Origin: Bryobacterales bacterium KBS 96
Lineage (GTDB): Bacteria; Acidobacteriota; Terriglobia; Bryobacterales; Bryobacteraceae
NCBI GenBank assembly: GCA_000381625.1
Contig: KB906767.1
Coordinates: 1,094,629 to 1,158,628 of the forward strand
Length of the DNA stretch: 64,000 nucleotides
Reading direction: 5' to 3'
Below the pieces are notes generated by a model. It worked only from the letters and a program-made list of their open reading frames with translations. It was not told the origin of the DNA and made no database searches. The position numbers and the translations under genes are program-made. Positions 1-64,000 of this stretch are shown one piece after another (position 1 is the stretch's first letter; each line of letters opens with the position of its first letter).

Positions 1-909
1 CGGCAGCACAACCGGACCTCCGAACGAGCCGCCGAACTGGTTCAGCCGAAAGGTCGGGAAAGCGGTCCCCTTAGGGCTGAAGAAACTGCGCGAGTCCATG
101 GCCGAGTTGCGCAGAAATTCGAATAGGCTGCCGTGAAGCTGGTTCGTGCCGGACTTCGTAATCACGTCGACGACTGCGCCCGAGTTCCGGCCGATATCAG
201 CGCTATACAGGTTAGTTTGAATCTTGAATTCGCGGACAGCTTCGACGGCGGGCCGCAGAACAATCGAAAGCGTAAGGCGCTCATTGTCGTCGATGCCGTC
301 GTAGAGGAAATTGTTCGACCCCTCGCGATTTCCATTCGAGAAGATTTCGGTTCCCGGGCGGCGATCGTCCGGACGCGTTCCACTCATGATAGTGCCCGAC
401 GCGGAATATCCAACTCCGTTGACACCCGGACTGAGAGTCGCCAATTGAATGAAATTGCGGCCATTCAATGGCAACTGGTTCACCAGTTTTTGGCTCACGA
501 CCGTTCCCAATGACGAGGATTCCGATTCAAGAAGCGGAGCCTGCCCCGTCACCTCAACGGTTTCGGAGGCGTGGCCGAGTTCCAGAGTCAAATCGAGGCG
601 CGCTTGCTGGTTGATTTGTAAAACGAGACCGCTTTGGACAAGTTTTCGAAAGCCCGGCGCTTCGGCCGAAACTGAGTAATCACCTGCGGGAAGCAAAGTG
701 ATGAAATAACGGCCGGAGCCGTCGCTGACTCCGTCGCGCGCCACGTTTGTCGCGAGATTGGTGGCCGTTACCTTTGCATTCGCAACCGCCGCCCCGGACG
801 AATCTAAAACCGTGCCGCTCAGTTCAGCCGAAGCAACCTGAGCCCAACCGGGCGCGCACAGCACGCACAACAACCCGCACAATACCACCGACAGCTTTAG
901 AGTTGACAT
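1..909 (-). CDS. TonB-dependent outer-membrane receptor, Oar-like (N-terminal part, runs off the window)
   Basis: The minus strand is open from an ATG at 909 to the window edge, giving over 300 residues. A signal peptide ending in APGWAQ comes first. A carboxypeptidase-regulatory-like beta-sandwich follows (about residues 28-105; GTVLDSSGAAVANAKVT, then an LLPAGDYSV segment). Next is a TonB plug-like stretch (VEVTGQAPLL, then QLPLNGRNF). This order is typical of the large Oar/TonB receptors abundant in Acidobacteriota, which take up polymers or oligosaccharides through the outer membrane. I chose ATG 909 because AAGG lies 9 nt upstream; an in-frame ATG at 918 is possible. The beta-barrel and TonB box are outside the window, so the substrate cannot be inferred. 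Confidence 0.85.
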   Translation of the reverse strand, partial: MSTLKLSVVLCGLLCVLCAPGWAQVASAELSGTVLDSSGAAVANAKVTATNLATNVARDGVSDGSGRYFITLLPAGDYSVSAEAPGFRKLVQSGLVLQINQQARLDLTLELGHASETVEVTGQAPLLESESSSLGTVVSQKLVNQLPLNGRNFIQLATLSPGVNGVGYSASGTIMSGTRPDDRRPGTEIFSNGNREGSNNFLYDGIDDNERLTLSIVLRPAVEAVREFKIQTNLYSADIGRNSGAVVDVITKSGTNQLHGSLFEFLRNSAMDSRSFFSPKGTAFPTFRLNQFGGSFGGPVVLP

Positions 910-966
910 CTTCCCCATCCTTAACCCATTCCCCAAAGATCGCCCGATACAATGCTGGCGCGTCCG

Positions 967-2217
967 CTACCAATCGACTACGGAATTGTCGTCGGCATCG
1001 TACGATTCCGGATTGCGCCAATCGTGGCCAATCTTATCGGCGAGCGCGTTTTCATCCAACTCGATTCCCAAACCGGGCCCCTTCGGCAAATCCAGGTAAC
1101 CATCGCGCACCTGAAAGGGTTGTTTCAAATAGCCTTCCCCGAGGGACACTTGTTCCTGGCAGAGGAAATTCGGGATGCTGGCGGAAAGCTGAACACCCGC
1201 CGCGAGAGAAATGGGGCCAAGCGGATTATGAGGCGCCACATCCGCGTAATAGGCTTCGGCCATTCCCGCAATCAGACGCACTTCCGTGATGCCGCCTGCA
1301 TGGCACATGTCCGGTTGCAGCACCGTCGCCGATTTCTTCTCAAGCACTTCGCGGAAACCCCACTTTGTGAACAGCCGCTCGCCCGTCGCAATCGGAAGAT
1401 AGGTGCCACGTGCGATTTCCGCCATGGTGTCGACATTTTGCGCTTGGCAGGGCTCTTCGATAAACATCGGCTGATAGGGCTCGTAGGCGTGGATCAGCAG
1501 TTTAGCCGTCGCCGGGCTGATAGCGCCGTGGAAGTCGATTGCAATATCAACATCCTTGCCCATCGCCTGACGAAGCTCGGCAAACGTTTCTCTCGCGTAT
1601 TCAATTTCCGCTGGGGTTTCGATATACCGCGCTGGCCGCCTCTTTGCCACCCCTGTCTTGAATGCGGTGAATCCCTTTGCCTTGAGGCTCTTCATTTGCT
1701 CCGGCTTGCCGGCATGCGCGTAGACCCGCACACGATCGCGAGTCGGACCGCCGAGCAATTCATACACCGGTACGCCGAGGGCTTTCCCCTTGATATCCCA
1801 CAGCGCCTGGTCGATGCCACTAAGCGCGCTGGTAAGAATCGGCCCCCCGCGATAGAAGGCATGCCGGTAAATCGCCTGCCAGTGTTTCGCCACCGGACGC
1901 GGGTCCTTCCCAACCAGGTAAGGCTCGACTTCTTTGACCGCTTCAGCGCAGGTTAAGGCGCGTCCTTCCGTGATCGGCTCGCCCAAGCCAACGATTCCGG
2001 CATTGGTGTGAATCTTCAGGAAGAGCCAGCGAGGCTTCACGAGGAATGTCTCGAGCTTTGTAATCTTGAGATTATCTTTCGCGGGAACGGGGGCGTTTCG
2101 ATTCATCTGTTCCTGCGCTTCGAGAGCGGATGAACCGAGGGCGGCCAGACCCACAGCTTTAAATGCCGAACCAATAGCCTCGCGGCGATGAAGGGAGTTG
2201 TTCGTTTCCGATGACAT
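967..2217 (-). CDS. Enolase-superfamily sugar-acid dehydratase (galactonate dehydratase-like), Tat-type leader
   Basis: A 416-residue mandelate racemase/muconate lactonizing enzyme family protein. The capping domain occupies the first half. The barrel carries the metal ligands and catalytic residues: Asp and His in DFHG (about 228-230), Glu in IEEP (about 254), Glu in TGE (280), and His in APHNPLGP (330). The DFHG His plus the late barrel His is the D-galactonate dehydratase pattern, so 2-keto-3-deoxy-sugar acid formation is likely; the exact substrate is inferred. The N-terminus has HRREAIGSAFKAVGLAALG, an RR followed by a hydrophobic stretch, suggesting Tat export, which is unusual for this family. 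The ATG at 2217 has AGG about 9 nt upstream; a longer in-frame start at 2271 is less likely. It is divergent from the regulator at 2485. Confidence 0.88.
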   Translation of the reverse strand: MSSETNNSLHRREAIGSAFKAVGLAALGSSALEAQEQMNRNAPVPAKDNLKITKLETFLVKPRWLFLKIHTNAGIVGLGEPITEGRALTCAEAVKEVEPYLVGKDPRPVAKHWQAIYRHAFYRGGPILTSALSGIDQALWDIKGKALGVPVYELLGGPTRDRVRVYAHAGKPEQMKSLKAKGFTAFKTGVAKRRPARYIETPAEIEYARETFAELRQAMGKDVDIAIDFHGAISPATAKLLIHAYEPYQPMFIEEPCQAQNVDTMAEIARGTYLPIATGERLFTKWGFREVLEKKSATVLQPDMCHAGGITEVRLIAGMAEAYYADVAPHNPLGPISLAAGVQLSASIPNFLCQEQVSLGEGYLKQPFQVRDGYLDLPKGPGLGIELDENALADKIGHDWRNPESYDADDNSVVDW

Positions 2218-2321
2218 TTTGTGAACCTGAATTGGGACCCGATCCGAATTGTAAGCGGATTGAAACAACAATAATCGACAACCGACAGCGATAGCTAGGG
2301 GAATTGGCCAGTGCGGAAAAC

Positions 2322-2338
2322 GTTTCGCCTCGCGAAAC
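2322..2338. promoter_or_regulatory. Predicted operator, GTTTC-N7-GAAAC (site 1)
   Basis: A perfect inverted repeat, GTTTC and GAAAC separated by 7 nt, in the divergent region between the dehydratase and the regulator. The arms extend to GTTTCG/CGAAAC. An identical half-site pair with the same spacing lies at 2445. LacI-type and related sugar regulators bind such dyads, so this is a candidate binding site for the product of the gene at 2485. Confidence 0.5.
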
Positions 2339-2444
2339 TCACAACTTCACGCCCGGTCGAGAATCACCAGCCATATCAACGGAAATTGAGCGTTCATTCC
2401 GGGGAGATCTTATTGCGCCGATTCGAAGTCTGGTGTAACATTCC

Positions 2445-2461
2445 GTTTCCCGTAGTGAAAC
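2445..2461. promoter_or_regulatory. Predicted operator, GTTTC-N7-GAAAC (site 2)
   Basis: The second copy of the same 5-7-5 dyad, 123 bp from site 1 and ending 23 nt before the ATG of the regulator. This position would block translation initiation or transcription of the regulator itself, which suggests autoregulation. Two sites about 12 helical turns apart would also allow looping across the divergent promoters. Function is inferred from position and repetition only. Confidence 0.5.
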
Positions 2462-2484
2462 GTCTAAGGAACAAGGGATTTCTC

Positions 2485-3678
2485 ATGCCACAGCGGCGCA
2501 CATCCAGTGCGAATATTGACAGAGCGAAATCGGCGCAGTCCACCTATCTCGTGGGACCAATACTCAGGGCCTGCGAGGTGCTCAAATCGTTTCGATTCGA
2601 GGGTGAATCGATTCCTCTGCACGAACTTGTGACCCGCACCGGCCTTAACAAGACAACCGCGTTTCGTGCCGCCCAGACGCTGGCGGCGGGAGGCTTGCTG
2701 GAGCGGGTTGCCGGCAACCGGTACCGTTCTGTCGTTCATCCCAACCGTGAGCGGAGTTTCCGGATCGGCTATGCGGCCATGACCACGAAATCGTTGTTCG
2801 CGCGGGACGTTACGGAAAGCATACGCGTCGCCGCTGCCGAAACCTGCACGGAACTCATCGAACTCGACAATCAGCTCAGCGCGCGCGTGGCTATCGGCAA
2901 TTCAGAGAAGCTGGTCCGCGAACGGGTCGATTTGGCCATTGAGTTTCAGGTCTGCCACGATATCGCTCCGCTGGTTGCCTCCAAATTCGCCGCGGCGGGC
3001 ATTCCCATGATTGCCGTTCACACGCCCCACCCCGGCGCCACCTTTTTTGGCGGAAACAACTATATTGCCGGGCGAATCGGCGGCCGGGCGCTGGGCCGTT
3101 GGGCGCTCAAGGCATGGAACGGAAAAGTGGATAGCGTTCTTCTTCTGGGGCATGCCGCGACCGGACCTCTGACCAATTCGCGGCTGACAGGCACGGCCGT
3201 TGGAATTACCGAGATTTTGCCCGGCTTGGATTCCTCGGCAATTGTGCGTCTGGACGCAAAGGGCGGTTATGCCGAGACCATGGACATCGTCTTGAAGCAC
3301 CTTGCGCGCTCCAACGCCAAACGAATTCTTGTCGGCGCAATCAACGACGCAGTGGCGTTGGGCGCCCTGCGTGCTTTTACCGAGATTGGGAGGCTGGAAG
3401 ACTGCGCCATCATGGGCCAGAACGGAACCATTGCCGCGCGCGGCGAGCTGCGTGTTCGAGGGAGCAGACTAATTGGCTCGGTGGCGTTCTTCCCTGAGAA
3501 GTACGGGGACCATCTGATGCCCCTCGCTTTGGGCATTCTCCGCCGCAAGTGCATCCCACCGGCTGTATTCATCAAGCACACGCTGATTACGGCGCAAAAT
3601 GTTGATGATTTCTACCCCAACGACGCGCTGATCCCGCCGACAGATGCGGATTCGCTCTTGTTCGGACGGTATCACTGA
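2485..3678 (+). CDS. Transcriptional regulator: IclR-type HTH fused to LacI/PBP-like sugar sensor
   Basis: A 397-residue regulator. Residues about 25-85 form an IclR-like winged helix (GPILRACEVLKSF, then LNKTTAFRAAQTLAAGGLLER). The rest looks like a periplasmic-binding-protein fold of the LacI sensor type (IPMIAVHTPHPGATFFGGNN, then AGRIGGRALGRWA). The pairing of an IclR head with a LacI-like body is less common than either parent architecture. ATG 2485 is preferred because AAGG and AAGGG lie just upstream; a GTG at 2311 would add 58 residues that do not resemble protein and would cover both operator-like sites. It probably controls the divergent dehydratase in response to a sugar or sugar acid. 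Confidence 0.85.
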   Translation: MPQRRTSSANIDRAKSAQSTYLVGPILRACEVLKSFRFEGESIPLHELVTRTGLNKTTAFRAAQTLAAGGLLERVAGNRYRSVVHPNRERSFRIGYAAMTTKSLFARDVTESIRVAAAETCTELIELDNQLSARVAIGNSEKLVRERVDLAIEFQVCHDIAPLVASKFAAAGIPMIAVHTPHPGATFFGGNNYIAGRIGGRALGRWALKAWNGKVDSVLLLGHAATGPLTNSRLTGTAVGITEILPGLDSSAIVRLDAKGGYAETMDIVLKHLARSNAKRILVGAINDAVALGALRAFTEIGRLEDCAIMGQNGTIAARGELRVRGSRLIGSVAFFPEKYGDHLMPLALGILRRKCIPPAVFIKHTLITAQNVDDFYPNDALIPPTDADSLLFGRYH

Positions 3679-3704
3679 AACAGGAGGAGACAAAGACACG
3701 ACGT

Positions 3705-3726
3705 GAAGTCTCTTAAAAAAGACTTC
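3705..3726. other. Small perfect hairpin downstream of the regulator
   Basis: GAAGTCT and AGACTTC pair perfectly (7 bp) around an A-rich 8-nt loop, 26 nt after the regulator stop. There is no clear T-tract after the stem. It could be a weak transcription stop or an mRNA 3' end. The rest of 3679-3825 holds nothing I can assign. Confidence 0.3.
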
Positions 3727-3825
3727 GCCACGAAGCATCCAGCGAAAGACGCTTTGCGTGCTAGACCGCCAGGAGTCGCCGGCTTACGTAGGCCGACTGG
3801 GATTGCACACTGGCCCAGCCACTAT

Positions 3826-4005
3826 TTATTTCTCGCCGCGTTCTTCTTGCTGGCGTATTTCGTTTGCGCGCTTTTCGATTTGTTCCCGCAACGAGAGTGG
3901 TCGCTCCGGCGCGGGATTTGTCGAACCAGATTGCATTTGCTCAATCTGCTGCCGCAGCCGCCTAGCTCTTTCTTCCTGACCTTCGCGCGTGTGTGCGTCA
4001 GACAT
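3826..4005 (-). CDS. Small highly charged hypothetical protein (59 aa)
   Basis: An ATG at 4005 has AGGAG 7 nt upstream and opens a 59-codon frame ending in TAA. The product is soluble and very rich in Glu, Arg and Gln (MSDAHTREGQEERARRLRQQ at the start, REQIEKRANEIRQQEERGEK at the end). Both ends are probably helical or coiled-coil, joined by a Ser/Pro linker. No family is recognised. It lies 66 nt downstream of the zincin-like gene on the same strand, so the two may be cotranscribed. The ribosome-binding site and amino-acid composition support a real gene; similarity searches would settle it. Confidence 0.6.
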   Translation of the reverse strand: MSDAHTREGQEERARRLRQQIEQMQSGSTNPAPERPLSLREQIEKRANEIRQQEERGEK

Positions 4006-4071
4006 ATACTGCTCCTGGTCTCATTCTATTGCCGCCGGCGCGGCGGCGGCCGAACGATACACCAGCCGCCG

Positions 4072-4920
4072 TCAAAGCTTCTCTATGAAGCTCCGTAGCG
4101 ATTCGGCCCGGGCTTGGCTTGATTCCGCAGTGGAGAAAGAAGCCGCAGCAGCCAACGCCATTCCCGGCTTCTGCGTGCGGTAATTGCTGTCCCGAAGGAT
4201 TTCGCGAACCCTCCGATCGATCGTTTCCCGCAGACTCCGTCCGTTGCGCTGCAACTTGCCAAGCTCGCGGAGTTCGGTTTTCCAATTCGCGACGGCAATT
4301 TGATACCACTCGTTCGTCACCGGATTCCCAAAACTCACGTAGCCTCCTTCAAGAACGGTGTGTGGCGCCTTAACGCTTCCCCGGAAACTGTACCGGATTC
4401 CGGAGCCACCGCTCGGATCGTAGTATTGCGGGGTAATGAAATCCGAGAGTTGCTGGCCGTTGACGCCATAGGCAAACTGAGTGTCCTCGCAGGGATCGCA
4501 GACTTCGACCAGATAAACGACACGTTTGAAGCCGGAAGCCGGCGCGGGCGAGTTGGGGGGCGGAGAGCCGGCCAGAGTTCTGTTCCCGAACGGGTCCGCC
4601 AACATTTCGAGGGCTTCATGACTGGCTGTAAGCGCCCAGCCATCCCCGGCCTGCACGAGTGAAAACGGCTGCCCGTTGTCGTCCGTGTGATAACCCGCCG
4701 CGCCCGGCTCCTTGATGTCATCCTTTACAATAATGGGCCAATAGTCGACAGGTACGGATTCGAGTTTGTCGAATGCGTCCACGGTCGCTTTTACTTTCCA
4801 AATGGGTCCGAAATCGCGCGCGGCCTGCTTTTGTAACGCGGCTGCTACTGTCGCGATCTCGGAGAATCCGATTGACTTGGTTTCGGAAACCAATGCGACC
4901 TGATGAGGTAGAGTACTCAT
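4072..4920 (-). CDS. Hypothetical protein with HExxE-type zincin-like motif
   Basis: A 282-residue protein with no signal peptide. ATG 4920 is preferred because GGAGG lies 6 nt upstream; the frame continues to 5067 without a good start. Around residue 100, WALTASHEALEMLADPFG resembles a metallopeptidase helix (His-Glu plus a following Glu and Asp-Pro), suggesting a zincin-like fold. The rest has a central segment with two Cys (EVCDPCEDTQFAYG) and a charged, Arg-rich C-terminus. I do not know a named family, and catalysis is unproven. It is followed by the 59-residue gene at 4005. A long intergenic strand toward 5110 makes it divergent from the sugar porter. Confidence 0.7.
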   Translation of the reverse strand: MSTLPHQVALVSETKSIGFSEIATVAAALQKQAARDFGPIWKVKATVDAFDKLESVPVDYWPIIVKDDIKEPGAAGYHTDDNGQPFSLVQAGDGWALTASHEALEMLADPFGNRTLAGSPPPNSPAPASGFKRVVYLVEVCDPCEDTQFAYGVNGQQLSDFITPQYYDPSGGSGIRYSFRGSVKAPHTVLEGGYVSFGNPVTNEWYQIAVANWKTELRELGKLQRNGRSLRETIDRRVREILRDSNYRTQKPGMALAAAASFSTAESSQARAESLRSFIEKL

Positions 4921-5109
4921 GGCGTCCTCCAGTGACGTTTTTCGCGCTGTCCCAGCGAGATCGTTAGGATCATGCAAGAAGATAGACGCAAAATCAAGAG
5001 TCTTTCCTTTGCGACGGCGAATCCGGCAGGGAAAAGCTTTCGGATGTGATCGACCCAACGCTTCCATCGCGCGGGCTCGTTCGCAGTGTTACACTGCCAG
5101 CCGTAGCGC

Positions 5110-6504
5110 ATGGAATCGAATGCAGGGGAACCCACTTTGAATAACGCAGCGGCACAAACGGCAGGCGCCGTGGGCAGCAGCGCCTATGTCTACCTGGCGG
5201 CCATTGTCGCCGCGACCTCGGGGCTGCTGTTCGGCTTCGATATTGCCGTCATCAATGGCGCAATCATCTTTCTTCGATCTGAACTGCACCTGAACGATGT
5301 GCAAACGGAGTTCGCGGTCAGCGCTCTCTTGTTCGGCTGCATTTTCGGCGCGAGTTTCGCCGGCTGGCTTAGCGACCGGATCGGCAGGCGGCGCGTGCTG
5401 ATGATGGCGGCCGCTCTGTTTGCCTTGTCCGCGCTCGGCGCTGCTATTCCGAGAACTCTGACGGAGTTTGTTGCCGCGCGGGTAGCCGGCGGACTGGCGA
5501 TCGGCGCGGCCTCGGTGCTTGCGCCGTTGTACATCGCCGAAGTCGCTCCTGCAAAGATTCGCGGACGGCTGGTGGCTATGAACCAGATGGCAATTGTGAG
5601 CGGCATTCTTCTGGCGTATCTTGCCAACTGGCTGCTGGCGTTCACGGGGCCGTCGAGCTGGAGATGGATGTTTGCCGTCGCCGCCGTGCCCTCAGCCGCG
5701 TTCCTGATTGGGCTTTTCTTCGTTCCCGAGAGCCCGCGATGGCTGGTTGAAAACGACCGCGGCGAAGAAGCGCATACGGTTTTGTCGCGGATCAACGGCC
5801 CGGTTGTCGCCGCCGCCGAGCTGCACGATATCCAGCAAGCCGTCGCGGAAGAATCCGGATCTCTCGCCGAGTTGTTCCGCAAGGGCTTGCGCCGCCCGCT
5901 GTTTATCGCGGTGTCGCTCGCGATTCTGCAGCAGATCACCGGCATCAATACGGTTTTGTTCTACGGATCGATTATCTTCAAAGACCAGGTACACAGCGCC
6001 AGCTCATCGTCGGCGATGTTCGCCAATGTCATTGTGGGGCTTGTCAACTTCGGCGCGACTATCGTGGCGCTCGGCACAATCGATAAGCTCGGCAGGCGTC
6101 CGCTGTTGATGCTTTCTTCGGGAGCGATGGCGCTTTGCGAAGTAGGACTGGCGGTAGCGTTTCTAGGCCACCCTCCGTCCGCGATGTTCGTACTCGCGAT
6201 GATGCTATTGTGCGTCGCCGCTTTCGCTATTGGGCTCGGACCGGGAGTCTGGGTCCTGATCGCCGAAATCTTTCCTACGCGCATTCGCGGGAGAGCCATG
6301 TCGATTGCGACGGTCTGGCTTTGGATCGCCTGCACGGTGCTCACCATGACGTTCCTCTCACTGGCGAATGCAGTTACGCCCACGGGCGCGTTCCTGATTT
6401 ATGCGGCAATGTGCGTTGTGACGTTTCTGATTGTCTGGCTCGCGGTTCCGGAAACCAGGGGCAAGAGCCTGGAACAAATCGAGCGGCTTTGGTCGAAAGA
6501 GTAG
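5110..6504 (+). CDS. MFS sugar porter (XylE/GalP type)
   Basis: A 464-residue, 12-helix sugar:proton symporter of the major facilitator superfamily. Family signatures are present: LFGFDIAVINGA in helix 1, DRIGRRRVL after helix 2, PESPRWL before the central loop, QQITGINTVLFY in helix 7, GRRPLLML in the second half, and PETRGKSLEQIE at the C-terminus. QQ-TG-N in helix 7 is the hexose-binding pattern. It acts in the inner membrane and probably imports a hexose or pentose. ATG 5110 lacks a strong Shine-Dalgarno; an in-frame TTG at 5137 preceded by AGGGGA is an alternative. It stands alone upstream of an inverted repeat. Confidence 0.93.
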   Translation: MESNAGEPTLNNAAAQTAGAVGSSAYVYLAAIVAATSGLLFGFDIAVINGAIIFLRSELHLNDVQTEFAVSALLFGCIFGASFAGWLSDRIGRRRVLMMAAALFALSALGAAIPRTLTEFVAARVAGGLAIGAASVLAPLYIAEVAPAKIRGRLVAMNQMAIVSGILLAYLANWLLAFTGPSSWRWMFAVAAVPSAAFLIGLFFVPESPRWLVENDRGEEAHTVLSRINGPVVAAAELHDIQQAVAEESGSLAELFRKGLRRPLFIAVSLAILQQITGINTVLFYGSIIFKDQVHSASSSSAMFANVIVGLVNFGATIVALGTIDKLGRRPLLMLSSGAMALCEVGLAVAFLGHPPSAMFVLAMMLLCVAAFAIGLGPGVWVLIAEIFPTRIRGRAMSIATVWLWIACTVLTMTFLSLANAVTPTGAFLIYAAMCVVTFLIVWLAVPETRGKSLEQIERLWSKE

Positions 6505-6580
6505 CGGTCGTTTGAAGGCCGGCTGCCGGGAAAAGGGCCGCTTACGGAAGCGGAGCAGTATTCAATTTGACGTATATGCC

Positions 6581-6660
6581 GAAACTGAGCCGGGAGCGTG
6601 AGCGACCCAAGACGAACGGGACGTTCCGTGCTAGGTCGCTCACGCTCCCGGCTCAGTTTC
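6581..6660. repeat. R2 repeat: perfect 27-bp inverted repeat with 26-nt loop
   Basis: Positions 6581-6607 and 6634-6660 are exact reverse complements (they contain CTGAGCCGGGAGCGTGAGCG). A related but imperfect copy lies at 27786-27890, and partial copies at 42208 and 49642. There is no T-tract, so it is not a classic terminator, although the structure may stop transcription from the sugar porter. It looks like a REP- or MITE-type intergenic element. Confidence 0.85.
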
Positions 6661-6718
6661 AGCGTTTTCGTCGCTTGGCTACCGTGGCAGTCGCGAATGT
6701 TAAACTGTGAAATAACAC

Positions 6719-6796
6719 GGCGGCTGTAGCTCAGTTGGTAGTAGCGCCAGATTGTGGTTCTGGATGTCGAGGGTTCGAATCCCTCCAGCCGCCCCA
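6719..6796 (+). tRNA. tRNA-His (GTG), CCA encoded
   Basis: The cloverleaf is complete: an extra G at -1 (6719) pairs with C73 (6793), the 7-bp acceptor stem is 6720-6726 with 6786-6792, the anticodon stem CCAGA/TCTGG frames a GTG anticodon, the T arm is GAGGG-TTCGAAT-CCCTC, and CCA is at 6794-6796. The -1 G is the tRNA-His identity mark. The D arm has one nucleotide more than the common form (GGTAGTAGC), leaving a C-U opposition at the loop end of the stem. An integrase remnant follows about 100 nt downstream. Confidence 0.96.
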
Positions 6797-6896
6797 GAAA
6801 ACCCGCCCCAGAATTTAATCGAATTCCAATCTCCGCAGTTGCTCCTACAAGTGAGCTGGATACTTTACCCGCAGGAGCAGCGAGCCTGCGAGTAGC

Positions 6897-7049
6897 CCTG
6901 AAGCTTTTCATGATCTGCGTCGCACGGCCGCGCGCAATATGATTCGCGCGGGCGTTCCGGAAAAAATCGCGCTGCAGATTTCAGGTCGCAAGACCGCGAG
7001 CATGTTGTGGCGCTATAACATCACCGATGCTCGCGATATATCGATATAT
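6897..7049 (+). pseudogene. Tyrosine integrase C-terminal remnant
   Basis: Reading through, the frame gives PEAFHDLRRTAARNMIRAGV, then ISGRKT, then RYNIT. This is the end of a tyrosine recombinase: the HxLR box, the usually His/Arg turn before K-T, and the Tyr nucleophile in RYNI. Only about 50 residues survive. The N-terminal, core-binding and first Arg parts are absent between here and the tRNA, and the frame wanders on to 7172 without family resemblance. It lies 100 nt after tRNA-His, the usual place for an element that used the tRNA as its attachment site. It is read as the scar of a lost genomic island. Confidence 0.75.
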
Positions 7050-7150
7050 CAAGGACGCGGAAAAGCGCACCGAAAGGTATCTAGCGGCGCAGAAAGGACA
7101 ACAACATGCACACTCACCTACGCACCATGTTTCTACCGGTGTCGCGTAAG

Positions 7151-7239
7151 TGGTGCCCGGGGCGGGACTTGAACCCGCACTCGCCTTGCGGCGAAAAGGA
7201 TTTTAAGTCCTTTGCGTCTGCCAATTTCGCCACCCGGGC
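7151..7239 (-). tRNA. tRNA-Leu (TAA), CCA encoded
   Basis: On the minus strand the acceptor stem is GCCCGGG (7239-7233) with CCCGGGC (7161-7155), the discriminator is A, and CCA is at 7153-7151. The anticodon loop CTTAAAA gives anticodon TAA. A long variable arm (GCCGCAAGGC) marks a class II tRNA, and the T arm is GCGGG-TTCAAGT-CCCGC. It faces the integrase scar and tRNA-His from the opposite strand. Confidence 0.96.
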
Positions 7240-7295
7240 ACGGTGAAGGCCGATTAAGTTCATGATAGTAGATGCGGTTTCCAGAGTGACGTCTT

Positions 7296-7823
7296 CTATC
7301 GTGTTCGCGCCCCGCGACGGCGTCGGGCGCGCGTCCGATGCCGGACCGTTACGGGCTTGTCTGTATGGAAAAATTTCTTGTAGGCGGCGATCCAGTCACC
7401 CGAGATCGCCTTCTGGGCGGCCGTTAGATTGATGGTCCCCCGGCACACACTCTCATGCAACCGTTCCTCAAGCGCATCCTTCACGTGGGCATTCCATTCA
7501 AGACCGGTCAGCGGCTCAGGCCAGAGATTGCGCGGGTCGTTGGAACCGCCCAGATTCAAGCTGATTAGATGATCGATCTCGTAGGCGCCCGGCGGAGGGT
7601 GCTCTATGCCGTATGTCTTGAAGACTCTCCGCTGGACTGGTTCGCCGACGGGACGCACCTGGGTTGCATATCCCGGCAAACAGACATCTCTTCCAGTAAC
7701 GGATAGGCCAGCGCCGGGAGTCTTTCCGCGATCGGGCAGCGATCTTTGTTCGATCCGCGCCTCGGCGGGAAAGCAGAGCCGCTGAATCAGAACGAAGGCA
7801 ATTGCAAGCTTCAACAACCTCAT
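7296..7823 (-). CDS. Secreted HNH-like nuclease-domain protein
   Basis: A 175-residue protein from ATG 7823 (the frame extends to 7859). It begins with a signal peptide (RLLKLAIAFVLIQRLCF, then AEA). The middle carries YEIDHLISLNLGGSNDPRNL followed by WPEP, the His and Asn of an HNH-type beta-beta-alpha metal motif. The C-terminus is very basic (many Arg). Proteins with this fold are common as small exported nuclease-like proteins. Activity could be DNA degradation for nutrients or defence, but no immunity gene is visible nearby. The start has only a weak Shine-Dalgarno. It is located directly upstream (on its strand) of tRNA-Leu. Confidence 0.75.
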   Translation of the reverse strand: MRLLKLAIAFVLIQRLCFPAEARIEQRSLPDRGKTPGAGLSVTGRDVCLPGYATQVRPVGEPVQRRVFKTYGIEHPPPGAYEIDHLISLNLGGSNDPRNLWPEPLTGLEWNAHVKDALEERLHESVCRGTINLTAAQKAISGDWIAAYKKFFHTDKPVTVRHRTRARRRRGARTR

Positions 7824-7949
7824 CTCGGTCGTACATACCGGGCCAGTATCGACGACCACCCGGTAATTAACTATTCATTCCAAATTAACTAGATATCTTA
7901 CTAGCCTTGCACAAAGAGTCAAGAGGATTCGACGGAAGGATTGGCTCCG

Positions 7950-8030
7950 TTGAAGACGCCGGTAAGAACGTCCGCTCCGTTACGGTTGCGCTTCGGTGCA
8001 GGCGCCCGGACGTCATCGTCACGTTTGGCG
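7950..8030 (+). repeat. R1 repeat, copy A
   Basis: One copy of the dispersed family R1: GAAGACGCC, an inserted GGTAAGAA, then CGTCCGCTCCGTTACGG, a CGGTGCAGG core and CCGGACGTC at the right end. The outer arms are roughly reverse complementary. It fills the gap between the HNH gene and the 3' end of the SpoIIE phosphatase gene; the rest of 7824-8068 holds no recognised gene. Confidence 0.8.
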
Positions 8031-8068
8031 GCCTGTACGGGTCGCCGTTCGGCCGCAAAAGGACTCGC

Positions 8069-9253
8069 TTACTGTCCTCGGAGAACAATCAGCGTCTGAT
8101 CGTCGAACTGATCGCGGCCGCCACTTAGAGTGCGTAGGCGATCAGTCAAGTGGCGGGTGGCCGCCTGTGAATGCAAATGCCGAACGGCCTTTGCCAGGGG
8201 AAGGAACCGCTCTTCGCCGAACTCTTCGCCGGAGTCGTCGAGAAAATCGGTGATGCCATCGGTAAACGCAATGAGCAGATCGTTTTCGCCGAGCGTGAGA
8301 CATCGCGATTCAAGAGCGCACCGTGGGAAAAGTCCCAGCACAGTGCCGGTCGCTTCAAGACGCGTCATCTCGCCCGACGATCGCAGCAATACGGGCGGCA
8401 GATGGCCACAGTTGATATAGCGTAGCGACCGGTCGCGATCGTCGTATTCAAAATAGAAAAGCGTGACATACTGTTCCGGGGGAGTAGAGGCGTAAAACAG
8501 GCGATTGACGGTTTCGAGAAGAATCGCCGGTTCGTGAGCGCCGGAATCGAGCTGGGTTCTGAACAAGGCTTGCAGGTTCGCCATCAGCATCGCCGCCGCG
8601 ATTCCTTTGCCACTGACGTCGCCAAGCACGCCGGCGATCCGGTGCTCATCCAAATCGAAGAAATCGTAATAGTCTCCGCCTACCTCGCGGGCGGGCAAAC
8701 AGGCGGCCGCGTAGTCCAATGTCCGGAGGGTTCTGAGCTTTTGCGGAAGCAGTTTCTGCTGAACGTGGCGGGCAATTTCCCATTCAGACTGAGCAAGCTG
8801 CCGCTGCCGCTGCGCGGCTTCCGCGCGCTCCAATTGTTTTTGTACGGTTGCGAGCAGCCGGTCGTTATCCCATGGTTTCTGAACAAAATCGGCCGCGCCC
8901 AGGCGCATGGCCTCCACGGCCAGCTCGACATTTCCCCACGCCGTCATCACGATGATCGGCGTTGCGCCGCCGGTATTGCGAAGTGTCGACAGAAGCTGCA
9001 ACCCTTCTTCACCGGAAGTTGTATCGCGCGTGTAGTTCAGATCCATCAGGATCAGATCGAATTGCCCGGCGCTTGCCGTAGCGAGAAGCCGCTCAGGCGA
9101 ATCCGCTATCTCAGCCGCAAATCCGTTAAGTTTCAGCAGCAGGGACAGCGCTGTGAGGATATCGTGCTGATCGTCACCGACCAGCACGCGCGCACGCGCC
9201 GATTTTTTTGGGGAAGCTTCTGCCGGGGGGGTCTGGCGTTCCGACGTTAGCAC
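8069..9253 (-). CDS. Response regulator with PP2C (SpoIIE/RsbU-type) serine phosphatase output
   Basis: The first 125 residues form a receiver domain: acidic GDDQHD, phospho-Asp in LILMDLNYTRD, Thr in VMTAWGN, Lys in VQKPWD. A helical linker follows, then a PP2C phosphatase with metal-binding Asp residues (REVGGDYYDFF, GDVSGKGIAAA, AFTDGITD, then DDQTLIVLRG at the end). Proteins of this plan dephosphorylate anti-sigma-factor antagonists and control stress sigma factors, with phosphorylation setting the activity. The cognate kinase is not nearby. GTG 9253 is chosen because AGGA lies 8 nt upstream; a GTG at 9286 would overlap the repeat-rich region. No antagonist or anti-sigma gene flanks it. 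Confidence 0.9.
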   Translation of the reverse strand: MLTSERQTPPAEASPKKSARARVLVGDDQHDILTALSLLLKLNGFAAEIADSPERLLATASAGQFDLILMDLNYTRDTTSGEEGLQLLSTLRNTGGATPIIVMTAWGNVELAVEAMRLGAADFVQKPWDNDRLLATVQKQLERAEAAQRQRQLAQSEWEIARHVQQKLLPQKLRTLRTLDYAAACLPAREVGGDYYDFFDLDEHRIAGVLGDVSGKGIAAAMLMANLQALFRTQLDSGAHEPAILLETVNRLFYASTPPEQYVTLFYFEYDDRDRSLRYINCGHLPPVLLRSSGEMTRLEATGTVLGLFPRCALESRCLTLGENDLLIAFTDGITDFLDDSGEEFGEERFLPLAKAVRHLHSQAATRHLTDRLRTLSGGRDQFDDQTLIVLRGQ

Positions 9254-9318
9254 CGCTGCATCCTGTTCGCGGTAAGGATGCCGCACGGCTGTGGGCGGCC
9301 GGTTGGAACGGCTGCTTG

Positions 9319-9428
9319 GTCGAAGACGGCCGGTAAAAAGTCCGCCGCGTTGAAAACTCCGGTCAAAACGCCTGCTCCGTTACGGTCGCGGTTCGGTGCA
9401 GGTAACCGGACGTCCTCATCCGATTCCA
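9319..9428 (+). repeat. R1 repeats, copies B1 (partial) and B2
   Basis: B1 (9319-9350) is a left half, GAAGACGGCCGGTAAAAAG. B2 (9349-9428) is nearly full: TGAAAACTCCGGTCAAAACG, CTCCGTTACGGTCGCGG, TTCGGTGCAGGTAACCGGAC, GTCCTCATC. The stretch 9254-9785 is otherwise non-coding, and open frames seen through it translate the repeats. Confidence 0.8.
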
Positions 9429-9441
9429 CGGCCCACCGAGC

Positions 9442-9550
9442 CATGGTTACTCCTTGACAGTAACAGTCGCGGTTCGGTGTTGTGGGCACTCCCTTGAAGA
9501 CGGCCGCCTCACGGTCGCGGTTCCGTGCTGGCGAAAGGACGTCTTGCTTG
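9442..9550 (+). repeat. R1 repeats, copies B3 and B4 (diverged)
   Basis: B3 (9442-9482) starts CCATGGTTACTCCTTGACAG and joins the GTCGCGGTTCGGTG core; the same left end is used by copy D at 25366. B4 (9493-9550) starts TTGAAGACGGCC, skips the spacer, and has CACGGTCGCGGTTCCGTGC. The remaining 9551-9785 shows nothing recognisable. Confidence 0.75.
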
Positions 9551-9785
9551 CCGTTGATAGCTTGCAGGCTCATGGATACTCTGAAGGCGGGCAGATCGAT
9601 GGCCAACCAACTTGAGGGCTATCTGCTTCTCACTACAAGGGTCAACTTCGGTCGTGGAGGACGGCACTGTTCGAATGCGGGAAACGGGTGATTGCTAAAG
9701 AACAGCGGAGATAAATCATGCGCGGGTTGGGAGCACGGGAGGGAAGGAATCTCCGAAAGGTGGCGGGCGATGCATGCGTCGGCCC

Positions 9786-10844
9786 CTACAAGGAATTGCT
9801 TGTAAGTGAATGAAATCGCGAGGATTCGAGGACTTCCGGGCCGTTCGCTCCAGGTTTAACGATCAGCGCGGCAACGCCCGGTTTCGAATCGATGAACTGC
9901 ATTCCTCGCGTTGCGCCGATGACGCTGACCGCCGTTGCGAGTCCGTCGGCTTCAATCCCGTGCCGGGCTACAATCGTCACCGTGATGCCTTTGGTAAGCC
10001 CCACATCGGTTTTCGGATCGACGATGTGGGAATACCGTTTGCCGCCTGCATCCAAGTGCTGTTCCGTGTCGCCGGACGTCGATACTGCCGCGTTACTCAA
10101 GTGCAAAACACGCGTGAATGGCGCGTTTGCGCGATCGAACGAGTCAATGCCAATACTCCAGCCAGGCCGGCCGGGAGGCGCGTTACTGAAAGCCAGGTCG
10201 CCGCTGGCGGCAACCAGGGCGCTTTGAATACCAAGCCGCCCCAGCACCTTAAGGGCTTCGTCCGCCGCGTAGCCTTTCGCGATGCCACCCACGTCCAGTT
10301 CCATGCCAGCATCGTCCAACTCCACCGTGCTTGCAACCGGATCGACGTGCAGCTTGCGATATCCGCAGTTGGCGGACGCCCGAGCAAGCTCCGCGGTATC
10401 CGGTACGCGGCCGTCCTTGCGGGCCTGCCGCCAGAGATGAATCACCGGACCTAACGTGATGTCAAACTCGCCGCCCGTCTCGGCGGCGAGCTGCTCAGAT
10501 GCGATGAGAACCCGCAACAGATCGCCGGAGACCTTTACCGGGCGTCCGACCGCGCTTTTGCAGATTCGATTCAATTCGCTCGCGGGCTTGTAGTCGGACA
10601 ATGTGTCGTCCAAGGAAGCGACACGATCGAAAGCCGCGCGAAACGCATGTTCAGCCGTGGCTGCATCGGGCGCGTAGAGCTTGATGCGGAATAGCGTGCC
10701 CATATGGGGCTCCACTGCCTCGTAGGGCTTAAGAGCCGCCGTGTTCGACGAGTCCGCTGGAGCGGCGCCGAGGCAAGCGGCAAAGCTGCAGACCAAGGCT
10801 CGAATCGCAATTTTTTGAAAACGGTTACTGCTCGTCGTGCTCAA
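9786..10844 (-). CDS. apbE: FAD:protein FMN transferase (ApbE)
   Basis: A 352-residue exported enzyme that attaches FMN to Thr/Ser of partner flavoproteins. The signal peptide (ALVCSFAACLGAAPA) is followed by the ApbE core: PHMGTLFRIKLYA, LNRICKSA, ETGGEFDITLGPVIHLWR, DVGGIAKGYAADEA (flavin and metal binding) and YSHIVDPKT with a later EADGLATAVSV. The start is TTG 10844, 20 nt inside the end of the preceding gene, so translation is coupled. This makes it the third gene of an operon with the oxidoreductase and the cytochrome/FGE-like fusion. I see no FMN-acceptor motif (Asp-x-x-Ser/Thr-Gly-Ala-Ser/Thr) in those two neighbours, so its target may be elsewhere. Confidence 0.92.
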   Translation of the reverse strand: MSTTSSNRFQKIAIRALVCSFAACLGAAPADSSNTAALKPYEAVEPHMGTLFRIKLYAPDAATAEHAFRAAFDRVASLDDTLSDYKPASELNRICKSAVGRPVKVSGDLLRVLIASEQLAAETGGEFDITLGPVIHLWRQARKDGRVPDTAELARASANCGYRKLHVDPVASTVELDDAGMELDVGGIAKGYAADEALKVLGRLGIQSALVAASGDLAFSNAPPGRPGWSIGIDSFDRANAPFTRVLHLSNAAVSTSGDTEQHLDAGGKRYSHIVDPKTDVGLTKGITVTIVARHGIEADGLATAVSVIGATRGMQFIDSKPGVAALIVKPGANGPEVLESSRFHSLTSNSL

Positions 10845-12207
10845 CGCCGTTGTTCCAATATTTGTACATCTCTTCGGCGCTCGGAACGTTGGCCGGGCGA
10901 ATCAGCCGGAAGCCCAGCCACTGCGCATCGGTTTCATACCAGATGCTTTTCGGCAATTGGGGATCCTGTTGCTTCCACGAAGGATCGGATGCAACACGCG
11001 CGGCGCAGCGAAGCATGTCGGCGGGATCGTTCCAGGAGCCACCGCGCGCGGTCTGTGGATAGGGCGTGGTGGATTTCACCCACGGGTTGACCTCAGGTCC
11101 CGGCTTGTACGGCTCGTATTGATCGAGCGTCCACTCCATGACGTTACCCAGCATGTCGTAAAGCCCCCATGGATTCGGCTTCTTTGTGGCTACTTTCTGA
11201 TATTTACCGCCGCTGTTCGTTGCGTACCACGCGTAATCTCCGAGCTGTTTCGGATCGCTGCCGTAATAATAAGGCGTCGTTGTGCCGGCGCGGCACGCAT
11301 ACTCCCATTCGGCTTCCGTGGGCAGGCGATAAAATTCTCCCGTCTTCGCGCTCAACCACTCGGCGTATTTGTTGGCCGCATGCTGCGTCATGCTAATGGC
11401 CGGAAATCCATTGATGCCCATGCCGAAGCTCATCTCGACATAAGGCTTGGTCGGGCGGCTAACGGCGTCGACGACGTCGTCCTTGTGCGCCACCTCGCCA
11501 GCCTGATTTTCAAACATGAACAGGCGGTATTCGTCCCACGTGACTTCATGGGCCTGCATCCAGAAACCATCCACGCGTACCTGATGTTGCGGCTGTTCAT
11601 CTTTCTTGTGTTGCGGATCGGAATTGGGAGAACCCATTTCGAAACTGCCCGCGGCAATCGGCACCATGTCATACGAAACCGTTGTATTCGGAATCGTGAC
11701 TTTATAGGGCGCCGCTTTGGCCGATACCTGTTCCCGTTGATGGGCCAGGATGCGGTCCCGAATCTGCCGGACGTTCTGTTCTTCCGCGTTTTGCGGAGTG
11801 GCCGCCGCTTTGTCGCTAGCCGCCTTCTCAGTGGATGCTTGCGGCGGCTGCAACTTCACATCGGCCGGCCAGGGCGCTCCTTCCGCTATCCAGCGGCCGA
11901 TTGTCGCAATCTGATCCGAGGTGAGTTTCGGCGCTCCAGGCGGCGGCATCAACCCCCTCTTCACGATGTTGTAGAACACGCTCTGATCGGGCTTGCCAGG
12001 GACAATCGAGCGTTGGTCCAGCAGTTTCTGCCGGGAGGTCATTTCCAAATCGGCGTGCGTGCTGCCACCGAAGTGGCACTTGATGCAGTGCTGCTCGAAA
12101 ATAGGAGCGACGTCGGCCTTGAAATCTACTTTGGGGCTCGCTTGCGCGAGCACCAGCGCAGGAAGGAAAAGAGCGGAGGCGATCGGTAGGCAGGAGAAAC
12201 GGTTCAT
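10825..12207 (-). CDS. Secreted heme-c domain fused to sulfatase-modifying-factor (FGE-like) domain
   Basis: A 460-residue protein. ATG 12207 gives a signal peptide (LPIASALFLPALVLAQ); the frame continues far upstream only as overlap with the next gene. Residues 25-110 form a planctomycete-type cytochrome c domain with one heme site (EQHCIKCHFGG) and a Met-rich distal loop (GLMPPPGAPKL). After a linker comes an FGE/SUMF-like fold: MVPIAAGSFEMGS, HEVTWDEYRLFM, RLPTEAEWEYACRAGTTTPY, PWGLYDMLGNVMEW, ARGGSWNDP, LGFRLIRP. True formylglycine generators carry a Cys pair after RG; here Gly-Gly-Ser-Trp is followed later by one Cys (LRCAAR), so it is probably not a sulfatase activator. It overlaps apbE by 20 nt. 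Confidence 0.88.
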   Translation of the reverse strand: MNRFSCLPIASALFLPALVLAQASPKVDFKADVAPIFEQHCIKCHFGGSTHADLEMTSRQKLLDQRSIVPGKPDQSVFYNIVKRGLMPPPGAPKLTSDQIATIGRWIAEGAPWPADVKLQPPQASTEKAASDKAAATPQNAEEQNVRQIRDRILAHQREQVSAKAAPYKVTIPNTTVSYDMVPIAAGSFEMGSPNSDPQHKKDEQPQHQVRVDGFWMQAHEVTWDEYRLFMFENQAGEVAHKDDVVDAVSRPTKPYVEMSFGMGINGFPAISMTQHAANKYAEWLSAKTGEFYRLPTEAEWEYACRAGTTTPYYYGSDPKQLGDYAWYATNSGGKYQKVATKKPNPWGLYDMLGNVMEWTLDQYEPYKPGPEVNPWVKSTTPYPQTARGGSWNDPADMLRCAARVASDPSWKQQDPQLPKSIWYETDAQWLGFRLIRPANVPSAEEMYKYWNNGVEHDEQ

Positions 12208-12235
12208 AGCAATTTTCGGCTCGCGAGAGGCAGAG

Positions 12236-12262
12236 GGAGCCGGCTGTGCGCCAGCCGGCTCC
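12236..12262. other. Perfect GC-rich hairpin in the operon spacer
   Basis: GGAGCCGGCT and AGCCGGCTCC form a perfect 10-bp stem with a 7-nt loop, in the 73-nt gap between the oxidoreductase stop and the cytochrome/FGE-like start. There is no T-tract. It may stabilise or process the mRNA so that the first gene is expressed above the other two. Confidence 0.6.
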
Positions 12263-12280
12263 AGACAGCAAGGACAACGG

Positions 12281-13582
12281 TCAGATGAGTTTTGTGATAC
12301 CCGGTTCGGCGCGCGGGGGTACGGGCAAACTGCCGTTCCAATCCAGGTTATCGGGATACAGCTTCTCTTTCGAATTGAGCGCTTCATCCCATGTGACCTG
12401 CTGGCCCGTATAGGCGGCCATGCGGCCCATGATTGCGAGCAACGTGCTGGTGGCCAGACGTTTGCCATCGTTAATTGGCTGATGCTTGCGGATGGAAGCG
12501 AACAGCAGGTCGTGCTCGCGCTGGTACATGTCGTATTTCTGGCCCGTCCACGTCCAGTTGGTTTTGCCTTCGATCTTCGGTGTTGGGCCGCGGCCAATAG
12601 TGCAAGTCCCATCGGTTCCGAGAATGTAATCGGAATTCTCGTTGTAGCAGCCTACGATCTGCCGGTTTGCAAGGAATGCGCGCACGCCATTCGGGTAGAG
12701 GTAGTTGACCTCGAAATGATCGTAGATGTTACCGCCTTCGGCCGGAATCACACGGCCACCAACGGCCACACAGCTCTCAGGCGGTTCGTCGTGCATCACC
12801 CAGGCGATCTTGTCCGCGCTATGCACGGCCTGCTCGACAAGGCTATCGCCGCAGAGCCAGACGAAGTTGTACCAATTGCGAATTTGCCATTCGGTGTCAC
12901 TCATGCCGGCCGGGCGCTCGCTCGCCGGAGGCATTGGCTTCACCGGATTTGTGTAATACGTGGCGTAATAAGCGACTACCCGGCCGATAGCGCCGTCCTG
13001 CACCTGCTTCACGGTGGCTTCAATCATGTCGTTGTAACGCCAGCAGAAGCCGGCGACCAGCGACAGGTTCTTCGCTCTCGCCTTTTCGGTCGATTCGAGC
13101 ACCCAGCGGATGCCGGTGGGATCGGTCGAAGCCGGCTTCTCGCAAAAGATATGCTTGCCCGCGTCCACGCAGGCGGCCAGCATCGTCGGCCGGAAACCCG
13201 GAGGCGTGGCCAACAGCACTACATCGACGTCGCTGTTAATCACTTTCTGGTAGGCATCCAGTCCGAGAAACTGATTCGGCTGCTCGACCTTTACGCGTTC
13301 CGCGATTTTGCTGATTCGCTTCAGTGTTCCGAGCGAGCGGTCGATATGGGACTGGTCGATATCGGCGACGGCTGTCAGCTCCGCGTAATCGTCCGCGTGA
13401 AGCGCCTGAGACGCGGCGCCTGTTCCGCGGCCTCCACAACCAACCAGTCCAACTTTAATCGCGTTGCTGACGGTTTGGGCGGAGATGATCGCGGGAAAAC
13501 CCGCTGCCAGGGCGACGCCGGCAGCGCCCACTGTGGTTTTGAGAAAGTCGCGGCGATCCGGAGAGAGCGGTGATTCTTTCAT
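12281..13582 (-). CDS. Tat-exported Gfo/Idh/MocA family oxidoreductase
   Basis: A 433-residue protein. The leader PDRRDFLKTTVGAAGVALAA is a textbook twin-arginine signal, so the enzyme is folded with its cofactor before export. The Rossmann part starts at residue 44 (VGLVGCGGRGTGAASQAL), and the family motif HIFCEKPASTDPTG holds the conserved EKP Lys. Members oxidise or epimerise sugars and glycosides with NAD(P), and many in Acidobacteriota and Planctomycetota are exported. The ATG at 13582 has AAAGGAAAG just upstream. It is the first gene of the three-gene operon with the heme/FGE-like protein and ApbE, which makes a periplasmic redox role reasonable; the sugar is unknown. Confidence 0.93.
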   Translation of the reverse strand: MKESPLSPDRRDFLKTTVGAAGVALAAGFPAIISAQTVSNAIKVGLVGCGGRGTGAASQALHADDYAELTAVADIDQSHIDRSLGTLKRISKIAERVKVEQPNQFLGLDAYQKVINSDVDVVLLATPPGFRPTMLAACVDAGKHIFCEKPASTDPTGIRWVLESTEKARAKNLSLVAGFCWRYNDMIEATVKQVQDGAIGRVVAYYATYYTNPVKPMPPASERPAGMSDTEWQIRNWYNFVWLCGDSLVEQAVHSADKIAWVMHDEPPESCVAVGGRVIPAEGGNIYDHFEVNYLYPNGVRAFLANRQIVGCYNENSDYILGTDGTCTIGRGPTPKIEGKTNWTWTGQKYDMYQREHDLLFASIRKHQPINDGKRLATSTLLAIMGRMAAYTGQQVTWDEALNSKEKLYPDNLDWNGSLPVPPRAEPGITKLI

Positions 13583-13809
13583 TTCTTTCCTTTCATATCA
13601 TTCTGCAAGAAAACGTAACCGTTTGTGTAGAAAAATCTTCTGGCTCGGGTAGAAAAATTCCAGCAGCCCGCTACGCGGGCGCTTTTTCAGAGTATATGCG
13701 GTCGGTCCCGAGCGAGATGGGTCAAAACGGCGTTCATGACCGGTTTTCGCCCATCCGATTGAGGAGAGCAAGGCGATTCCCCGCGTTGCCACCGGGTTAA
13801 GATAGCGGG

Positions 13810-14094
13810 TTGGAGACATTCCCAACAGCGCATCTGACCTTGCAAGACGTGCGCGTAGTGGCCGTGTTTCCGCCGAGCTCTTTCGATTTAAAGACGGCGG
13901 CGGAACGTCAGCGGGTACACACCGCGCTTCAGAACTGCGCGGCGCGCGCCGGACTGGCCGGCGACGTCGTAGTGGTCTGGCGGGATCGATACGGCACGAC
14001 GAAATTTATCGCGCCTCCGCAGCAGCACCCGTTCTTTCAAATCGCCAAGTACGAACAGCTATACGCGCAGGTAAACGGAGCAATCGACTGTTAA
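13810..14094 (+). CDS. Small hypothetical protein (94 aa)
   Basis: A TTG at 13810 opens a 94-codon frame; a TAA just upstream fixes the latest possible 5' limit, and in-frame GTG codons further in are alternatives. The product is soluble, with an alternating strand-helix pattern (VRVVAVFPPSSFDLKTAAER, then AGLAGDVVVVWRDRYGTTKF). No domain is recognised. Amino-acid use looks coding. It stands alone and converges on the sulfotransferase gene with a 14-nt gap. Confidence 0.5.
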   Translation: METFPTAHLTLQDVRVVAVFPPSSFDLKTAAERQRVHTALQNCAARAGLAGDVVVVWRDRYGTTKFIAPPQQHPFFQIAKYEQLYAQVNGAIDC

Positions 14095-14108
14095 CACGCG
14101 TCACGCTT

Positions 14109-14915
14109 TCATGTTTGTAGCTGCCGTTCCAGCGAACGCAGCCGCGCATCCCGATTGGGGACCAGATTGAACCGGCGGGTCACCTCCGCGCGAGCTTTCC
14201 GCAAGAGTTCGCAATCGAGCGTGTTCAACCGAACCAGGTCGGAGTAGACGCGGGGACCGCACGCTTTCTCCAGTTTCGAGAGACGTAACTGAAGCGCCTC
14301 GTCCAGACCGCCCGAGGCATTCACGGGTGGTACGGCGCACACCATGCCAGGAAACGCCGGGTCCAAAAGATTTTGGCCGCCAACAATGCTCTCGTTGAAG
14401 CGATCGACCACACCGAGCCAAGATGTCTCCAGCATTCGTTTCGTTGCGCGATAGAGATCGGCTTCCGCTGGAGGGTGATCGTAGTCGCCGGCGTTGGCCA
14501 GGAGATTGACCTGTACGTCGTTCACGTGGTGCGGCATTGCCTCGATCACACGGGGAATGAATTCGCCCAAACTCCACGTCTCCGCGAGATCGCTGAGCGG
14601 ATCGCCTGCGCTGGGCTTCTCGCGAAGGTAGTCGTATATAGATCGTATCCGGTCGAGCGGATCGCGGAGGAAGCACAGATCAAAGAACAGGAAGCCTGGC
14701 GCGGCTGGAACGGGATGGCGGAGGTGATGACTTGAAACTGCCTCTATATGGGGATTGTCTTTCAGGTACGAAAGCAGGACATCATTCGATAAACGGCCAT
14801 CGCGGTCCGCGGTATCTAACCTGCACAGGCGTTCGCCAAAATTGCGATCGAGCATATTCTCGATGGTCGAGCCCGCATTCTTGAAGAGGTGGTAATGAAG
14901 AATGACGAAACGCAT
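14109..14915 (-). CDS. Sulfotransferase family protein
   Basis: A 268-residue protein with the two PAPS-binding elements of sulfotransferases: FKNAGSTIENML near the N-terminus (5'-phosphosulfate loop, Lys-x-x-Gly-Ser/Thr) and CFLRDPLDRIRSIYDY around residue 82 (3'-phosphate loop, Arg and Ser). A His-rich segment between them (SHHLRHPVPAAPG) is a possible catalytic site. It would transfer sulfate from PAPS to a carbohydrate or other hydroxyl group. It follows the repeat protein at 14925 by 9 nt, so the two are probably translated from one mRNA. No PAPS-synthesis genes are in the window. Confidence 0.85.
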   Translation of the reverse strand: MRFVILHYHLFKNAGSTIENMLDRNFGERLCRLDTADRDGRLSNDVLLSYLKDNPHIEAVSSHHLRHPVPAAPGFLFFDLCFLRDPLDRIRSIYDYLREKPSAGDPLSDLAETWSLGEFIPRVIEAMPHHVNDVQVNLLANAGDYDHPPAEADLYRATKRMLETSWLGVVDRFNESIVGGQNLLDPAFPGMVCAVPPVNASGGLDEALQLRLSKLEKACGPRVYSDLVRLNTLDCELLRKARAEVTRRFNLVPNRDARLRSLERQLQT

Positions 14916-14924
14916 GGCGTGAGG

Positions 14925-15530
14925 TCAGCCGTGCCGCCCGAATTGGCACATACCCTCCACGGCGGCGTCACTCTGGCGCGCCGTCAAGGCGTAATGCACT
15001 AACGGGTTGATGCGTCGCACCGCAAGGTCGGGATGATAGCGGCGGTAGTGCTCGCAATCGAATAGCAAGTGCGGGCTAATGCAATCTTCGGGTCGGCTTC
15101 GCAGGAAATGCGCCAACGGATTTCCTCCAGACTTCTTTGCCTCCGTACACCGCCTCAGGTAGTAATCGGGCTGAAATAGCGGGTGTGGCTTACGTCCTTC
15201 GGCGGCGCCGTACCGGAGGAAGTGAAGCAACGGGTTCACACCGGTTTTCCGAACATCGGGATAACGTTCCAAGTAGAAAGCGGGGTCGAAGAGTGGATGC
15301 GGCTTGCGACCGTCGAAAGCGCCGGCAACAATGAAGTGCAATAGCGGGCTGATCTTGGCCGCAGACCCGCTATTCGTCGCACGATAAAACTTGCTGTCGA
15401 AAAAGATCGCCGGCATGGCCCCGGCGCGCAGAGGCAAAACCCCAACATAGGGAGCGACCTGAAGAAGCCGCTTCAGCGCCATTACGAAACGGCGCCGCGT
15501 AGTTAACGTCGTGTTCTGCGCTGTGGTCAT
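14925..15530 (-). CDS. Repeat protein of the glycan-biosynthesis type (FYLxxYPDV repeats)
   Basis: About 201 residues from ATG 15530; the frame opens at 15596, but the extra residues do not look like coding sequence. From residue 40 on, a unit of about 45 residues recurs four times (FDPAFYLERYPDVRKTGVNP, then LLHFLRYGAAEGRKPHPLF). Such repeats are known as N-terminal or stand-alone modules beside glycosyltransferases and sulfotransferases in capsule or O-antigen clusters. Their role is not established. It is 9 nt upstream of the sulfotransferase gene on the same strand, which links it to sulfated glycan assembly. No signal peptide is evident. Confidence 0.75.
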   Translation of the reverse strand: MTTAQNTTLTTRRRFVMALKRLLQVAPYVGVLPLRAGAMPAIFFDSKFYRATNSGSAAKISPLLHFIVAGAFDGRKPHPLFDPAFYLERYPDVRKTGVNPLLHFLRYGAAEGRKPHPLFQPDYYLRRCTEAKKSGGNPLAHFLRSRPEDCISPHLLFDCEHYRRYHPDLAVRRINPLVHYALTARQSDAAVEGMCQFGRHG

Positions 15531-15682
15531 GGCAAAAACCGCCGAATCCGCGAGTCCAATTGACGGCGAGCAGCATCTTCGCCTACAAGCCCTCATTTCT
15601 CACTCATTAGTGATAACACGCGCACGCTTATATCAGCCGTCGGAGCGATCCCGGTTCGTAGCACTTTGATATTGAAGTTGGC

Positions 15683-16666
15683 TCAGCCGCGAGTGGGACG
15701 GCGCAGCAACTCTAAGATGGCGTTGATCACCAGATCCGGCTCGTCCAACTGGAGCCAGTGGCCGCTTTTCGCTGACGGCCTATGAATAACGCTCGCCGGC
15801 ACATCGGGACATGCGTTGTGGGCCGTCAGCAGAATGGTTGGCACGCCGGGCCGGTAGCCAGTCTCGACTGCGGTCGCAACATTTTCGGGCAGGCGCTCCA
15901 GATAGTCCGCCATGGTTTCGAAGCACTTTGGGTCGCTCCAGTGCATCCGAATCATGGGCCAGGTTTTGGGCGGAAGCTTGCGAACTTCACCGGTCAGACG
16001 TTCCGTAACGGATGCGCCTTTTCCAGCGCTCAATCGGGCGATGGCGCGAGGCAACCGTCTGCCTCCGGAGATCAGCAGAAATAAAGCGAATCGCACAATT
16101 CCGAACCGGGCGAGCAGAGCGCCGCGATGGGAAAGCAAGACTCCTCTTGCCAGGCGCCTCCGCTGGAGGTCCGGGAGGGGAAGCCACTCGCCGCATTCGA
16201 CGGGGTCCACCAAAACGAGCCCCGCCAGTTCCTGCGGATAGGCGCTCGCAAACTGGCGGACTATCAGGCCGCCGTAGGAGTGACCGACAAGCACATAGGG
16301 TTTCGGGAGTGCCGCCGTTTCGAGGAGCCGATGAAGGTCGGCGACCGCATTCGCGAGCGTGCGGGGTTTATCCGGCGCATCGCTCCAGCCGAGGCCGGCG
16401 CGATCGTAGCTAAATACGCGTGCCCATTCAGCGAGCTTGTCCTGCAGAAGAGTCCAGCTCAGGCTGGTTCCAGCTATACCGGATTCAAGAACGACGGACG
16501 GTCCCCCTCCCCGTTCCAGCACGTGAAATCGACGTCCGTTCACGGAGAGCAGGCGACCAGGCGGCGGATATCGCCGGTGGTCGCGCCACTTACCTGCAAG
16601 TTGGTAGAGAAAACCCGCGATCGGCAGGCCAATCAGGATCACGGTGACAAGGGCATACACGAACAT
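15683..16666 (-). CDS. Alpha/beta hydrolase with N-terminal membrane anchor
   Basis: A 327-residue protein. Residues 2-22 are a single hydrophobic helix (FVYALVTVILIGLPIAGFLY). The hydrolase domain has the oxyanion region VVLESGIAGTSLSWTLLQ, SYDRAGLGWSD, the nucleophile elbow LVGHSYGGLIVRQFA (Ser about 134), and a C-terminal GHWLQLDEPDLV with the catalytic His. This group (epoxide hydrolase/haloperoxidase-like) covers esterases and lipases; the natural substrate cannot be told. It is monocistronic, and the 147-nt gap to the GT2 gene at 16814 must hold both divergent promoters. Confidence 0.9.
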   Translation of the reverse strand: MFVYALVTVILIGLPIAGFLYQLAGKWRDHRRYPPPGRLLSVNGRRFHVLERGGGPSVVLESGIAGTSLSWTLLQDKLAEWARVFSYDRAGLGWSDAPDKPRTLANAVADLHRLLETAALPKPYVLVGHSYGGLIVRQFASAYPQELAGLVLVDPVECGEWLPLPDLQRRRLARGVLLSHRGALLARFGIVRFALFLLISGGRRLPRAIARLSAGKGASVTERLTGEVRKLPPKTWPMIRMHWSDPKCFETMADYLERLPENVATAVETGYRPGVPTILLTAHNACPDVPASVIHRPSAKSGHWLQLDEPDLVINAILELLRRPTRG

Positions 16667-16813
16667 GAAGAGAACCTGTCAGTGTAAACCGCGAGCCGCG
16701 CACAGCAGCTCCGCCACCCTCGTAAATACGGCAGACCCGTGGGCAAACGTGTTAGCTTTGACGGGAGAGGCCCCCGGCATCCTTCATAAAGAATCGGACA
16801 CTGGGGCACAAAA

Positions 16814-17647
16814 GTGCCGGAGAACATCGCAGCAACGCAACACGCTTTCGGCGCGCCGGCGTCGCCGAAGCTATCGGTCGTCATACCAGCCAGAAACGAA
16901 GAAGGATGTGTCGCGGAGACAGTCAGGCGACTGATTGAGGCGCTCCGGCGTGATGAAATTCCGTACGAGGTAATTGTCGTCGATGATGGGAGCACCGATG
17001 GCACTTTCTCAGTAATAGCCAGGCTCGCAACGGAGTTGCCAAACATACGGCCGGTGACGAATGCTGGCCGCCACGGCTTCGGGATGGCGGTGCGAATGGG
17101 TCTGGGACTCGCCAATGGCGAGGTCGTCACCATCGTGATGGCGGATGGCTCCGACTCTCCCGACGATGTGGTCGCTTACTACCGCAAGATTGAAGAAGGC
17201 TATGAGTGCGTGTTTGGATCGCGCTTTATCAAGGGAAGCCGGATAATCGATTACCCCAAACACAAATTGATTTTAAACAGGCTCGTCAATCACTTCATCC
17301 GCGCGATATTTCAATTCAGGTACAACGACACAACGAACGCGTTTAAGATGTATCGAAAATATGTCGTGGACGCGATGCAGCCCCTTATCTCTCCACACTT
17401 CAATCTAACGGTGGAAATGCCCCTCAAGGCGGCAGTTCGAGGATTCTCTTATGCCGTGGTCCCGATTTCCTGGACAAACCGCGCATCGGGAGCATCGAAG
17501 CTGAAGCTTCAGGAAATGGGTAGCCGGTACTTGTTCATCGTCCTGTACCTCTGGCTGGAAAAAACGCTATCCCGAGGCGACTATCACAGACGGGCTGCCG
17601 ATGCGGAAGCGATTTACCCGGAGGGCCGCGCCATCCCGCATGCATAA
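16814..17647 (+). CDS. Family 2 glycosyltransferase (dolichol/polyprenyl-phosphate sugar transferase-like)
   Basis: A 277-residue GT-A enzyme. It has LSVVIPARNEEGCVAETVRR, the metal-binding VVDDGSTDGTF, and a second DxD-like region VMADGSDSPDDVV. A later FKMYRKYVVDAM and RASGASKLKLQEMGSRYLFI match the polyprenyl-phosphate glucosyl/mannosyltransferase group. There is a hydrophobic stretch near the end but no long membrane domain. It would charge a lipid carrier with a sugar from a nucleotide donor. It starts at GTG 16814 and its stop overlaps the epimerase start by 8 nt, so the two genes form a translationally coupled pair. Confidence 0.9.
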   Translation: MPENIAATQHAFGAPASPKLSVVIPARNEEGCVAETVRRLIEALRRDEIPYEVIVVDDGSTDGTFSVIARLATELPNIRPVTNAGRHGFGMAVRMGLGLANGEVVTIVMADGSDSPDDVVAYYRKIEEGYECVFGSRFIKGSRIIDYPKHKLILNRLVNHFIRAIFQFRYNDTTNAFKMYRKYVVDAMQPLISPHFNLTVEMPLKAAVRGFSYAVVPISWTNRASGASKLKLQEMGSRYLFIVLYLWLEKTLSRGDYHRRAADAEAIYPEGRAIPHA

Positions 17648-18710
17648 GCGGATACTCGTCACAGGAGGCGCGGGCTTCGCCGGCAGCCGCTTGTGTCTCG
17701 CTCTTCGCAAGCATTCGCCGGATACGGAAGTGACTGCTTTCGACAATCTTCGACGCCGCGGTTCCGAATTCAACCTGGCGGCATTACGGGCTGCGGGCGT
17801 GCGCTTCGTCCATGGCGACATTCGCCTTCGATCCGATCTGGAGGCAGCGGCCATTAATCCCGACCTCCTGATTGAATGTTCGGCGGAACCTTCCGCGCAA
17901 GCAGGATATTCAGGATCGCCGGACTTCTTGATGGCTACGAACGTTGACGGAGCGCTCAACTGCCTTGAAATTGCACGTGCGACGAAGTGCGACGTCCTGT
18001 TTCTGTCCACGAGCCGGGTTTACCCGTATGCTCGATTAAACGAGCTGCCATTTATCGAGACGGACACTCGTTACCGTTTTGCAGGAACGAGCCCCGGACT
18101 CACATCGGAGGGCATCTCCGAAGACTTCCCTCTCGACGGGGTCCGGTCTTTGTATGGCGCCTCCAAGCTTGCGGCTGAACTGATATTGGAAGAATATGCC
18201 GCGGCGTACGGCTTCCGGTTCATCATCGACCGGTTCGGCGTCATCACGGGACCTGGACAGATGGCGAAAGCCGACCAGGGAGTGATCGCACTCTGGGTAG
18301 CCGCCCATCGTTTTGGCCGGCCGCTTCGGTATATCGGTTTTGAAGGAAACGGGAAACAGGTTCGCGATTTTCTACACATCGACGATTTTTGCGGCCTTGT
18401 GCTCGACCAGATTGCCGCGTTTGGGGAGTATGCCGGCAAACGCTACAACGCGGGCGGTGGTCTCCTCCAGTCGCTTTCGCTCGTCGAGACGACGGATTTG
18501 TGCCGGAGGATCGTCGGCCGCGAGATTCCCATTGGCTCCGAAACTCAGAACCGGATTGCCGACGTACGTATTTACATCACGGACAACTCGCGTATTTCGC
18601 GAGTTCGCGGCTGGAGGCCGAAGATGGATGCCGCTCAGACTATTTCAGACATCGACCGGTGGCTGGTGAACTCCGGGAAGGATCTCGAAAGTATCATTTT
18701 CGGCGCGTGA
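17640..18710 (+). CDS. NAD-dependent epimerase/dehydratase (CDP-paratose 2-epimerase-like)
   Basis: A 356-residue extended short-chain dehydrogenase. The ATG at 17640 overlaps the GT2 stop (ATGCATAA), so the earlier in-frame ATG at 17601 is not needed. Motifs: ILVTGGAGFAGSRL (NAD binding), ECSAEPSAQAGYS, LFLSTSRVYPYARL, and the catalytic YGASK Tyr/Lys near residue 170, then FHIDDF-type FLHIDDFCGLV. The ECSAEP and STSRVY blocks are those of CDP-paratose/tyvelose 2-epimerase relatives, so a nucleotide-sugar 2-epimerase role is likely, with substrate uncertain. Together with the GT2 it should make and transfer an unusual sugar for the cell envelope. Confidence 0.88.
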   Translation: MHKRILVTGGAGFAGSRLCLALRKHSPDTEVTAFDNLRRRGSEFNLAALRAAGVRFVHGDIRLRSDLEAAAINPDLLIECSAEPSAQAGYSGSPDFLMATNVDGALNCLEIARATKCDVLFLSTSRVYPYARLNELPFIETDTRYRFAGTSPGLTSEGISEDFPLDGVRSLYGASKLAAELILEEYAAAYGFRFIIDRFGVITGPGQMAKADQGVIALWVAAHRFGRPLRYIGFEGNGKQVRDFLHIDDFCGLVLDQIAAFGEYAGKRYNAGGGLLQSLSLVETTDLCRRIVGREIPIGSETQNRIADVRIYITDNSRISRVRGWRPKMDAAQTISDIDRWLVNSGKDLESIIFGA

Positions 18711-18734
18711 GGCTCCGAACTTGAACCGGCAGGC

Positions 18735-19391
18735 TCACGAAATCATACGGGGAATAACGCCCTTCTGGCGTAATCCCGTGAGCGCAAGTCCGTGGCGGCC
18801 GTGGATTCCGGTTTTCTCGAAGATATGTTTCAGATGAATCTTAACGGTGCCGGGGCGGATGCCAAGCTCGGCCGCAATTTCCCGATTCTTGAAGCCCTGC
18901 TCCACCAACTCAAGAACCTGCTGCTCCCGAGGTGTCAATTCCGTGTGAAGATGTGTTTCCGCCACATTTCCGGATTCGCGGAATACGGTGTCCTGCATCC
19001 AACTCCCGCCTTGGGCGACCATCCGGAGACAGGCCAGCACCGCGTCCAAATCGGCGCTTTTCCGCAAAATTCCCCGGGCGCCGGCTTGTAGAAGGCGGAG
19101 CGCCTCCGCTTCGTTCAGCGACACCCCCCAGATGACAACGCCAGTCCTGCGACCGTCGACGGGCATATGCGCCAGAGTGTCGAGCAAGACTTGGGCGCCC
19201 AGAGCCTTATCAATGATCAGGATATCCGTACTATCCGCAGCGGGACTCATCATCCACTCAGCTACCGTGCTGTGCCAGGAGCCCAGCCGGAGATCCGGCG
19301 TTTCCTCAAGCAGATTCTTCAAACCTCGAATCGTGAGGGGCTGTGTTTCACACACCGAAACTGTTCTGTAGAGAGGCGTTGACGCTTCCAT
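18735..19391 (-). CDS. LuxR/NarL-type response regulator
   Basis: A 218-residue regulator. The receiver keeps the phospho-Asp (TDILIIDKAL) and the Lys (GILRKSADL), but the usual N-terminal acidic pair is reduced to Glu-Thr (SVCETQPLTI), so phosphorylation chemistry may be altered. The C-terminal helix-turn-helix is clear: ELTPREQQVLELVEQGFKNR, then EIAAELGIRPGTVKIHLKHI. No histidine kinase is adjacent, making it an orphan here. It converges on the epimerase gene with a 24-nt gap. The upstream region (19392-19500) has no visible partner gene. Confidence 0.88.
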   Translation of the reverse strand: MEASTPLYRTVSVCETQPLTIRGLKNLLEETPDLRLGSWHSTVAEWMMSPAADSTDILIIDKALGAQVLLDTLAHMPVDGRRTGVVIWGVSLNEAEALRLLQAGARGILRKSADLDAVLACLRMVAQGGSWMQDTVFRESGNVAETHLHTELTPREQQVLELVEQGFKNREIAAELGIRPGTVKIHLKHIFEKTGIHGRHGLALTGLRQKGVIPRMIS

Positions 19392-19504
19392 TCACCACTG
19401 CCCGATCACCTTTTCGGCTTCGGCACTCCTGAATGTGAGTGGTTGACGCCGGCAAAATTTCTCAAGAAACCGACTGGGAGATTGTTTGGGGGGTGTCGAG
19501 CAGC

Positions 19505-19592
19505 GGCTCCGTTCAAAACCGCTTGAGACGGCCGCTCCCTCGCGGTTCCGTCCAGGCAACCAAGCGTCTTCATCGCCTTTGGCGGCTCCCAG
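19505..19592 (+). repeat. R1 repeat, copy C (internally shortened)
   Basis: CTTGAGACGGCCGCTCCCTC, then CGCGGTTCCGTCCAGGCAAC, CAAGCGTCTTCATCGCCTTT and GGCGGCTCC. The central CACGGT is missing relative to the consensus, but the flanks match copies D and G. The stretch 19392-19976 also holds a short core copy at 19740, and otherwise nothing I can assign. Confidence 0.7.
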
Positions 19593-19739
19593 GGCCATGG
19601 CACCCCGTTGAAAATCAGCGCGTTGGGGCTAGCGGCTTAGCTGCGGGTGCCCCGCTCAGGCCACTTGGTGTTGGGTCACACAGAGATGGCGGCCTACGAG
19701 GCCGCCGCAGTCGATCGCCGGCCCCACTGGGCACGGGTT

Positions 19740-19767
19740 ACTTCCTCACGGTCGCGGTTCCGTGCTG
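19740..19767 (+). repeat. R1 repeat, core-only fragment
   Basis: ACTTCCTCACGGTCGCGGTT followed by CCGTGCTG: only the core of R1 is kept, in the same orientation as the other copies. The flanks on both sides are lost. Confidence 0.65.
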
Positions 19768-19976
19768 AATGGCGGGTGGAAGTCCTAACCCGGATTTCTC
19801 ACATGACTATTTTGTGAGGGATTTGGGAAGTTGATCGGCAATTTGAGGAAGGGTTGGGCGAGGATGCAATGCTGAAACGCGCTTGCGTGCTTTGGTCGGG
19901 GCACCCCGACAGCAAGCGGCGAGACATTTTCGATTGGCTCGCAGGCGACTTCAGACGATGCTGCTTGCGGAGGCGC

Positions 19977-20168
19977 CTCCCCAAAGTCCCCCTTCAGCGC
20001 CTTGGTCATCGCGCCGTTGCGCGAGTTGTCGCTGTTGTGTCCGGCCGGATCGTGCTTCTCATAGCCCAGATGTTCGGTCATCTCGCCCTACATGGCACGT
20101 TCCAGCACCGCTTTGGTTAATTGCTTCAGCAGCCCGCTTTCGCAAATAATGCTTTCCGGCTTCTTGTA
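19977..20168 (-). pseudogene. IS256-family transposase remnant with in-frame stop
   Basis: The minus strand reads LLKQLTKAVLERAM, a TAG, then GEMTEHLGYEKHDPAGHNSD and NSRNGAMTKALKGDFGE. This is the N-terminal region of an IS256 (Mutator-type) transposase; the TAG replaces a Glu codon. Past FGE the family similarity ends, and the catalytic DDE domain is absent. It is therefore a decayed fragment of about 64 codons, beside the R1 repeats and just downstream of the propeller gene at 20194. Confidence 0.8.
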
Positions 20169-20193
20169 TCTGCTAATAACTCGGTTTGCATAC

Positions 20194-22440
20194 CTATGGA
20201 GCGACAAATCGCTGCACCGTACCGTTATCGTTTTCGTCAAAAACGCGTACGGCAATAATCTGCTGCTCGTGAGAGGCCGACTTCTGAACACGAAGTTGGT
20301 AATGCAGCTCTTTCCCGTCCGACACCCGGGTGACAGGATTGAGCAGCGTCCAGTCGCCGCCATTCACCGAGTATTCCGTCTTGTCGATCCAGCTCGAGTC
20401 ATCCTTTGCCGTGAACTCGATCAGCGTGGCTCCGCTCTCATCCTTGACGCCTCCTGAAATAATTTGCGGGGGCGTATTGTCGATGGTGAATGGCGCACTT
20501 TCAAGAGACGCACTGAGCGCTGCTGAAGGAGTGTTCGACGGGGCGTCGCTGGCAGTTACTCGAATGATGTATTTGCCGTCGGGAAAAGCGGAGCTATCGA
20601 AGCTGAGATAACTCTCCTGAACTTTATCCTTCAACAAACGCCAGAGAGATTCCCGCTCTCCGCGAACTTCCACTTTATAGGTGAGAGCATCTCCGTTGGC
20701 GTCCGATGCCTCCCAGCGCGCCGTCATGTAACCCTTTGCATATTGCAGCGTCATGCCGCCCGTGCCTTCCAGCCTGACGGGCGTGGAAGCGCTTTCCCGA
20801 CTCCCGATTGGCGGCAGAGTCAATGTGAGCGCGGAGCCTGACGGTTCTACGTTGCGCTCCAGAAAACTCGATGTGGACGCCCGGTAATTCGCGTCAGCAA
20901 CTTCGACCTGACGCACCGCCGGAGCGATGTTCTTCGGTAAATAGCCGATTTCGATGCTGCCGATATCAGGTGATTTCGATTGTGGACTTGGTTTGAGAGT
21001 AAGCCGGTATTGGAGGAATCGCGCCGGAGGCGAGGCAACCGCACCATTCAAACCATGCAGTTCAACCGGCTGCCACTCGCTCCAATTCTTCTGAGGGCGA
21101 TTTACATTTCCACTGCGGGTATCGATCGACACCGTTCCGCCGTCAAGATCGGAATGTAAGTAAGCACCACCCCAATACGCGAACGATCCCACGTCGAGAA
21201 CTTCACTTTCAAGCGAACCGGTCCTTTCGTAGGTTGGGCCGATGGCGTATACCTTCCCGACATTGCCGGTGACCGCATAGGTCACCCCGTTTTTACCCGC
21301 CAGAAAATCCGTGACCTGGGTGGGCGGCGCATCAATCAACTGTGTGGCGAGCACGGAAGAGTCGATCCGGTAGATGACGCCCTTGTTCCCGGTTCCGAGC
21401 AAAGGCTTGCCATCCGGATCGAAACCGATGGCATACACGACATCCTTCGGCGAACTCCAGAGTTTTTCGGCGAAACCATCCTGCTCGATCCGGTAGACCT
21501 CCGATCCTCCCGCGGTAGCCGCGGCAGCCGCCGCAAGCGAGATGATTCCGGCAGGAGGCGTTGAACTCGGCTGAACGGCGATAACGGCTTTCGATCCGGC
21601 TGAAGTGGGCGCGGCTGGTGGAGGCGTCGTTCTCGTAGGAGCAGCCAAAGAAGGTTGCGAGGGCTTCCCGCCGACGGCAGCCGCATACAATATGCCATCG
21701 TGCTCCGCCACCGACGTCACTTCGCGCTTGCCGGTCTGAAATAGGACGAAGCTCTTTCCCTGCGGAGTGATGCGCGTAATATATCCGCCCGGCTCGGTTC
21801 CGACGATGAGGTCGCCTTTAGAATCGATAATCATCGAGCGTGCGTTCGTCTCCTCGGTCCGGAAGAACTCGCTTCCCTTCCCGCCGGGAGTTACGCGATA
21901 GATTACTCCTTCGTCGCCCGTCGCCACATAGAGGTTTCCGGACTTATCAAACGCCATCGCCCAGACGTACTTGGCCTTGGTATCGAAGAACAATTCCGGT
22001 TTTCCATCGCGGCCGATTCGGTAGATTTTCGAATCCGGCGATGTCGCGGCATAGAGGCGGTCTTGTTTATCGATTGCAAGCGCATGAACTTCGAGCGCCG
22101 TGAGTTCAGCGACCACATTGTTGCCACCGTCTGGCGCCACGGAATAAATCTTCGTGGTCGCTCCGGTTGGCGCGCCGCCCGCGCAGTACAGCATGCCGTG
22201 CGAATCCTGGACGATGGACCAAAGATAAGGAACGCCTGTATCGGCAAGTTCGCGGAACGCCGGCGCCAGAGTGATGTGGCCGTCGCTGCGAATGGATAGA
22301 TGCTTGATGGTGCCTCGATTGAATTCGCTTTGCTCGTCCTGCTGCCAGACATGTGTGTCCACGGCGAAAGAAAGCGAGACGGAGCCGAACGCGCAAAGCA
22401 GGAAGGCGGCGGCCCGGAAGCGACCGGAGTATCTGAGCAT
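20194..22440 (-). CDS. Large secreted beta-propeller protein with C-terminal Ig/Fn3-like domains
   Basis: A 748-residue exported protein (signal peptide FRAAAFLLCAFGSVSLSFA). Residues about 60-400 contain repeated strand motifs of the type VHALAIDKQDRLYAATSPDS and YRVTPGGKG, as in NHL/SMP-30-like propellers. There is a Pro/Ala/Thr-rich low-complexity insert near 270-310. Residues 450-600 give a beta-sandwich region, and the end (FTAKDDSSWIDKTEYSVNGG) looks like an Ig-like or bacterial surface domain. No catalytic site is seen; it may bind polymers or act as a surface scaffold. It follows the S55 protease gene by 25 nt on the same strand, forming a two-gene operon. Confidence 0.8.
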   Translation of the reverse strand: MLRYSGRFRAAAFLLCAFGSVSLSFAVDTHVWQQDEQSEFNRGTIKHLSIRSDGHITLAPAFRELADTGVPYLWSIVQDSHGMLYCAGGAPTGATTKIYSVAPDGGNNVVAELTALEVHALAIDKQDRLYAATSPDSKIYRIGRDGKPELFFDTKAKYVWAMAFDKSGNLYVATGDEGVIYRVTPGGKGSEFFRTEETNARSMIIDSKGDLIVGTEPGGYITRITPQGKSFVLFQTGKREVTSVAEHDGILYAAAVGGKPSQPSLAAPTRTTPPPAAPTSAGSKAVIAVQPSSTPPAGIISLAAAAAATAGGSEVYRIEQDGFAEKLWSSPKDVVYAIGFDPDGKPLLGTGNKGVIYRIDSSVLATQLIDAPPTQVTDFLAGKNGVTYAVTGNVGKVYAIGPTYERTGSLESEVLDVGSFAYWGGAYLHSDLDGGTVSIDTRSGNVNRPQKNWSEWQPVELHGLNGAVASPPARFLQYRLTLKPSPQSKSPDIGSIEIGYLPKNIAPAVRQVEVADANYRASTSSFLERNVEPSGSALTLTLPPIGSRESASTPVRLEGTGGMTLQYAKGYMTARWEASDANGDALTYKVEVRGERESLWRLLKDKVQESYLSFDSSAFPDGKYIIRVTASDAPSNTPSAALSASLESAPFTIDNTPPQIISGGVKDESGATLIEFTAKDDSSWIDKTEYSVNGGDWTLLNPVTRVSDGKELHYQLRVQKSASHEQQIIAVRVFDENDNGTVQRFVAP

Positions 22441-22465
22441 GTAACTGTGAATCAGTCCTTAGGGG

Positions 22466-24343
22466 CTATTTGACGTAAACTTTCAATGTGCATTTGCCGT
22501 CCACGACAACATTCAACGGAATGGAGGCTTGCTCGAGCGTGCTTTGCGGTGAGCTGACAATTTGGTGGCTGTTATCGCGGCCCGATTGCATGACATTCAG
22601 GATGGACGGCGGCAAGTTAGGCAGAATTTTCTCGTCCGAATAAACGGTCGGCTCGGAATCGACTATGGATACGTACAGGTGGTTGTTGCTGCGCTCGTGA
22701 TTCAGCATCGCGACAGTCTGCGGGATATCGACGAAGCGATTCAGGGAAGCGGCGATGGTCTGGAACTTGTCCAGCGTCGCGGCATCACTAAAAAGAATCT
22801 CGTGCTCTCCGCGCGGCAGACCGGCGGGGATTTTGACGTTGACTTCGCGCTGGATACGTTCGCCGCGATAGGGCCGCAGGAAGACCTTGACCGGCACTTC
22901 CGTTCCGGCATCGACGTGGTTATCGGCGATCCATGCCGATTCAATTTGAGCGATACGGCGTTCGGGCAGCAGGTCCACCGTGGCATTCACGGCAGTCACA
23001 TCCGGCATCTTCACCGGGTTGAGAAAGAGGCGGTTGAACTTGTCTCCCCACCAGCCCGCCAGCAACATGGGGGTTGGAACCGGCAGCCCCGCGGCGGCTT
23101 GCATCGTGCTGATCTGCACTTTTTCATGGCCCGCCAAATCGAGTTCGCCGTTCATGCGATAGGTCGCGTCCTCGGAGAAATCGTTCAGATTGGAAACCGC
23201 GTTGAAAAGCGTCGCCATCATCAGGTAGGGAGTCCACTTTTGCTGGACGAAGACATTGAAATGGAAATCCTGGCTTTTGCGGACAGAGTCGTCGGAGTTG
23301 AATGAACGGACATGCAAAGTGACGGGAATCATGTTCGCCGTGGCGCCCAACTGGGCGAGAATTCCGCTGTGGCGATCCTGCTTCAGCGCTCCCACCACCT
23401 CTTCCGCATTGCCCATTTTCGTTGGCTGGTATGAGGAGGCGAGCGTCGTCAGAATTTGTTCTTTCGCGATGGGCATATCGACGGGGCCCAGGTTAAACAT
23501 GGGGTGGCCGAACGCGAGCACGTGTTTGCCGTCGTTGTACGTTACGGTTCCGGCGCCGGTCATGGTCATATCGCCCGAAACCAGAACCGCCGCAATGCTC
23601 TCGCCCGGTTGCATCGAGCTCCGCCAGTCCTTTGCTGGTACGGAGCTATTGAGCGATCCAGCCGCGCCGCCCTGCACCGCCATCATTCCCAACTGCTGGA
23701 ACACCGGCGCAAACTCCTGAAGAGCGCTATCGCTGAAACCGGAAAACGTCACGGGAGTGGCGATCGGCGTCATCATCGGAATTTTGTCACTCAGTGAGGC
23801 CGAGGCGCCGGCAGCGACCACACGCGACAGAAGATTGTCTGGCAAATTAAGCGAGGCGGTCTTGCCGGCTATTTTGATCCGGTCCGGGGTGCGCGGCTCG
23901 GCTGGACGTGTTTTATCGAAATTATTGATGTCGAGCATCAGCTTGATAGGCGTGATGCCGCAAATCGCATCGGGCGAAAAGACGCTGAGCCGCAACGCAA
24001 TGGCGCCCACCAGTTTGCCGTCGATATAGACGGGGCTGCCGCTCATGCCGCCGGCCACATTCGTTCGTGATGCCTTTCCGGTAAGTTTGGCGACGATGAT
24101 ATCCTGTTTCGGCCCCCAGGCGCTCTTCCAAACTCCGATGATCTCAACTGGAATGGGTTCGGGCTTGTCGCCCGTGAACACGGTCCAGGCTACGCCCTTC
24201 ATGCCCGGCTTGAGCGACTCCTCCGGAAACAGTTGGACAGGGCCGGCCTTCGGAGGCGCCGTCATATTGGGGATCTCCGTATCCGGAGCGGCGCAGACAA
24301 ATGAACTGGCAAATACAAAAAGAGCGAGTGCCCGAGTGAGCAT
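22466..24343 (-). CDS. Secreted S55 (SpoIVB-like) peptidase-domain protein
   Basis: A 625-residue protein with a signal peptide (LALFVFASSFVCA). Residues 35-260 match the SpoIVB S55 peptidase pattern: LKPGMKGVAWTVFTGDKPEP (an SpoIVB PDZ-like start), and NVAGGMSGSPVYIDGKLVGA, whose Ser is the expected nucleophile. Later, TYNDGKHVLAFGHPMFNLGP continues the family. The last 300 residues are a beta-rich region of unknown function. The S55 family is best known from sporulation signalling, but this group is probably not spore-forming, so another secreted or membrane-proximal proteolytic role is likely. It precedes the propeller gene (25-nt gap). Confidence 0.88.
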   Translation of the reverse strand: MLTRALALFVFASSFVCAAPDTEIPNMTAPPKAGPVQLFPEESLKPGMKGVAWTVFTGDKPEPIPVEIIGVWKSAWGPKQDIIVAKLTGKASRTNVAGGMSGSPVYIDGKLVGAIALRLSVFSPDAICGITPIKLMLDINNFDKTRPAEPRTPDRIKIAGKTASLNLPDNLLSRVVAAGASASLSDKIPMMTPIATPVTFSGFSDSALQEFAPVFQQLGMMAVQGGAAGSLNSSVPAKDWRSSMQPGESIAAVLVSGDMTMTGAGTVTYNDGKHVLAFGHPMFNLGPVDMPIAKEQILTTLASSYQPTKMGNAEEVVGALKQDRHSGILAQLGATANMIPVTLHVRSFNSDDSVRKSQDFHFNVFVQQKWTPYLMMATLFNAVSNLNDFSEDATYRMNGELDLAGHEKVQISTMQAAAGLPVPTPMLLAGWWGDKFNRLFLNPVKMPDVTAVNATVDLLPERRIAQIESAWIADNHVDAGTEVPVKVFLRPYRGERIQREVNVKIPAGLPRGEHEILFSDAATLDKFQTIAASLNRFVDIPQTVAMLNHERSNNHLYVSIVDSEPTVYSDEKILPNLPPSILNVMQSGRDNSHQIVSSPQSTLEQASIPLNVVVDGKCTLKVYVK

Positions 24344-24595
24344 GTACAGCTATCCTTACTGGGTCCCGATGGCCCGGCGGCAAAGGACGTGGTTCATTGC
24401 CGGATGAGAACATTATGACGTAAATGCAACGGCGGCCCCGCAGGTTCGGGCCAAGGGACGAACGGTTCGGAGGCAGGGGCGGAACAGCATAAGTACTGGT
24501 TTCACGTTAAACCCCTTTCATTCCAACCCTGTGCGGGCATTCAAGTTGTAAACTAAAAGCAGACAAAGCCGTCTTATTTCCCGGAGACTATCAAG

Positions 24596-24946
24596 ATGAA
24601 GCGTTCCCTCTACCTAGCCACCGCCTCGGCGTTTTTTTGCGCGTCATTCGCCTTTGGGGCCCAGAACTCCGCAAAAAGCAGCGACAGCAAAGCCGGCGAC
24701 GCCGCTAAAGGCAAGGAAGTTTTCGAGCAGTGCTCAGTTTGCCATAACGCCGACTCGCCCGATAAAAAGATCGGCCCTTCACTCATGGGGCTGTTCAAGC
24801 AGAAGAAACTGGTAAACGGAAAGCCCGTCACCGAATCGAATGTCCGAGATTTCATCAACAACGGCGGCAACGGCATGCCGTCGTATGCGGATATGCTGTC
24901 CAAGGAAGATAAAGATAACGTAATCGCCTATCTCAAGACGCTGTAG
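24596..24946 (+). CDS. Secreted small cytochrome c (class I)
   Basis: A 116-residue protein with a signal peptide (LYLATASAFFCASFAFG). It has one heme-attachment site, EQCSVCHNADSPDKK, and an axial Met in GMPSYADMLSKEDKDN, the normal class I arrangement. It ends with the helix VIAYLKTL. GGAG lies 11 nt upstream of the ATG. It should shuttle electrons in the periplasm, but no oxidase or dehydrogenase is adjacent. It is divergent from the S55 protease gene (252-nt gap). Confidence 0.93.
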   Translation: MKRSLYLATASAFFCASFAFGAQNSAKSSDSKAGDAAKGKEVFEQCSVCHNADSPDKKIGPSLMGLFKQKKLVNGKPVTESNVRDFINNGGNGMPSYADMLSKEDKDNVIAYLKTL

Positions 24947-25102
24947 GTTGGTAAACCGAAGCGGGCGCGCCGAATGGTTTCAACCGGAAGCCGATACTGC
25001 TTTCTATTGCAGTCAAACAGCTTGCGTTCGCTCTGTTGAAAATCATCCGTTCGTGGACGACGGGTTCGGGATGAATTGGGGTGATCGAGACGCAATATCT
25101 CA

Positions 25103-25285
25103 ATTTCCGCAAGGGCTGTGCGAGTTTTTGTGAGCCCGGCCCACGAACTGAGTTTCACCGACCGAGGCAAACGTCTCGGCGGCTACGCCTGTTTCGGCAA
25201 TGATCTATTGGGCTGAGTCCACGCCAAAGCCGGGCATCTCGGCCACCCGGATCACTGCCTCCTGATGCACCGTTTCCACAACCAA
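25103..25285 (-). pseudogene. IS110-family transposase remnant with in-frame stop
   Basis: The minus strand reads ETVHQEAVIRVAEMPGFGVD, SAQ, a TAG, then IIAETGVAAETFASVGETQF and VGRAHKNSHSPCGN. The IS110 transposase C-terminal domain has the same layout (a PG-x-G helix-hairpin-helix start, then IIAE-G, a Phe block, and a Ser-x-Gly-Asn box). The stop replaces a Gln codon, and a stretch is missing before SHSPCGN. It is a decayed fragment in the 600-nt gap 24947-25544, which otherwise holds only an R1 copy. Confidence 0.6.
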
Positions 25286-25365
25286 CTCACCACATGATTC
25301 CGCTCCGCGGCGCCGGCTCCGAACCGCCGGCATTCAAACTCGATGGCTTTCGCCGACTGGCCCGC

Positions 25366-25434
25366 CGCGCCATGGTTACTCCTTGACAGTCGCGGTTTAG
25401 TGCAGGCAACCGGGTGTCTTCATCACCTTTGCTC
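25366..25434 (+). repeat. R1 repeat, copy D
   Basis: CCATGGTTACTCCTTGACAG joins GTCGCGGTTTAGTGCAGGCA, ACCGGGTGTCTTCATCACCT and TTGC. The left end equals that of copy B3 near 9442, so the family has at least two kinds of left end joined to one core. It lies between the IS110 remnant and the DUF6807 gene. Confidence 0.8.
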
Positions 25435-25544
25435 GCTGTCCGTCCGTGAACCGGCGGTTGATTCCGGCCCCGCGGCGGCGCTGTGATATGTCTTGTGTTC
25501 CGCAATTTGCGGAACAAGCGAATTCATTGGGAGCCTTTTGGGAA

Positions 25545-26492
25545 ATGAGTAGGTTGGATTGGAAGTTGTTGTTGCGCTGCTCTGCCGTTGGCTTTTTCTG
25601 TGCCGTAGCCTCTTCCGCGCAGGTGAAGATCACAAAGCAGCAAGACCGTATTGCCGTCGAGATCGGTGGTAAGCCGTTCGGGGATTTCGTGTACGGCTCA
25701 GGAACGCCGAAACCGTATTTCGCGCCGCTGCGCTCCGCCTCCGGCGCAATCGTCACGCGTAAGTATCCGATGGAGGAGGTGGCAGGCGAGTCTCGCGATC
25801 ACCGGCATCACCGCGGTCTCTGGATCGGCTACAAAGACGTCAACGGCTTCAATTTCTGGGAGAACGAATTCTCGTATCACAATCCAAAAGCGGGCACGCT
25901 CGTTGTTCGCAAGGTAGATGAAGCTCGCGGCGGAAAGAAGGAGGGATCGATCCGGGCCACGATCGCATGGGTAGACCCCAGGGGCAAGACTCTGCTAACG
26001 GAGAACCGGACGATGACATTCCACGACGATCCTAAGCTGCGGATCATCGACGTAGAATCTGTATTGAAGGCGGATGCCGAATCGACGTTTGGCGACGACA
26101 AGGACGGCACATTCGCCGTGCGCATCGCCGACTCGATGACCGAAAAGCACGGCGGAACGATTGTGAACTCCGACGGCGGCCACGGGATGAAGGAATGCTG
26201 GGGCAAGAAAGCGAACTGGGTGGATTATACGGGCGAGATTGGCGGAGAGAAAGTCGGGATCGCCATGTTCGACAATCCAGACAGTTTCCGCCATCCGGTG
26301 CGCTGGCATGTGCGCGATTACGGGTTATTTGCCGCGAATCCCTTCGGCGCACACGCCTACGATCCGAGCGCGGCTGTTTCGTCGGTAGCCCTTAAACCAG
26401 GGCAAACCGTTACGCTGCATTATCGCGTCGTGATTCATCCGCCAATGGATGCGGCCACTATTGACCGGATGTATCGTGACTGGGCGAAGTAA
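25545..26492 (+). CDS. Secreted DUF6807 (PmoA-like) protein
   Basis: A 315-residue exported protein. The earlier frame start (25446) is through repeat sequence; ATG 25545 gives a signal peptide (LLLRCSAVGFFCAVASSAQ). The conserved block GESRDHRHHRGLWIGYKDVN (His-rich, about residue 82) and the late DNPDSFRHPVRWHVRDYGLF segment are the hallmarks of DUF6807, often labelled PmoA-like by similarity to a methane monooxygenase subunit; that name does not show methane oxidation. Members accompany secreted sugar-oxidoreductase genes. It converges on the sugar transporter with a 5-nt gap. Confidence 0.8.
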   Translation: MSRLDWKLLLRCSAVGFFCAVASSAQVKITKQQDRIAVEIGGKPFGDFVYGSGTPKPYFAPLRSASGAIVTRKYPMEEVAGESRDHRHHRGLWIGYKDVNGFNFWENEFSYHNPKAGTLVVRKVDEARGGKKEGSIRATIAWVDPRGKTLLTENRTMTFHDDPKLRIIDVESVLKADAESTFGDDKDGTFAVRIADSMTEKHGGTIVNSDGGHGMKECWGKKANWVDYTGEIGGEKVGIAMFDNPDSFRHPVRWHVRDYGLFAANPFGAHAYDPSAAVSSVALKPGQTVTLHYRVVIHPPMDAATIDRMYRDWAK

Positions 26493-26497
26493 TGCGG

Positions 26498-27517
26498 TCA
26501 GCTCTTGCCAATTACGGGCGCCAGCGACAGCAGCGCCAGTCCCGCTGCGAACAAAACGATCATAACGGTGACCAGTCGCTTCACGGCTGGCGGCGTGTTT
26601 GAGAACTCTTTCCAGACGAACAGGCCCCATAGCACGCTGATCAGTGTTGCGCACTGGCCAATCGCGAGGCTGATGGCTGGGCCCACGTTGACCTGCTCCG
26701 GAGCGCTCGCGCCGACGAAGTTGGTGATCGCCCCGACCGCCCAGATGATCCCGCCGGCAATCCCGATGATGTGCCACCGGGCGCTGCCCTGGAAATAGGC
26801 GTTCAGGCGAATCGGAGAACCTTCAATCGGAACATTCATGAAAAAGATGTTAAAGAAGAACGTCGAGACAAACACGCCGAACGAAAAGAACAGCGCGGCG
26901 GCGTAAGGCCCAAGTCCCAGATCTCCTCCCATGCCTTTCACGACCAGCGGATAAAACGTGCCCATGAGAATGCCGCTGACGATGCTGAGCACCAGCCCTT
27001 TCGTCGCGGACTTCTTCCGTGCGGCCTTGCCGGCCGCCCGGTCGCGCGCCCTATGAGCCATTGCGTCGATGATAATTGCAATCACAACTAGGGCCAATCC
27101 CGCGAACAGGAGCGCCGGGTTGCCCTGCGGGTTCAGAACGTAATTCCAGACGACCCCAATGATGAGCGCAAGCCCTATGCCTACAGGGAAAGCGACCGCC
27201 ATGCCGGCCAACCCGATTGCGCCCACCAGAAGAATATTCGCGAGATTAAATACCACACCGCCCGCAACGACATACGCTTCTTTCAGATGACCTGCCACAA
27301 GCATACGGTCTTGAAACGTCATGTCGGAGCCCATCATTCCGAACGTGAACGCGGCAACAATAGATGCCAGCAGCACACCGGCTGAATAATCGAAATAAAA
27401 CAGTTCGAATCGCCAGCGGTCGCCGGTCATCTTCAGCGCGTTTGCCCATGATCCCCAGCAGATCATGGAAATCAGCAGCAATATCAGAGTCGAAAAATAG
27501 GTTGTAGGCAGGATCAT
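26498..27517 (-). CDS. GRP/RhaT-like sugar transporter (DMT superfamily)
   Basis: A 339-residue, 10-helix inner-membrane protein. The start ILLLISMICWGSWANALKMT, the FNLANILLVGAIGLAGMAVA segment, and later LGPYAAALFFSFGVFV, GGIIWAVGAITNFVGA and ISLAIGQCATLISVLWGLFV are those of the glucose/ribose porter (GRP) family related to RhaT. A charged cytoplasmic loop (MAHRARDRAAGKAARKKS) separates the halves. It probably imports a monosaccharide by proton symport. It is a single gene; the 270 nt upstream (27518-27785) hold no recognised feature, then an R2 repeat. Confidence 0.88.
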   Translation of the reverse strand: MILPTTYFSTLILLLISMICWGSWANALKMTGDRWRFELFYFDYSAGVLLASIVAAFTFGMMGSDMTFQDRMLVAGHLKEAYVVAGGVVFNLANILLVGAIGLAGMAVAFPVGIGLALIIGVVWNYVLNPQGNPALLFAGLALVVIAIIIDAMAHRARDRAAGKAARKKSATKGLVLSIVSGILMGTFYPLVVKGMGGDLGLGPYAAALFFSFGVFVSTFFFNIFFMNVPIEGSPIRLNAYFQGSARWHIIGIAGGIIWAVGAITNFVGASAPEQVNVGPAISLAIGQCATLISVLWGLFVWKEFSNTPPAVKRLVTVMIVLFAAGLALLSLAPVIGKS

Positions 27518-27785
27518 GTCACTCCAGCAATCGCGAACGGAAAACCTGGATCAATAGCAATGGTCATTCTAACGTCTGAGAAGCTCGACGCAAGTGGTTC
27601 CGATCCCACGACCACTGCCGGAGCACGGTTGACAACACGGCACAGACTTGGTGTGGCCACCTTCGTGACTGAACCACGTTCCTGGCATTTGTGCCCTGAG
27701 AAGGCGGCTACGAGGGCGCCGTAGATCGAGGATACAATCTCGCTTTAAAGAGAAGGGAAGTAATTCGATTGATCCAAATGCCAAC

Positions 27786-27890
27786 TCCGAGCCGGGAAAC
27801 GTAAGGGCCTTGACAGCGAAGCTCGAACAGATCGAAGCGAACCGCCGCGGTTTGCCGTGTGTCGCTTACGCTCCCGGCTCAGTTTCAAGA
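27786..27890. repeat. R2 repeat, diverged copy with long interior
   Basis: Left arm CCGAGCCGGGAAACGTAAG and right arm CTTACGCTCCCGGCTCAGTT are imperfect reverse complements, as in the 6581 copy. The interior contains GAACAGATCGAAGCGAACCG, which recurs at 42227 beside truA. The element ends 5 nt from the carboxylesterase stop. Confidence 0.75.
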
Positions 27891-27894
27891 TCTA

Positions 27895-29490
27895 TCACCC
27901 GTGCTTCGATTTTGTTCTATCGGATGACAGCTTATCCAGCAACTCGAATTGTTTGCGCTGCCGGTCGGGCTTTGCATGTGATGTAGGGCTCAGGTGCATT
28001 ACCTGATAGCGGTCTTTCTGATCGTACTGAGGCCACTTCGGGAGCCCTTCGCCGTTTGGGTCGCCAGTTTTAGCGAAGTTAGTCCAATAGGAACCCATCT
28101 GCTCCGATAATTTATAGTCTTCGAGGCGCCAGGGGAGTTTCTTCGAATCAAGCATCCCGAAAACGTATTCGATTTCAGCCGAATGATAGGCCAGCGGTTT
28201 CGCCTGCGGAGAGGCGTCCGCAGCCAACGGCGGAGCCTGATCGAATTCGTAACGAAAAACGGGAGCGCCGCTTTTCTGCTGCTCCTCGATCCATTTCCAG
28301 GTTCCGAACGCAATGAAGTTTGCCGTCGCGAGCAGCCCAGCCGATTGCATCGCCTGCTGGTCCGTTTTCGCCGGGAACAACTTCAACACCTCCGGCGTCT
28401 TATCGCCAAATTCTTTGTTGATTTTGGCGATGTAATTCTCTTTCGTCTCCGATTCCTTTCCAAAGAACTGCTTAGCGCTTCCTTCGTCGTGATTCCAACC
28501 GGCAAGCAGCGGCACATGCGCCTGATTGCCCTTTGCATAAATTTCGGACGGACTCGCCGGAAGGAAATAGCCATCGATGTTCGGCGCAAACCGAACCGTG
28601 TTCTTTTCTTTCAGAGCGGCATCGAGGAGCTGCTGTGCCGGCATGGCGCGCAAGGCTTCGAGCGATTCCGCACCGATCGACTCTCCAAATTTCGCATCCG
28701 CTTTTTCACTTTCAGCCAGCGATTTGGCGCTGAGCGTTCTGCCAAAGAACGCCCCACTCTCGCCAATTGCCTGTTGAAAGAGCTTCTTCGAAACAGGCGA
28801 CGCCATTTGCGCGCTGACGGAAAACGATCCGGCCGATTCGCCGAAAATCGTGACCTTGCCGGGATCGCCGCCGAACGCCGCGATATTTTTGTGAACCCAG
28901 TCCAGTGCCGCCGCCTGGTCCAACAGGCCGTAATTTCCCGACGCGTGGTGAGGCGATTCCTTCGTCAGTTCCGGGTGCGAGAAGAATCCAAAAATTCCCA
29001 GCCGGTAATTCATGCTCACGATCACCACGCCTTTGTGCGCCAGCTTCTCGCCATCCTGACGTGGTTCGGACGTAGCCCCAGCCTGAAAACCACCGCCAAA
29101 AATCCAGACCATCACGGGAAGTTTGGCATCCGCCGTCGCAGCGGGACTCCACACGTTCAAGTAGAGACAGTCTTCGCTCGGTCCAGGATCGCGGAAAACC
29201 ATATCGCCGTAAATATGTCCCTGCATGCACCGGGCGCCGAATTCGGTCGCCTTTCGGACACCCTCCCAACTTGGGACCGGCTGTGGTTCCTTCCAGCGGA
29301 GCGCGCCGACGGGCGGCGCCGCGAATGGAATTCCCTTAAAAATATGGATCTTTCCGTCGGTGCTGTCGGAGCCTTCCACGATTCCCGCTTCAGTTCGCAC
29401 CTGCTCGGCCACCATGCAGTGCGTCCCCAGCATCAGGGCAAAAGCGCAGGTGCTCATTATGCGCCAAACGTGATTCTTCCGGCTTCTCAT
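27895..29490 (-). CDS. Secreted type-B carboxylesterase
   Basis: A 531-residue alpha/beta hydrolase. ATG 29490 has AGGAGG immediately upstream; the frame extends to 29550 but that part is not needed. A signal peptide (CAFALMLGTHCMVAE) is followed by FKGIPFAAPPVGALRWKEPQ, EDCLYLNVWSP, NYGLLDQAAALDWVHKNIAA and the nucleophile elbow VTIFGESAGSFSVSAQM. The His of the triad is expected near AYHSAEIEYVFG. Such enzymes hydrolyse esters, often of plant-derived compounds or acylated sugars. It is monocistronic. Confidence 0.93.
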   Translation of the reverse strand: MRSRKNHVWRIMSTCAFALMLGTHCMVAEQVRTEAGIVEGSDSTDGKIHIFKGIPFAAPPVGALRWKEPQPVPSWEGVRKATEFGARCMQGHIYGDMVFRDPGPSEDCLYLNVWSPAATADAKLPVMVWIFGGGFQAGATSEPRQDGEKLAHKGVVIVSMNYRLGIFGFFSHPELTKESPHHASGNYGLLDQAAALDWVHKNIAAFGGDPGKVTIFGESAGSFSVSAQMASPVSKKLFQQAIGESGAFFGRTLSAKSLAESEKADAKFGESIGAESLEALRAMPAQQLLDAALKEKNTVRFAPNIDGYFLPASPSEIYAKGNQAHVPLLAGWNHDEGSAKQFFGKESETKENYIAKINKEFGDKTPEVLKLFPAKTDQQAMQSAGLLATANFIAFGTWKWIEEQQKSGAPVFRYEFDQAPPLAADASPQAKPLAYHSAEIEYVFGMLDSKKLPWRLEDYKLSEQMGSYWTNFAKTGDPNGEGLPKWPQYDQKDRYQVMHLSPTSHAKPDRQRKQFELLDKLSSDRTKSKHG

Positions 29491-29700
29491 GAATCCTCCT
29501 AGTCCGGAAACGATTGTACAGAAACAACCGGAAGACACACGAGCAAACACACACGCTGGGATAAGTTTTGCGCCTGATGAAAGCGCGGTTCGCTTACCGA
29601 TCTCGTTTCAACGATGGCGAATTTAGTGGGATAGTCAGCTAAACCGGCACGATGGTCGGAAGACCGTGCATCCTCAGGATCGCGTTCAGATCGAGAGACC

Positions 29701-31632
29701 TCAGACGGGAGGCGTCGTACTCCATCCACAACTCCTGCAAGGATGGCTGTCCAATTGAGCCGTATTCACGATTTGATAATTCGTAATCAGATATTTCCCT
29801 CCGCTCTCCCGCACTACGAAGACGCGATCTTGTCCGAGCATGCGCTCAATTTGTTCAAATCGATCTTTTTCCGCGACCAGGTACCAGCGCTGGGGTTGGT
29901 TCCACAATCGCACAAGATCGACATCCGTAATGAAAACATCCGGCGCATCGGGCGCGAACGAACCGTATTCGAGGTTATTCACCCGGCCATTGAGCAGCAG
30001 CGCCTTGGCATCCGCGTAGAAAAACACCGAGGAGAACGTGTAGTACTGGTCGTCGACGATCAGCTTACCTCTGGGCGATTTCAGAAGTGCGTCGGCGAGA
30101 GGTTTGGAGGAAAGATACGGGTCAAAAGCGATCATGGCCAACCGGGCCGCATGAAAGAATAGAATCATCATCGCCGCCGCCGCGATGAAGCGTGCCGCTG
30201 ATTTCAGCCGGAGCACGCCAATAGCGCCAATGAGAAAGGCGATGCCCGCCACAATCAGCGGTATCCGCAAATAGGCAAAGGACGACAGGGTCAAGTCGCC
30301 GATGTGCCCGAGCGAGAGCGTGTATTCGCTGGGATGCTGCGTGAGCGCTTGCGAAATATCTCCCGGCGTCGGCAAACTCCACACGCTGGCAAGAATGAAG
30401 GCAATGGCCCCCGCGGCAAGCGTGCAGGTGATGGCAAGCAAGACGTCGCCCCGGCGAAGCCATTTGTTAATCCAGGTATCGTTCGAGGCCGCGGCGCACG
30501 CAAGCAGCAGCGCAAATGCGGGATAACAAGGCATCGAATAGTATTCCTGGGTCGACGAAAAACTGAAGAACACCATCAGAAATCCGATCCAGCAGAGCGC
30601 CATCAGGCGCATGCGCGAGGCCCGGTCGGCGCTGCTGTAGCGCAGTTTCAGCCAGCTTGGGAAGTAAACACTCCAGGGAAAAAACCAGACGAGATGCAGC
30701 GACCAGAACAGAAGGCGGGGAACGGTATTGTAATCGTGCGGATAGCGCTTATTCAGAAACCGGAGGATGTGTTCGTTGAAAAAATAGAACCAAAAAAAAC
30801 CGTGATAGACGCCCGGTCCGCTCTCCATAGACACAAAGAAATAGGGCGGATTGTCCAATGTGGCGAGCACGTGCCAGGGCGCGGCAACGGCGATTCCGAC
30901 CAGCGCGCTCCGCAGCGGCATGAGGCGGCGCCACGTTTCGCGTTCAGTTAATTGATGCGTAAAGCAGAGATAGAGAAAGCCCGAAGCGAGCGGAAACAGT
31001 GCGGCAATCAGGCCCTTAAACAGCAGGCCCGTGCCCACGCTCGCTCCAAATACCAATGCCCAACGGCGCGGATGGCGCTCCTGGGGATCGAGCGCCCTCA
31101 GGAACGACCACATCGCCAGAGCAATGCTTAAGGTCAACGCCACATCGGAGATAAGAACGCGAGTGAAGAGAAATAGGCCAATCGACGTTGCGAGGACGAT
31201 TCCCGCAAGCAGTCCTGTCCTTCGGTTAAATGCCCAATCCCCCATGCGCGCCGTGATCCAGCACAACAGGACCGTGCAAATAACCATGGGCAGACGCGCG
31301 ACAAATGCAGAATCGCCAAATAGTTTGAAGAAGATGGCGATCATCCAATACTTCAACGGAGGTTTTTCGAAATACTTGATTCCGTCCAGATGTGGGGTAA
31401 CCCAGTTACCCGTCCGCAACATCGTGCGAGAGATCGACGCCTGCACGGAATCGACGTCGTCCATCAGAGAAGGAGGACTGAAGGAGCAGCCGAGATAAAT
31501 GACGATTGCAACAGAGAGCACCGCGAGTTGATAGTGCCGCTCGAGCCAGCTTACGATTTGGTTGGTGCGTGAAATCCCGACATGGGGCTCAACGTCTCCA
31601 TCCATAGGCGTTAACGGGAGAGTATCACGCAT
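29701..31632 (-). CDS. PMT/ArnT-like membrane glycosyltransferase
   Basis: A 643-residue membrane protein with about 12 helices. The start ATG (31632) shares its A with the TAA of the upstream permease gene (TAATG); the frame continues to 31734 but only over that gene. Features: SPPSLMDDVDSVQASISRTM (the acidic DD motif of the first periplasmic loop), KYFEKPPLKYWMIAIFFKLF, MARLPM-type RLPMVICTVL, and a long periplasmic C-terminal domain. Family GT83/GT39 enzymes of this shape transfer a sugar from a lipid carrier to an envelope acceptor such as lipid A or a protein. It is the third gene of lysS-lolE-this gene. Confidence 0.88.
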   Translation of the reverse strand: MRDTLPLTPMDGDVEPHVGISRTNQIVSWLERHYQLAVLSVAIVIYLGCSFSPPSLMDDVDSVQASISRTMLRTGNWVTPHLDGIKYFEKPPLKYWMIAIFFKLFGDSAFVARLPMVICTVLLCWITARMGDWAFNRRTGLLAGIVLATSIGLFLFTRVLISDVALTLSIALAMWSFLRALDPQERHPRRWALVFGASVGTGLLFKGLIAALFPLASGFLYLCFTHQLTERETWRRLMPLRSALVGIAVAAPWHVLATLDNPPYFFVSMESGPGVYHGFFWFYFFNEHILRFLNKRYPHDYNTVPRLLFWSLHLVWFFPWSVYFPSWLKLRYSSADRASRMRLMALCWIGFLMVFFSFSSTQEYYSMPCYPAFALLLACAAASNDTWINKWLRRGDVLLAITCTLAAGAIAFILASVWSLPTPGDISQALTQHPSEYTLSLGHIGDLTLSSFAYLRIPLIVAGIAFLIGAIGVLRLKSAARFIAAAAMMILFFHAARLAMIAFDPYLSSKPLADALLKSPRGKLIVDDQYYTFSSVFFYADAKALLLNGRVNNLEYGSFAPDAPDVFITDVDLVRLWNQPQRWYLVAEKDRFEQIERMLGQDRVFVVRESGGKYLITNYQIVNTAQLDSHPCRSCGWSTTPPV

Positions 31633-32860
31633 TACTCGTATCGCAGCCCCTCGGCAGGAGCGATGCCGGCGGCATTGCGAGATGGATGCAGCGTTGCAAG
31701 AAAGCTCACCAGCAGCGCCGCGCCTGCCACCCAAAAGCCGTCAATCCAGCGGCTTTGGAAGGGAACATAGCTCAATGCATAAACAGTTTCGTCCAGTTTC
31801 AGCAGATGGTAATGGTTGAAAAACGCGCAGATAGCATACCCGAAAACCAATCCCACGACACACCCCAAACCACCGATAATCATACCTTGCAGTACGAAGA
31901 TTCGCTGGATCTGTTCCCGTCTGGCGCCCATCGACATGAGAATCGCGATGTCGCGATGCTTCTCCATCACCAGCATCACGAGCACAACGAGAATATTGAG
32001 AGCCGCCACCAGTTGAATTAGACCGACCGTAATCACACTCACGATTTTCTCCATCCGGAACGCGTTCAACAGCGGCCGATTTTGCTCCATCCAGGTCGAG
32101 GCCGTCAGTTTCGATCCGATGATTTTGTCCGCTGCGTCAGCGACCTCCGGGGCCTGGAAGATGTCGTCCAGCCGGAGCTCAATGGTGTTTACGACGTCGT
32201 TGAGATCGAGCACGCGCTGCGCCGCCGGCAGATTCACGAACGCCCAGTTCGAATCGATGTCGTACAGACCCGATTCGAAAATGCCCATTACTTTAAAGCG
32301 AAATGCGCTGGGCACTGTTCCGAAAGGCGTGAGCTCGCCCTGGTAGCTGATGACCGTAGCCGGACTGCCGAGCATGAGCCCGGTTTGCTCGGCGAGACGC
32401 GAACCAAGAATAATGCCGCGTACACCCGAAGCGGGGTCGAGACCCTTTATCGAGCCTTGTTTCAAATGCTTTAGAAGTTGTGGAACCGGCGTGCCGTTCG
32501 CCACCGGGATTCCTTTGAGAATGGCGCCGGAACCGAGAATCGGCCCTTTTAGCGCCACTTGTCCGTACAAACCCGGCGTTGCGCTGACGACGTGTGGCAA
32601 CTTCCGCAACTCGGGCATCAGGCGCTCCCAATGCTCAATGCCATAGGCAGGATTTTTTTCGAGAATGCTGACATGCGCCGTGGCGCTGAGCAGGCTTGCC
32701 TGAAGCGTGCTCTGAAAGCCGTCGTTGATGGCGAGCGCAATGATCAGCGCCATGACGCCGGCCGCGATGCCGAGAATCGAAATAACCGTAATGATGGAGA
32801 TGACGGTCTGCTTGCGCTTGGCGCGAAGATAGCGCAGCGCGACAATCCACTCGAACCGGC

Positions 32861-32864
<4 letters not shown>
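31632..32864 (-). CDS. LolC/LolE-type lipoprotein-releasing ABC permease
   Basis: A 410-residue protein: helix 1 at the N-terminus (RKQTVISIITVISILGIAAG), a large periplasmic domain (about 45-265), then three helices with ITVGLIQLVAALNILVVLVM, HRDIAILMSMGARREQIQRI and VLQGMIIGGLGCVVGLVFGY. This is the LolC/E plan; with LolD it releases lipoproteins from the inner membrane. No lolD ATPase gene is adjacent, so LolD must be encoded elsewhere. The start overlaps the lysS stop by 3 nt (ATGA), and its own stop overlaps the next ATG by 1 nt: the three genes are tightly coupled. Confidence 0.93.
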
Positions 32865-34363
<1,499 letters not shown>

Positions 34364-34476
34364 AGGAAAAAACTCCTGGAATGCTCATTATAGAAGGCGC
34401 GGCTACTGAGACTCGTTCCAACCGGCAGCTAAGATAGAAACATTCGTTCGCTTCAAGGAAACGGTATTTCAATTTA

Positions 34477-35838
34477 ATGAACGTCGCCATTATCGGAACC
34501 GGATACGTCGGCCTGACAACGGGCGTATGTCTCGCCTATATCGGACACTCGGTGCTTTGCCTGGATACCGATTTGAGCAAGATCGAAGCGCTGCAAGCGG
34601 GCAAAATTCCCATTTACGAGCCCCATCTCGAAGACCTGCTGGCCGAAGCACAGCGAAATCTGCGGTTCACGACGAGCTATTCGGAGGCCATTCCGGATGC
34701 CGATGTCGTCTTCATCGCCGTCGGAACGCCGCCGACCGCCTCAGGCAGTCCGAATCTGGAGTACCTGTCGCAAGCCGCGCAGAGCATCGGCGAACATCTG
34801 GCCGGTGAATTCACTGTGATCGTCAATAAATCCACTGTGCCCATCGGCAGCGGCAATTGGGTGGGAGCCATCGTGCGGCGGGCGCTCGAACAGCGTCAGG
34901 GACGCAAGGCCAATGGCGCGTTCGGTATCGCCTCGAATCCGGAGTTTCTGAGAGAAGGCGTGGCCATTGGCGACAGCCTCTATCCCGATCGCATTGTAAT
35001 CGGTTCCGATGAAGAGCGCGCGCTCGAAATTCTATATACGCTGTATCGTCCCGTTCTGGATCAGACCTTCCCCGCCCCGGTTTTTGTGCCGCGGCCCGAA
35101 GATAAGGGCGCAGTCCCGCTGGTCTCTACCGATCTCGCTTCGGCGGAGTTGATCAAATATGCGGCGAATGCGTTTCTGGCGCTGAAGATTAGCTTTATTA
35201 ATGAAATCGGCCAACTTGCCGAGCGCGTCGGCGCCGATATTCGCGAGGTGGCCCGGGGCATCGGTCTCGATTCGCGCATTGGCTCGCGTTTTCTGAGCGC
35301 CGGGATCGGCTGGGGCGGTTCGTGTTTCGGGAAAGATACGGCCGCGCTGGTGGCGACGGCGAGCGAGTACGGGCTGAAGATGCCGATCGTCGAAGCCGCA
35401 CGAGAAGTGAATTGCCGGCAGCGGGATCACGTCATCGAAAAACTGCTGCAAGAGTTGAAGATTTTAAAAGGCCGCACCATTGCGCTGCTTGGCCTGGCAT
35501 TTAAACCGAACACGGACGATCTCCGTGAGTCGCCCGCAGTTGAGATCGCCCAGAAACTAATGGTGCGCGGCGCCCGCGTCAAAGCGCACGATCCGATTGC
35601 CATGGATCGCTTCCAGCGCGAGCATTGCCATCTTGGCGTGGAACTGTGCCCGACCGTGGAAGCCACCGTGGAAGAATGCGATGCCGTCGTGCTTGTGACG
35701 GAATGGACCGAATATCGGGAAGTGGACTGGGAGGCTCTTGCGCCCGCGATGAGAAGCCCCGTGATTCTGGACGGCCGCCTGATTCTCGATGGAGATAAGC
35801 TGAGCCGGGCCGGCTTTCGGTATATCGGCATTAATTAG
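34477..35838 (+). CDS. ugd: UDP-glucose 6-dehydrogenase
   Basis: A 453-residue enzyme oxidising UDP-glucose to UDP-glucuronate with two NAD+. Rossmann motif MNVAIIGTGYVGLTTGVCLA, then VFIAVGTPP, VNKSTVPIGSG, ASNPEFLREG, the central helix SAELIKYAANAFLALKISFI, the catalytic Cys in GWGGSCFGKDTAAL, and the C-terminal GLAFKPNTDDLRESPAVEIA. All expected residues are present. The product feeds envelope polysaccharide synthesis. It is single and divergent from lysS. Confidence 0.97.
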   Translation: MNVAIIGTGYVGLTTGVCLAYIGHSVLCLDTDLSKIEALQAGKIPIYEPHLEDLLAEAQRNLRFTTSYSEAIPDADVVFIAVGTPPTASGSPNLEYLSQAAQSIGEHLAGEFTVIVNKSTVPIGSGNWVGAIVRRALEQRQGRKANGAFGIASNPEFLREGVAIGDSLYPDRIVIGSDEERALEILYTLYRPVLDQTFPAPVFVPRPEDKGAVPLVSTDLASAELIKYAANAFLALKISFINEIGQLAERVGADIREVARGIGLDSRIGSRFLSAGIGWGGSCFGKDTAALVATASEYGLKMPIVEAAREVNCRQRDHVIEKLLQELKILKGRTIALLGLAFKPNTDDLRESPAVEIAQKLMVRGARVKAHDPIAMDRFQREHCHLGVELCPTVEATVEECDAVVLVTEWTEYREVDWEALAPAMRSPVILDGRLILDGDKLSRAGFRYIGIN

Positions 35839-35888
35839 CCGAAGTTCGTCAGTCTGAGTCTTGTGCGTTCGGGGAGATCATTGAAACC

Positions 35889-35957
35889 GCTTCCTTAAAG
35901 ACGCCGGAAAAAACGTCCGGTCCCTTATGGTCGCGGTTCGGTGCGGGTACCAACGTT
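35889..35957 (+). repeat. R1 repeat, copy E
   Basis: TTCCTTAAAGACGCCGGAAA, AAACGTCCGGTCCCTTATGG, TCGCGGTTCGGTGCGGGTAC, CAACG. The spacer GCCGGAAAAAAC resembles that of copies A and B. It fills the gap between ugd and the BtuF-like gene; 35958-36020 shows nothing else. Confidence 0.8.
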
Positions 35958-36020
35958 CGGTGAGTAGCGCACCGACGTGCGGCGGCGCCGTTTCTGGGAC
36001 CGTTAGTCACGGGCAACGAT

Positions 36021-36998
36021 TTAATGCGCCGACAATACCTTCGCGGGGAGGGTATCCATTCGCTGCCAACCGGTTCCCTCAAACGTCGCGGGAAAGAGCT
36101 TGTGATGAAGAATCTCACAGAGAATCTGAAAGGATTCGATGATCCGCGGGCCGGGCCGGTTCATGTATTGATTGCCGTCGCACAGATAGACCTGCCCCGT
36201 TCTAACGGCCTTCAGGCGCTCCCAGTCGGGACGCGAGGTCAACCAGCGCATCTCCGCCCGCGTTCGCGCAATATCGAAGCCACACGGCATCGATATAATG
36301 ACGTCGGGATCGGCGGCAACCAAATCGCCCCACGCCAGATAAGGCGAATGTTCACCCGCGGAGCCGAACACCGGCACGGCATTCGCCATAGCGATTAATT
36401 CCGGCATCCAGTTGCCGGCGCACATTAAGGGCTCCAGCCATTCGAGGGCGGCCACTCGCGGCTGCCAGGACGACCGGTGCGCAAAGTTGTGGATCAGGAT
36501 GAGTTCCGATTGAAGGCTCTCCACCAGTTCCTCTCCTTTGGCGGAACAATCGCAAGCCTCGGCAACGCGCAGAACGTCTGCCCAAATATCGGCCAGCGAG
36601 TAGGGTTCGAGAGATATGATCCTTGCATCCACGGTGGTTTGGTCGCGCAGCGCATGCTCCACGTCCTCACGGCTCACGGCGCACACCTTGCATTGCGTCT
36701 GGGTGATAATGTGCGTGGGATTCAGGCTGGCGATCGCGCCGGCATCCACTTCATAGATGCTCGCGGCGGCAGCCACACGGGATGTCACTAATCGATCGAT
36801 TTCCGCGCTGTCGCCGTCGACCGGGATCACGGGTCTTGTGCATACCGGCAATCGTTGGACGCTTTTTGGAAAGTCGCACTCGTGTGAGCGACCGACCTGG
36901 TACTTGCCCAGTCCCAGCGCATGAACGATCTCAGTAGCGCTGGCAATCAGCGGAACAATGCGCACCTCACCACTATAAACGGGAACCCGGCAATTCAA
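36021..36998 (-). CDS. BtuF-like cobalamin/iron-siderophore substrate-binding protein
   Basis: A 325-residue protein of the helical-backbone type (class III) binding family. Start VRIVPLIASATEIVHALGLG, then VGRSHECDFP, AASIYEVDAGAIASLNPTHI, ITQTQCKVCAV, WLEPLMCAGNWMPELI and PDVIISMPCGFDIARTR are the BtuF-type order. No signal peptide or lipobox is visible from TTG 36998 or the in-frame GTG at 36965, which is odd for a periplasmic binding protein; it may be a cytoplasmic relative (a common group in this phylum). No permease or ATPase is adjacent. A strong terminator lies 22 nt upstream of the TTG. Confidence 0.8.
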   Translation of the reverse strand: MNCRVPVYSGEVRIVPLIASATEIVHALGLGKYQVGRSHECDFPKSVQRLPVCTRPVIPVDGDSAEIDRLVTSRVAAAASIYEVDAGAIASLNPTHIITQTQCKVCAVSREDVEHALRDQTTVDARIISLEPYSLADIWADVLRVAEACDCSAKGEELVESLQSELILIHNFAHRSSWQPRVAALEWLEPLMCAGNWMPELIAMANAVPVFGSAGEHSPYLAWGDLVAADPDVIISMPCGFDIARTRAEMRWLTSRPDWERLKAVRTGQVYLCDGNQYMNRPGPRIIESFQILCEILHHKLFPATFEGTGWQRMDTLPAKVLSAH

Positions 36999-37019
36999 TC
37001 TCGAATCACCCTAGAAATG

Positions 37020-37045
37020 AAAAACCGGTCTCGGAGGGAAACCGG
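37020..37045 (-). terminator. Intrinsic terminator/attenuator just upstream of the BtuF-like gene
   Basis: On the minus strand CCGGTTTC and GAGACCGG form an 8-bp stem (one G-U) with a 5-nt loop, immediately followed by TTTTT. It either ends transcripts from the TolC operon, 370 nt upstream, or acts as a regulated attenuator in the BtuF leader, since the gene starts 22 nt downstream. Confidence 0.65.
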
Positions 37046-37335
37046 CTTTCTACGACTCAGGGAACTTGGTCGGGTGGGCTTTGCTGGTTGGATAGGAGTG
37101 AAGTTGGTATTTGGCGAGTTTTCGTTACTGAGGGGGGAAGATGCGGAGCAACCTTTGTTCCCTGAGTTCGGTTCAAGAATTCGTTACGCTCTCCTATGAG
37201 CATGCGTGCTACCAAACTGGATTCCGTTTAAAATCAACCCGATACAAAAAGCCCAGAGCGCCACAAGGAAATTCTTACCTACTTCGTAGGAGAACCGCGC
37301 CGGCGGACGGAAAGGAAGCACTGCCGCCGGGAAAA
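37046..37335 (-). other. Long non-coding leader upstream of the BtuF-like gene
   Basis: No gene is seen between the TolC stop at 37415 and 36998. From a candidate promoter at 37341 a transcript would have about 290 nt before the terminator hairpin. On the minus strand it contains GGGAACAAAGGTTGCTCCGC, then a C-run and TCAGTAACG, and AAGCC just before the hairpin. These loosely recall the conserved pieces of cobalamin riboswitches (GGGAA-GGT, CCCCGC-ACTG, AAGCC-GG-GAGACC), but the match is partial and the order has insertions. A covariance search is needed; the identity as a riboswitch is not claimed. Confidence 0.35.
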
Positions 37336-37340
37336 AATGC

Positions 37341-37346
37341 ATTATA
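37341..37346 (-). promoter_or_regulatory. Candidate -10 element of the BtuF leader
   Basis: TATAAT on the minus strand, 69 nt after the TolC stop codon, in an AT-rich patch (TTGTATAGCTATAATGCATT). A clear -35 at the ideal spacing is not seen. It would start the long leader ahead of the BtuF-like gene. Confidence 0.35.
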
Positions 37347-37414
37347 GCTATACAACTCCACTTTCAGCGAATAAAGGGCTGCAATTCGCGATTCCGGATT
37401 TTACTTTCGCCAGA

Positions 37415-39325
37415 TTATTGCCGAGGTGGAACCGGTGGCGCCGCGGACTGCCGCGCCACGCGTCCGGAAAGGGCTTCATCCAACGAGATGCTATAGACCT
37501 GAAGCGTCGTTCCGAGAACGCGCTCCAGGCCGATCTTCGCGTTGGCATATTGGGCCGCCGCGGCAATCACATTCGACTTGGCAGTCGCCAGGTCGCGTTG
37601 GGTCTGGATCACGTTGTACGTCGTTGAACTGCCCAGTTTGTATTTCTTTTCCTCGGCATCGACCAACTGCTGGTCGAGCGTCTGGCTCTGGACCGCGGCT
37701 TGGTATCGCGAGTGCGCCTGCCGCAGTGAAATCATTTGATTCGAGATGTCAACGGCGACCTGATTTCTGTCCTTGCGCATGTTGATCTCGCTTTGTCTAA
37801 GCTGAAGCTGTTCGATACCGTAGTCGGCCTGGGCAACATCGTTCCGGACATTCTCGTTATAGGAGAGCCCAATATTCTGCGACGGGAAATTTCGCCGGAA
37901 AATCTGCGAAACCGCAGTGCCGAAACCTCCAACATAATAGGAGTCAGGGGGCGGCAGTTCCGCGAAACGCGCACTGTTTACCTGCCCACTCAGGCCTTGA
38001 GCGGATATCGTCGCAAATACTCGCAGTCGGGGCAAGACGCCATTCGCCGTTCCGGTCGCGGATGTCTGAGCATTTTCAAAGTTGATCTGTTCGGCGGCAA
38101 TGTCCTGCCGGGTTCCCAGCGCCTTTTGAACGAGGTTCTGCAACGGCTGCAAATCGATGTTTTGCGGAACGTCGATATTGTCAAGCGTGACGATAGCAAC
38201 GTTGGTCAACAACGGATCGCCGAGACCATTTCTGCTCAACACGTCCTTAAGCTTTACTTCCTGCTGCTGCTCCGCCGCTTGGGAGAAGATCAGATCGCGC
38301 TGACTAGTCGCGAGTTGCGATTCAGCTTGCGTAATATCGAGCGGAGCCATCGTGCCAAGCTGAACTTGCTTTTTGTTGTCCTGGTACAGGCGCTGGGCAA
38401 GATCCAACGCGCCTTGCTTGGCACGGATATCGGCTTGATCGCTGGCAAGTCCCCAGTAGAGGCTCAGCACGTTAGAAACTACGCTGATTACCTGCGATTG
38501 GAACTGCAAGTCCGAAACATTTACGTTTTCTCTGGCGACGCGAATGGTTCGTGAATTCACGGCGATGCCGAACCCGTTCAATAGATTTTGAGACAGGCTC
38601 AGGCTGAGCGCCGGGGCAGAGCTTGGGTTCAAATCGTTGGTAGGAGCGTTCTCGTTCAGGTACCCGTTGTTAAACGCCAGCGTGAGAGATCCGCCGGTCA
38701 AAAATCCCTGGGAGAGAGAGTTGTTGTAAATCCTGCGTTTATCGATCAGCGCCTCGACGCCGCTAAGAAATGGATTGGCCTGCGGCTGGGTCTGGTGTCC
38801 GGCGCCGTAGGTTCCCTGGTAGACAGGATCGAGGTTCTGCGTTACGGGTCCGATCTGCGACACAACGGCGCCTCCGGAGGGGCCCGATCTACCTCCGAAA
38901 TTGCCGCCGTTATTGCCGACGAGACTTGAAGCGCCCTGCACGCCCTGCCCGGCCGTCACGCCAAAATTCGAGTTGGAAACTGTATTCACGCCCTTGAGCG
39001 GTCCCCCGGCTTCAGCGCGTTCGAGCGCCAAGTCAGAAAGAAGTGGATTGTAGCGCTGTACTTCCAGATCGATATTGTTTTCAATTGCAAGCGCAATCGC
39101 GTCCTGCACAGTGAGATAAAGCGTACCGCCGCGAATCAACTGGCTGAGTCGCGAGCTATTAGCTGATCGGATCGGCGGTACGGTCGCGGCCTGATAGGGA
39201 CGCACAAAAATCGGACTTTGGGGACGGTCCACTCGAATGTTCGTCTCGGCGGCGGCAGCGAGCCCGGACGAGACGAATGTCGTGCAGGAGAGGCCGATAG
39301 CCAGCAGCTTGCGAATGCGTGTCAT
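37415..39325 (-). CDS. TolC-family outer-membrane efflux protein (paralog 2)
   Basis: A 636-residue exported protein (leader LLAIGLSCTTFVSSGLAAAA), well above the 450-500 residues usual for TolC. The opening LIRGGTLYLTVQDAIALAIE and NNIDLEVQRYNPLLSDLALE is a TolC helix start; a Gly/Asn/Ser-rich insert (about 115-160) follows. Long coiled-coil helices come later (VLDLAQRLYQDNKKQVQLGT, QSQTLDQQLVDAEEKKYKLG, TYNVIQTQRDLATAKSNVIA). TolC proteins form outer-membrane channels for tripartite pumps. It is 20 nt downstream of a close paralog, and no pump or adaptor gene is adjacent. Confidence 0.92.
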   Translation of the reverse strand: MTRIRKLLAIGLSCTTFVSSGLAAAAETNIRVDRPQSPIFVRPYQAATVPPIRSANSSRLSQLIRGGTLYLTVQDAIALAIENNIDLEVQRYNPLLSDLALERAEAGGPLKGVNTVSNSNFGVTAGQGVQGASSLVGNNGGNFGGRSGPSGGAVVSQIGPVTQNLDPVYQGTYGAGHQTQPQANPFLSGVEALIDKRRIYNNSLSQGFLTGGSLTLAFNNGYLNENAPTNDLNPSSAPALSLSLSQNLLNGFGIAVNSRTIRVARENVNVSDLQFQSQVISVVSNVLSLYWGLASDQADIRAKQGALDLAQRLYQDNKKQVQLGTMAPLDITQAESQLATSQRDLIFSQAAEQQQEVKLKDVLSRNGLGDPLLTNVAIVTLDNIDVPQNIDLQPLQNLVQKALGTRQDIAAEQINFENAQTSATGTANGVLPRLRVFATISAQGLSGQVNSARFAELPPPDSYYVGGFGTAVSQIFRRNFPSQNIGLSYNENVRNDVAQADYGIEQLQLRQSEINMRKDRNQVAVDISNQMISLRQAHSRYQAAVQSQTLDQQLVDAEEKKYKLGSSTTYNVIQTQRDLATAKSNVIAAAAQYANAKIGLERVLGTTLQVYSISLDEALSGRVARQSAAPPVPPRQ

Positions 39326-39345
39326 GCGTGCTTGTTCAGCCTCCT

Positions 39346-41268
39346 TTACTGATTCCCCTGGTTCTTCGGGATTGCCGGTTTATTTTGCTCGGGCGCCGTC
39401 GGCAAGTTCGCCGGGATGGCGGACTGGCGGGAAACACGGCCTTTAACGGCCTCCGAGATGGAGACATTGTTGACGTCGAGAGTTCGTCCAAGGGCCACGT
39501 CTAATGCAATCTTGGCGTGAACGTACGTTGCTTGTGCCTGTACTTCGTTTCCTTGCGCGGTGGCGAGATCGCGCTGATCCTGAATGACCTGGTACACGGT
39601 GGATGCGCCGAGGGAGTATTTCTTTTGCTCGGCATCGAGCGTTTGCTGCTGCAGGATACGAGCCTTCACGGCTGCCTCGTAGCCAGCGCGCGCCTGCTCG
39701 ATCCCGATCACTGCATTGCGTACATCGACGCGAATTGAATTCTCAGCTTTCTGTAACTGCAACTGGCTCTGCCGCAAACTGAGCTGGTCTGTAACATAGT
39801 CGGCCTGCGCCTGCCTATTGCGAAGAGGAATGTTTAAGGAAATGCCCGCCGAATACGATGGGAAATTACGCCGGAAGATCTGCGCGATCCCGGTTCCATA
39901 GCCGCCGATAAAATACGGATCGGGGGCTCCGCGAGTATAAGGGGTAATTTGAGGCCGGCCGTTCAGGCCGTTGTTCGTGAGCTCGGCGAAAGCTTGCAGC
40001 GTCGGGCGCAAGGCATTTCTGGTGCCGTCCATATTGATTTTCTGGCTGTCGATATTGATTTTGTTCTGCTGAATTTCCGGCCGGTTGCTCATCGCTTCAT
40101 CCACCATCTGCGGCAGTGGCTGCAGGCTCTCCTTGGACGGAATTGCGATGGGGTCCAGCGGGACAATCCGAACTTCGGAAATCGACGGGCTCGCCACGCC
40201 ATTCTTGCTGAGAGAATTTTTCAGAATCGTCTCCTGCTGAAGGACGTTTGTCTCGGCAACCAGCAGATTCTGCTGGTCGGTTGCGACTTCGGCTTCGGCG
40301 CGCGTCACCTCAATGGGCGCGAGCGTCCCGATCGCAACCTGCTTTTTGTTGTCCTCGTAGAGCCTCTGCGCGGCATCGAGCGCCTGCTGCGCAACGCGGA
40401 CATTCTCGTCAAAAGCCACCAGATCCCAGTACACATTCAGCACGCCCGAAATCGTTGTGATGAGCTGTTGTTTGAACTGTAGATCCGAAATCTTCATGTT
40501 GTTTTTTGCTACTCGAATATTCCGGTTATTCACAGCAAATCCGAAGCCTTGCAGCAGGTTCTGAGTGATCGTAAAATCAAGCGATGAACTGGTCGACGGG
40601 TTCAGAACGTTCGTGAGAACGTTTTGATTCGTCACGTTGTTATTGAACGACAAGCTGAAGTTTGTGCCCGATGTGAATCCTTGGGAATAGTTCACATCGT
40701 AGGTCTGGGAATTTGTCTGGACCGCATTGACAATCGTCTGGAACGTGTTGCTTGTCGGGAAGGTCGCGTGTCCCCACACCAGCGTCGTGCCGATACTCGG
40801 ATCGAGATTCGGCAATGCCGGACCGATAGAGGAAACGACGCCTCCGCCGGAAGTTGTGGCGACACTCGTTGAAATGGTGGTGACGTTCTGAACGCCCGTC
40901 GCGCTTACACTGGCGGGAGCCGCTGCAAGCGGCGTGCTCACGTCCCGAAGAAAGCCGCCGCCCTTCGCGCGGCGAATGATCTCCTGTTGCAAAAACGGCC
41001 CGTAACGTTGAACTTCAATATCGAGATTGTTCTCGATAGCTAGCGCCACGACATCCTGGGCCGAAAGGTAGAGCTTTCCCGCCCGAATCAATTCCTCCAG
41101 CCGGTTGGAGTTGCTCAAGTCGACAGGCGAGACGGTCCGCTGCCGGTAAGGACGGAGAAGAGACCAACCTCCGGCGGGTTGGATGGAGATTGAATTCTGA
41201 GCAGTGCCATTGACGCAAAGAATCAGGAAAACGCCCAAAAGGGATAGCGGTACTTGGCTTCGTCTCAT
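39346..41268 (-). CDS. TolC-family outer-membrane efflux protein (paralog 1)
   Basis: A 640-residue exported protein (leader VPLSLLGVFLILCVNGTAQN). It matches the gene at 37415 block by block: LIRAGKLYLSAQDVVALAIE, NNLDIEVQRYGPFLQQEI, DAAQRLYEDNKKQVAIGTLA, ILQQQTLDAEQKKYSLGAST, VYQVIQDQRDLATAQGNEVQ. It also has a Ser/Thr/Val-rich insert near 115-150. The two arose by tandem duplication and then diverged. It is the first gene of the pair; the promoter must be in 41269-41596, where I see no other feature. Confidence 0.92.
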   Translation of the reverse strand: MRRSQVPLSLLGVFLILCVNGTAQNSISIQPAGGWSLLRPYRQRTVSPVDLSNSNRLEELIRAGKLYLSAQDVVALAIENNLDIEVQRYGPFLQQEIIRRAKGGGFLRDVSTPLAAAPASVSATGVQNVTTISTSVATTSGGGVVSSIGPALPNLDPSIGTTLVWGHATFPTSNTFQTIVNAVQTNSQTYDVNYSQGFTSGTNFSLSFNNNVTNQNVLTNVLNPSTSSSLDFTITQNLLQGFGFAVNNRNIRVAKNNMKISDLQFKQQLITTISGVLNVYWDLVAFDENVRVAQQALDAAQRLYEDNKKQVAIGTLAPIEVTRAEAEVATDQQNLLVAETNVLQQETILKNSLSKNGVASPSISEVRIVPLDPIAIPSKESLQPLPQMVDEAMSNRPEIQQNKINIDSQKINMDGTRNALRPTLQAFAELTNNGLNGRPQITPYTRGAPDPYFIGGYGTGIAQIFRRNFPSYSAGISLNIPLRNRQAQADYVTDQLSLRQSQLQLQKAENSIRVDVRNAVIGIEQARAGYEAAVKARILQQQTLDAEQKKYSLGASTVYQVIQDQRDLATAQGNEVQAQATYVHAKIALDVALGRTLDVNNVSISEAVKGRVSRQSAIPANLPTAPEQNKPAIPKNQGNQ

Positions 41269-41596
41269 CGATATATAAGTTCAGGACCCTCACGTGCACA
41301 CCGGCCCATTGCAATAGTAAACGAGCAAGCAAAGGGTCTGGTTCCGGCTTTCTCATCGTAACGCAGCGGTTTAGGCGCCTTGATGCAGTGCTTAAAAACG
41401 TGTTTTGTCTTCGTAATGGTTAGCAAAATGGCGCCCAAAGCGACACACGGAGCTAAGTTGTTCATTCTCAGGTCGCCTGGGCGCCGGACAACCCGGCCAG
41501 AAAACGTGTTCGTGTTCGAAAGTGGGACAGTTGTGGTCAGGATCGAGGCAAGTTCCTCATGGCCTTGAAATCCGCCGGCTTGGTATCCTGCGACTG
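41269..41596. other. Intergenic region without recognised gene
   Basis: This 328-nt stretch separates the divergent TolC pair and pyrE. It must hold both promoters. I see no repeat copy, no long hairpin with a T-tract and no convincing open frame. Confidence 0.6.
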
Positions 41597-42181
41597 ATGA
41601 GCACACCGGTTATGGAGCTGTTTGAACGTACGGGGGCGTATTTGCGCGGCCATTTTCGTTTAACCAGCGGCCTGCATAGCGGGGAATATCTACAGTGCGC
41701 GAAGGTGCTGGCCTATCCAGCCTTTGCCGAAGAACTTGGCCGCAAACTCGCGGATAAATTGCGAACGGCAGTTGATGGCAACGTCGATGTCGTGCTCGCT
41801 CCGGCACTCGGCGGCCTGATCATCGGTCACGAAGTCGCTCGCGCATTCAACGTGCCCTTTCTGTTTGCGGAACGGGATTCGGCTACTGGACACATGACGC
41901 TCCGCCGTGGATTTGAAATACAGCCCGGACAGAGGGCCATTGTCATCGAGGATGTAGTGACCACCGGCGGAAGCTCTCGAGAGGTAATTGAGACGGTGCG
42001 CGCCGCGGGCGGCACGGTTCTGGCGGCCGGTTCCATCATCGATCGCAGTAACGGCCGCGCCGATCTTGGCGTTCCGCGAGTGGCGCTTGAACAGATGGAC
42101 GTCGTGAGCTACGCTCCGGAAGATTGCGAACTCTGCAAGCAGGGGCAGCCTGTCGTGAAACCCGGATCGCGGAAGGGTTAG
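41597..42181 (+). CDS. pyrE: Orotate phosphoribosyltransferase
   Basis: A 194-residue enzyme of the pyrimidine pathway that joins orotate and PRPP to give OMP. ATG 41597 is chosen because it gives the normal length; the frame opens at 41522. Motifs: FRLTSGLHSGEYLQCAKVLA, LAPALGGLIIGHEVARAFNV, the PRPP-binding IVIEDVVTTGGSSREVIETV, and a C-terminal CELCKQGQPVVKPGSRKG, which marks the type with a Cys-x-x-Cys tail. It lies 82 nt upstream of truA on the same strand. Confidence 0.95.
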   Translation: MSTPVMELFERTGAYLRGHFRLTSGLHSGEYLQCAKVLAYPAFAEELGRKLADKLRTAVDGNVDVVLAPALGGLIIGHEVARAFNVPFLFAERDSATGHMTLRRGFEIQPGQRAIVIEDVVTTGGSSREVIETVRAAGGTVLAAGSIIDRSNGRADLGVPRVALEQMDVVSYAPEDCELCKQGQPVVKPGSRKG

Positions 42182-42207
42182 CGCCTGAGCGCCGGCAACC
42201 GTGGGCG

Positions 42208-42291
42208 GCCCAACAACGAAGCCTGAACAGATTGAAGCGAACCGTTGCGCATTGCGGTCTGCGATGCGCCGGCTCCGTTTCCAAGTCGCGT
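42208..42291. repeat. R2-like repeat fragment overlapping the truA start
   Basis: CAACAACGAAGCCTGAACAG, then ATTGAAGCGAACCG, then GCGATGCGCCGGCTCCGTTT resembles the interior and right arm of the 27786 copy (GAACAGATCGAAGCGAACCG; CTCCCGGCTCAGTTT). Part of it lies inside the first codons of truA, so the start ATG at 42264 falls in repeat-like sequence. Confidence 0.5.
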
Positions 42292-43010
42292 ACGATGGAA
42301 CCGATTTCTTCGGTTGGCAAGTGCAGCCAGAGTTGCCGACAGTTCAGGGAATATTACAGGACATCGTCTCCAGCATCGAAGGCAAGCCGGTTCACGTGGA
42401 AGGATCGGGACGCACCGATGCCGGCGTGCATGCGCTGGCGCAGGTGGCGGCGGTCAGCATTGAGAATCCGATTCCGCCTGCTAACTTTCGCCGCGCGGTG
42501 AATCGTCTGCTGCCGGCGACCATCCGTATTAGCGATGTGCGGGAAACAGCGATTGAGTTTCATCCGCGCTTTCAGGCCAAACAGAAAACCTACGAATACC
42601 GGATCTTCCGGGAGGAAATCTGCTCTCCGTTCGAGAGAAGGTTCGTCTATCATCATCCGTATCCCCTCGACGAAACGGCAATGGCCGAAGCTGCCAAGCT
42701 TCTCGAAGGCGAGCACGACTTCACCGCGTTTGCCGCACGCGACGAAACGGATGCGTTGAGACGTTCAAAGGTGCGGATCATTCACAGCTCGGAGTTAACC
42801 AGAAGCGAACACAAGCTGGTCTATCGCGTGACGGGATCCGGTTTTCTGAAACACATGGTGCGAAATATGGTGGGCGTCCTGATTGAGACCGGTAGAGGGA
42901 ATCTCAGTACGGAGGATATCGTCGCCAGATTTCGCGACGGCGCCGCTTTCCGGCCCGGTCCCACAGTACCGGCCAGTGGTCTGTTTCTTATTTCCGTGGA
43001 TTACGATTGA
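42264..43010 (+). CDS. truA: tRNA pseudouridine(38-40) synthase
   Basis: A 248-residue enzyme that isomerises uridines 38-40 of tRNA anticodon arms. ATG 42264 starts MRRLRFQVAYDGTDFFGWQV, the normal TruA beginning; the frame opens at 42201 through repeat sequence. The catalytic Asp is in VEGSGRTDAGVHALAQVAAV. Other family blocks are FHPRFQAKQKTYEYRIFREE and GFLKHMVRNMVGVLIETGRG. The gene ends in SVDYD. It follows pyrE (82-nt gap with an R2 fragment). Confidence 0.95.
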   Translation: MRRLRFQVAYDGTDFFGWQVQPELPTVQGILQDIVSSIEGKPVHVEGSGRTDAGVHALAQVAAVSIENPIPPANFRRAVNRLLPATIRISDVRETAIEFHPRFQAKQKTYEYRIFREEICSPFERRFVYHHPYPLDETAMAEAAKLLEGEHDFTAFAARDETDALRRSKVRIIHSSELTRSEHKLVYRVTGSGFLKHMVRNMVGVLIETGRGNLSTEDIVARFRDGAAFRPGPTVPASGLFLISVDYD

Positions 43011-43013
43011 GCG

Positions 43014-43046
43014 GAGTTGCGGTGCTGGTAACCGGACGTTTTCCCA
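43014..43046 (+). repeat. R1 repeat, right-half fragment
   Basis: GAGTTGCGGTGCTGGTAACC then GGACGTTTTCCC matches the right half of R1 (GGTGCAGGTAACCGGACGTC) with one deletion. It begins 4 nt after the truA stop and is in the common orientation. Confidence 0.6.
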
Positions 43047-43052
43047 TGGGTA

Positions 43053-43769
43053 CTATCCGGCTAGGTTTTTGTCCGCCGCGTAGCAGAGCAAATCAAGCGG
43101 ACAGATGCCGCATCTGGGCTTGCGCGCCACGCAAATCTGCCTACCGAAATGGATCGTCTGATGTGAGAACAATATCCATCGCTCTTCCGGGATTATTTTC
43201 ACGAGATCCTGTTCGATCTTCACCGGATCGGAGTTCTTCGTCAGATCGAGCCGCAGCGAAATCCGTTGGACATGCGTGTCGACGACGACGCCGGACGCAA
43301 TGCCAAACGCCGTTCCGAGCACCACATTCGCCGTCTTGCGCGCCGCACCCGGAATGGTGAGCATCTCCTCGATAGTCCGCGGCACTTTGCCGCCGAAGTC
43401 CGAAAGAATTTTTTTGGCCGCGCCAATTAACGATTTCGATTTGTTATTGAAGAAGCCAGTGGAACGGATATCGGCGGCCAGCTCCGCTTGGTTCGCCGCC
43501 GCAAAATCGCGAACCGTCGGATATTTCTTGAACAGTTCCGGCGTCACTTTATTTACTCGCTCGTCCGTACACTGAGCGGAAAGAATTGTGGCGACGAGGA
43601 GCTGCCACGCGTTCTTGTGATGAAGAGCGCAGGTCGCTTCCGGAAACAGCTTATCGAACTCCGCCAGTATTCTTTGGACGCGGTCCGCGCGCGCGGCCGC
43701 CGTTTTAGGCTTCGCCACGTTCTTCGGCGGAGTGACGGGATGGGTTTTCTCTAACGGTAACGTCGGCAT
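43053..43769 (-). CDS. nth: Endonuclease III
   Basis: A 238-residue base-excision repair glycosylase/AP lyase for oxidised pyrimidines. It has LVATILSAQCTDERVNKVTP, the helix-hairpin-helix with catalytic Lys EEMLTIPGAARKTANVVLGT, the catalytic Asp in GVVVDTHVQRISLRL, and the iron-sulfur ligands in CVARKPRCGICPLDLLC (Cys-x6-x1-Cys type spacing). The N-terminal 30 residues are a Pro/Lys/Ala-rich extension. It converges on truA and lies 225 nt downstream of rpoD on the same strand. Confidence 0.96.
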   Translation of the reverse strand: MPTLPLEKTHPVTPPKNVAKPKTAAARADRVQRILAEFDKLFPEATCALHHKNAWQLLVATILSAQCTDERVNKVTPELFKKYPTVRDFAAANQAELAADIRSTGFFNNKSKSLIGAAKKILSDFGGKVPRTIEEMLTIPGAARKTANVVLGTAFGIASGVVVDTHVQRISLRLDLTKNSDPVKIEQDLVKIIPEERWILFSHQTIHFGRQICVARKPRCGICPLDLLCYAADKNLAG

Positions 43770-43994
43770 TCGTGGATACGATAGCGCAGGGAGGCTTGCG
43801 TTTTGCGTTGGCAGCAGCGCGCCAACCTAGGCCCTGACGGTCGAGGCATAACCTCAACCCTACAACAGATTATGGATTTCGCGTAGGGGACGGCGCATTC
43901 CCGGATCTAGCGTGATTCTTGAATTTCGAGGGAGAGCGGCATCCCGCGAGCGAGCAGGGTCTTCACGTTGCGCGATCGCGCCGCAGAGAAAGGC

Positions 43995-45662
43995 TCAGGG
44001 CCGGGCGTTCTCCAGAAAATTGCGCAACCGGTGGCTACGACTGGGATGGCGAAGTTTCCGCAGGGCCTTGGCTTCAATTTGACAAATGCGCTCGCGCGTA
44101 ACCGCGAAGTGCTGCCCCACCTCTTCGAGCGTGTGCTCACTTCCGTCCTGCAGACCAAAGCGCATTTTTACAATCTTCTCTTCACGCGGGCTCAATGTCT
44201 TGAGGACTTCGGCGGTCTGCTCGCGCAGGTTCAGATTGATGACAGCCTCGGATGGAGAAATCATGCGGCCATCCACCAGAAAATCGCCGAGATTCGATTC
44301 TTCTTCCTCACCGACCGGCGTCTGCAGCGAAATCGGCTCCTGCGCGATACGAAGAACTCGCCTGATCTTCGCAGGCGTCAGTTCCATTCGGACCGACAGT
44401 TCCTCGGTGGTCGGTTCGCGACCGAACTCCTGCTGCATGCTCCGCTGCAGACGGATCAATTTGTTGATCGTCTCAATCATGTGCACCGGAATGCGAATGG
44501 TCCGGGCCTGATCGGCAATGGCGCGGGTAACAGCCTGGCGCACCCACCATGTCGCATAGGTGGAGAACTTGTATCCACGCTTATAGTCGAACTTGTCCAC
44601 GGCGCGCATCAGTCCGATGTTGCCTTCCTGGATGAGGTCCAGAAATTGAAGCCCACGATTCGTATAGCGCTTTGCGACCGATACGACCAGCCGCAAATTC
44701 GCTTCGATCAGCCGCTTTTTTGCCTGCTCCGTTTCCTGCTCGCCGCGTTCCACAATTTGCAGCGTACGCCGAAGTTCACTGGCGGTTGCGCCGGACTCGT
44801 CCTCGAATTGCTGGATACGGCTGCTGAGTTGCTTCAGATCCCGGCGGATCACGGACGTAGTCGCCGCCTCCGTTACCGTGGAACTCTCGAGCTTTCGCTG
44901 CAGCCTTGCTAAATCGCGCTCTAGCGGCCGGAGCGTTTCCACCGCCCTGCGCAGCGTCGCGCTCAGTTTACGTTGGAATTGCGATGTGAAATTGATGCCT
45001 CGAATTAACCGAGAAATTTGAACCAAAGATCGCGCATACTCCATCCGCAATTTGCGATATTGCTTCTGCCTCGCTCCACGCGGGATCGCCATCAGCTTCT
45101 GAGACGTCAACTGGCATTTGCGGTGGAGCCTTTCCACCTCGCGAAGAGTACCAAGAAATTGCTCCCGAAGCGGTTCGGCGTGGAAATGATCTTCTTCAGG
45201 CGCTCCCGGGTTGTCGGGCGCCTGTACAATTTCCAGAACGGATACGGTCCCCTGTTCCAATTCGAGACGAAGCCCGAGCAGCGCTCCGATTACCAGACGC
45301 GACCGGGAGAGAGCTTTGCGGACGGCGGTCTGGCCGCGCTCAATTCGCTTTGCCAGTTCAATTTCGCCCTCGCGCGTGAGCAGGGGGACCATGCCCATCT
45401 CGCGCAGGTAAACACGGACGGAATCGTTGCTTTTATCGAGAACGCCAGACGGGACATCCAATTCGGAAAGATCGTCGGATTCATCCTCCTTTTTGTCGAA
45501 ATCCTTGGAGTCCCCGAGCAGTTCGACGGCAGCTCCTTCGAGGTCGCTGAAGATGTCGCCGATACCGCCGTCCTGAGACAGATCGTCGCGGACTGTCCCG
45601 TTTACCTCGTCGTAGAGAGCGAAACCTTTGTCGTTCCCGTCCTGCATCAACTGCCCTCTCAC
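43995..45662 (-). CDS. rpoD: Primary RNA polymerase sigma factor
   Basis: A 555-residue sigma-70. Region 1.1 is at the very N-terminus ([14 protein letters not shown]), followed by an acidic stretch. Regions 1.2-2 include [20 protein letters not shown] and, after a long non-conserved insert, [40 protein letters not shown] and [20 protein letters not shown]. Region 3 has [11 protein letters not shown]; region 4 ends [20 protein letters not shown]. This is a full housekeeping factor. GTG 45662 has AGGA 5-8 nt upstream; an ATG at 45647 is also possible. It lies 108 nt downstream of dnaG: the dnaG-rpoD arrangement of the macromolecular synthesis operon. Confidence 0.97.
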
Positions 45663-45770
45663 TTCATCCTAAGTGACCGCCGATAGGATTACACGTGCCG
45701 AAAAACCCCTGGACCACGGCGCTCTCGCCGCCGCATTAACTGCTGACCATGGTACACCAAGCAGAACGAT

Positions 45771-47555
45771 TTAGCAGGGTCCATTCCTTTTTGGCCGTTG
45801 CTCGTTTTCCATCTTCTGTAGCTCATCGGCGAGCCGGAGAGCTTCCTCTAATTTTCCTTCATTCTCGACGTCGCGGATGCGCCGGCGCAAAGCAGATCGC
45901 CGGTCGTCGATCGATTTCATTTCGAGCGCCTTCAGGCAATGGATCGCCTGGGCGGTCGCCGACTCGGCATCGATGGACGCGTCCTGAAATGTAAGTTCAC
46001 CAACGATCTTCTGATCGCGCTCGTGCAGCCGGTCGATCAGCGTCGTCAGCGTAAAGGGCGATCCGCCGTTTTGCATGGCGAGCATCGCTTCGAAAATAGT
46101 CTTCAACTGGAGATTTCCGGGAACACCTCCGGCGCCGAGATAATGCAGCACGGCCGACCGGGCGTCCTCGCTTTGCAGGATGCAACTTAAGAGCAAACGC
46201 TCGTTCGGCGGAACGGACGACGAGATCGCAGCGACACGACGAATGGCGCTTTCATCCGGGGAGGCCCGTCGAAACTGCTCGCGAATGAGTTGCGGGTCGA
46301 TGCCGAGGTAGGACGACACTTCATTGACAAGCGCCGCCCGCTCCAATTTGTCGTGAACGCGCTGCAATGAAGGCCAGAGAAATTGAAACGCTTGTACTCG
46401 CCCTTCGGCGCTCTGCATATCGAACTTAGTTCGCGCCACATCCGCCAGCCACCGGAAGTACGTCGGCGCCGAATCCGCCAACCGCCGGTAAGCATCCACG
46501 CCTTGCCGCTGAATAAACTCGTCGGGATCGGCATCTCCCGGAAGAGTCAGAATGTTGATCCGTAATCCTTCAGCAAGCAGCAAATTGATGGATCGCTCCG
46601 TTCCGCGCGCTCCGCCCGCATCGGGATCGAAATTCACCACGACGTGCCCGGCATTCGCTTCCGTTTGCGCAATCTGGCGCTTGATTGAACGCACCTGCTC
46701 GTTGGTCAGCGACGTCCCGCAACTGGCGACCACGTTCTGGATGCCGGCTTGATAGATGCCGATCGCGTCCATATAGCCTTCGACCAGTATCATTCGATCG
46801 AGCTTTCGCGCCTGCGCCTTGGCGCGATGCAGATTGTAAAGTACAAACGTTTTCCGATAGATTTTAGTTTCAGGCGAGTTCAGATATTTCGGTTGATCGT
46901 CGGGGCCGAGCGCACGTCCCCCGAACGCAATCACTTTCCCCGATTCGTTGTGAATGGGGAACATCAGCCGGTTGCGGAACCGGTCGTAAAAACCCGAACT
47001 TTCCTGACGTTTGGCGATGAGTCCCGAGTCCTCCATCAATTCGGGCCCAAATCTTTGCAGTCGCTGCACCAGTTGCTGGCCGCGCGCATCCGCAAGCCCC
47101 AGGCGGAATTCACGCAACGCTTCGGGCGACACGCCCCGCCTCTCCAAATAACCGCGGGCATCGGCGCCGGCAGGACCATTCAGATTCTCTTCGAAGGTGC
47201 GCGCGGCGATCTCATGCATTTCAAAGAGCGCATCTCGAGAGCGCGCCTCCGGATCGTCCGGTCGCTGCCGCTGCGGCATCGGAATGCCATAACGGTCCGA
47301 CAGTAGCTTCAGCGACTCCCAAAACGTTGTGCCTTCGATCTCCATCACGAATTTGATGAGATCGCCCTTGGCGTCACATCCGAAGCACTTATAAAACTGA
47401 TGAACGCTATGGACGCCAAACGAGGGAGTCTTTTCGGTGTGAAACGGACATAACCCGACGTGTCTCGGACTAGCGCCATTTCGCTTGAGGCGCACATAGT
47501 GCCCCACCACATCGACAATGTCGAGTTGAGACTTCAGTTGGTCGACAAAATCCAT
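45771..47555 (-). CDS. dnaG: DNA primase
   Basis: A 594-residue enzyme that makes RNA primers at the replication fork. The CHC2 zinc finger is at residues 35-66 (HVGLCPFHTEKTPSFGVHSV, then FYKCFGCDAKGD): Cys-x2-His and Cys-x2-Cys. The Toprim part has YLNSPETKIYRKTFVLYNLH, MILVEGYMDAIGIYQAGIQN and the acidic VVNFDPDAGGARGTERSINL. A helical DnaB-interaction tail completes it. It precedes rpoD. Confidence 0.97.
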   Translation of the reverse strand: MDFVDQLKSQLDIVDVVGHYVRLKRNGASPRHVGLCPFHTEKTPSFGVHSVHQFYKCFGCDAKGDLIKFVMEIEGTTFWESLKLLSDRYGIPMPQRQRPDDPEARSRDALFEMHEIAARTFEENLNGPAGADARGYLERRGVSPEALREFRLGLADARGQQLVQRLQRFGPELMEDSGLIAKRQESSGFYDRFRNRLMFPIHNESGKVIAFGGRALGPDDQPKYLNSPETKIYRKTFVLYNLHRAKAQARKLDRMILVEGYMDAIGIYQAGIQNVVASCGTSLTNEQVRSIKRQIAQTEANAGHVVVNFDPDAGGARGTERSINLLLAEGLRINILTLPGDADPDEFIQRQGVDAYRRLADSAPTYFRWLADVARTKFDMQSAEGRVQAFQFLWPSLQRVHDKLERAALVNEVSSYLGIDPQLIREQFRRASPDESAIRRVAAISSSVPPNERLLLSCILQSEDARSAVLHYLGAGGVPGNLQLKTIFEAMLAMQNGGSPFTLTTLIDRLHERDQKIVGELTFQDASIDAESATAQAIHCLKALEMKSIDDRRSALRRRIRDVENEGKLEEALRLADELQKMENEQRPKRNGPC

Positions 47556-47618
47556 GCGGCAATCGAGGCTTGGCCGATACCTCCACAGGTTAGCAATAGT
47601 TGAATAGCACGCGAGGGT

Positions 47619-48014
47619 CTATAAGGCGATCTGGCCGACCCACTCTTCGAGAAGCGCATCCGGGCTACTTTCGAGATCGACCTTACGACTCTTGATTTCG
47701 TTGTTCCCTTCCATGAAAACGGCGACCACGCCTTCCGCCGTTGGCCGCAATTCCAATCTGCGTTGCCGCAGGTCAAAACGCAATGCGCTACCCAGCCAGG
47801 CCATATAGATTTTCGCGCGCAATTTATGTCCCAGCATGGCGGCCGCATCCATCAGGTTTCTGGTGAAGGCGCTGCTCTTTAGGCGATCTGCCCAAGGCGC
47901 GGCAGCGAGAGCGCCGGCTCGCTCGGTCTCGCGGCGCTCGTCGATAAGCGGGTCGCGCTCGTCTCTCGATTCCAGGCTCTTTAACGTATTTTCCAGGTTG
48001 TCTAGATAGCTCAT
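47619..48014 (-). CDS. Hypothetical protein, 131 aa
   Basis: AAAGG lies 4 nt before ATG 48014. The protein starts with a charged helix (YLDNLENTLKSLESRDERDP) that may form a coiled coil and continues as an alpha-beta domain (RFDLRQRRLELRPTAEGVVA, then KVDLESSPDALLEEWVGQIA). No family is recognised. It is 64 nt upstream of dnaG on the same strand, so it may be cotranscribed with dnaG-rpoD. The gene is convincing by composition. Confidence 0.75.
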   Translation of the reverse strand: MSYLDNLENTLKSLESRDERDPLIDERRETERAGALAAAPWADRLKSSAFTRNLMDAAAMLGHKLRAKIYMAWLGSALRFDLRQRRLELRPTAEGVVAVFMEGNNEIKSRKVDLESSPDALLEEWVGQIAL

Positions 48015-48157
48015 TGCCTTTCATCTTTTGACGCGAAGCGATGAAAAATGATGCTCGCTTTTTGATCGATTTTAGACAAGATAGGTTCCTTGTATTAGGC
48101 CATGTGGACAATCCCGGCGCCAAATGTGAGGTTCGTTCCGAAACGTAAACTGGCAAG

Positions 48158-48475
48158 ATGAATGAAGACGCGATGCTCATTGTTCATGTACACGTTCAAG
48201 TTAAGCCCGAGTATGTCGATGCCTTCCGGCAGGCGGCCATTGAGAATGCCCAAGCGAGCGTGCAAGAGCCCGGAGTTGCGCAATTCGATGTCGTGCAGCA
48301 GGTCGACGATCCCACACATTTTGTTCTGATTGAGGCATATCGCACGCCCGAGGCGCCGGCGCGGCATAAGGACACTGCACATTACGCGAAATGGCGCGAT
48401 GCCGTAGCCGAAATGATGACGGCCCCGCGAACCAGCGTAAAATTTCATCCCGTGTTCCCACAGGCCGGCGCGTAA
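48158..48475 (+). CDS. Antibiotic biosynthesis monooxygenase (ABM/LsrG-like)
   Basis: A 105-residue dimeric alpha-beta barrel protein. It has [40 protein letters not shown] and [19 protein letters not shown], typical of the ABM fold and of the LsrG/YgiN-like group that acts on AI-2 derivatives, quinones or furanones. An ATG at 48173 (five residues later) is a possible alternative start. Its TAA shares its last A with the next gene (TAATG), so it is coupled to the iron alcohol dehydrogenase. Confidence 0.88.
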
Positions 48476-49638
48476 TGCCCGCGGCGCCGTTCGAATTTGC
48501 AACCGCTGGACGCATTGTATTCGGCCGCGGACTTGTTACGGAAGCAATTCCGGCGGCAAGGCAAATGGGATCGCGCGCGTTGCTGGTGACCGGCAAATCC
48601 GGCGAGCGCACGGCGGATTTCGAAAAGAGTCTTGCCGATTCCGGGCTGCAGGGGGTCGTTGTGCGGATCGAAGGCGAGCCAACCGTGCCCGCTGCGTCGC
48701 ACGCAGCGCAACTTGCCTCCGATGCCGGCTGCGATGTGGTAATTGCCTTGGGAGGCGGTAGCGCGATTGACGCGGGAAAAGCGATCGCCGCGTTCCTCAC
48801 GAATCGATCCGATCCTCTCGACTACCTCGAAGTGATCGGCCGCGGCCGCGCGCTCGAACATCCGCCCGCGCCCTGGATCGCGATTCCGACGACGGCGGGC
48901 ACTGGAGCCGAAGTCACGCGTAATGCTGTTCTCGCCTCGCCGAAACATCGGCTGAAAGTCAGCCTTCGTAGCCCGCTGCTACTAGCCCGTGCGGCGATTG
49001 TCGATCCGGAGCTTACTTGCTGCCTGCCGCCGCAAGTCACTGCGACCAGCGGTCTCGATGCACTCACGCAATTGATGGAAGCGTATGTTTCGGTGCGTGC
49101 GAATCCTCTGACAGATAGCTTCTGTCGCGACGGACTGCCTCGGGCGGCACGAGCCCTCCTCCGCGCCTTTCAGGATGGAAGCGATATGGATGCACGAACC
49201 GACATGGCGATCGCAAGTCTGCTGAGCGGCCTGGCCCTAGCAAACGCCGGACTAGGCGCAGTGCATGGTTTCGCCGGCCCGATTGGAGGCATGTTCACGG
49301 CTCCGCACGGAGCGGTATGCGCCGCACTGCTGCCGCATGCCACTAGAGTAAACATCGAAGCGCTGCAAAAGAGACAACCCGGCGGCGAAGCATTGCGGCG
49401 GTATGAAACGATCGCCCAAACAGTGACGGGAAATCCGCACTCGGGCGTTGGAGAACTCTACCGCTGGCTCAGCGAGTTATGCCGGCGGCTGCTAATTCCC
49501 GGACTTCGCAAATACGGAGTGCGAGACTCGCACGCGGCGGAGTTGTGCGCAGGCGCCGCGCGCGCCAGCAGCATGAAAGGTAACCCAATCGGTCTGACGA
49601 ACGAGGAATTGAAAGAAATTCTGCTGCGCTCGTTATAG
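48475..49638 (+). CDS. Iron-containing alcohol dehydrogenase
   Basis: A 387-residue group III alcohol dehydrogenase. NAD site VVIALGGGSAIDAGKAIAAF, then AIPTTAGTGAEVTRNAVLAS. Metal ligands are Asp in ATSGLDALTQLMEAYVS, and two His in LGAVHGFAGPIGGMFTAPHG. The position normally His after the Asp (DALTH) is Gln here, as in a distinct subgroup; zinc or iron binding may be affected. Substrate is likely an aldehyde or alcohol, or maleylacetate-type compound. It is cotranslated with the ABM gene (TAATG), suggesting that both act on one small carbonyl compound. Confidence 0.9.
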   Translation: MPAAPFEFATAGRIVFGRGLVTEAIPAARQMGSRALLVTGKSGERTADFEKSLADSGLQGVVVRIEGEPTVPAASHAAQLASDAGCDVVIALGGGSAIDAGKAIAAFLTNRSDPLDYLEVIGRGRALEHPPAPWIAIPTTAGTGAEVTRNAVLASPKHRLKVSLRSPLLLARAAIVDPELTCCLPPQVTATSGLDALTQLMEAYVSVRANPLTDSFCRDGLPRAARALLRAFQDGSDMDARTDMAIASLLSGLALANAGLGAVHGFAGPIGGMFTAPHGAVCAALLPHATRVNIEALQKRQPGGEALRRYETIAQTVTGNPHSGVGELYRWLSELCRRLLIPGLRKYGVRDSHAAELCAGAARASSMKGNPIGLTNEELKEILLRSL

Positions 49639-49641
49639 AGC

Positions 49642-49685
49642 CGTGAAAACGGCAAACCGCTCCGTAACCGTCGCGGCTCAGTTAG
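49642..49685 (+). repeat. R2-like fragment
   Basis: CGTGAAAACGGCAAACCGCT, then CCGTAACCGTCGCGGCTCAG, TTAG. The right part (CGCGGCTCAGTT) matches the right arm of R2 and its centre resembles the R1 core, so it links the two families. It fills the 52-nt gap between convergent genes. Confidence 0.45.
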
Positions 49686-49690
49686 AACGC

Positions 49691-50635
49691 TCAAAAGTTG
49701 GAGATTGCCTTCTTCATAAATTGCGGAATTGCATCGATGTAATACCAGGTCCGGCTGGGCACAACATAATGGTGCATGACCGCCTGCGGATTGCGAACTT
49801 CTTGGCGTTCCGGTGAAATTACATAGTCTTCCGGCGGAGCGGGCTGGCCGTCGGATTCGCTCATCAGCATTGCGGTAAGCGCCTGCTCCGCAAAATGATT
49901 CACTTCGGCCGGAGGCAGGCGGCTCGCCCAGTACTCGAGCCGGTCCCAGTCGATGGACGGCGAGTAAAGGCCGGAGATGCCGGTATTCACTCGCGGCGGC
50001 ATCGATTTTCCGAACGCGGATCGCAGCACTTCCGCCGAATAGCCGTAGGAGTCCTGAAAATCTTTCATATAGATGGGCTGCCGGCTCTCGCGGAGCCAGC
50101 GGTCGAGGAAGACTGGTTCGCGATAGAAGAGAATGTCCGAATCCAGAAAGAGCCCGGTACCGCTGCCGCCCGCATGCACGTCCAGAATTTTCCGCATCAG
50201 AGGCAGCCAAGCGCGTATTTTCCGCAAAGCCGGAAAGCGAGTACATGGCAAATGCTCGTCAACCAGCGCCTCGGCCTGCTCCGTGGTGACCCGCTGCAAC
50301 CGAGGTATGATGCGGCGCATCTCGTCCCACTGATGGGCTCGCAGAGTGCCGTCGTCATGCAGGATTGGAATCAGATTCAAACTTGAATGGGTTAACAGCG
50401 AATGGATGCAAAAGCATGTGAGATGCCAGTGCGATTCACCCGCCATGAAATGAACGCAAACCGGATCGCCCGAACGCCGGAGTTGCAACGGCGGCATTCG
50501 TTTCGGAGCGTCAAACGATCGCAGCAGATTTAAGTGTTTACGAAGAGCAAGTGAATACCCCAGTTCGGGTCCGTCGCGTGGTATCCATTCGCGCAGGTGT
50601 TTCACGCGCCAGAGTCCAAGGCCGCGTATGGTCAT
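49691..50635 (-). CDS. Glycosyltransferase-like protein with DxD motif
   Basis: A 314-residue protein. ATG 50635 avoids overlap with the exporter gene. The central FLDSDILFYREPVFLDRWLR carries a DSD motif typical of GT-A nucleotide-sugar binding, preceded by LRKIRAWLPLMRKILDVHAG and followed by RVNTGISGLYSPSIDWDRLE. The region before it (GDPVCVHFMAGESHWHLTCF) resembles the start of GT8- or GT2-related folds. No membrane helix is seen. Donor and acceptor are unknown. It converges on the alcohol dehydrogenase gene and is 53 nt downstream of the guanidinium exporter gene. Confidence 0.7.
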   Translation of the reverse strand: MTIRGLGLWRVKHLREWIPRDGPELGYSLALRKHLNLLRSFDAPKRMPPLQLRRSGDPVCVHFMAGESHWHLTCFCIHSLLTHSSLNLIPILHDDGTLRAHQWDEMRRIIPRLQRVTTEQAEALVDEHLPCTRFPALRKIRAWLPLMRKILDVHAGGSGTGLFLDSDILFYREPVFLDRWLRESRQPIYMKDFQDSYGYSAEVLRSAFGKSMPPRVNTGISGLYSPSIDWDRLEYWASRLPPAEVNHFAEQALTAMLMSESDGQPAPPEDYVISPERQEVRNPQAVMHHYVVPSRTWYYIDAIPQFMKKAISNF

Positions 50636-50688
50636 GTGGCGTTTACAGTCCGGAAGGACGAGGCATGCCTCGACTCCACAGACCTCCT

Positions 50689-51009
50689 TTAGGTCGTTGT
50701 CAGCGCCTTCAATCCAATAATGCCGATGACGATCAGCGACACGCAAACGAGACGCAGGGGCGATGCGGATTCACTCAGCGCAAAAATCCCGAAGAGCACC
50801 GTTCCAACCGTGCCAATGCCAGTCCACACCGCGTAGGCTGTTCCTATCGGCAGCGAGCGTACCGCGAGGCCAAGCAGTCCCATGCTGGCTATCATTGCGA
50901 TAATAGTCACCACCGTGGGCATGGGCCGTGTGAACCCGTGGGTATATTTCAAGCCCACCGCCCACACTATTTCCAACAAACCAGCGGCAATGAGAATCAA
51001 CCAAGCCAT
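50689..51009 (-). CDS. gdx: Guanidinium exporter, SMR family (SugE/Gdx type)
   Basis: A 106-residue four-helix protein. [40 protein letters not shown] and [20 protein letters not shown] closely follow the SugE/Gdx group, which exchanges guanidinium for protons, not the EmrE drug-exporting group. The conserved Glu is in [17 protein letters not shown] is upstream of the ATG. The 52-nt leader is too short for the known ykkC guanidine riboswitches and I see none. It functions in the inner membrane as a dimer. Confidence 0.93.
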
Positions 51010-51061
51010 ACTTATCCTTCCCTTTTAAAAGGTTCAGGGCTACTATCCCGACGCCGGCATC

Positions 51062-52336
51062 CTAGTGCTGCCACTTCGCGTTTTTACCTTCACCTGGAAA
51101 CGGCCAGCTCTTGTTATTGAGCAGCAGTTCTTTCTCGCGCTGCGCCTTTGGAACGTTGTTGATTTTCAGATTCTCGAAAAAATGCACGCCGGTTTTTCCG
51201 GCTGTTGCAATATCCAGATCGCCGTCGCCGTCCAGATCTTCCGTGATGAATTGCGTTCCCGCCGCGGCTGTTCCGTTCACCGAGATCGCATACCGGGTGA
51301 ACGCGCCTGTCTTGCGGTCGATCTTGTAGTAGTAAATCACCAGCGGATCGTACGAGCCCGGATCGTTTCCACTGTGGCCGCGATACCGTTTGCCTGCAAG
51401 CAGCTCCGGCTGGCCATCTCCGTCGAGATCGACAAGTTTCAACACATGCACCTGCGAGAACGATTCATCAATCGTGTGCTTCACCCACTTGCGGTTCGCG
51501 CTATCGCCTTGCTGCTCCAGCCAATAGACGCCGTAGCTGTGGCCGCGGCTATAGATCAGGTCCATCTTGCCGTCGTTATTTACGTCATATCCGACGATCG
51601 GGAAGCCGGTTTCTTCAAGATCCCAATCGCCATGCCATTCCCACTTGTCTGCGTTCGCATCGATATTCTTGAACCACCCGTGCGGCGTCAGCAGATCGAC
51701 CTTGCCATCGCCGTCGATATCCGCCATGCCAATGCCGTGACCATCCTGATCGTGCCCGCCCGCATGATGCACTTTCGGTTCCGATCCCGCGAAATCCACC
51801 CAGATCACGCCGGAGCGTCCGTAGTGCGCGAGCGCCAGTTCCGGCTTGCCGTCGCCATTGAGGTCGGCCATCCAGCCGCCCTCCGTTTCAACGGAATGCG
51901 CAATCAGATGCTTCTGCCACGTCGCGCCGAGCTTCTTCGGATTTTCGTACCAGAAAAGACCGTCGGTCATCCACCCCACTGTCACCACGTCGGGAGCGCC
52001 GTCGTGATTCACATCGACCGCCCATTCGCCGCAATCGGAAACGAACTCGTCGGTGATATCTACCGTGCGATATTGATGCATCTTCCATTCGCCGCCTTGC
52101 GGGCCGGGATTCTCATACCAATAGGCGCCGCTCAGGATGTCGGGCTTCCCGTCGCCGTTCATATCTATGGTGGTGATTCCTTCAGCGTGGTCGGTTCCGA
52201 GCTGATGGATGAAATAGGTGACTTGCGGCACGTTATCCGGCGCATTGCCGCGTTCTTTATTCAATTGAGCAAACAGGCCCGTACTGCAGAAGCCGAGGGC
52301 AAACACGGCGGCAGCGGCAACAGAATTTCTAGTCAT
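51062..52336 (-). CDS. Secreted FG-GAP/VCBS-repeat protein
   Basis: A 424-residue exported protein. ATG 52336 gives a signal peptide (NSVAAAAVFALGFCSTGLFA). Calcium-binding-like repeats recur through the whole length: ITTIDMNGDGKPDILSGAYW, VDVNHDGAPDVVTVGWMTDG, MADLNGDGKPELALAHYGRS, MADIDGDGKVDLLTPHGWFK, LVDLDGDGQPELLAGKRYRG. This is a seven-bladed integrin-like propeller. No catalytic domain is attached. Possible roles are polymer or cell-surface binding. It is 52 nt upstream (on its strand) of the guanidinium exporter gene. Confidence 0.92.
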   Translation of the reverse strand: MTRNSVAAAAVFALGFCSTGLFAQLNKERGNAPDNVPQVTYFIHQLGTDHAEGITTIDMNGDGKPDILSGAYWYENPGPQGGEWKMHQYRTVDITDEFVSDCGEWAVDVNHDGAPDVVTVGWMTDGLFWYENPKKLGATWQKHLIAHSVETEGGWMADLNGDGKPELALAHYGRSGVIWVDFAGSEPKVHHAGGHDQDGHGIGMADIDGDGKVDLLTPHGWFKNIDANADKWEWHGDWDLEETGFPIVGYDVNNDGKMDLIYSRGHSYGVYWLEQQGDSANRKWVKHTIDESFSQVHVLKLVDLDGDGQPELLAGKRYRGHSGNDPGSYDPLVIYYYKIDRKTGAFTRYAISVNGTAAAGTQFITEDLDGDGDLDIATAGKTGVHFFENLKINNVPKAQREKELLLNNKSWPFPGEGKNAKWQH

Positions 52337-52594
52337 AAGCGTTTCGCGCGATGTGTAGTAAACATTGAACAGACTAACAAACGAAGTGAAGGCAAACCGG
52401 TTTCGGAGCCGTCGCGCCTGAATGCGCGGGTTATGGGTTTTTGGTAACCTGCTCGCTAACGCAAGGCGGCAACGTTTCAAGGCTTTCGTCCACCACATTT
52501 GTGCCGCGCACTCAGATGCACATCCGCACGTTACAGCATCGAAATTAATTGCCGGTGATACGCTGGATTTCCCGCTGGAGCATTTCCGCCACGA

Positions 52595-53548
52595 ATGAAT
52601 ACAGAGCCGCTTCCCAAACTCGTTGTTTTCGGTAGTCTGAACATGGATTTTGTTGTCCGCGTGGAGCACCTTCCCGAACCCGGCGAAACCGCGCTTGGCT
52701 CCGGATTCCAGATGCTGCCGGGCGGGAAGGGGGCCAACCAGGCCTGCGCGGCCGGCCGCATCGGATCGGGCGCCGTGGACGCCGCGATGGCCGGCCGCGT
52801 CGGTTACGATTTGTTCGCGGATCATTTGAAGGCAAGCCTGGCGGCGGCGGGCGTTGACGTCAGCCGTGTTTCCGCCACTCAGGCGCAGCCAACCGGCGTG
52901 GCGCTCATCTGGGTGGACCGGCAGGGCCAGAACTCCATCGTGGTCGCCTCAGGCGCCAATCACACCCTGTCCGCGAATGACGCAGAGATATTGCGTCCGG
53001 CGTTCTCCGGCGCAAGCTACGCGTTATTTCAATTGGAGACGCCGCTGGACGCCGTCGAAGCCGCTCTGTCTCTTGCGCGGGAACTCGGCGTCCACACGAT
53101 ACTGGACCCCGCGCCCGCTCAGCCGCTTTCGACGAGCTTACTATCGCTGGTCGATATCCTCACCCCGAACGAGTCCGAAGCATGCCTGCTCCTGAACCGG
53201 CCGGCTGCGCGGCTTTTGCGCGAGGAAGCACGCTCGGTTTCCGCGGCGCTTCGCCAGATGGGAAGCCGCGCCGTTGTGATCAAAATGGGGGATCGCGGCT
53301 GTTTCTATTCGGGCAATGGGAACGAACTCTTCGTGCCGGCATTTACAGTGACTGCCGTCGATAGCACGGCCGCCGGCGACGTGTTCAATGCGTCACTCGC
53401 CGTTGCGCTAACGGAAGGACGGGATATCACCGACGCGCTGCGATTCGCAAACGCCGCCGCCGCCATCTCCGTCACGCGAGTGGGCGCTCAACCGTCCGTA
53501 CCGATGCGTAGCGAGGTCGAGGAATTCCTTAGATCTTGCGCGTCGTAG
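52595..53548 (+). CDS. PfkB-family sugar kinase (ribokinase-like)
   Basis: A 317-residue kinase. It has KLVVFGSLNMDFVVRVEHLP, the PfkB signature 1 GGKGANQACAAGRIGSGA, and signature 2 DSTAAGDVFNASLAVALTEG with the catalytic Asp (AAGD). GANQA and a ribokinase-like EAALSL region favour ribokinase. It phosphorylates ribose or a related sugar. The last 61 nt overlap the 3' end of the membrane protein gene on the opposite strand, which is unusual. The 258-nt gap upstream to the FG-GAP gene contains both promoters. Confidence 0.92.
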   Translation: MNTEPLPKLVVFGSLNMDFVVRVEHLPEPGETALGSGFQMLPGGKGANQACAAGRIGSGAVDAAMAGRVGYDLFADHLKASLAAAGVDVSRVSATQAQPTGVALIWVDRQGQNSIVVASGANHTLSANDAEILRPAFSGASYALFQLETPLDAVEAALSLARELGVHTILDPAPAQPLSTSLLSLVDILTPNESEACLLLNRPAARLLREEARSVSAALRQMGSRAVVIKMGDRGCFYSGNGNELFVPAFTVTAVDSTAAGDVFNASLAVALTEGRDITDALRFANAAAAISVTRVGAQPSVPMRSEVEEFLRSCAS

Positions 53549-55173
53549 ACAACAAATTCACCATTTTCAAAAACTGGACGGATAGCCTTCAGTTTGTGAT
53601 CGTTTTTCAGCACGTAATAATCGATCGGCAACGAAAGCATATTCTCCAGCCGCCGCGCCGTGAACGGCCCGCTCATTGTGTGTTGGTACCGTGAATACCA
53701 TTCATCTCCGAACGATTCGAAATAGTTCATCTGGCTTCCGCTCTTCCAATCGACGTACAGGGCGCGCTCCGAAAGAGCTCTGAAGATGCCCGGATCCGGC
53801 GAATGACCCGCATCCGGAAATAGAAACATGGAGCTGCCCCAAGTGTTCTCTTTTGCCCAATCCGCAAGCTGCGTTACGGGCAATTTATTAACGGTCCGAT
53901 AATTCACGACGTGCGCCGCCGTGGGAATCAGGAAGATTGCGATCACCGGCACTCCCCAGGAAGCCATGCGCAGCCACGGCCTTCTCACGTAACGGATCGC
54001 CAGCGCGGCAAGAGCCGCCAGCCCAAACCAGACGGCGAAGCGCTGAAAGCGGATGGCATCCGTCAACCGGAACAGGTCGAGTATGCGCACATCGATCGGC
54101 ATCGCAATTGTCACCAGAAACCAGGCGAAGCATTCTGCAAATCGCCGGCCGATACCTGCTTTCACGGCCGCGATAGCGCAAGCTATGGAAACAATCGCCA
54201 CGGTGTAAACCAAGGCACGGGCAGGCTGGAACTCCGGAACAATTGCCAGGTGCAGGCGCTCAAGGAGAAGGTACGAAAGTGGTACGCAAAAAATTCCACC
54301 CAGAGGCATGCCAATAAAAAACCACCGCATCTCGCGGTTGAGGAATGGCCAAACGCGCGCCGTGGCCCAGAGCCCGCAGAGCCAGATAACGAGATAGTGC
54401 CAGATATCGACGCCGGCCCAGAGCGACACCCAGGAGTATGGCGTGCGGATGTGCTGGTATTCGATCATGCGATGGCTCAAGCGGCCGAACAGGTTTTGCG
54501 GCTCGACCACTTCAGGTTGAAGCTGCGCCATGTTCGCCAGCAGCAGAATAGCGATAAACAGCGCCACCATTAGCGGTTTCCACCGGCGGCGTAAATGGCG
54601 ATCGGCAAAGAACGCGAGCAGCGCCATTCCCCAGAACGGCGCGGTTGCCGGCGGATGATACAAAAACGCGAGGCAGCCGGCTAAACCAGCCAGCAAAGAC
54701 TGCCGGTGTGCGAGAAACCCTAAGGCAAGGAGGATCAGCGCCAAAGCGAAGCCGCGCGGAACGGGCTCATACTCCACCAGCAAGACGGCGGGCCCCAACA
54801 GCGAAGCGCCCAAGTTCAAAAACGCCGCGATCAGGAGCGCATATGCGGCCGGCACGCCCGCCGATGTAGCAATGAGACAGACGCCGAGCATGGCAAGGGC
54901 CCGGAATAGCAACTGCTGCGAGACTAGCGCTTCCTCAAAACTCCAATGCGTGACATGGCGCAGTGAAAGCGCTACTTCGTCGTAGACTGTGAACGAGACA
55001 TGGGGGCGCGTGGCGACGGGATCGCGCGATAGAAATCCAGGACTCTCCAACCGCTCGAGCATCGGCAGGTAGATCTGTGTGTCGGATTGCAGGTAAGTGT
55101 GTCCGGGAAACGACCGAAATCCCAGCCAGGTAAAAAGCGCGATTCCGAAACACACCAGGAGAGCGCGCAGCAT
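53488..55173 (-). CDS. Polytopic membrane protein, DUF6798-like
   Basis: A 561-residue protein with about 12 hydrophobic helices and a C-terminal soluble tail. The N-terminus starts MLRALLVCFGIALFTWLGFR. The loop SDTQIYLPMLERLESPGFLS and the later FQPARALVYTVAIVSIACAI and WKSGSQMNYFESFGDEWYSR are seen in a family of uncharacterised membrane proteins related to PMT/GT-C fold enzymes; this assignment is tentative. The ATG directly abuts the TAA of the TPR gene (TAAATG). Its last 61 nt are antisense to the ribokinase gene end. Confidence 0.7.
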   Translation of the reverse strand: MLRALLVCFGIALFTWLGFRSFPGHTYLQSDTQIYLPMLERLESPGFLSRDPVATRPHVSFTVYDEVALSLRHVTHWSFEEALVSQQLLFRALAMLGVCLIATSAGVPAAYALLIAAFLNLGASLLGPAVLLVEYEPVPRGFALALILLALGFLAHRQSLLAGLAGCLAFLYHPPATAPFWGMALLAFFADRHLRRRWKPLMVALFIAILLLANMAQLQPEVVEPQNLFGRLSHRMIEYQHIRTPYSWVSLWAGVDIWHYLVIWLCGLWATARVWPFLNREMRWFFIGMPLGGIFCVPLSYLLLERLHLAIVPEFQPARALVYTVAIVSIACAIAAVKAGIGRRFAECFAWFLVTIAMPIDVRILDLFRLTDAIRFQRFAVWFGLAALAALAIRYVRRPWLRMASWGVPVIAIFLIPTAAHVVNYRTVNKLPVTQLADWAKENTWGSSMFLFPDAGHSPDPGIFRALSERALYVDWKSGSQMNYFESFGDEWYSRYQHTMSGPFTARRLENMLSLPIDYYVLKNDHKLKAIRPVFENGEFVVYDAQDLRNSSTSLRIGTDG

Positions 55174-55875
55174 TTAGTGGGGCGGCGTTTTGTCCAATTG
55201 CTGTTTCGCCCAGACGCGACCGGGATCGAGTTGCACGGCTTTTTCCAGGGCGGCATGCGCCTCGGCATTCCGGTTGGCCTTCCGGAGCGCGACTCCTTTC
55301 CATAGATAGGCGTCCACCAGCTTCGGATTGAGCGCAATTGCTTTATCGAAATCTTTCAGGGCTAACTCCACTCCACCGCCGAACTGCGCCGGGAGGTAAT
55401 AATTGCCGACCCCGCGGCTTACGTACGCCATGGCGGATTTACTATTCAGTTCAATGGCTTTGCTGATTTCGTCGCGAGCGCACTGGCCGTATTTGAGCGC
55501 TCCGAAAAGCGGGTTTGCCGGAATCACCTGGCCGCACAACTGACCAAGAATGCGATGATATTCGGCATTGTTGGGGCTGGCGTTTACCGCTTTCTGCGCG
55601 GCCTCCATGCCCGATTCGGCATACTGCTCGGCTTTGTGTTTGTCTCGCTGTTCGATGGCGACCTCGGCCGCACTCGAATAGGCTAGCGCCAGTCGGTAGT
55701 TTGCATCCGGCGTACTGGCGCTCTTTGCATTCTGTTCGTATAGGGCAATCATCCGGTCCAGCGCCGCGCGATCCTGGCGGTCCCGCGCATGCCGCAGTTC
55801 GTCCATATTCGGCGCGGTTGCAGCCGCCAGCATCAACGAGAACACGGCAGTTAAAAGAAGAAATGTCGTTCGCAT
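55174..55875 (-). CDS. Secreted TPR-repeat protein
   Basis: A 233-residue protein from ATG 55875 (TTTCCA-type GGTGGA upstream); the frame opens at 55902. The signal peptide LLLTAVFSLMLAAATA is followed by helical TPR units: ELRHARDRQDRAALDRMIAL, YRLALAYSSAAEVAIEQRDK, DEISKAIELNSKSAMAYVSR and a canonical last unit ALKDFDKAIALNPKLVDAYL, with EAHAALEKAVQLDPGRVWAK. It should be a periplasmic scaffold. Its stop abuts the next start, coupling it to the DUF6798-like membrane protein. Confidence 0.88.
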   Translation of the reverse strand: MRTTFLLLTAVFSLMLAAATAPNMDELRHARDRQDRAALDRMIALYEQNAKSASTPDANYRLALAYSSAAEVAIEQRDKHKAEQYAESGMEAAQKAVNASPNNAEYHRILGQLCGQVIPANPLFGALKYGQCARDEISKAIELNSKSAMAYVSRGVGNYYLPAQFGGGVELALKDFDKAIALNPKLVDAYLWKGVALRKANRNAEAHAALEKAVQLDPGRVWAKQQLDKTPPH

Positions 55876-55924
55876 GCAATTTCCACCATTGTAGGAATTC
55901 ACAATCTTTTGGACGCAATTCCCT

Positions 55925-57127
55925 CTACAGGCGCGCGACTTTTTTCTCCACGAAGAGGAAATAAGCGGCTAGGAAGCACAGAAGCACTCCGTTGGCGGCG
56001 ATGATGACCGGAGCCGAGGTTTGTTTAATCAGAAATCCGCAAATCAAACTCCCGATCGGCATGCCGCCACGAAACGCAACGTTGTAAACGCTCATCACGC
56101 GTCCGCGAAGAGCATCGGTGACATAGATCTGCACCAGTGACGAGTTCACCGCAAACACAATGATGAGAGCGATGCCGGCTCCAAAGAGCACCGCGATACT
56201 GAAGAATAGGTTTCGCGACAGGGCGAAGGCGGCAATCAACACGCCCAGCAGAACCATGACAATCAGCGAGTTTTTCGCCATGCCCTTCTGATTGCGGCTT
56301 GCCACAACCAGCGCGCCGGCTACCGAGCCTCCCCCATAGGTCGCCAGCATCATCGTAAATGTCATGGAGCCGCCGTGAAAAATGTCCTTGGCGAAGACGG
56401 GAAGAAATGTGGTCAACGGATAAGACAGCAGAGTAATCCAAAACGCCAGTGCGATGAGGCCGGTCATGCCGGAGCGCGTGCGAACCGCGACGAGACCTTC
56501 TTTCATACTCGCCATTACCGATGCTTTTGTTTTCGGAGGAGCGTAACCGACGCGGATCGCCAGCAAGGACCCGATAACAGCGAGAAACGAAAGGCCGTTC
56601 AGGCCGAAGCACCAATCCGCGCCTAGTTGATCGAGCGCAAATCCGCCTAGCACCGGTCCCAGGACGCGGGCGACGTTGAATTGAATGGAGTTCAAGGCAA
56701 TCGCATTTTGCAGGTCTTCCTCGCCAACCAAGCTCGGAATCAACGCCGAATACGCAGGACCTCCAAACGATTGCGCCGTGCCAACAATGAACGAGAGGCA
56801 AAGAATTTGCCAGACTTGAACAACTCCGGTGGCGACCAGCGCCGCTAGCGTGAAGGCGCAGGTCATCTGAACGAATTGCGAGACGATCAGAATGTTGCGC
56901 CGGCTCTTGCGATCCGCATAGACGCCGCCGAAGAGCGAAAACAGGAAGATCGGAATCTGGCCGCAGAAGGTATCGAGCCCGAGGTAAACGGCCGAGTCGG
57001 AGAGGCGGTAGACCAGCCAGGCTTGCGCCACCAACTGCATCCACGTGCCGATGCTGGAGGTGCAAGCCCCCATCCACATCACACGGAAGTCGCGGTATTG
57101 AAATGCTCGGAATGTGCGCTCGAACAA
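55925..57127 (-). CDS. MFS exporter (EntS-like)
   Basis: A 400-residue, 12-helix transporter. FQYRDFRVMWMGACTSSIGT, GVYADRKSRRNILIVSQFVQ (the inter-helix 2-3 motif), NAIALNSIQFNVARVLGPVL, and GGMPIGSLICGFLIKQTSAP are typical of the MFS_3 group that exports enterobactin or drugs. The substrate cannot be told. It is 40 nt downstream of the VOC gene on the same strand, so the two form an operon, and is followed by the TPR gene after 49 nt. Confidence 0.92.
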   Translation of the reverse strand: MFERTFRAFQYRDFRVMWMGACTSSIGTWMQLVAQAWLVYRLSDSAVYLGLDTFCGQIPIFLFSLFGGVYADRKSRRNILIVSQFVQMTCAFTLAALVATGVVQVWQILCLSFIVGTAQSFGGPAYSALIPSLVGEEDLQNAIALNSIQFNVARVLGPVLGGFALDQLGADWCFGLNGLSFLAVIGSLLAIRVGYAPPKTKASVMASMKEGLVAVRTRSGMTGLIALAFWITLLSYPLTTFLPVFAKDIFHGGSMTFTMMLATYGGGSVAGALVVASRNQKGMAKNSLIVMVLLGVLIAAFALSRNLFFSIAVLFGAGIALIIVFAVNSSLVQIYVTDALRGRVMSVYNVAFRGGMPIGSLICGFLIKQTSAPVIIAANGVLLCFLAAYFLFVEKKVARL

Positions 57128-57167
57128 GCGAGGGGCTCTCTGAAACTACCGGCCTCAACAGAGACGA

Positions 57168-57542
57168 TCAGGGAAGAAGCCGGTCTCGCTGAATGAGATG
57201 AACGAGGTTGCCGTCGAGGTCCTTGAAAAACGCCAGACGATTCCCCTGGTTTTCATAGGGTTCTCCAGCCATTTCAACGCCCTTTGCCTTGAGACTGGCA
57301 TGCGCCCCATCGAAATCGGAAACCGAAATTGCGATGTGCCGCATACCGGGAGTCTTCATATCCGAATCGGGACGGCTGCCCTGCGCGGGAATAATCTCGA
57401 TAAGAACCCCGTTTTGCGCGCGAACAAAGTAGTTGCCCTGATACTCGTGGCTCAGGCGGAACGCCAGGGTGCCGATGTACCAATCTGCGAGCGCCTGGGG
57501 GTTTGGGGAGGCGATCGCAAAGTGCTCGATTCCAGTGAACAT
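57168..57542 (-). CDS. VOC-family (glyoxalase/bleomycin-resistance fold) protein
   Basis: A 124-residue protein from ATG 57542; the frame opens further upstream only through repeat sequence. It has FTGIEHFAIASPNPQALADW, RLSHEYQGNYFVRAQNGVLI and the C-terminal RLAFFKDLDGNLVHLIQRD. Metal positions His (EHFA), Glu (LIEI), His (RHIA) and His or Glu (LVHL) fit the VOC fold. Glyoxalase, dioxygenase or antibiotic-binding roles are possible; no one is indicated. It precedes the MFS exporter gene, which suggests a detoxification pair. Confidence 0.88.
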   Translation of the reverse strand: MFTGIEHFAIASPNPQALADWYIGTLAFRLSHEYQGNYFVRAQNGVLIEIIPAQGSRPDSDMKTPGMRHIAISVSDFDGAHASLKAKGVEMAGEPYENQGNRLAFFKDLDGNLVHLIQRDRLLP

Positions 57543-57607
57543 AAACCTGGAGTGTAGCAAGAGGCTCGTGTGCTGGAGATCGACCAAACTGATGATTGAT
57601 GCCCGTT

Positions 57608-57660
57608 CGTCTGAAGAAGCCCGCTCCGTTACAGTTGCGGTTCGGTGCCGACAGACGAGC
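57608..57660 (+). repeat. R1 repeat, copy F
   Basis: TCTGAAGAAGCCCGCTCCGT, TACAGTTGCGGTTCGGTGCC, GACAGACGAGCG. The left half matches R1 well; the right half is altered. It lies in the 405-nt non-coding stretch 57543-57947, which otherwise holds only promoters for the divergent VOC genes. Confidence 0.7.
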
Positions 57661-57947
57661 GAAAAGCCCGCTTGCCGGCCGCCACTAGGCGCCGATAAAA
57701 GTCCTGCAATGTTCCCGGTAGACGTATGGTGCTCCAAGTGGCCATGTAAAGCGCGGTGCGAACAGCCGCGCAGCCTCCGTGAATGCGCCGGCGCCCTCTC
57801 CACTTCCCGCTATCGCTGCTGACTTGACGATCTCCGGATACTATCGGATCATTTCACCGTGAGCCGACGTATCGAACCGACGCCGCATCTCATCGAACCA
57901 GGATGCCAGCATGTCCGGATGCTGGCCGTAATAAAAAGAAGGGACTC

Positions 57948-58898
57948 GTGGAACTCACTGGCATTCACCATCTGACGGCTATTTCCGCCGCAATCCGGGA
58001 GAACCACCGTTTCTATACCCAGACGCTTGGCATGCGGCTGGTCAAGCGGACGGTAAATCAAGACGATGTCAGTGCCTATCACCTCTTTTACGCGGACGCG
58101 AAAGGCAGCCCAGGCACTGACGTCACGTTCTTCGACTGGCCGGTCCCGCGAGAGCGGCGGGGCACGCGCAGCATCGTCCGAACCAGCCTGCGTGTCAACG
58201 GGCGCGAAGCACTGGACTGGTGGGCACGCCGTTTCGATGAGCAGCGCGTGCAACACAGCGACATCTTCGAGCAGGATGCCCGCCTGACCCTTCTATTTGA
58301 GGACCCCGAAGGACAGCGCCTTGCCCTCGTCGACGATGCCGGGCAAGGTGACCCGCCGGCAGCATGGGATCGCAGCTCTGTGCCACGCGAGTGGCAGATT
58401 CGAGGAATCGGGCCGATTGTAATTAGCGTGCCGACGCTTAATCCGACAGACGTCCTGCTCACGCGCGTTTTCAACATGCGCCAGGTACGGGATTGTCCAC
58501 ATCCAGACAATCCCGCGACACGCGTACACGTATTCGAAATGGGCGCCGGCGGGCCACATGCGGAACTGCATGTCGCCGTGCAACCTGACCTGCCGGTTGT
58601 CCAGCAGGGCGCCGGCGGCGTCCATCACGTCGCATTCCGCAGTCCCGATTCCGACTACGACGCCTGGGCCGACCGGTTGATCGAATTCGGGATTCCGAAC
58701 AGCGGCAAGGTCGACCGCTATTGGTTTCGCAGTCTGTACGTGCGCGAGCCGAATGGCGTGCTCTTCGAGATCGCCACGGATGGACCGGGGTTTGCTGTCG
58801 ACGAGGATCCGTCCACGCTCGGCGAGCAGCTTGTATTGCCGCCGTTCCTCGAGCCCCATCGCGCGCGCATCGCCGCTAATCTCAAGCAGATCGATTGA
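57948..58898 (+). CDS. Ring-cleaving dioxygenase-like VOC protein (MhqO type)
   Basis: A 316-residue protein with two VOC domains. GTG 57948 has AAGGG 5 nt upstream; an in-frame ATG at 57903 is less well placed. The start [80 protein letters not shown] and [20 protein letters not shown] give the Fe ligands His, His, Glu of extradiol-like MhqO/MhqA enzymes, which protect against quinones and catechols. It is followed after 15 nt by the MhqD-like hydrolase. Confidence 0.93.
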
Positions 58899-58913
58899 GC
58901 GGAAGCAATTGCA

Positions 58914-59564
58914 ATGCAAGGCAAGAATCAGGACCCCCACGCACATCAGCCCCTGCTTCGTGCTGGGTCTACAATATTCGACGCGCGGCTTGTCGCGATT
59001 CTTCTCCACGGCCGTGGCGCCAGTGCCGAAGACATCCTTGGACTTTCGCGCGAGTTCAGCGTGTCAGACGTGGCGTACCTCGCTCCACAAGCGGCGGGAC
59101 GGACGTGGTATCCGAATTCGTTTCTTGCGCCGATCGAGCAGAATGAGCCGGGCATCAGCTCAGGGCTGCACGTGATCGCCGGTCTGCTACAGGATTTATA
59201 CCGGCAGGACGTGTCATCTGACAGAGTTGTGCTGCTGGGGTTTTCTCAAGGCGCATGCTTGGCGTTGGAGTTTGCGGCGCGCCACCCACGGCGGTACGCG
59301 GCAGTCGTTGCCCTCAGCGGCGGTCTAATCGGGCCTCCCGGCACACCCCGCAATTACCCAGGCGAATTCGATGGAACGCCGGTTTTCATCGGGTGCAGCG
59401 ATACCGACGCACACATCCCTCTCAAGCGTGTACACGAGTCGACGGCGGTATTCCGCCGGATGGGCGCTGTGGTCGATGAACGCATCTATCCTCGCATGGG
59501 CCATACGGTGAACAGAGACGAGCTTGGCGCTGTCGGCGCCCTTTTTTCCGAAACGATTGGATAG
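58914..59564 (+). CDS. Phospholipase/carboxylesterase family hydrolase (MhqD type)
   Basis: A 216-residue alpha/beta hydrolase. LVAILLHGRGASAEDILGLS, TWYPNSFLAPIEQNEPGISS, VVLLGFSQGACLALEFAARH (nucleophile Ser), GCSDTDAHIPLKRVHESTAV with the Asp, and ERIYPRMGHTVNRDELGAVG with the His are all present. In Bacillus and others this gene type sits beside the MhqO dioxygenase, as here (15-nt gap), and both are induced by quinone or electrophile stress. Regulation by a MarR-type protein is known in Bacillus, but no such gene is in the window. Confidence 0.93.
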   Translation: MQGKNQDPHAHQPLLRAGSTIFDARLVAILLHGRGASAEDILGLSREFSVSDVAYLAPQAAGRTWYPNSFLAPIEQNEPGISSGLHVIAGLLQDLYRQDVSSDRVVLLGFSQGACLALEFAARHPRRYAAVVALSGGLIGPPGTPRNYPGEFDGTPVFIGCSDTDAHIPLKRVHESTAVFRRMGAVVDERIYPRMGHTVNRDELGAVGALFSETIG

Positions 59565-59721
59565 CGGATTGCGGAGTGTCGCGGGTATAGTGAGATCGAC
59601 ACGACGATCATCAAAGTCCGGGGAAGGAACGCTTAATTCCCAATTGCTCCGCAGCCGGCGGGACAGAAAAAAGTTCGCACAGTCCGCTTGCGGCAGCCCA
59701 GAAAAAGCTCCTGCCAGGCGC

Positions 59722-62402
59722 CTACTTTACAACGGTCGCAGTCGTCGTTACCCATAGCTTGTCTGGAGTGCCGTCCTTGATGGTATCGGCCGCGAGCGAC
59801 ACGACGACGTTCTGACCGGCCGCGACGTGCGTCAGGCTGCTGCGGTCGAAGATAGCGACCATCGTGCTTCCGTCGGAAGAAAATGCCGTTATCAGCGCAG
59901 GCGCCGCCTCGAACCGGACGTTGGTGATATTCAGGTTCAACAGACTGTACCGCGCCGGGACGGTCAACTCCGCGGCGACGAGACCGCGCGTGCGGCGCAA
60001 GTTGATTGTTCTCGGAAACAGCCGCAACCGGAGGGGCGGGGCATGACGTTCAGGTCCACTGTCGCCTCAAGCGGAGTGTCTGCAGAGGAGGTTCCGACGT
60101 GGACGGTATAGCTGCCCGGGGGCATCACCCAGTTACCATCAGCCCAAGTCCCCTTCGGGTTGGGCCGGAAGTACGATAGCGGATGATTGGGGGCCGCCGA
60201 GTCGATGTTGATGGTGACCGACTGGCTGGCGCGCCCGGCATCAGATCGACTTTGTGGAAACCGACCAGCCGCTTGGACGGCTCACCCGCCACGAGCGGCA
60301 ATGTGAGATAGACCTGCGATGCCTCGCGGCCGCGCCTGCTACCGGTGTTGGTGATCGTGTACTCGACCGTCAATACGGCGTGGCCCGTCGCCGAGTTTAC
60401 GCTGGGAACTACTGAGAGACCGCTGTACTCGAACGTCGTGTAGGACAGGCCGAACCCAAACGGGAACACCGGCTCCACATTGTTGGCCTCATACCACCGG
60501 TAGCCCATCTGCAAGTTCTCCGTGTAGTGGCCGACGAGTTGGTCGACACTGGGTGTCCCAGTGACTCCTGGACCGCCGGGCTGTCCATTGTCCTCCCGCA
60601 CGCCGGGATACTGGGCCTCGGTGGCGTAGCCCGCCTCCCGTGCGGTGTTGCCAAAGGTGACCGGCAGCTTGCCCGACGGTGAGATGATGCCGAACAGCAC
60701 TTTCGCCACCGCATCACCGTCGTCCTGGCCCGGAAACCATGCCTCCAGAAGTGCGGGCGCCTTGTCCAGCCACGGCATGAGCACCATGCCCGAGGTCTTC
60801 AGGACAACGACAGTATTCGGGTTCGCTGCGAGGATTGCCGGGACCAGCGCCTCCTGGTCCGTTACAACGGGACCGTCGCCAGTCGAAGGGCAGTCCTCCT
60901 CATCTTCAGGAATGCACGGGTCTTGCTTGGGGTTCCTGGCGGGGACCACCGGCAGGGAGAGAGTCGGTAAGTCTCTGGTCTCGCGCGGCGTGTCGCCCAC
61001 CATGACGATGGCAACGTCCGACCGCCGGGCAAGAGCAACAGCGCTGCGGATATCGGAGCCGTCGTTGTACGTCACCATCGCAGTGGCGCCGATCTTCGCG
61101 AGCGCGTTCCTTAGCCCCTGCTGCGGGGTGACCGTGAATGACGGGGGCGAAACGACCGTAGTGAGTTCCGCCGGGTTCCCGTTACGAGGCGGAAGCGTAG
61201 CCATGCCCGCGAACCATTCGGCGCCGATGAGCGCGACGGACCTGATGTCGTTCCCTAGCGGCAGGAAATTACGATCGTTCTTGAGCAGGACGATGCCCTC
61301 TTCGGCCGCTCGCCGTGCCACCGCGGCGTCCGCCGCAAAGTCGGTGGGCAGGAATCGGTTGTAGGGATTGTCCAAGTAACCGAATTCAAACATCTTCAAG
61401 TACCGCGGTCTGAGCAACTCGTCGATGTCAGCCTCGGCGATCTCCCTCGACGCGAGAGCGGCCATGACGTTGTCGGCCGAATAAAACTTGGGCTTCGCGT
61501 CGAGTTCGATCGACACACGACCGATGATTGACCCCACCGTGCTGTGGAGGGCTCGCCGGTCGCTCTCCACGTAGCCGTCGAACCCCCACCGCTGCCGCAA
61601 AGTCTGGACCAGCAGATCCTGGTTCTGACACGCCCACTCGAAGTTGACGTCGGGGTACGCGCACATCAACGATGCGGCGTCACCATTCCTGATCGCCATC
61701 TCGAACGGCAGCAGATACGGCTCATGCATGGCTCGACTCGGAACTCTGACCGCCTTGTCCATCGCTCGAGTTGGCCCCCCTCGTCGTCGTTGGCCGCGAA
61801 GTGCTTGATCATTGCGTGGGTGCCGCGAGATTGGATGCCCTTCACCACCTGCGTCGTGATCACGCCAGCCAGGTACGGGTCCTCCGACATGTACTCCTGG
61901 GCTCGTCCCGTGTAGGGATGGCGGATCAGATTGAGGCCGGGACCGAGCAACACCTGGTGTGCGAAGTTCCGAGATTCCTGGCCTAAGACTGCGCCCCAGG
62001 CGAAGTTGAGCGCGCGGTTGAACGTTGCAGCTCCCATTGTGCCGGACGGAAAACCGGTTGCGGTCGGCTCAGGAACGCAGTCGCCACCCCTAACGCCGTT
62101 GCCGCCGTTAATCTCCCGGAACGTCGGGATAGGAGCTTGGGAATGCCCTCAATATGGCGTCCGAGGGCTGTGAATCCGCAACCCGGCAATTCCGTGTTGG
62201 GAGACGGAAGGACTGCAATCTGCTCGATCTTATCGTCCAGGGTCATCGCGCGGAGCAGCAGTTCGGTGCGTACCTGCGCCGTAAGTCCCGTGTCCATCCA
62301 CGGCAGTTGTTGGCCGAAACCTGGCTGCGAGATCAGACCGATAGACAGCGCCAACGCCGCCATGTTTGGCAGCATCGAGCCGAGAATGCGACGCTTTGTC
62401 AT
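59722..62402 (-). pseudogene. GH3 glycoside hydrolase broken by four frameshifts
   Basis: Starting at ATG 62402 (AGGGGGAG upstream), a signal peptide (ALALSIGLISQPGFGQ) is followed by a beta-glucosidase-like family 3 enzyme. Reading across frames gives continuous family sequence: EINGGNGVRGGDCVPEPTAT, LGPGLNLIRHPYTGRAQEYM, GDAASLMCAYPDVNFEWACQ, RWGFDGYVESDRRALHST (nucleophile Asp), then RRAAEEGIVLLKNDRNFLPL, SGKLPVTFG, VFPFGFGLSYTTFEYSGL and a final beta domain. The shifts lie near 62139, 61777, 60230 and 60036; each is repaired by adding one base, and three are in G or C runs. About 890 codons in total match a normal GH3 length. It is either a recent pseudogene or a run of sequencing deletions. 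Confidence 0.88.
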
Positions 62403-62979
62403 TTCTACTCCCCCTTCAATTTGAGTTGGTTGCCGGCGAATAAATCTCGTTAAGAAGCAGCCGTCCCGGTATGTTCTGTAGAGATAGCCTTAAGTAATAA
62501 GTTACAAAAACTTAGTTATGTCAGTTTAGCTTCCTTCTTGGCATCGGAATCGGATTCCGGATCTTGCACGAAGACGCGTTTAACTGGGCAGTGTGGTCCG
62601 GCTCCCATACAGTGATCTACCCCGCCAGTATCGTAATATCGGGTGAATTAGACGGGTTTCAGCCCGGCATTTCCATGGCGCCGCGCTTACTAGCAGCTTG
62701 ACGCTTACGAGGAACGCAAGATACTCAAACAATGGCGGTGCACGATAACACCGCCCCGCCTGGATAGCAGAGACATCTGCATCCTCTTCTCCGGCAACTT
62801 AGTTACTCTGTATAATTCATTACTCTGTACACGGCGCGCAGTGCATCTCTTCGCGGATTGCCACTCCGTCAATCGCGCCGCGTGATTATGCCGTACTGAG
62901 TATGCTTGGAAATGCACTTACGTACAAGTCTTGTTGGATCGTGTTACGGTTATTCCTCGCATCGTGTCTATCTACACAG

Positions 62980-62999
62980 CGAAGTTCCGGGGAACTTCG
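62980..62999. repeat. Perfect 20-bp palindrome
   Basis: CGAAGTTCC and GGAACTTCG surround two G. It lies directly before R1 copy G1. It could be an operator or part of an element end. No neighbouring gene start uses it within 500 nt. Confidence 0.55.
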
Positions 63000-63004
63000 G
63001 GATT

Positions 63005-63058
63005 GAAGACGTCCGCTCCCTCACGGTCGCGGTTCGGTGCAGGCAGCCGGACTTCTTC
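63005..63058 (+). repeat. R1 repeat, copy G1
   Basis: The clearest full R1 copy: left arm GAAGACGTCCG, core CTCCCTCACGGTCGCGGTTC, GGTGCAGGCAGC, right arm CGGACTTCTTC. The arms are reverse complements at 9 of 11 positions, so the unit can fold as a 54-bp hairpin. An extension CGTCACCTTTGG follows. Confidence 0.88.
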
Positions 63059-63087
63059 GTCACCTTTGGTTGGTGGCCCACTCGGTT

Positions 63088-63141
63088 GAAGACATCCGCT
63101 TCCTCACGATCGCGGTTCAGTGCAGGCAACCGGACTTCTTC
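63088..63141 (+). repeat. R1 repeat, copy G2
   Basis: A second full copy, 83 bp after G1 and also 54 bp long: GAAGACATCCG, CTTCCTCACGATCGCGGTTC, AGTGCAGGCAAC, CGGACTTCTTC. The tandem pair differs at seven or so positions, so it is not a very recent duplication. Confidence 0.88.
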
Positions 63142-63573
63142 ATCCGATTCTGGTGGCTGGCAGACGATGGCCAATTCCACTTACTTAAAGCTAAGCACGG
63201 TGACAGAAAGCGCAGAAATTGAGCAGAGTCCCTAAGTAGAGTTGTTCGTAGATTCAGCAGGCATCGAAGAGCCGCTCAAAACCGCTTTCTGGCGCGCGCT
63301 GCTCAGTTCCGAGATGCCACGACCTACAGGGAGTCTCTCTGCCGCAATACGCGTTTTTCGTATTTACAAACAGCCGTGCTAAGGACCCGGGAAGAAACCG
63401 GGACGACTCACTTGATTCAATCGAGCTTCGCGATTGGCGCCTTACGCTTCGGCTCGGAACCGGCATTTGCACCAAATTGAACAGCAATGTATCTGAGCGG
63501 TTTTTAGCATCGGCAACGCTTTCGAAAGCAGAGACTCGCACGCACTCCGCAAGCTTGCTACCATGACACGTCG

Positions 63574-64000
63574 ATGCTATTTGATTGTGTTGTCACTCAG
63601 TTTGCGAATGAGCAGTTCGGACCCGGCATTCAGGTCAAAATGGTTCCGCTGCGCGGCGGCCTGGAATCTCCTGGAATCATGCGGGCCGACGTACGCAGAC
63701 AGGGCGCGCGGGTCGGCTCATTCGTCGCCAAGCCTTTATTGGGAGCGAGCACGCGTGAGTTGCACGTCTACCAGCTACTGGAGCGGACAGCGCGCCAGCG
63801 CATGGCTCCAGCATTGCTCGGGTGGCACGCAGGCCAAGACCAGGAACACATATTCCTGGAGTGGGTTGCGGGACAAAGCCGGTGGCCATGGCGTAATTTC
63901 GATTCGTTGGCCCTGGTGATCGAGCAATTGGCGAGTCTGCACGGCGCAAGCGCAGAACCGGTGGAGGCCGCACTGGCCGAATGGGATTATGAAGCGGAAC
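63574..64000 (+). CDS. Aminoglycoside phosphotransferase-like kinase (N-terminal part, runs off the window)
   Basis: An ATG at 63574 opens a frame to the window edge (142 codons). The start LFDCVVTQFANEQFGPGIQV is followed by PLRGGLESPGIMRADVR and SFVAKPLLGASTRELHVYQL: the glycine-rich strand turn, catalytic Lys and Glu of the APH/choline-kinase N-lobe. Next come APALLGWHAGQDQEHIFLEW (hinge) and LASLHGASAEPVEAALAEWD. Such kinases act on sugars, choline or antibiotics; no specificity is evident. The catalytic loop (HGD-x4-N) is past the edge. The frame is the only one of the three with family resemblance. Confidence 0.75.
   Translation, partial: MLFDCVVTQFANEQFGPGIQVKMVPLRGGLESPGIMRADVRRQGARVGSFVAKPLLGASTRELHVYQLLERTARQRMAPALLGWHAGQDQEHIFLEWVAGQSRWPWRNFDSLALVIEQLASLHGASAEPVEAALAEWDYEAE

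What the first reader, a model, noticed from the sequence alone, without database searches (positions are those of the whole stretch)
9786..13582. Exported oxidoreductase, heme-FGE-like fusion and ApbE in one operon
Three genes in tight order (20-nt overlap, strong internal hairpin) encode a Tat-exported Gfo/Idh enzyme, a secreted cytochrome c fused to an FGE-like fold, and the FMN-attaching enzyme ApbE. No known pathway has this set. One model is a periplasmic sugar-oxidation chain whose electrons pass through the heme domain, with an unidentified flavinylated protein.
Basis: partly seen in the sequence, partly recalled or inferred. Interest (0 to 1): 0.65.

Follow-up and report, generated by a model that had tools for sequence, protein, structure and literature searches.

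The report
Probable new flavin-carrying periplasmic redox module
Three neighbouring genes in a bacterium encode an exported sugar-type dehydrogenase, a heme protein with an unusual fold, and an enzyme that glues flavin onto proteins; the same set recurs in distant bacteria, and the unusual-fold protein is probably what the flavin is glued to.

Summary
On the minus strand lie a Tat-exported Gfo/Idh/MocA protein, a PSCyt1 heme domain fused to an FGE-like (SUMF1-fold) domain, and ApbE. The set is conserved: of 92 loci found through the FGE-like protein, 76 have Gfo/Idh nearby, 53 ApbE, 48 both, in Acidobacteriota and Bacteroidota (FGE-ApbE alone in one Planctomycetota locus), in three gene orders and once as an FGE-ApbE fused frame. 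The linked ApbEs separate from 21 unlinked ApbEs of genomes that hold these loci. The window's genome has two ApbEs but no FMN_bind, DUF2271 or DUF3570, and its one NqrB/RnfD-like hit over cut-off lacks the target motif: an 'orphan apbE' case, for which unidentified substrates are predicted in print. Best explanation: the FGE-like protein is the missing substrate, FMN sitting on a loop D-x-x-[ST]-x-P-[TS] (T253 here), and it carries electrons from Gfo/Idh to heme c. Module shown; flavinylation inferred (about 45%); sugar substrate unknown. Against it: the motif has RP where known targets have GA; PvdO, a paralogue with no known ApbE link, shares D-x-x-T-R-P; 22 loci with room keep FGE-Gfo/Idh without an adjacent ApbE.

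The parts
12281..13582 (-). Tat-exported Gfo/Idh/MocA oxidoreductase (433 aa)
   Evidence: R10-R11, G48-x-G-G-R-G53 and EKP 148-150 near-invariant over 67 rows including the window's
12236..12262 (-). 11-bp hairpin in the gfo-fusion gap
10825..12207 (-). secreted PSCyt1 heme c - FGE-like fusion protein (460 aa)
   Evidence: AlphaFold mean pLDDT 88.5; nearest solved fold PvdO 5hha
12073..12087 (-). heme c motif CIKCH (residues 41-45)
   Evidence: sequence
10969..11670 (-). FGE-sulfatase (SUMF1-like) domain, residues 180-413
11449..11469 (-). D247-A-V-S-R-P-T253, candidate flavin attachment loop
   Evidence: outside regular secondary structure after residue 247 in the model
9786..10844 (-). ApbE, FAD:protein FMN transferase, linked subfamily (352 aa)
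   Evidence: S257, H273, D300 near-invariant over 46 rows; trees

Best explanation
The genes encode one exported redox module. ApbE takes FAD and attaches FMN to its operon partner, the FGE-like protein, most likely at the hydroxyl residue that is always T or S (T253 here) of the loop D-x-x-[ST]-x-P-[TS]. The Tat-exported Gfo/Idh enzyme, which carries its nicotinamide cofactor out of the cell, oxidises a sugar-like substrate. The covalent FMN takes the two electrons from the bound NAD(P)H and hands them one at a time to heme c of the same protein, or to a separate carrier where the heme domain is missing, and so to the respiratory chain. Shown here: the three families, a Tat signal, the conserved module, the ApbE-FGE pairing, and the absence of a conserved cysteine pair of true FGE. 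Inferred: flavinylation of the FGE-like protein, the residue, and the direction of electron flow.
For: ApbE lies within 3.5 kb of the FGE-like gene in 53 of 92 loci, Gfo/Idh in 76 of 92, both in 48. Gene orders: gfo-FGE-apbE (Bryobacterales), apbE-FGE-gfo (Bacteroidota), apbE divergent from FGE-gfo (L135, L140, L141), and one fused FGE-ApbE frame (L056). In L044, L059 and L088 ApbE and FGE pair without Gfo/Idh although 5 kb or more is held on both sides. Linked ApbEs form one side of a branch against 21 unlinked ones (48 linked rows, 100/96, all of 200 bootstrap trees; SH-aLRT 95 with 54 linked rows). Own genome: 2 ApbE, 0 FMN_bind, 0 DUF2271, 0 DUF3570; its one NqrB/RnfD-like hit over cut-off has no [ST]GA[ST]. 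Motif over 91 readable loci: position 7 is T (63) or S (28) in all 91; position 4 is S/T in 52 of 52 ApbE-adjacent loci and A in 11 of 39 others. Gfo/Idh: no column set gives D-x-x-[ST]-x-x-[ST] in 30% of 67 rows. FGE homologues without the motif: 0 of 8 regions have Gfo/Idh or ApbE matches. A precedent for substrate-ApbE fusion is DUF2271-ApbE (PMC8238504, passages).
Against: Known targets read D-x-x-[ST]-G-A-[ST], and changing G or A lowered flavinylation of one test protein (PMC12052999, passages); here position 5 is R/H/K/T/Q (G in L139, L143) and position 6 is P in all 91. PvdO, not known to me to be flavinylated, has D-x-x-T-R-P-G at this place, so most of the motif may be older than the ApbE link. 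D is missing in L140 and L141 although ApbE is adjacent, though D-to-A had only minor effects in the cited test. 22 of 92 loci with at least 1.5 kb on both sides have Gfo/Idh but no adjacent ApbE, 20 of them still with S/T at position 4. The ApbEs of Belliella buryatensis (one) and Chitinophaga terrae (two) are of unlinked type. The position-4 association is not corrected for kinship and does not stand out among Gfo/Idh-linked loci alone (2 of 17). In the L056 model the loop is below pLDDT 50 and no docking could be measured. Two further candidate substrate families, Flavodoxin_4 and FMN_red with a C-terminal motif (PMC11334425, passages), were not searched here.
Confidence: 0.45

Rival explanations
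1. The FGE-like domain is a PvdO-like oxidoreductase or scaffold partner of Gfo/Idh that carries no flavin; ApbE modifies some other exported protein and is only co-regulated.
For: PvdO is the nearest solved relative by sequence and fold, and I know of no ApbE link of PvdO; PvdO purified from E. coli had no detectable cofactor and was inactive (PMC6206403, passages). FGE-Gfo/Idh occurs without adjacent ApbE in 22 loci with room.
Against: No alternative substrate stands out: no FMN_bind, DUF2271 or DUF3570. Stretches around all 87 motif-pattern hits gave two canonical motifs in frames with a possible signal, one permease-like and one kinase-like by eye, and four with AA for GA (crude signal finder, 1.5-kb flanks, AGY serines missed). 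ApbE-FGE pairs without Gfo/Idh and the L056 fused frame point to FGE.
Confidence: 0.3
2. ApbE flavinylates the Gfo/Idh enzyme, making it a flavo-dehydrogenase.
For: Gfo/Idh is the most frequent neighbour of the FGE-like gene (76 of 92).
Against: No conserved D-x-x-[ST]-x-x-[ST] in 67 aligned Gfo/Idh rows; ApbE occurs with FGE where no Gfo/Idh is near (L044, L059, L088).
Confidence: 0.08
3. The FGE-like domain is a true formylglycine-generating enzyme that activates a sulfatase.
For: Pfam FGE-sulfatase domain.
Against: No Cys column reaches 93% of 81 rows: the best are C305 (70 of 81) and C401 (55 of 81, else mostly S or P). No sulfatase family was among the neighbours that I scanned. The genome has another FGE homologue with a far better Pfam score (293 against 151 bits).
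Confidence: 0.02
4. ApbE acts on the FGE-like protein, but at another residue than T253.
For: The pairing evidence does not depend on the motif.
Against: Position 253 is T or S in 91 of 91 readable loci and has the spacing from D247 of known targets.
Confidence: 0.12

Closest known systems
ApbE-flavinylated extracytosolic electron-transfer systems (FMN_bind, NqrB/RnfD, DUF2271, DUF3570; PMC8238504 and PMC11334425, passages)
   Same: exported ApbE next to an exported protein; single-gene fusions of substrate and ApbE; flavin and cytochrome c used in similar roles
   Different: FMN_bind, DUF2271 and DUF3570 are absent from the window's genome; the candidate substrate has an FGE fold and a motif with RP (or GP) instead of GA; a Gfo/Idh partner. 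The main text of PMC8238504 holds none of the words GFO, formylglycine, sulfatase, Acidobacteri, Planctomycet; its supplements were not open to me.
PvdO, periplasmic FGE-like oxidoreductase of pyoverdine synthesis
   Same: fold, D-x-x-T-R-P in the same loop, possible need for an electron-transport partner
   Different: G, not T/S, at motif position 7; pyoverdine substrate
Formylglycine-generating enzyme / SUMF1
   Same: fold
   Different: no conserved cysteine pair; no sulfatase among the neighbours scanned
Periplasmic 3-keto-glycoside use (LacABC dehydrogenase, DUF1080 hydrolase; PMC9007349, passages)
   Same: exported dehydrogenase, with DUF1080 and TIM-barrel genes near some loci
   Different: Gfo/Idh instead of LacABC; the acceptor would be a flavin-heme protein; a DUF1080 cluster was seen in only 6 of 80 loci

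Membership tests
ApbE (FAD:protein FMN transferase) | Pfam ApbE domain over cut-off | tested here: met
   242 bits, cut-off 25.6
ApbE (FAD:protein FMN transferase) | Ser, His and Asp named for Vc_ApbE (241, 257, 285) | tested here: met
   S257, H273, D300 near-invariant over 46 rows; spacings 16 and 27 against 16 and 28 (residues from PMC12052999). Matched by spacing and context, not by an alignment to Vc_ApbE
ApbE substrate | D-x-x-[ST]-G-A-[ST] | tested here: not met
   FGE-like protein has D-A-V-S-R-P-T; positions 1, 4, 7 fit, 5 and 6 do not
ApbE substrate | genomic pairing with ApbE | tested here: met
   53 of 92 loci
ApbE substrate | covalent FMN on the protein | not testable with these tools
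   needs co-expression and mass spectrometry
Formylglycine-generating enzyme | conserved active-site cysteine pair | tested here: not met
   no Cys column at 93% of 81 rows; that FGE has such a pair is recalled, in line with PDB titles naming C336S and C341S mutants
PvdO | NCBIfam equivalog cut-off (500 bits) | tested here: not met
   105.3 bits
Gfo/Idh/MocA | Rossmann and C-terminal domains over Pfam cut-off, EKP lysine | tested here: met
Gfo/Idh/MocA | substrate and cofactor | not testable with these tools
   no NCBIfam equivalog cut-off reached

The most novel reading that the evidence does not exclude
FGE-fold proteins of this subfamily are a new class of ApbE substrate with a non-canonical attachment loop, so that a covalent flavin links a periplasmic nicotinamide-dependent sugar dehydrogenase to cytochrome c. 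This would name one of the missing substrates of orphan apbE genes and show how exported Gfo/Idh enzymes can dispose of electrons.
Probability: 0.4. Interest if true: 0.75.

Novelty: new variant of a known kind. Interest (0 to 1): 0.62.

Why it matters
Meheust et al. (PMC8238504, passages) report that 4% of genomes in their set (670) still have orphan apbE genes and say that less prevalent substrates remain unidentified. This locus gives a specific, cross-phylum candidate that one co-expression gel can test. An exported nicotinamide-dependent Gfo/Idh enzyme also needs a way to re-oxidise a bound cofactor in the periplasm (my inference); a covalent FMN-heme partner would be one.

Tried and rejected
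Docking by natural fusion: I predicted the L056 FGE-ApbE frame to see whether the loop enters the ApbE site. The loop (D104-T110) has pLDDT under 50 and no coordinates were to be had, so nothing can be said. A large joint alignment put FGE rows on the ApbE half; by trial I chose 37 rows whose identities to L056 were right.

Sulfatase activation was rejected for lack of a conserved cysteine pair. Flavinylation of Gfo/Idh was disfavoured for lack of a motif and because of ApbE-FGE pairs without it. A canonical substrate elsewhere: 87 pattern hits against 65 for the pattern read backwards, followed up in 85 stretches, with the limits named above. Column control: position 250 is joint first of 69 columns in the whole set but unremarkable in the Gfo/Idh-linked subset.

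Paper searches: searches used 'Gfo Idh MocA', a term that finds only 2 papers in the library and so misses the usual spelling with slashes; I replaced them.

Rows dropped: L080 has N over the motif and is left out of motif counts. Six adjacent ApbEs (L022, L044, L052, L053, L055, L057) failed my length or score filter and were put back. In one search two Acidobacteriota rows (L078, L080) were labelled Bacteroidota by my script; this does not touch the linked/unlinked split. L033, which I count with Acidobacteriota, bears the record title Acidimicrobiia. Of 33 matches (one the window's own) I fetched 20 regions: the strongest 12 and eight of the next nine; 8 of the 20 lack the motif and are not among the 92. 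One search kept 80 of 167 relatives, and all 80 were used. Of the 80 loci, 50 were taken to whole genomes; one search covers 22 genomes. The unlinked ApbEs in the trees are 20 stretches that I chose plus the window genome's own second copy.
Full report
What is there. On the minus strand of 9786-13582 lie three genes: gfo (13582-12281), a heme-FGE fusion (12207-10825) and apbE (10844-9786, TTG start, 20-nt overlap). Pfam gives GFO_IDH_MocA, PSCyt1 plus FGE-sulfatase, and ApbE. The Gfo/Idh protein has a Tat signal (NCBIfam over cut-off); the other two have Sec-like signals by eye. The gfo-fusion gap holds an 11-bp hairpin, kept in the nearest relative L009 with two changes to G-U pairs. Downstream lies a SpoIIE-type response regulator; upstream, beyond a 94-aa frame that I did not scan, are two proteins without Pfam matches. 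I take the module to be these three genes.

Is the set real? A scan of genome contigs with the fusion kept the best 80 of 167 relatives, and a search of 119 genomes of the phylum gave 22 genomes with a match, the window's included, from which I took 20 regions. In the 80 loci plus the 12 regions with the motif, Gfo/Idh lies within 3.5 kb of the FGE-like gene in 76 of 92, ApbE in 53, both in 48. The 8 regions whose FGE homologue lacks the motif have neither. The loci with ApbE come from Acidobacteriota and Bacteroidota, plus one Phycisphaeraceae genome (L088). The order differs: gfo-FGE-apbE in Bryobacterales, apbE-FGE-gfo in Chitinophagaceae and Saprospiraceae, divergent apbE in L135, L140 and L141. 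One Terriglobia contig (L056) has FGE and ApbE in one open frame. Different orders argue for function, not mere inheritance of a neighbourhood. Many loci are close relatives, so the counts are not independent events.

ApbE belongs with FGE, more than with Gfo/Idh. L044, L059 and L088 have FGE and ApbE with no Gfo/Idh and 5 kb or more on both sides; L042 and L143 too, but these are cut by a contig end. In L044 and L059 the gene on the other side is a divergent one, hydrolase-like by eye. Conversely, 22 loci with at least 1.5 kb on both sides have FGE-Gfo/Idh without adjacent ApbE: 16 that I count as Acidobacteriota, one Verrucomicrobiota (L041) and five Bacteroidota. FGE is the hub. Linked ApbEs fall on one side of a branch against 21 unlinked ApbEs, all from genomes that hold these loci (48 rows, 100/96, all of 200 bootstrap trees; with all 54 linked rows: SH-aLRT 95). 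The only ApbE of the genomes of L016, L033, L034 and Belliella buryatensis, and both of Chitinophaga terrae, are of the unlinked kind, so FGE-Gfo/Idh can live without a linked ApbE; whether another ApbE serves there is open.

No known substrate. The window's genome has two ApbEs, the second beside hemE by eye, but no FMN_bind, DUF2271 or DUF3570. One NqrB/RnfD-like hit just over the cut-off, beside ASPIC/UnbV-like sequence by eye, lacks [ST]GA[ST]. Flavodoxin_4 and FMN_red, two further candidates in print (PMC11334425, passages), were not searched. Over 50 genomes holding these loci, 49 have ApbE, 19 FMN_bind and 21 DUF2271 over cut-off. Of the 22 genomes (own included) with ApbE but no FMN_bind and no clear DUF2271, 19 also lack DUF3570; two of the 19, G047 and G049, have marginal DUF2271 hits of about 28 bits that I took for chance. 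In G038, G040 and G042 DUF3570 sits beside an unlinked ApbE, which leaves the linked ApbE of G040 and G042 without a known target.

The candidate site. The motif-type FGE-like proteins share D-x-x-[STA]-x-P-[TS]. The known target is D-x-x-[ST]-G-A-[ST], with FMN on the last residue (PMC12052999, passages). Spacing fits; positions 5-6 do not, though L139 and L143 read T-G-P-T. The last position is T in 63 and S in 28 of 91 readable loci; D is missing in three (L063, L140, L141). Position 4 is S/T in 52 of 52 ApbE-adjacent loci and A in 11 of 39 others (Fisher p 3.5e-5, uncorrected for kinship). The A cases fall in about five groups: L029, L033, L060, L063 and an Armatimonadota-type set (L081-L087), the last without Gfo/Idh too. 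Among 69 columns of one residue class in all ApbE-adjacent rows, this one is joint first for outsiders without ApbE (8 of 24), but within Gfo/Idh-linked loci it is 2 of 17 and unremarkable. The one genome of 50 without ApbE (G034, a 2.0-Mb bin, possibly incomplete) has the FGE (L063) that lacks both D and S/T. Against this, PvdO has D-G-D-T-R-P-G there, and L140 and L141 lack D beside ApbE. So D-x-x-T-R-P may serve the fold, and the hydroxyl at position 7 is the distinctive part. Three FGE paralogues of the same genome show no D-x-x-[ST]-x-x-[ST] (L091, L093, L095); the fourth, L094, was not caught by that script.

Structure. The fusion is predicted well (mean pLDDT 88.5, pTM 0.77), with the motif in a stretch of middling confidence (block means 83) that is loop after residue 247. 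Best solved matches are PvdO (TM 0.76 by target), a Treponema denticola protein (0.70) and human FGE (0.68). The L056 fusion is predicted less well (80.1), with the loop below 50, so docking is untested.

Mechanism. Gfo/Idh enzymes bind nicotinamide, and Tat export lets a folded enzyme carry it out (as for glucose-fructose oxidoreductase; recalled). It then needs a hydride acceptor in the periplasm. Covalent FMN can take a hydride and give single electrons to heme c, here fused to the same protein. Where CxxCH is missing (38 of 80 frames, some truncated) a separate carrier must serve. The substrate is open; AP_endonuc_2 barrels and 3-keto-disaccharide hydrolases occur near some loci in both phyla, which fits glycoside oxidation.

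Prior work. In the held open-licence library, ApbE with Gfo gives one paper (a seaweed expression study, listing only), ApbE with formylglycine one (a Methanococcus proteome, listing only), and papers with three of the five terms ApbE, Bryobacter, Solibacter, formylglycine-generating, flavinylat none. One search found 28 papers with two of its terms; the 20 listed hold none of its FGE or planctomycete-cytochrome terms. Preprints, subscription papers and supplements were not searched.

Verdict. A real, conserved redox module; probably a new substrate class for ApbE; one gel away from a test.

Noticed in passing
L127 6774-7811 (own genome C1 about 3947770): A second, distinct ApbE sits next to hemE (by eye); eight of the 20 fetched unlinked ApbEs group with it (L153, L156, L157, L158, L161, L162, L164, L172), several from genomes without FMN_bind, DUF2271 or DUF3570.
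   Followed up: partly
L056 10040-11773: FGE-ApbE single frame with internal deletions in the FGE domain; may be a true fusion, a decayed gene or an assembly join.
   Followed up: partly
L052, L053, L055, L057: Bryobacter-type ApbEs next to FGE match over only about 250 aa and are divergent, perhaps degenerating.
   Followed up: no
L173 (own genome C1:4697340): RnfD/NqrB-like 306-aa membrane protein beside ASPIC/UnbV-like sequence (by eye), without the flavinylation motif.
   Followed up: partly
window 14109-14915 and 14925-15596, minus strand: Two upstream proteins without Pfam matches; the second has repeated HPLFDPxFYL-like units by eye.
   Followed up: no
L064 13158-15062: In this Belliella locus the FGE-Gfo/Idh pair is followed by a TIM-barrel-cluster gene and a GH20 hexosaminidase, hinting at an amino-sugar substrate there.
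   Followed up: no
window 5110-6504: MFS sugar transporter a few kb away; no evidence of a link.
   Followed up: no
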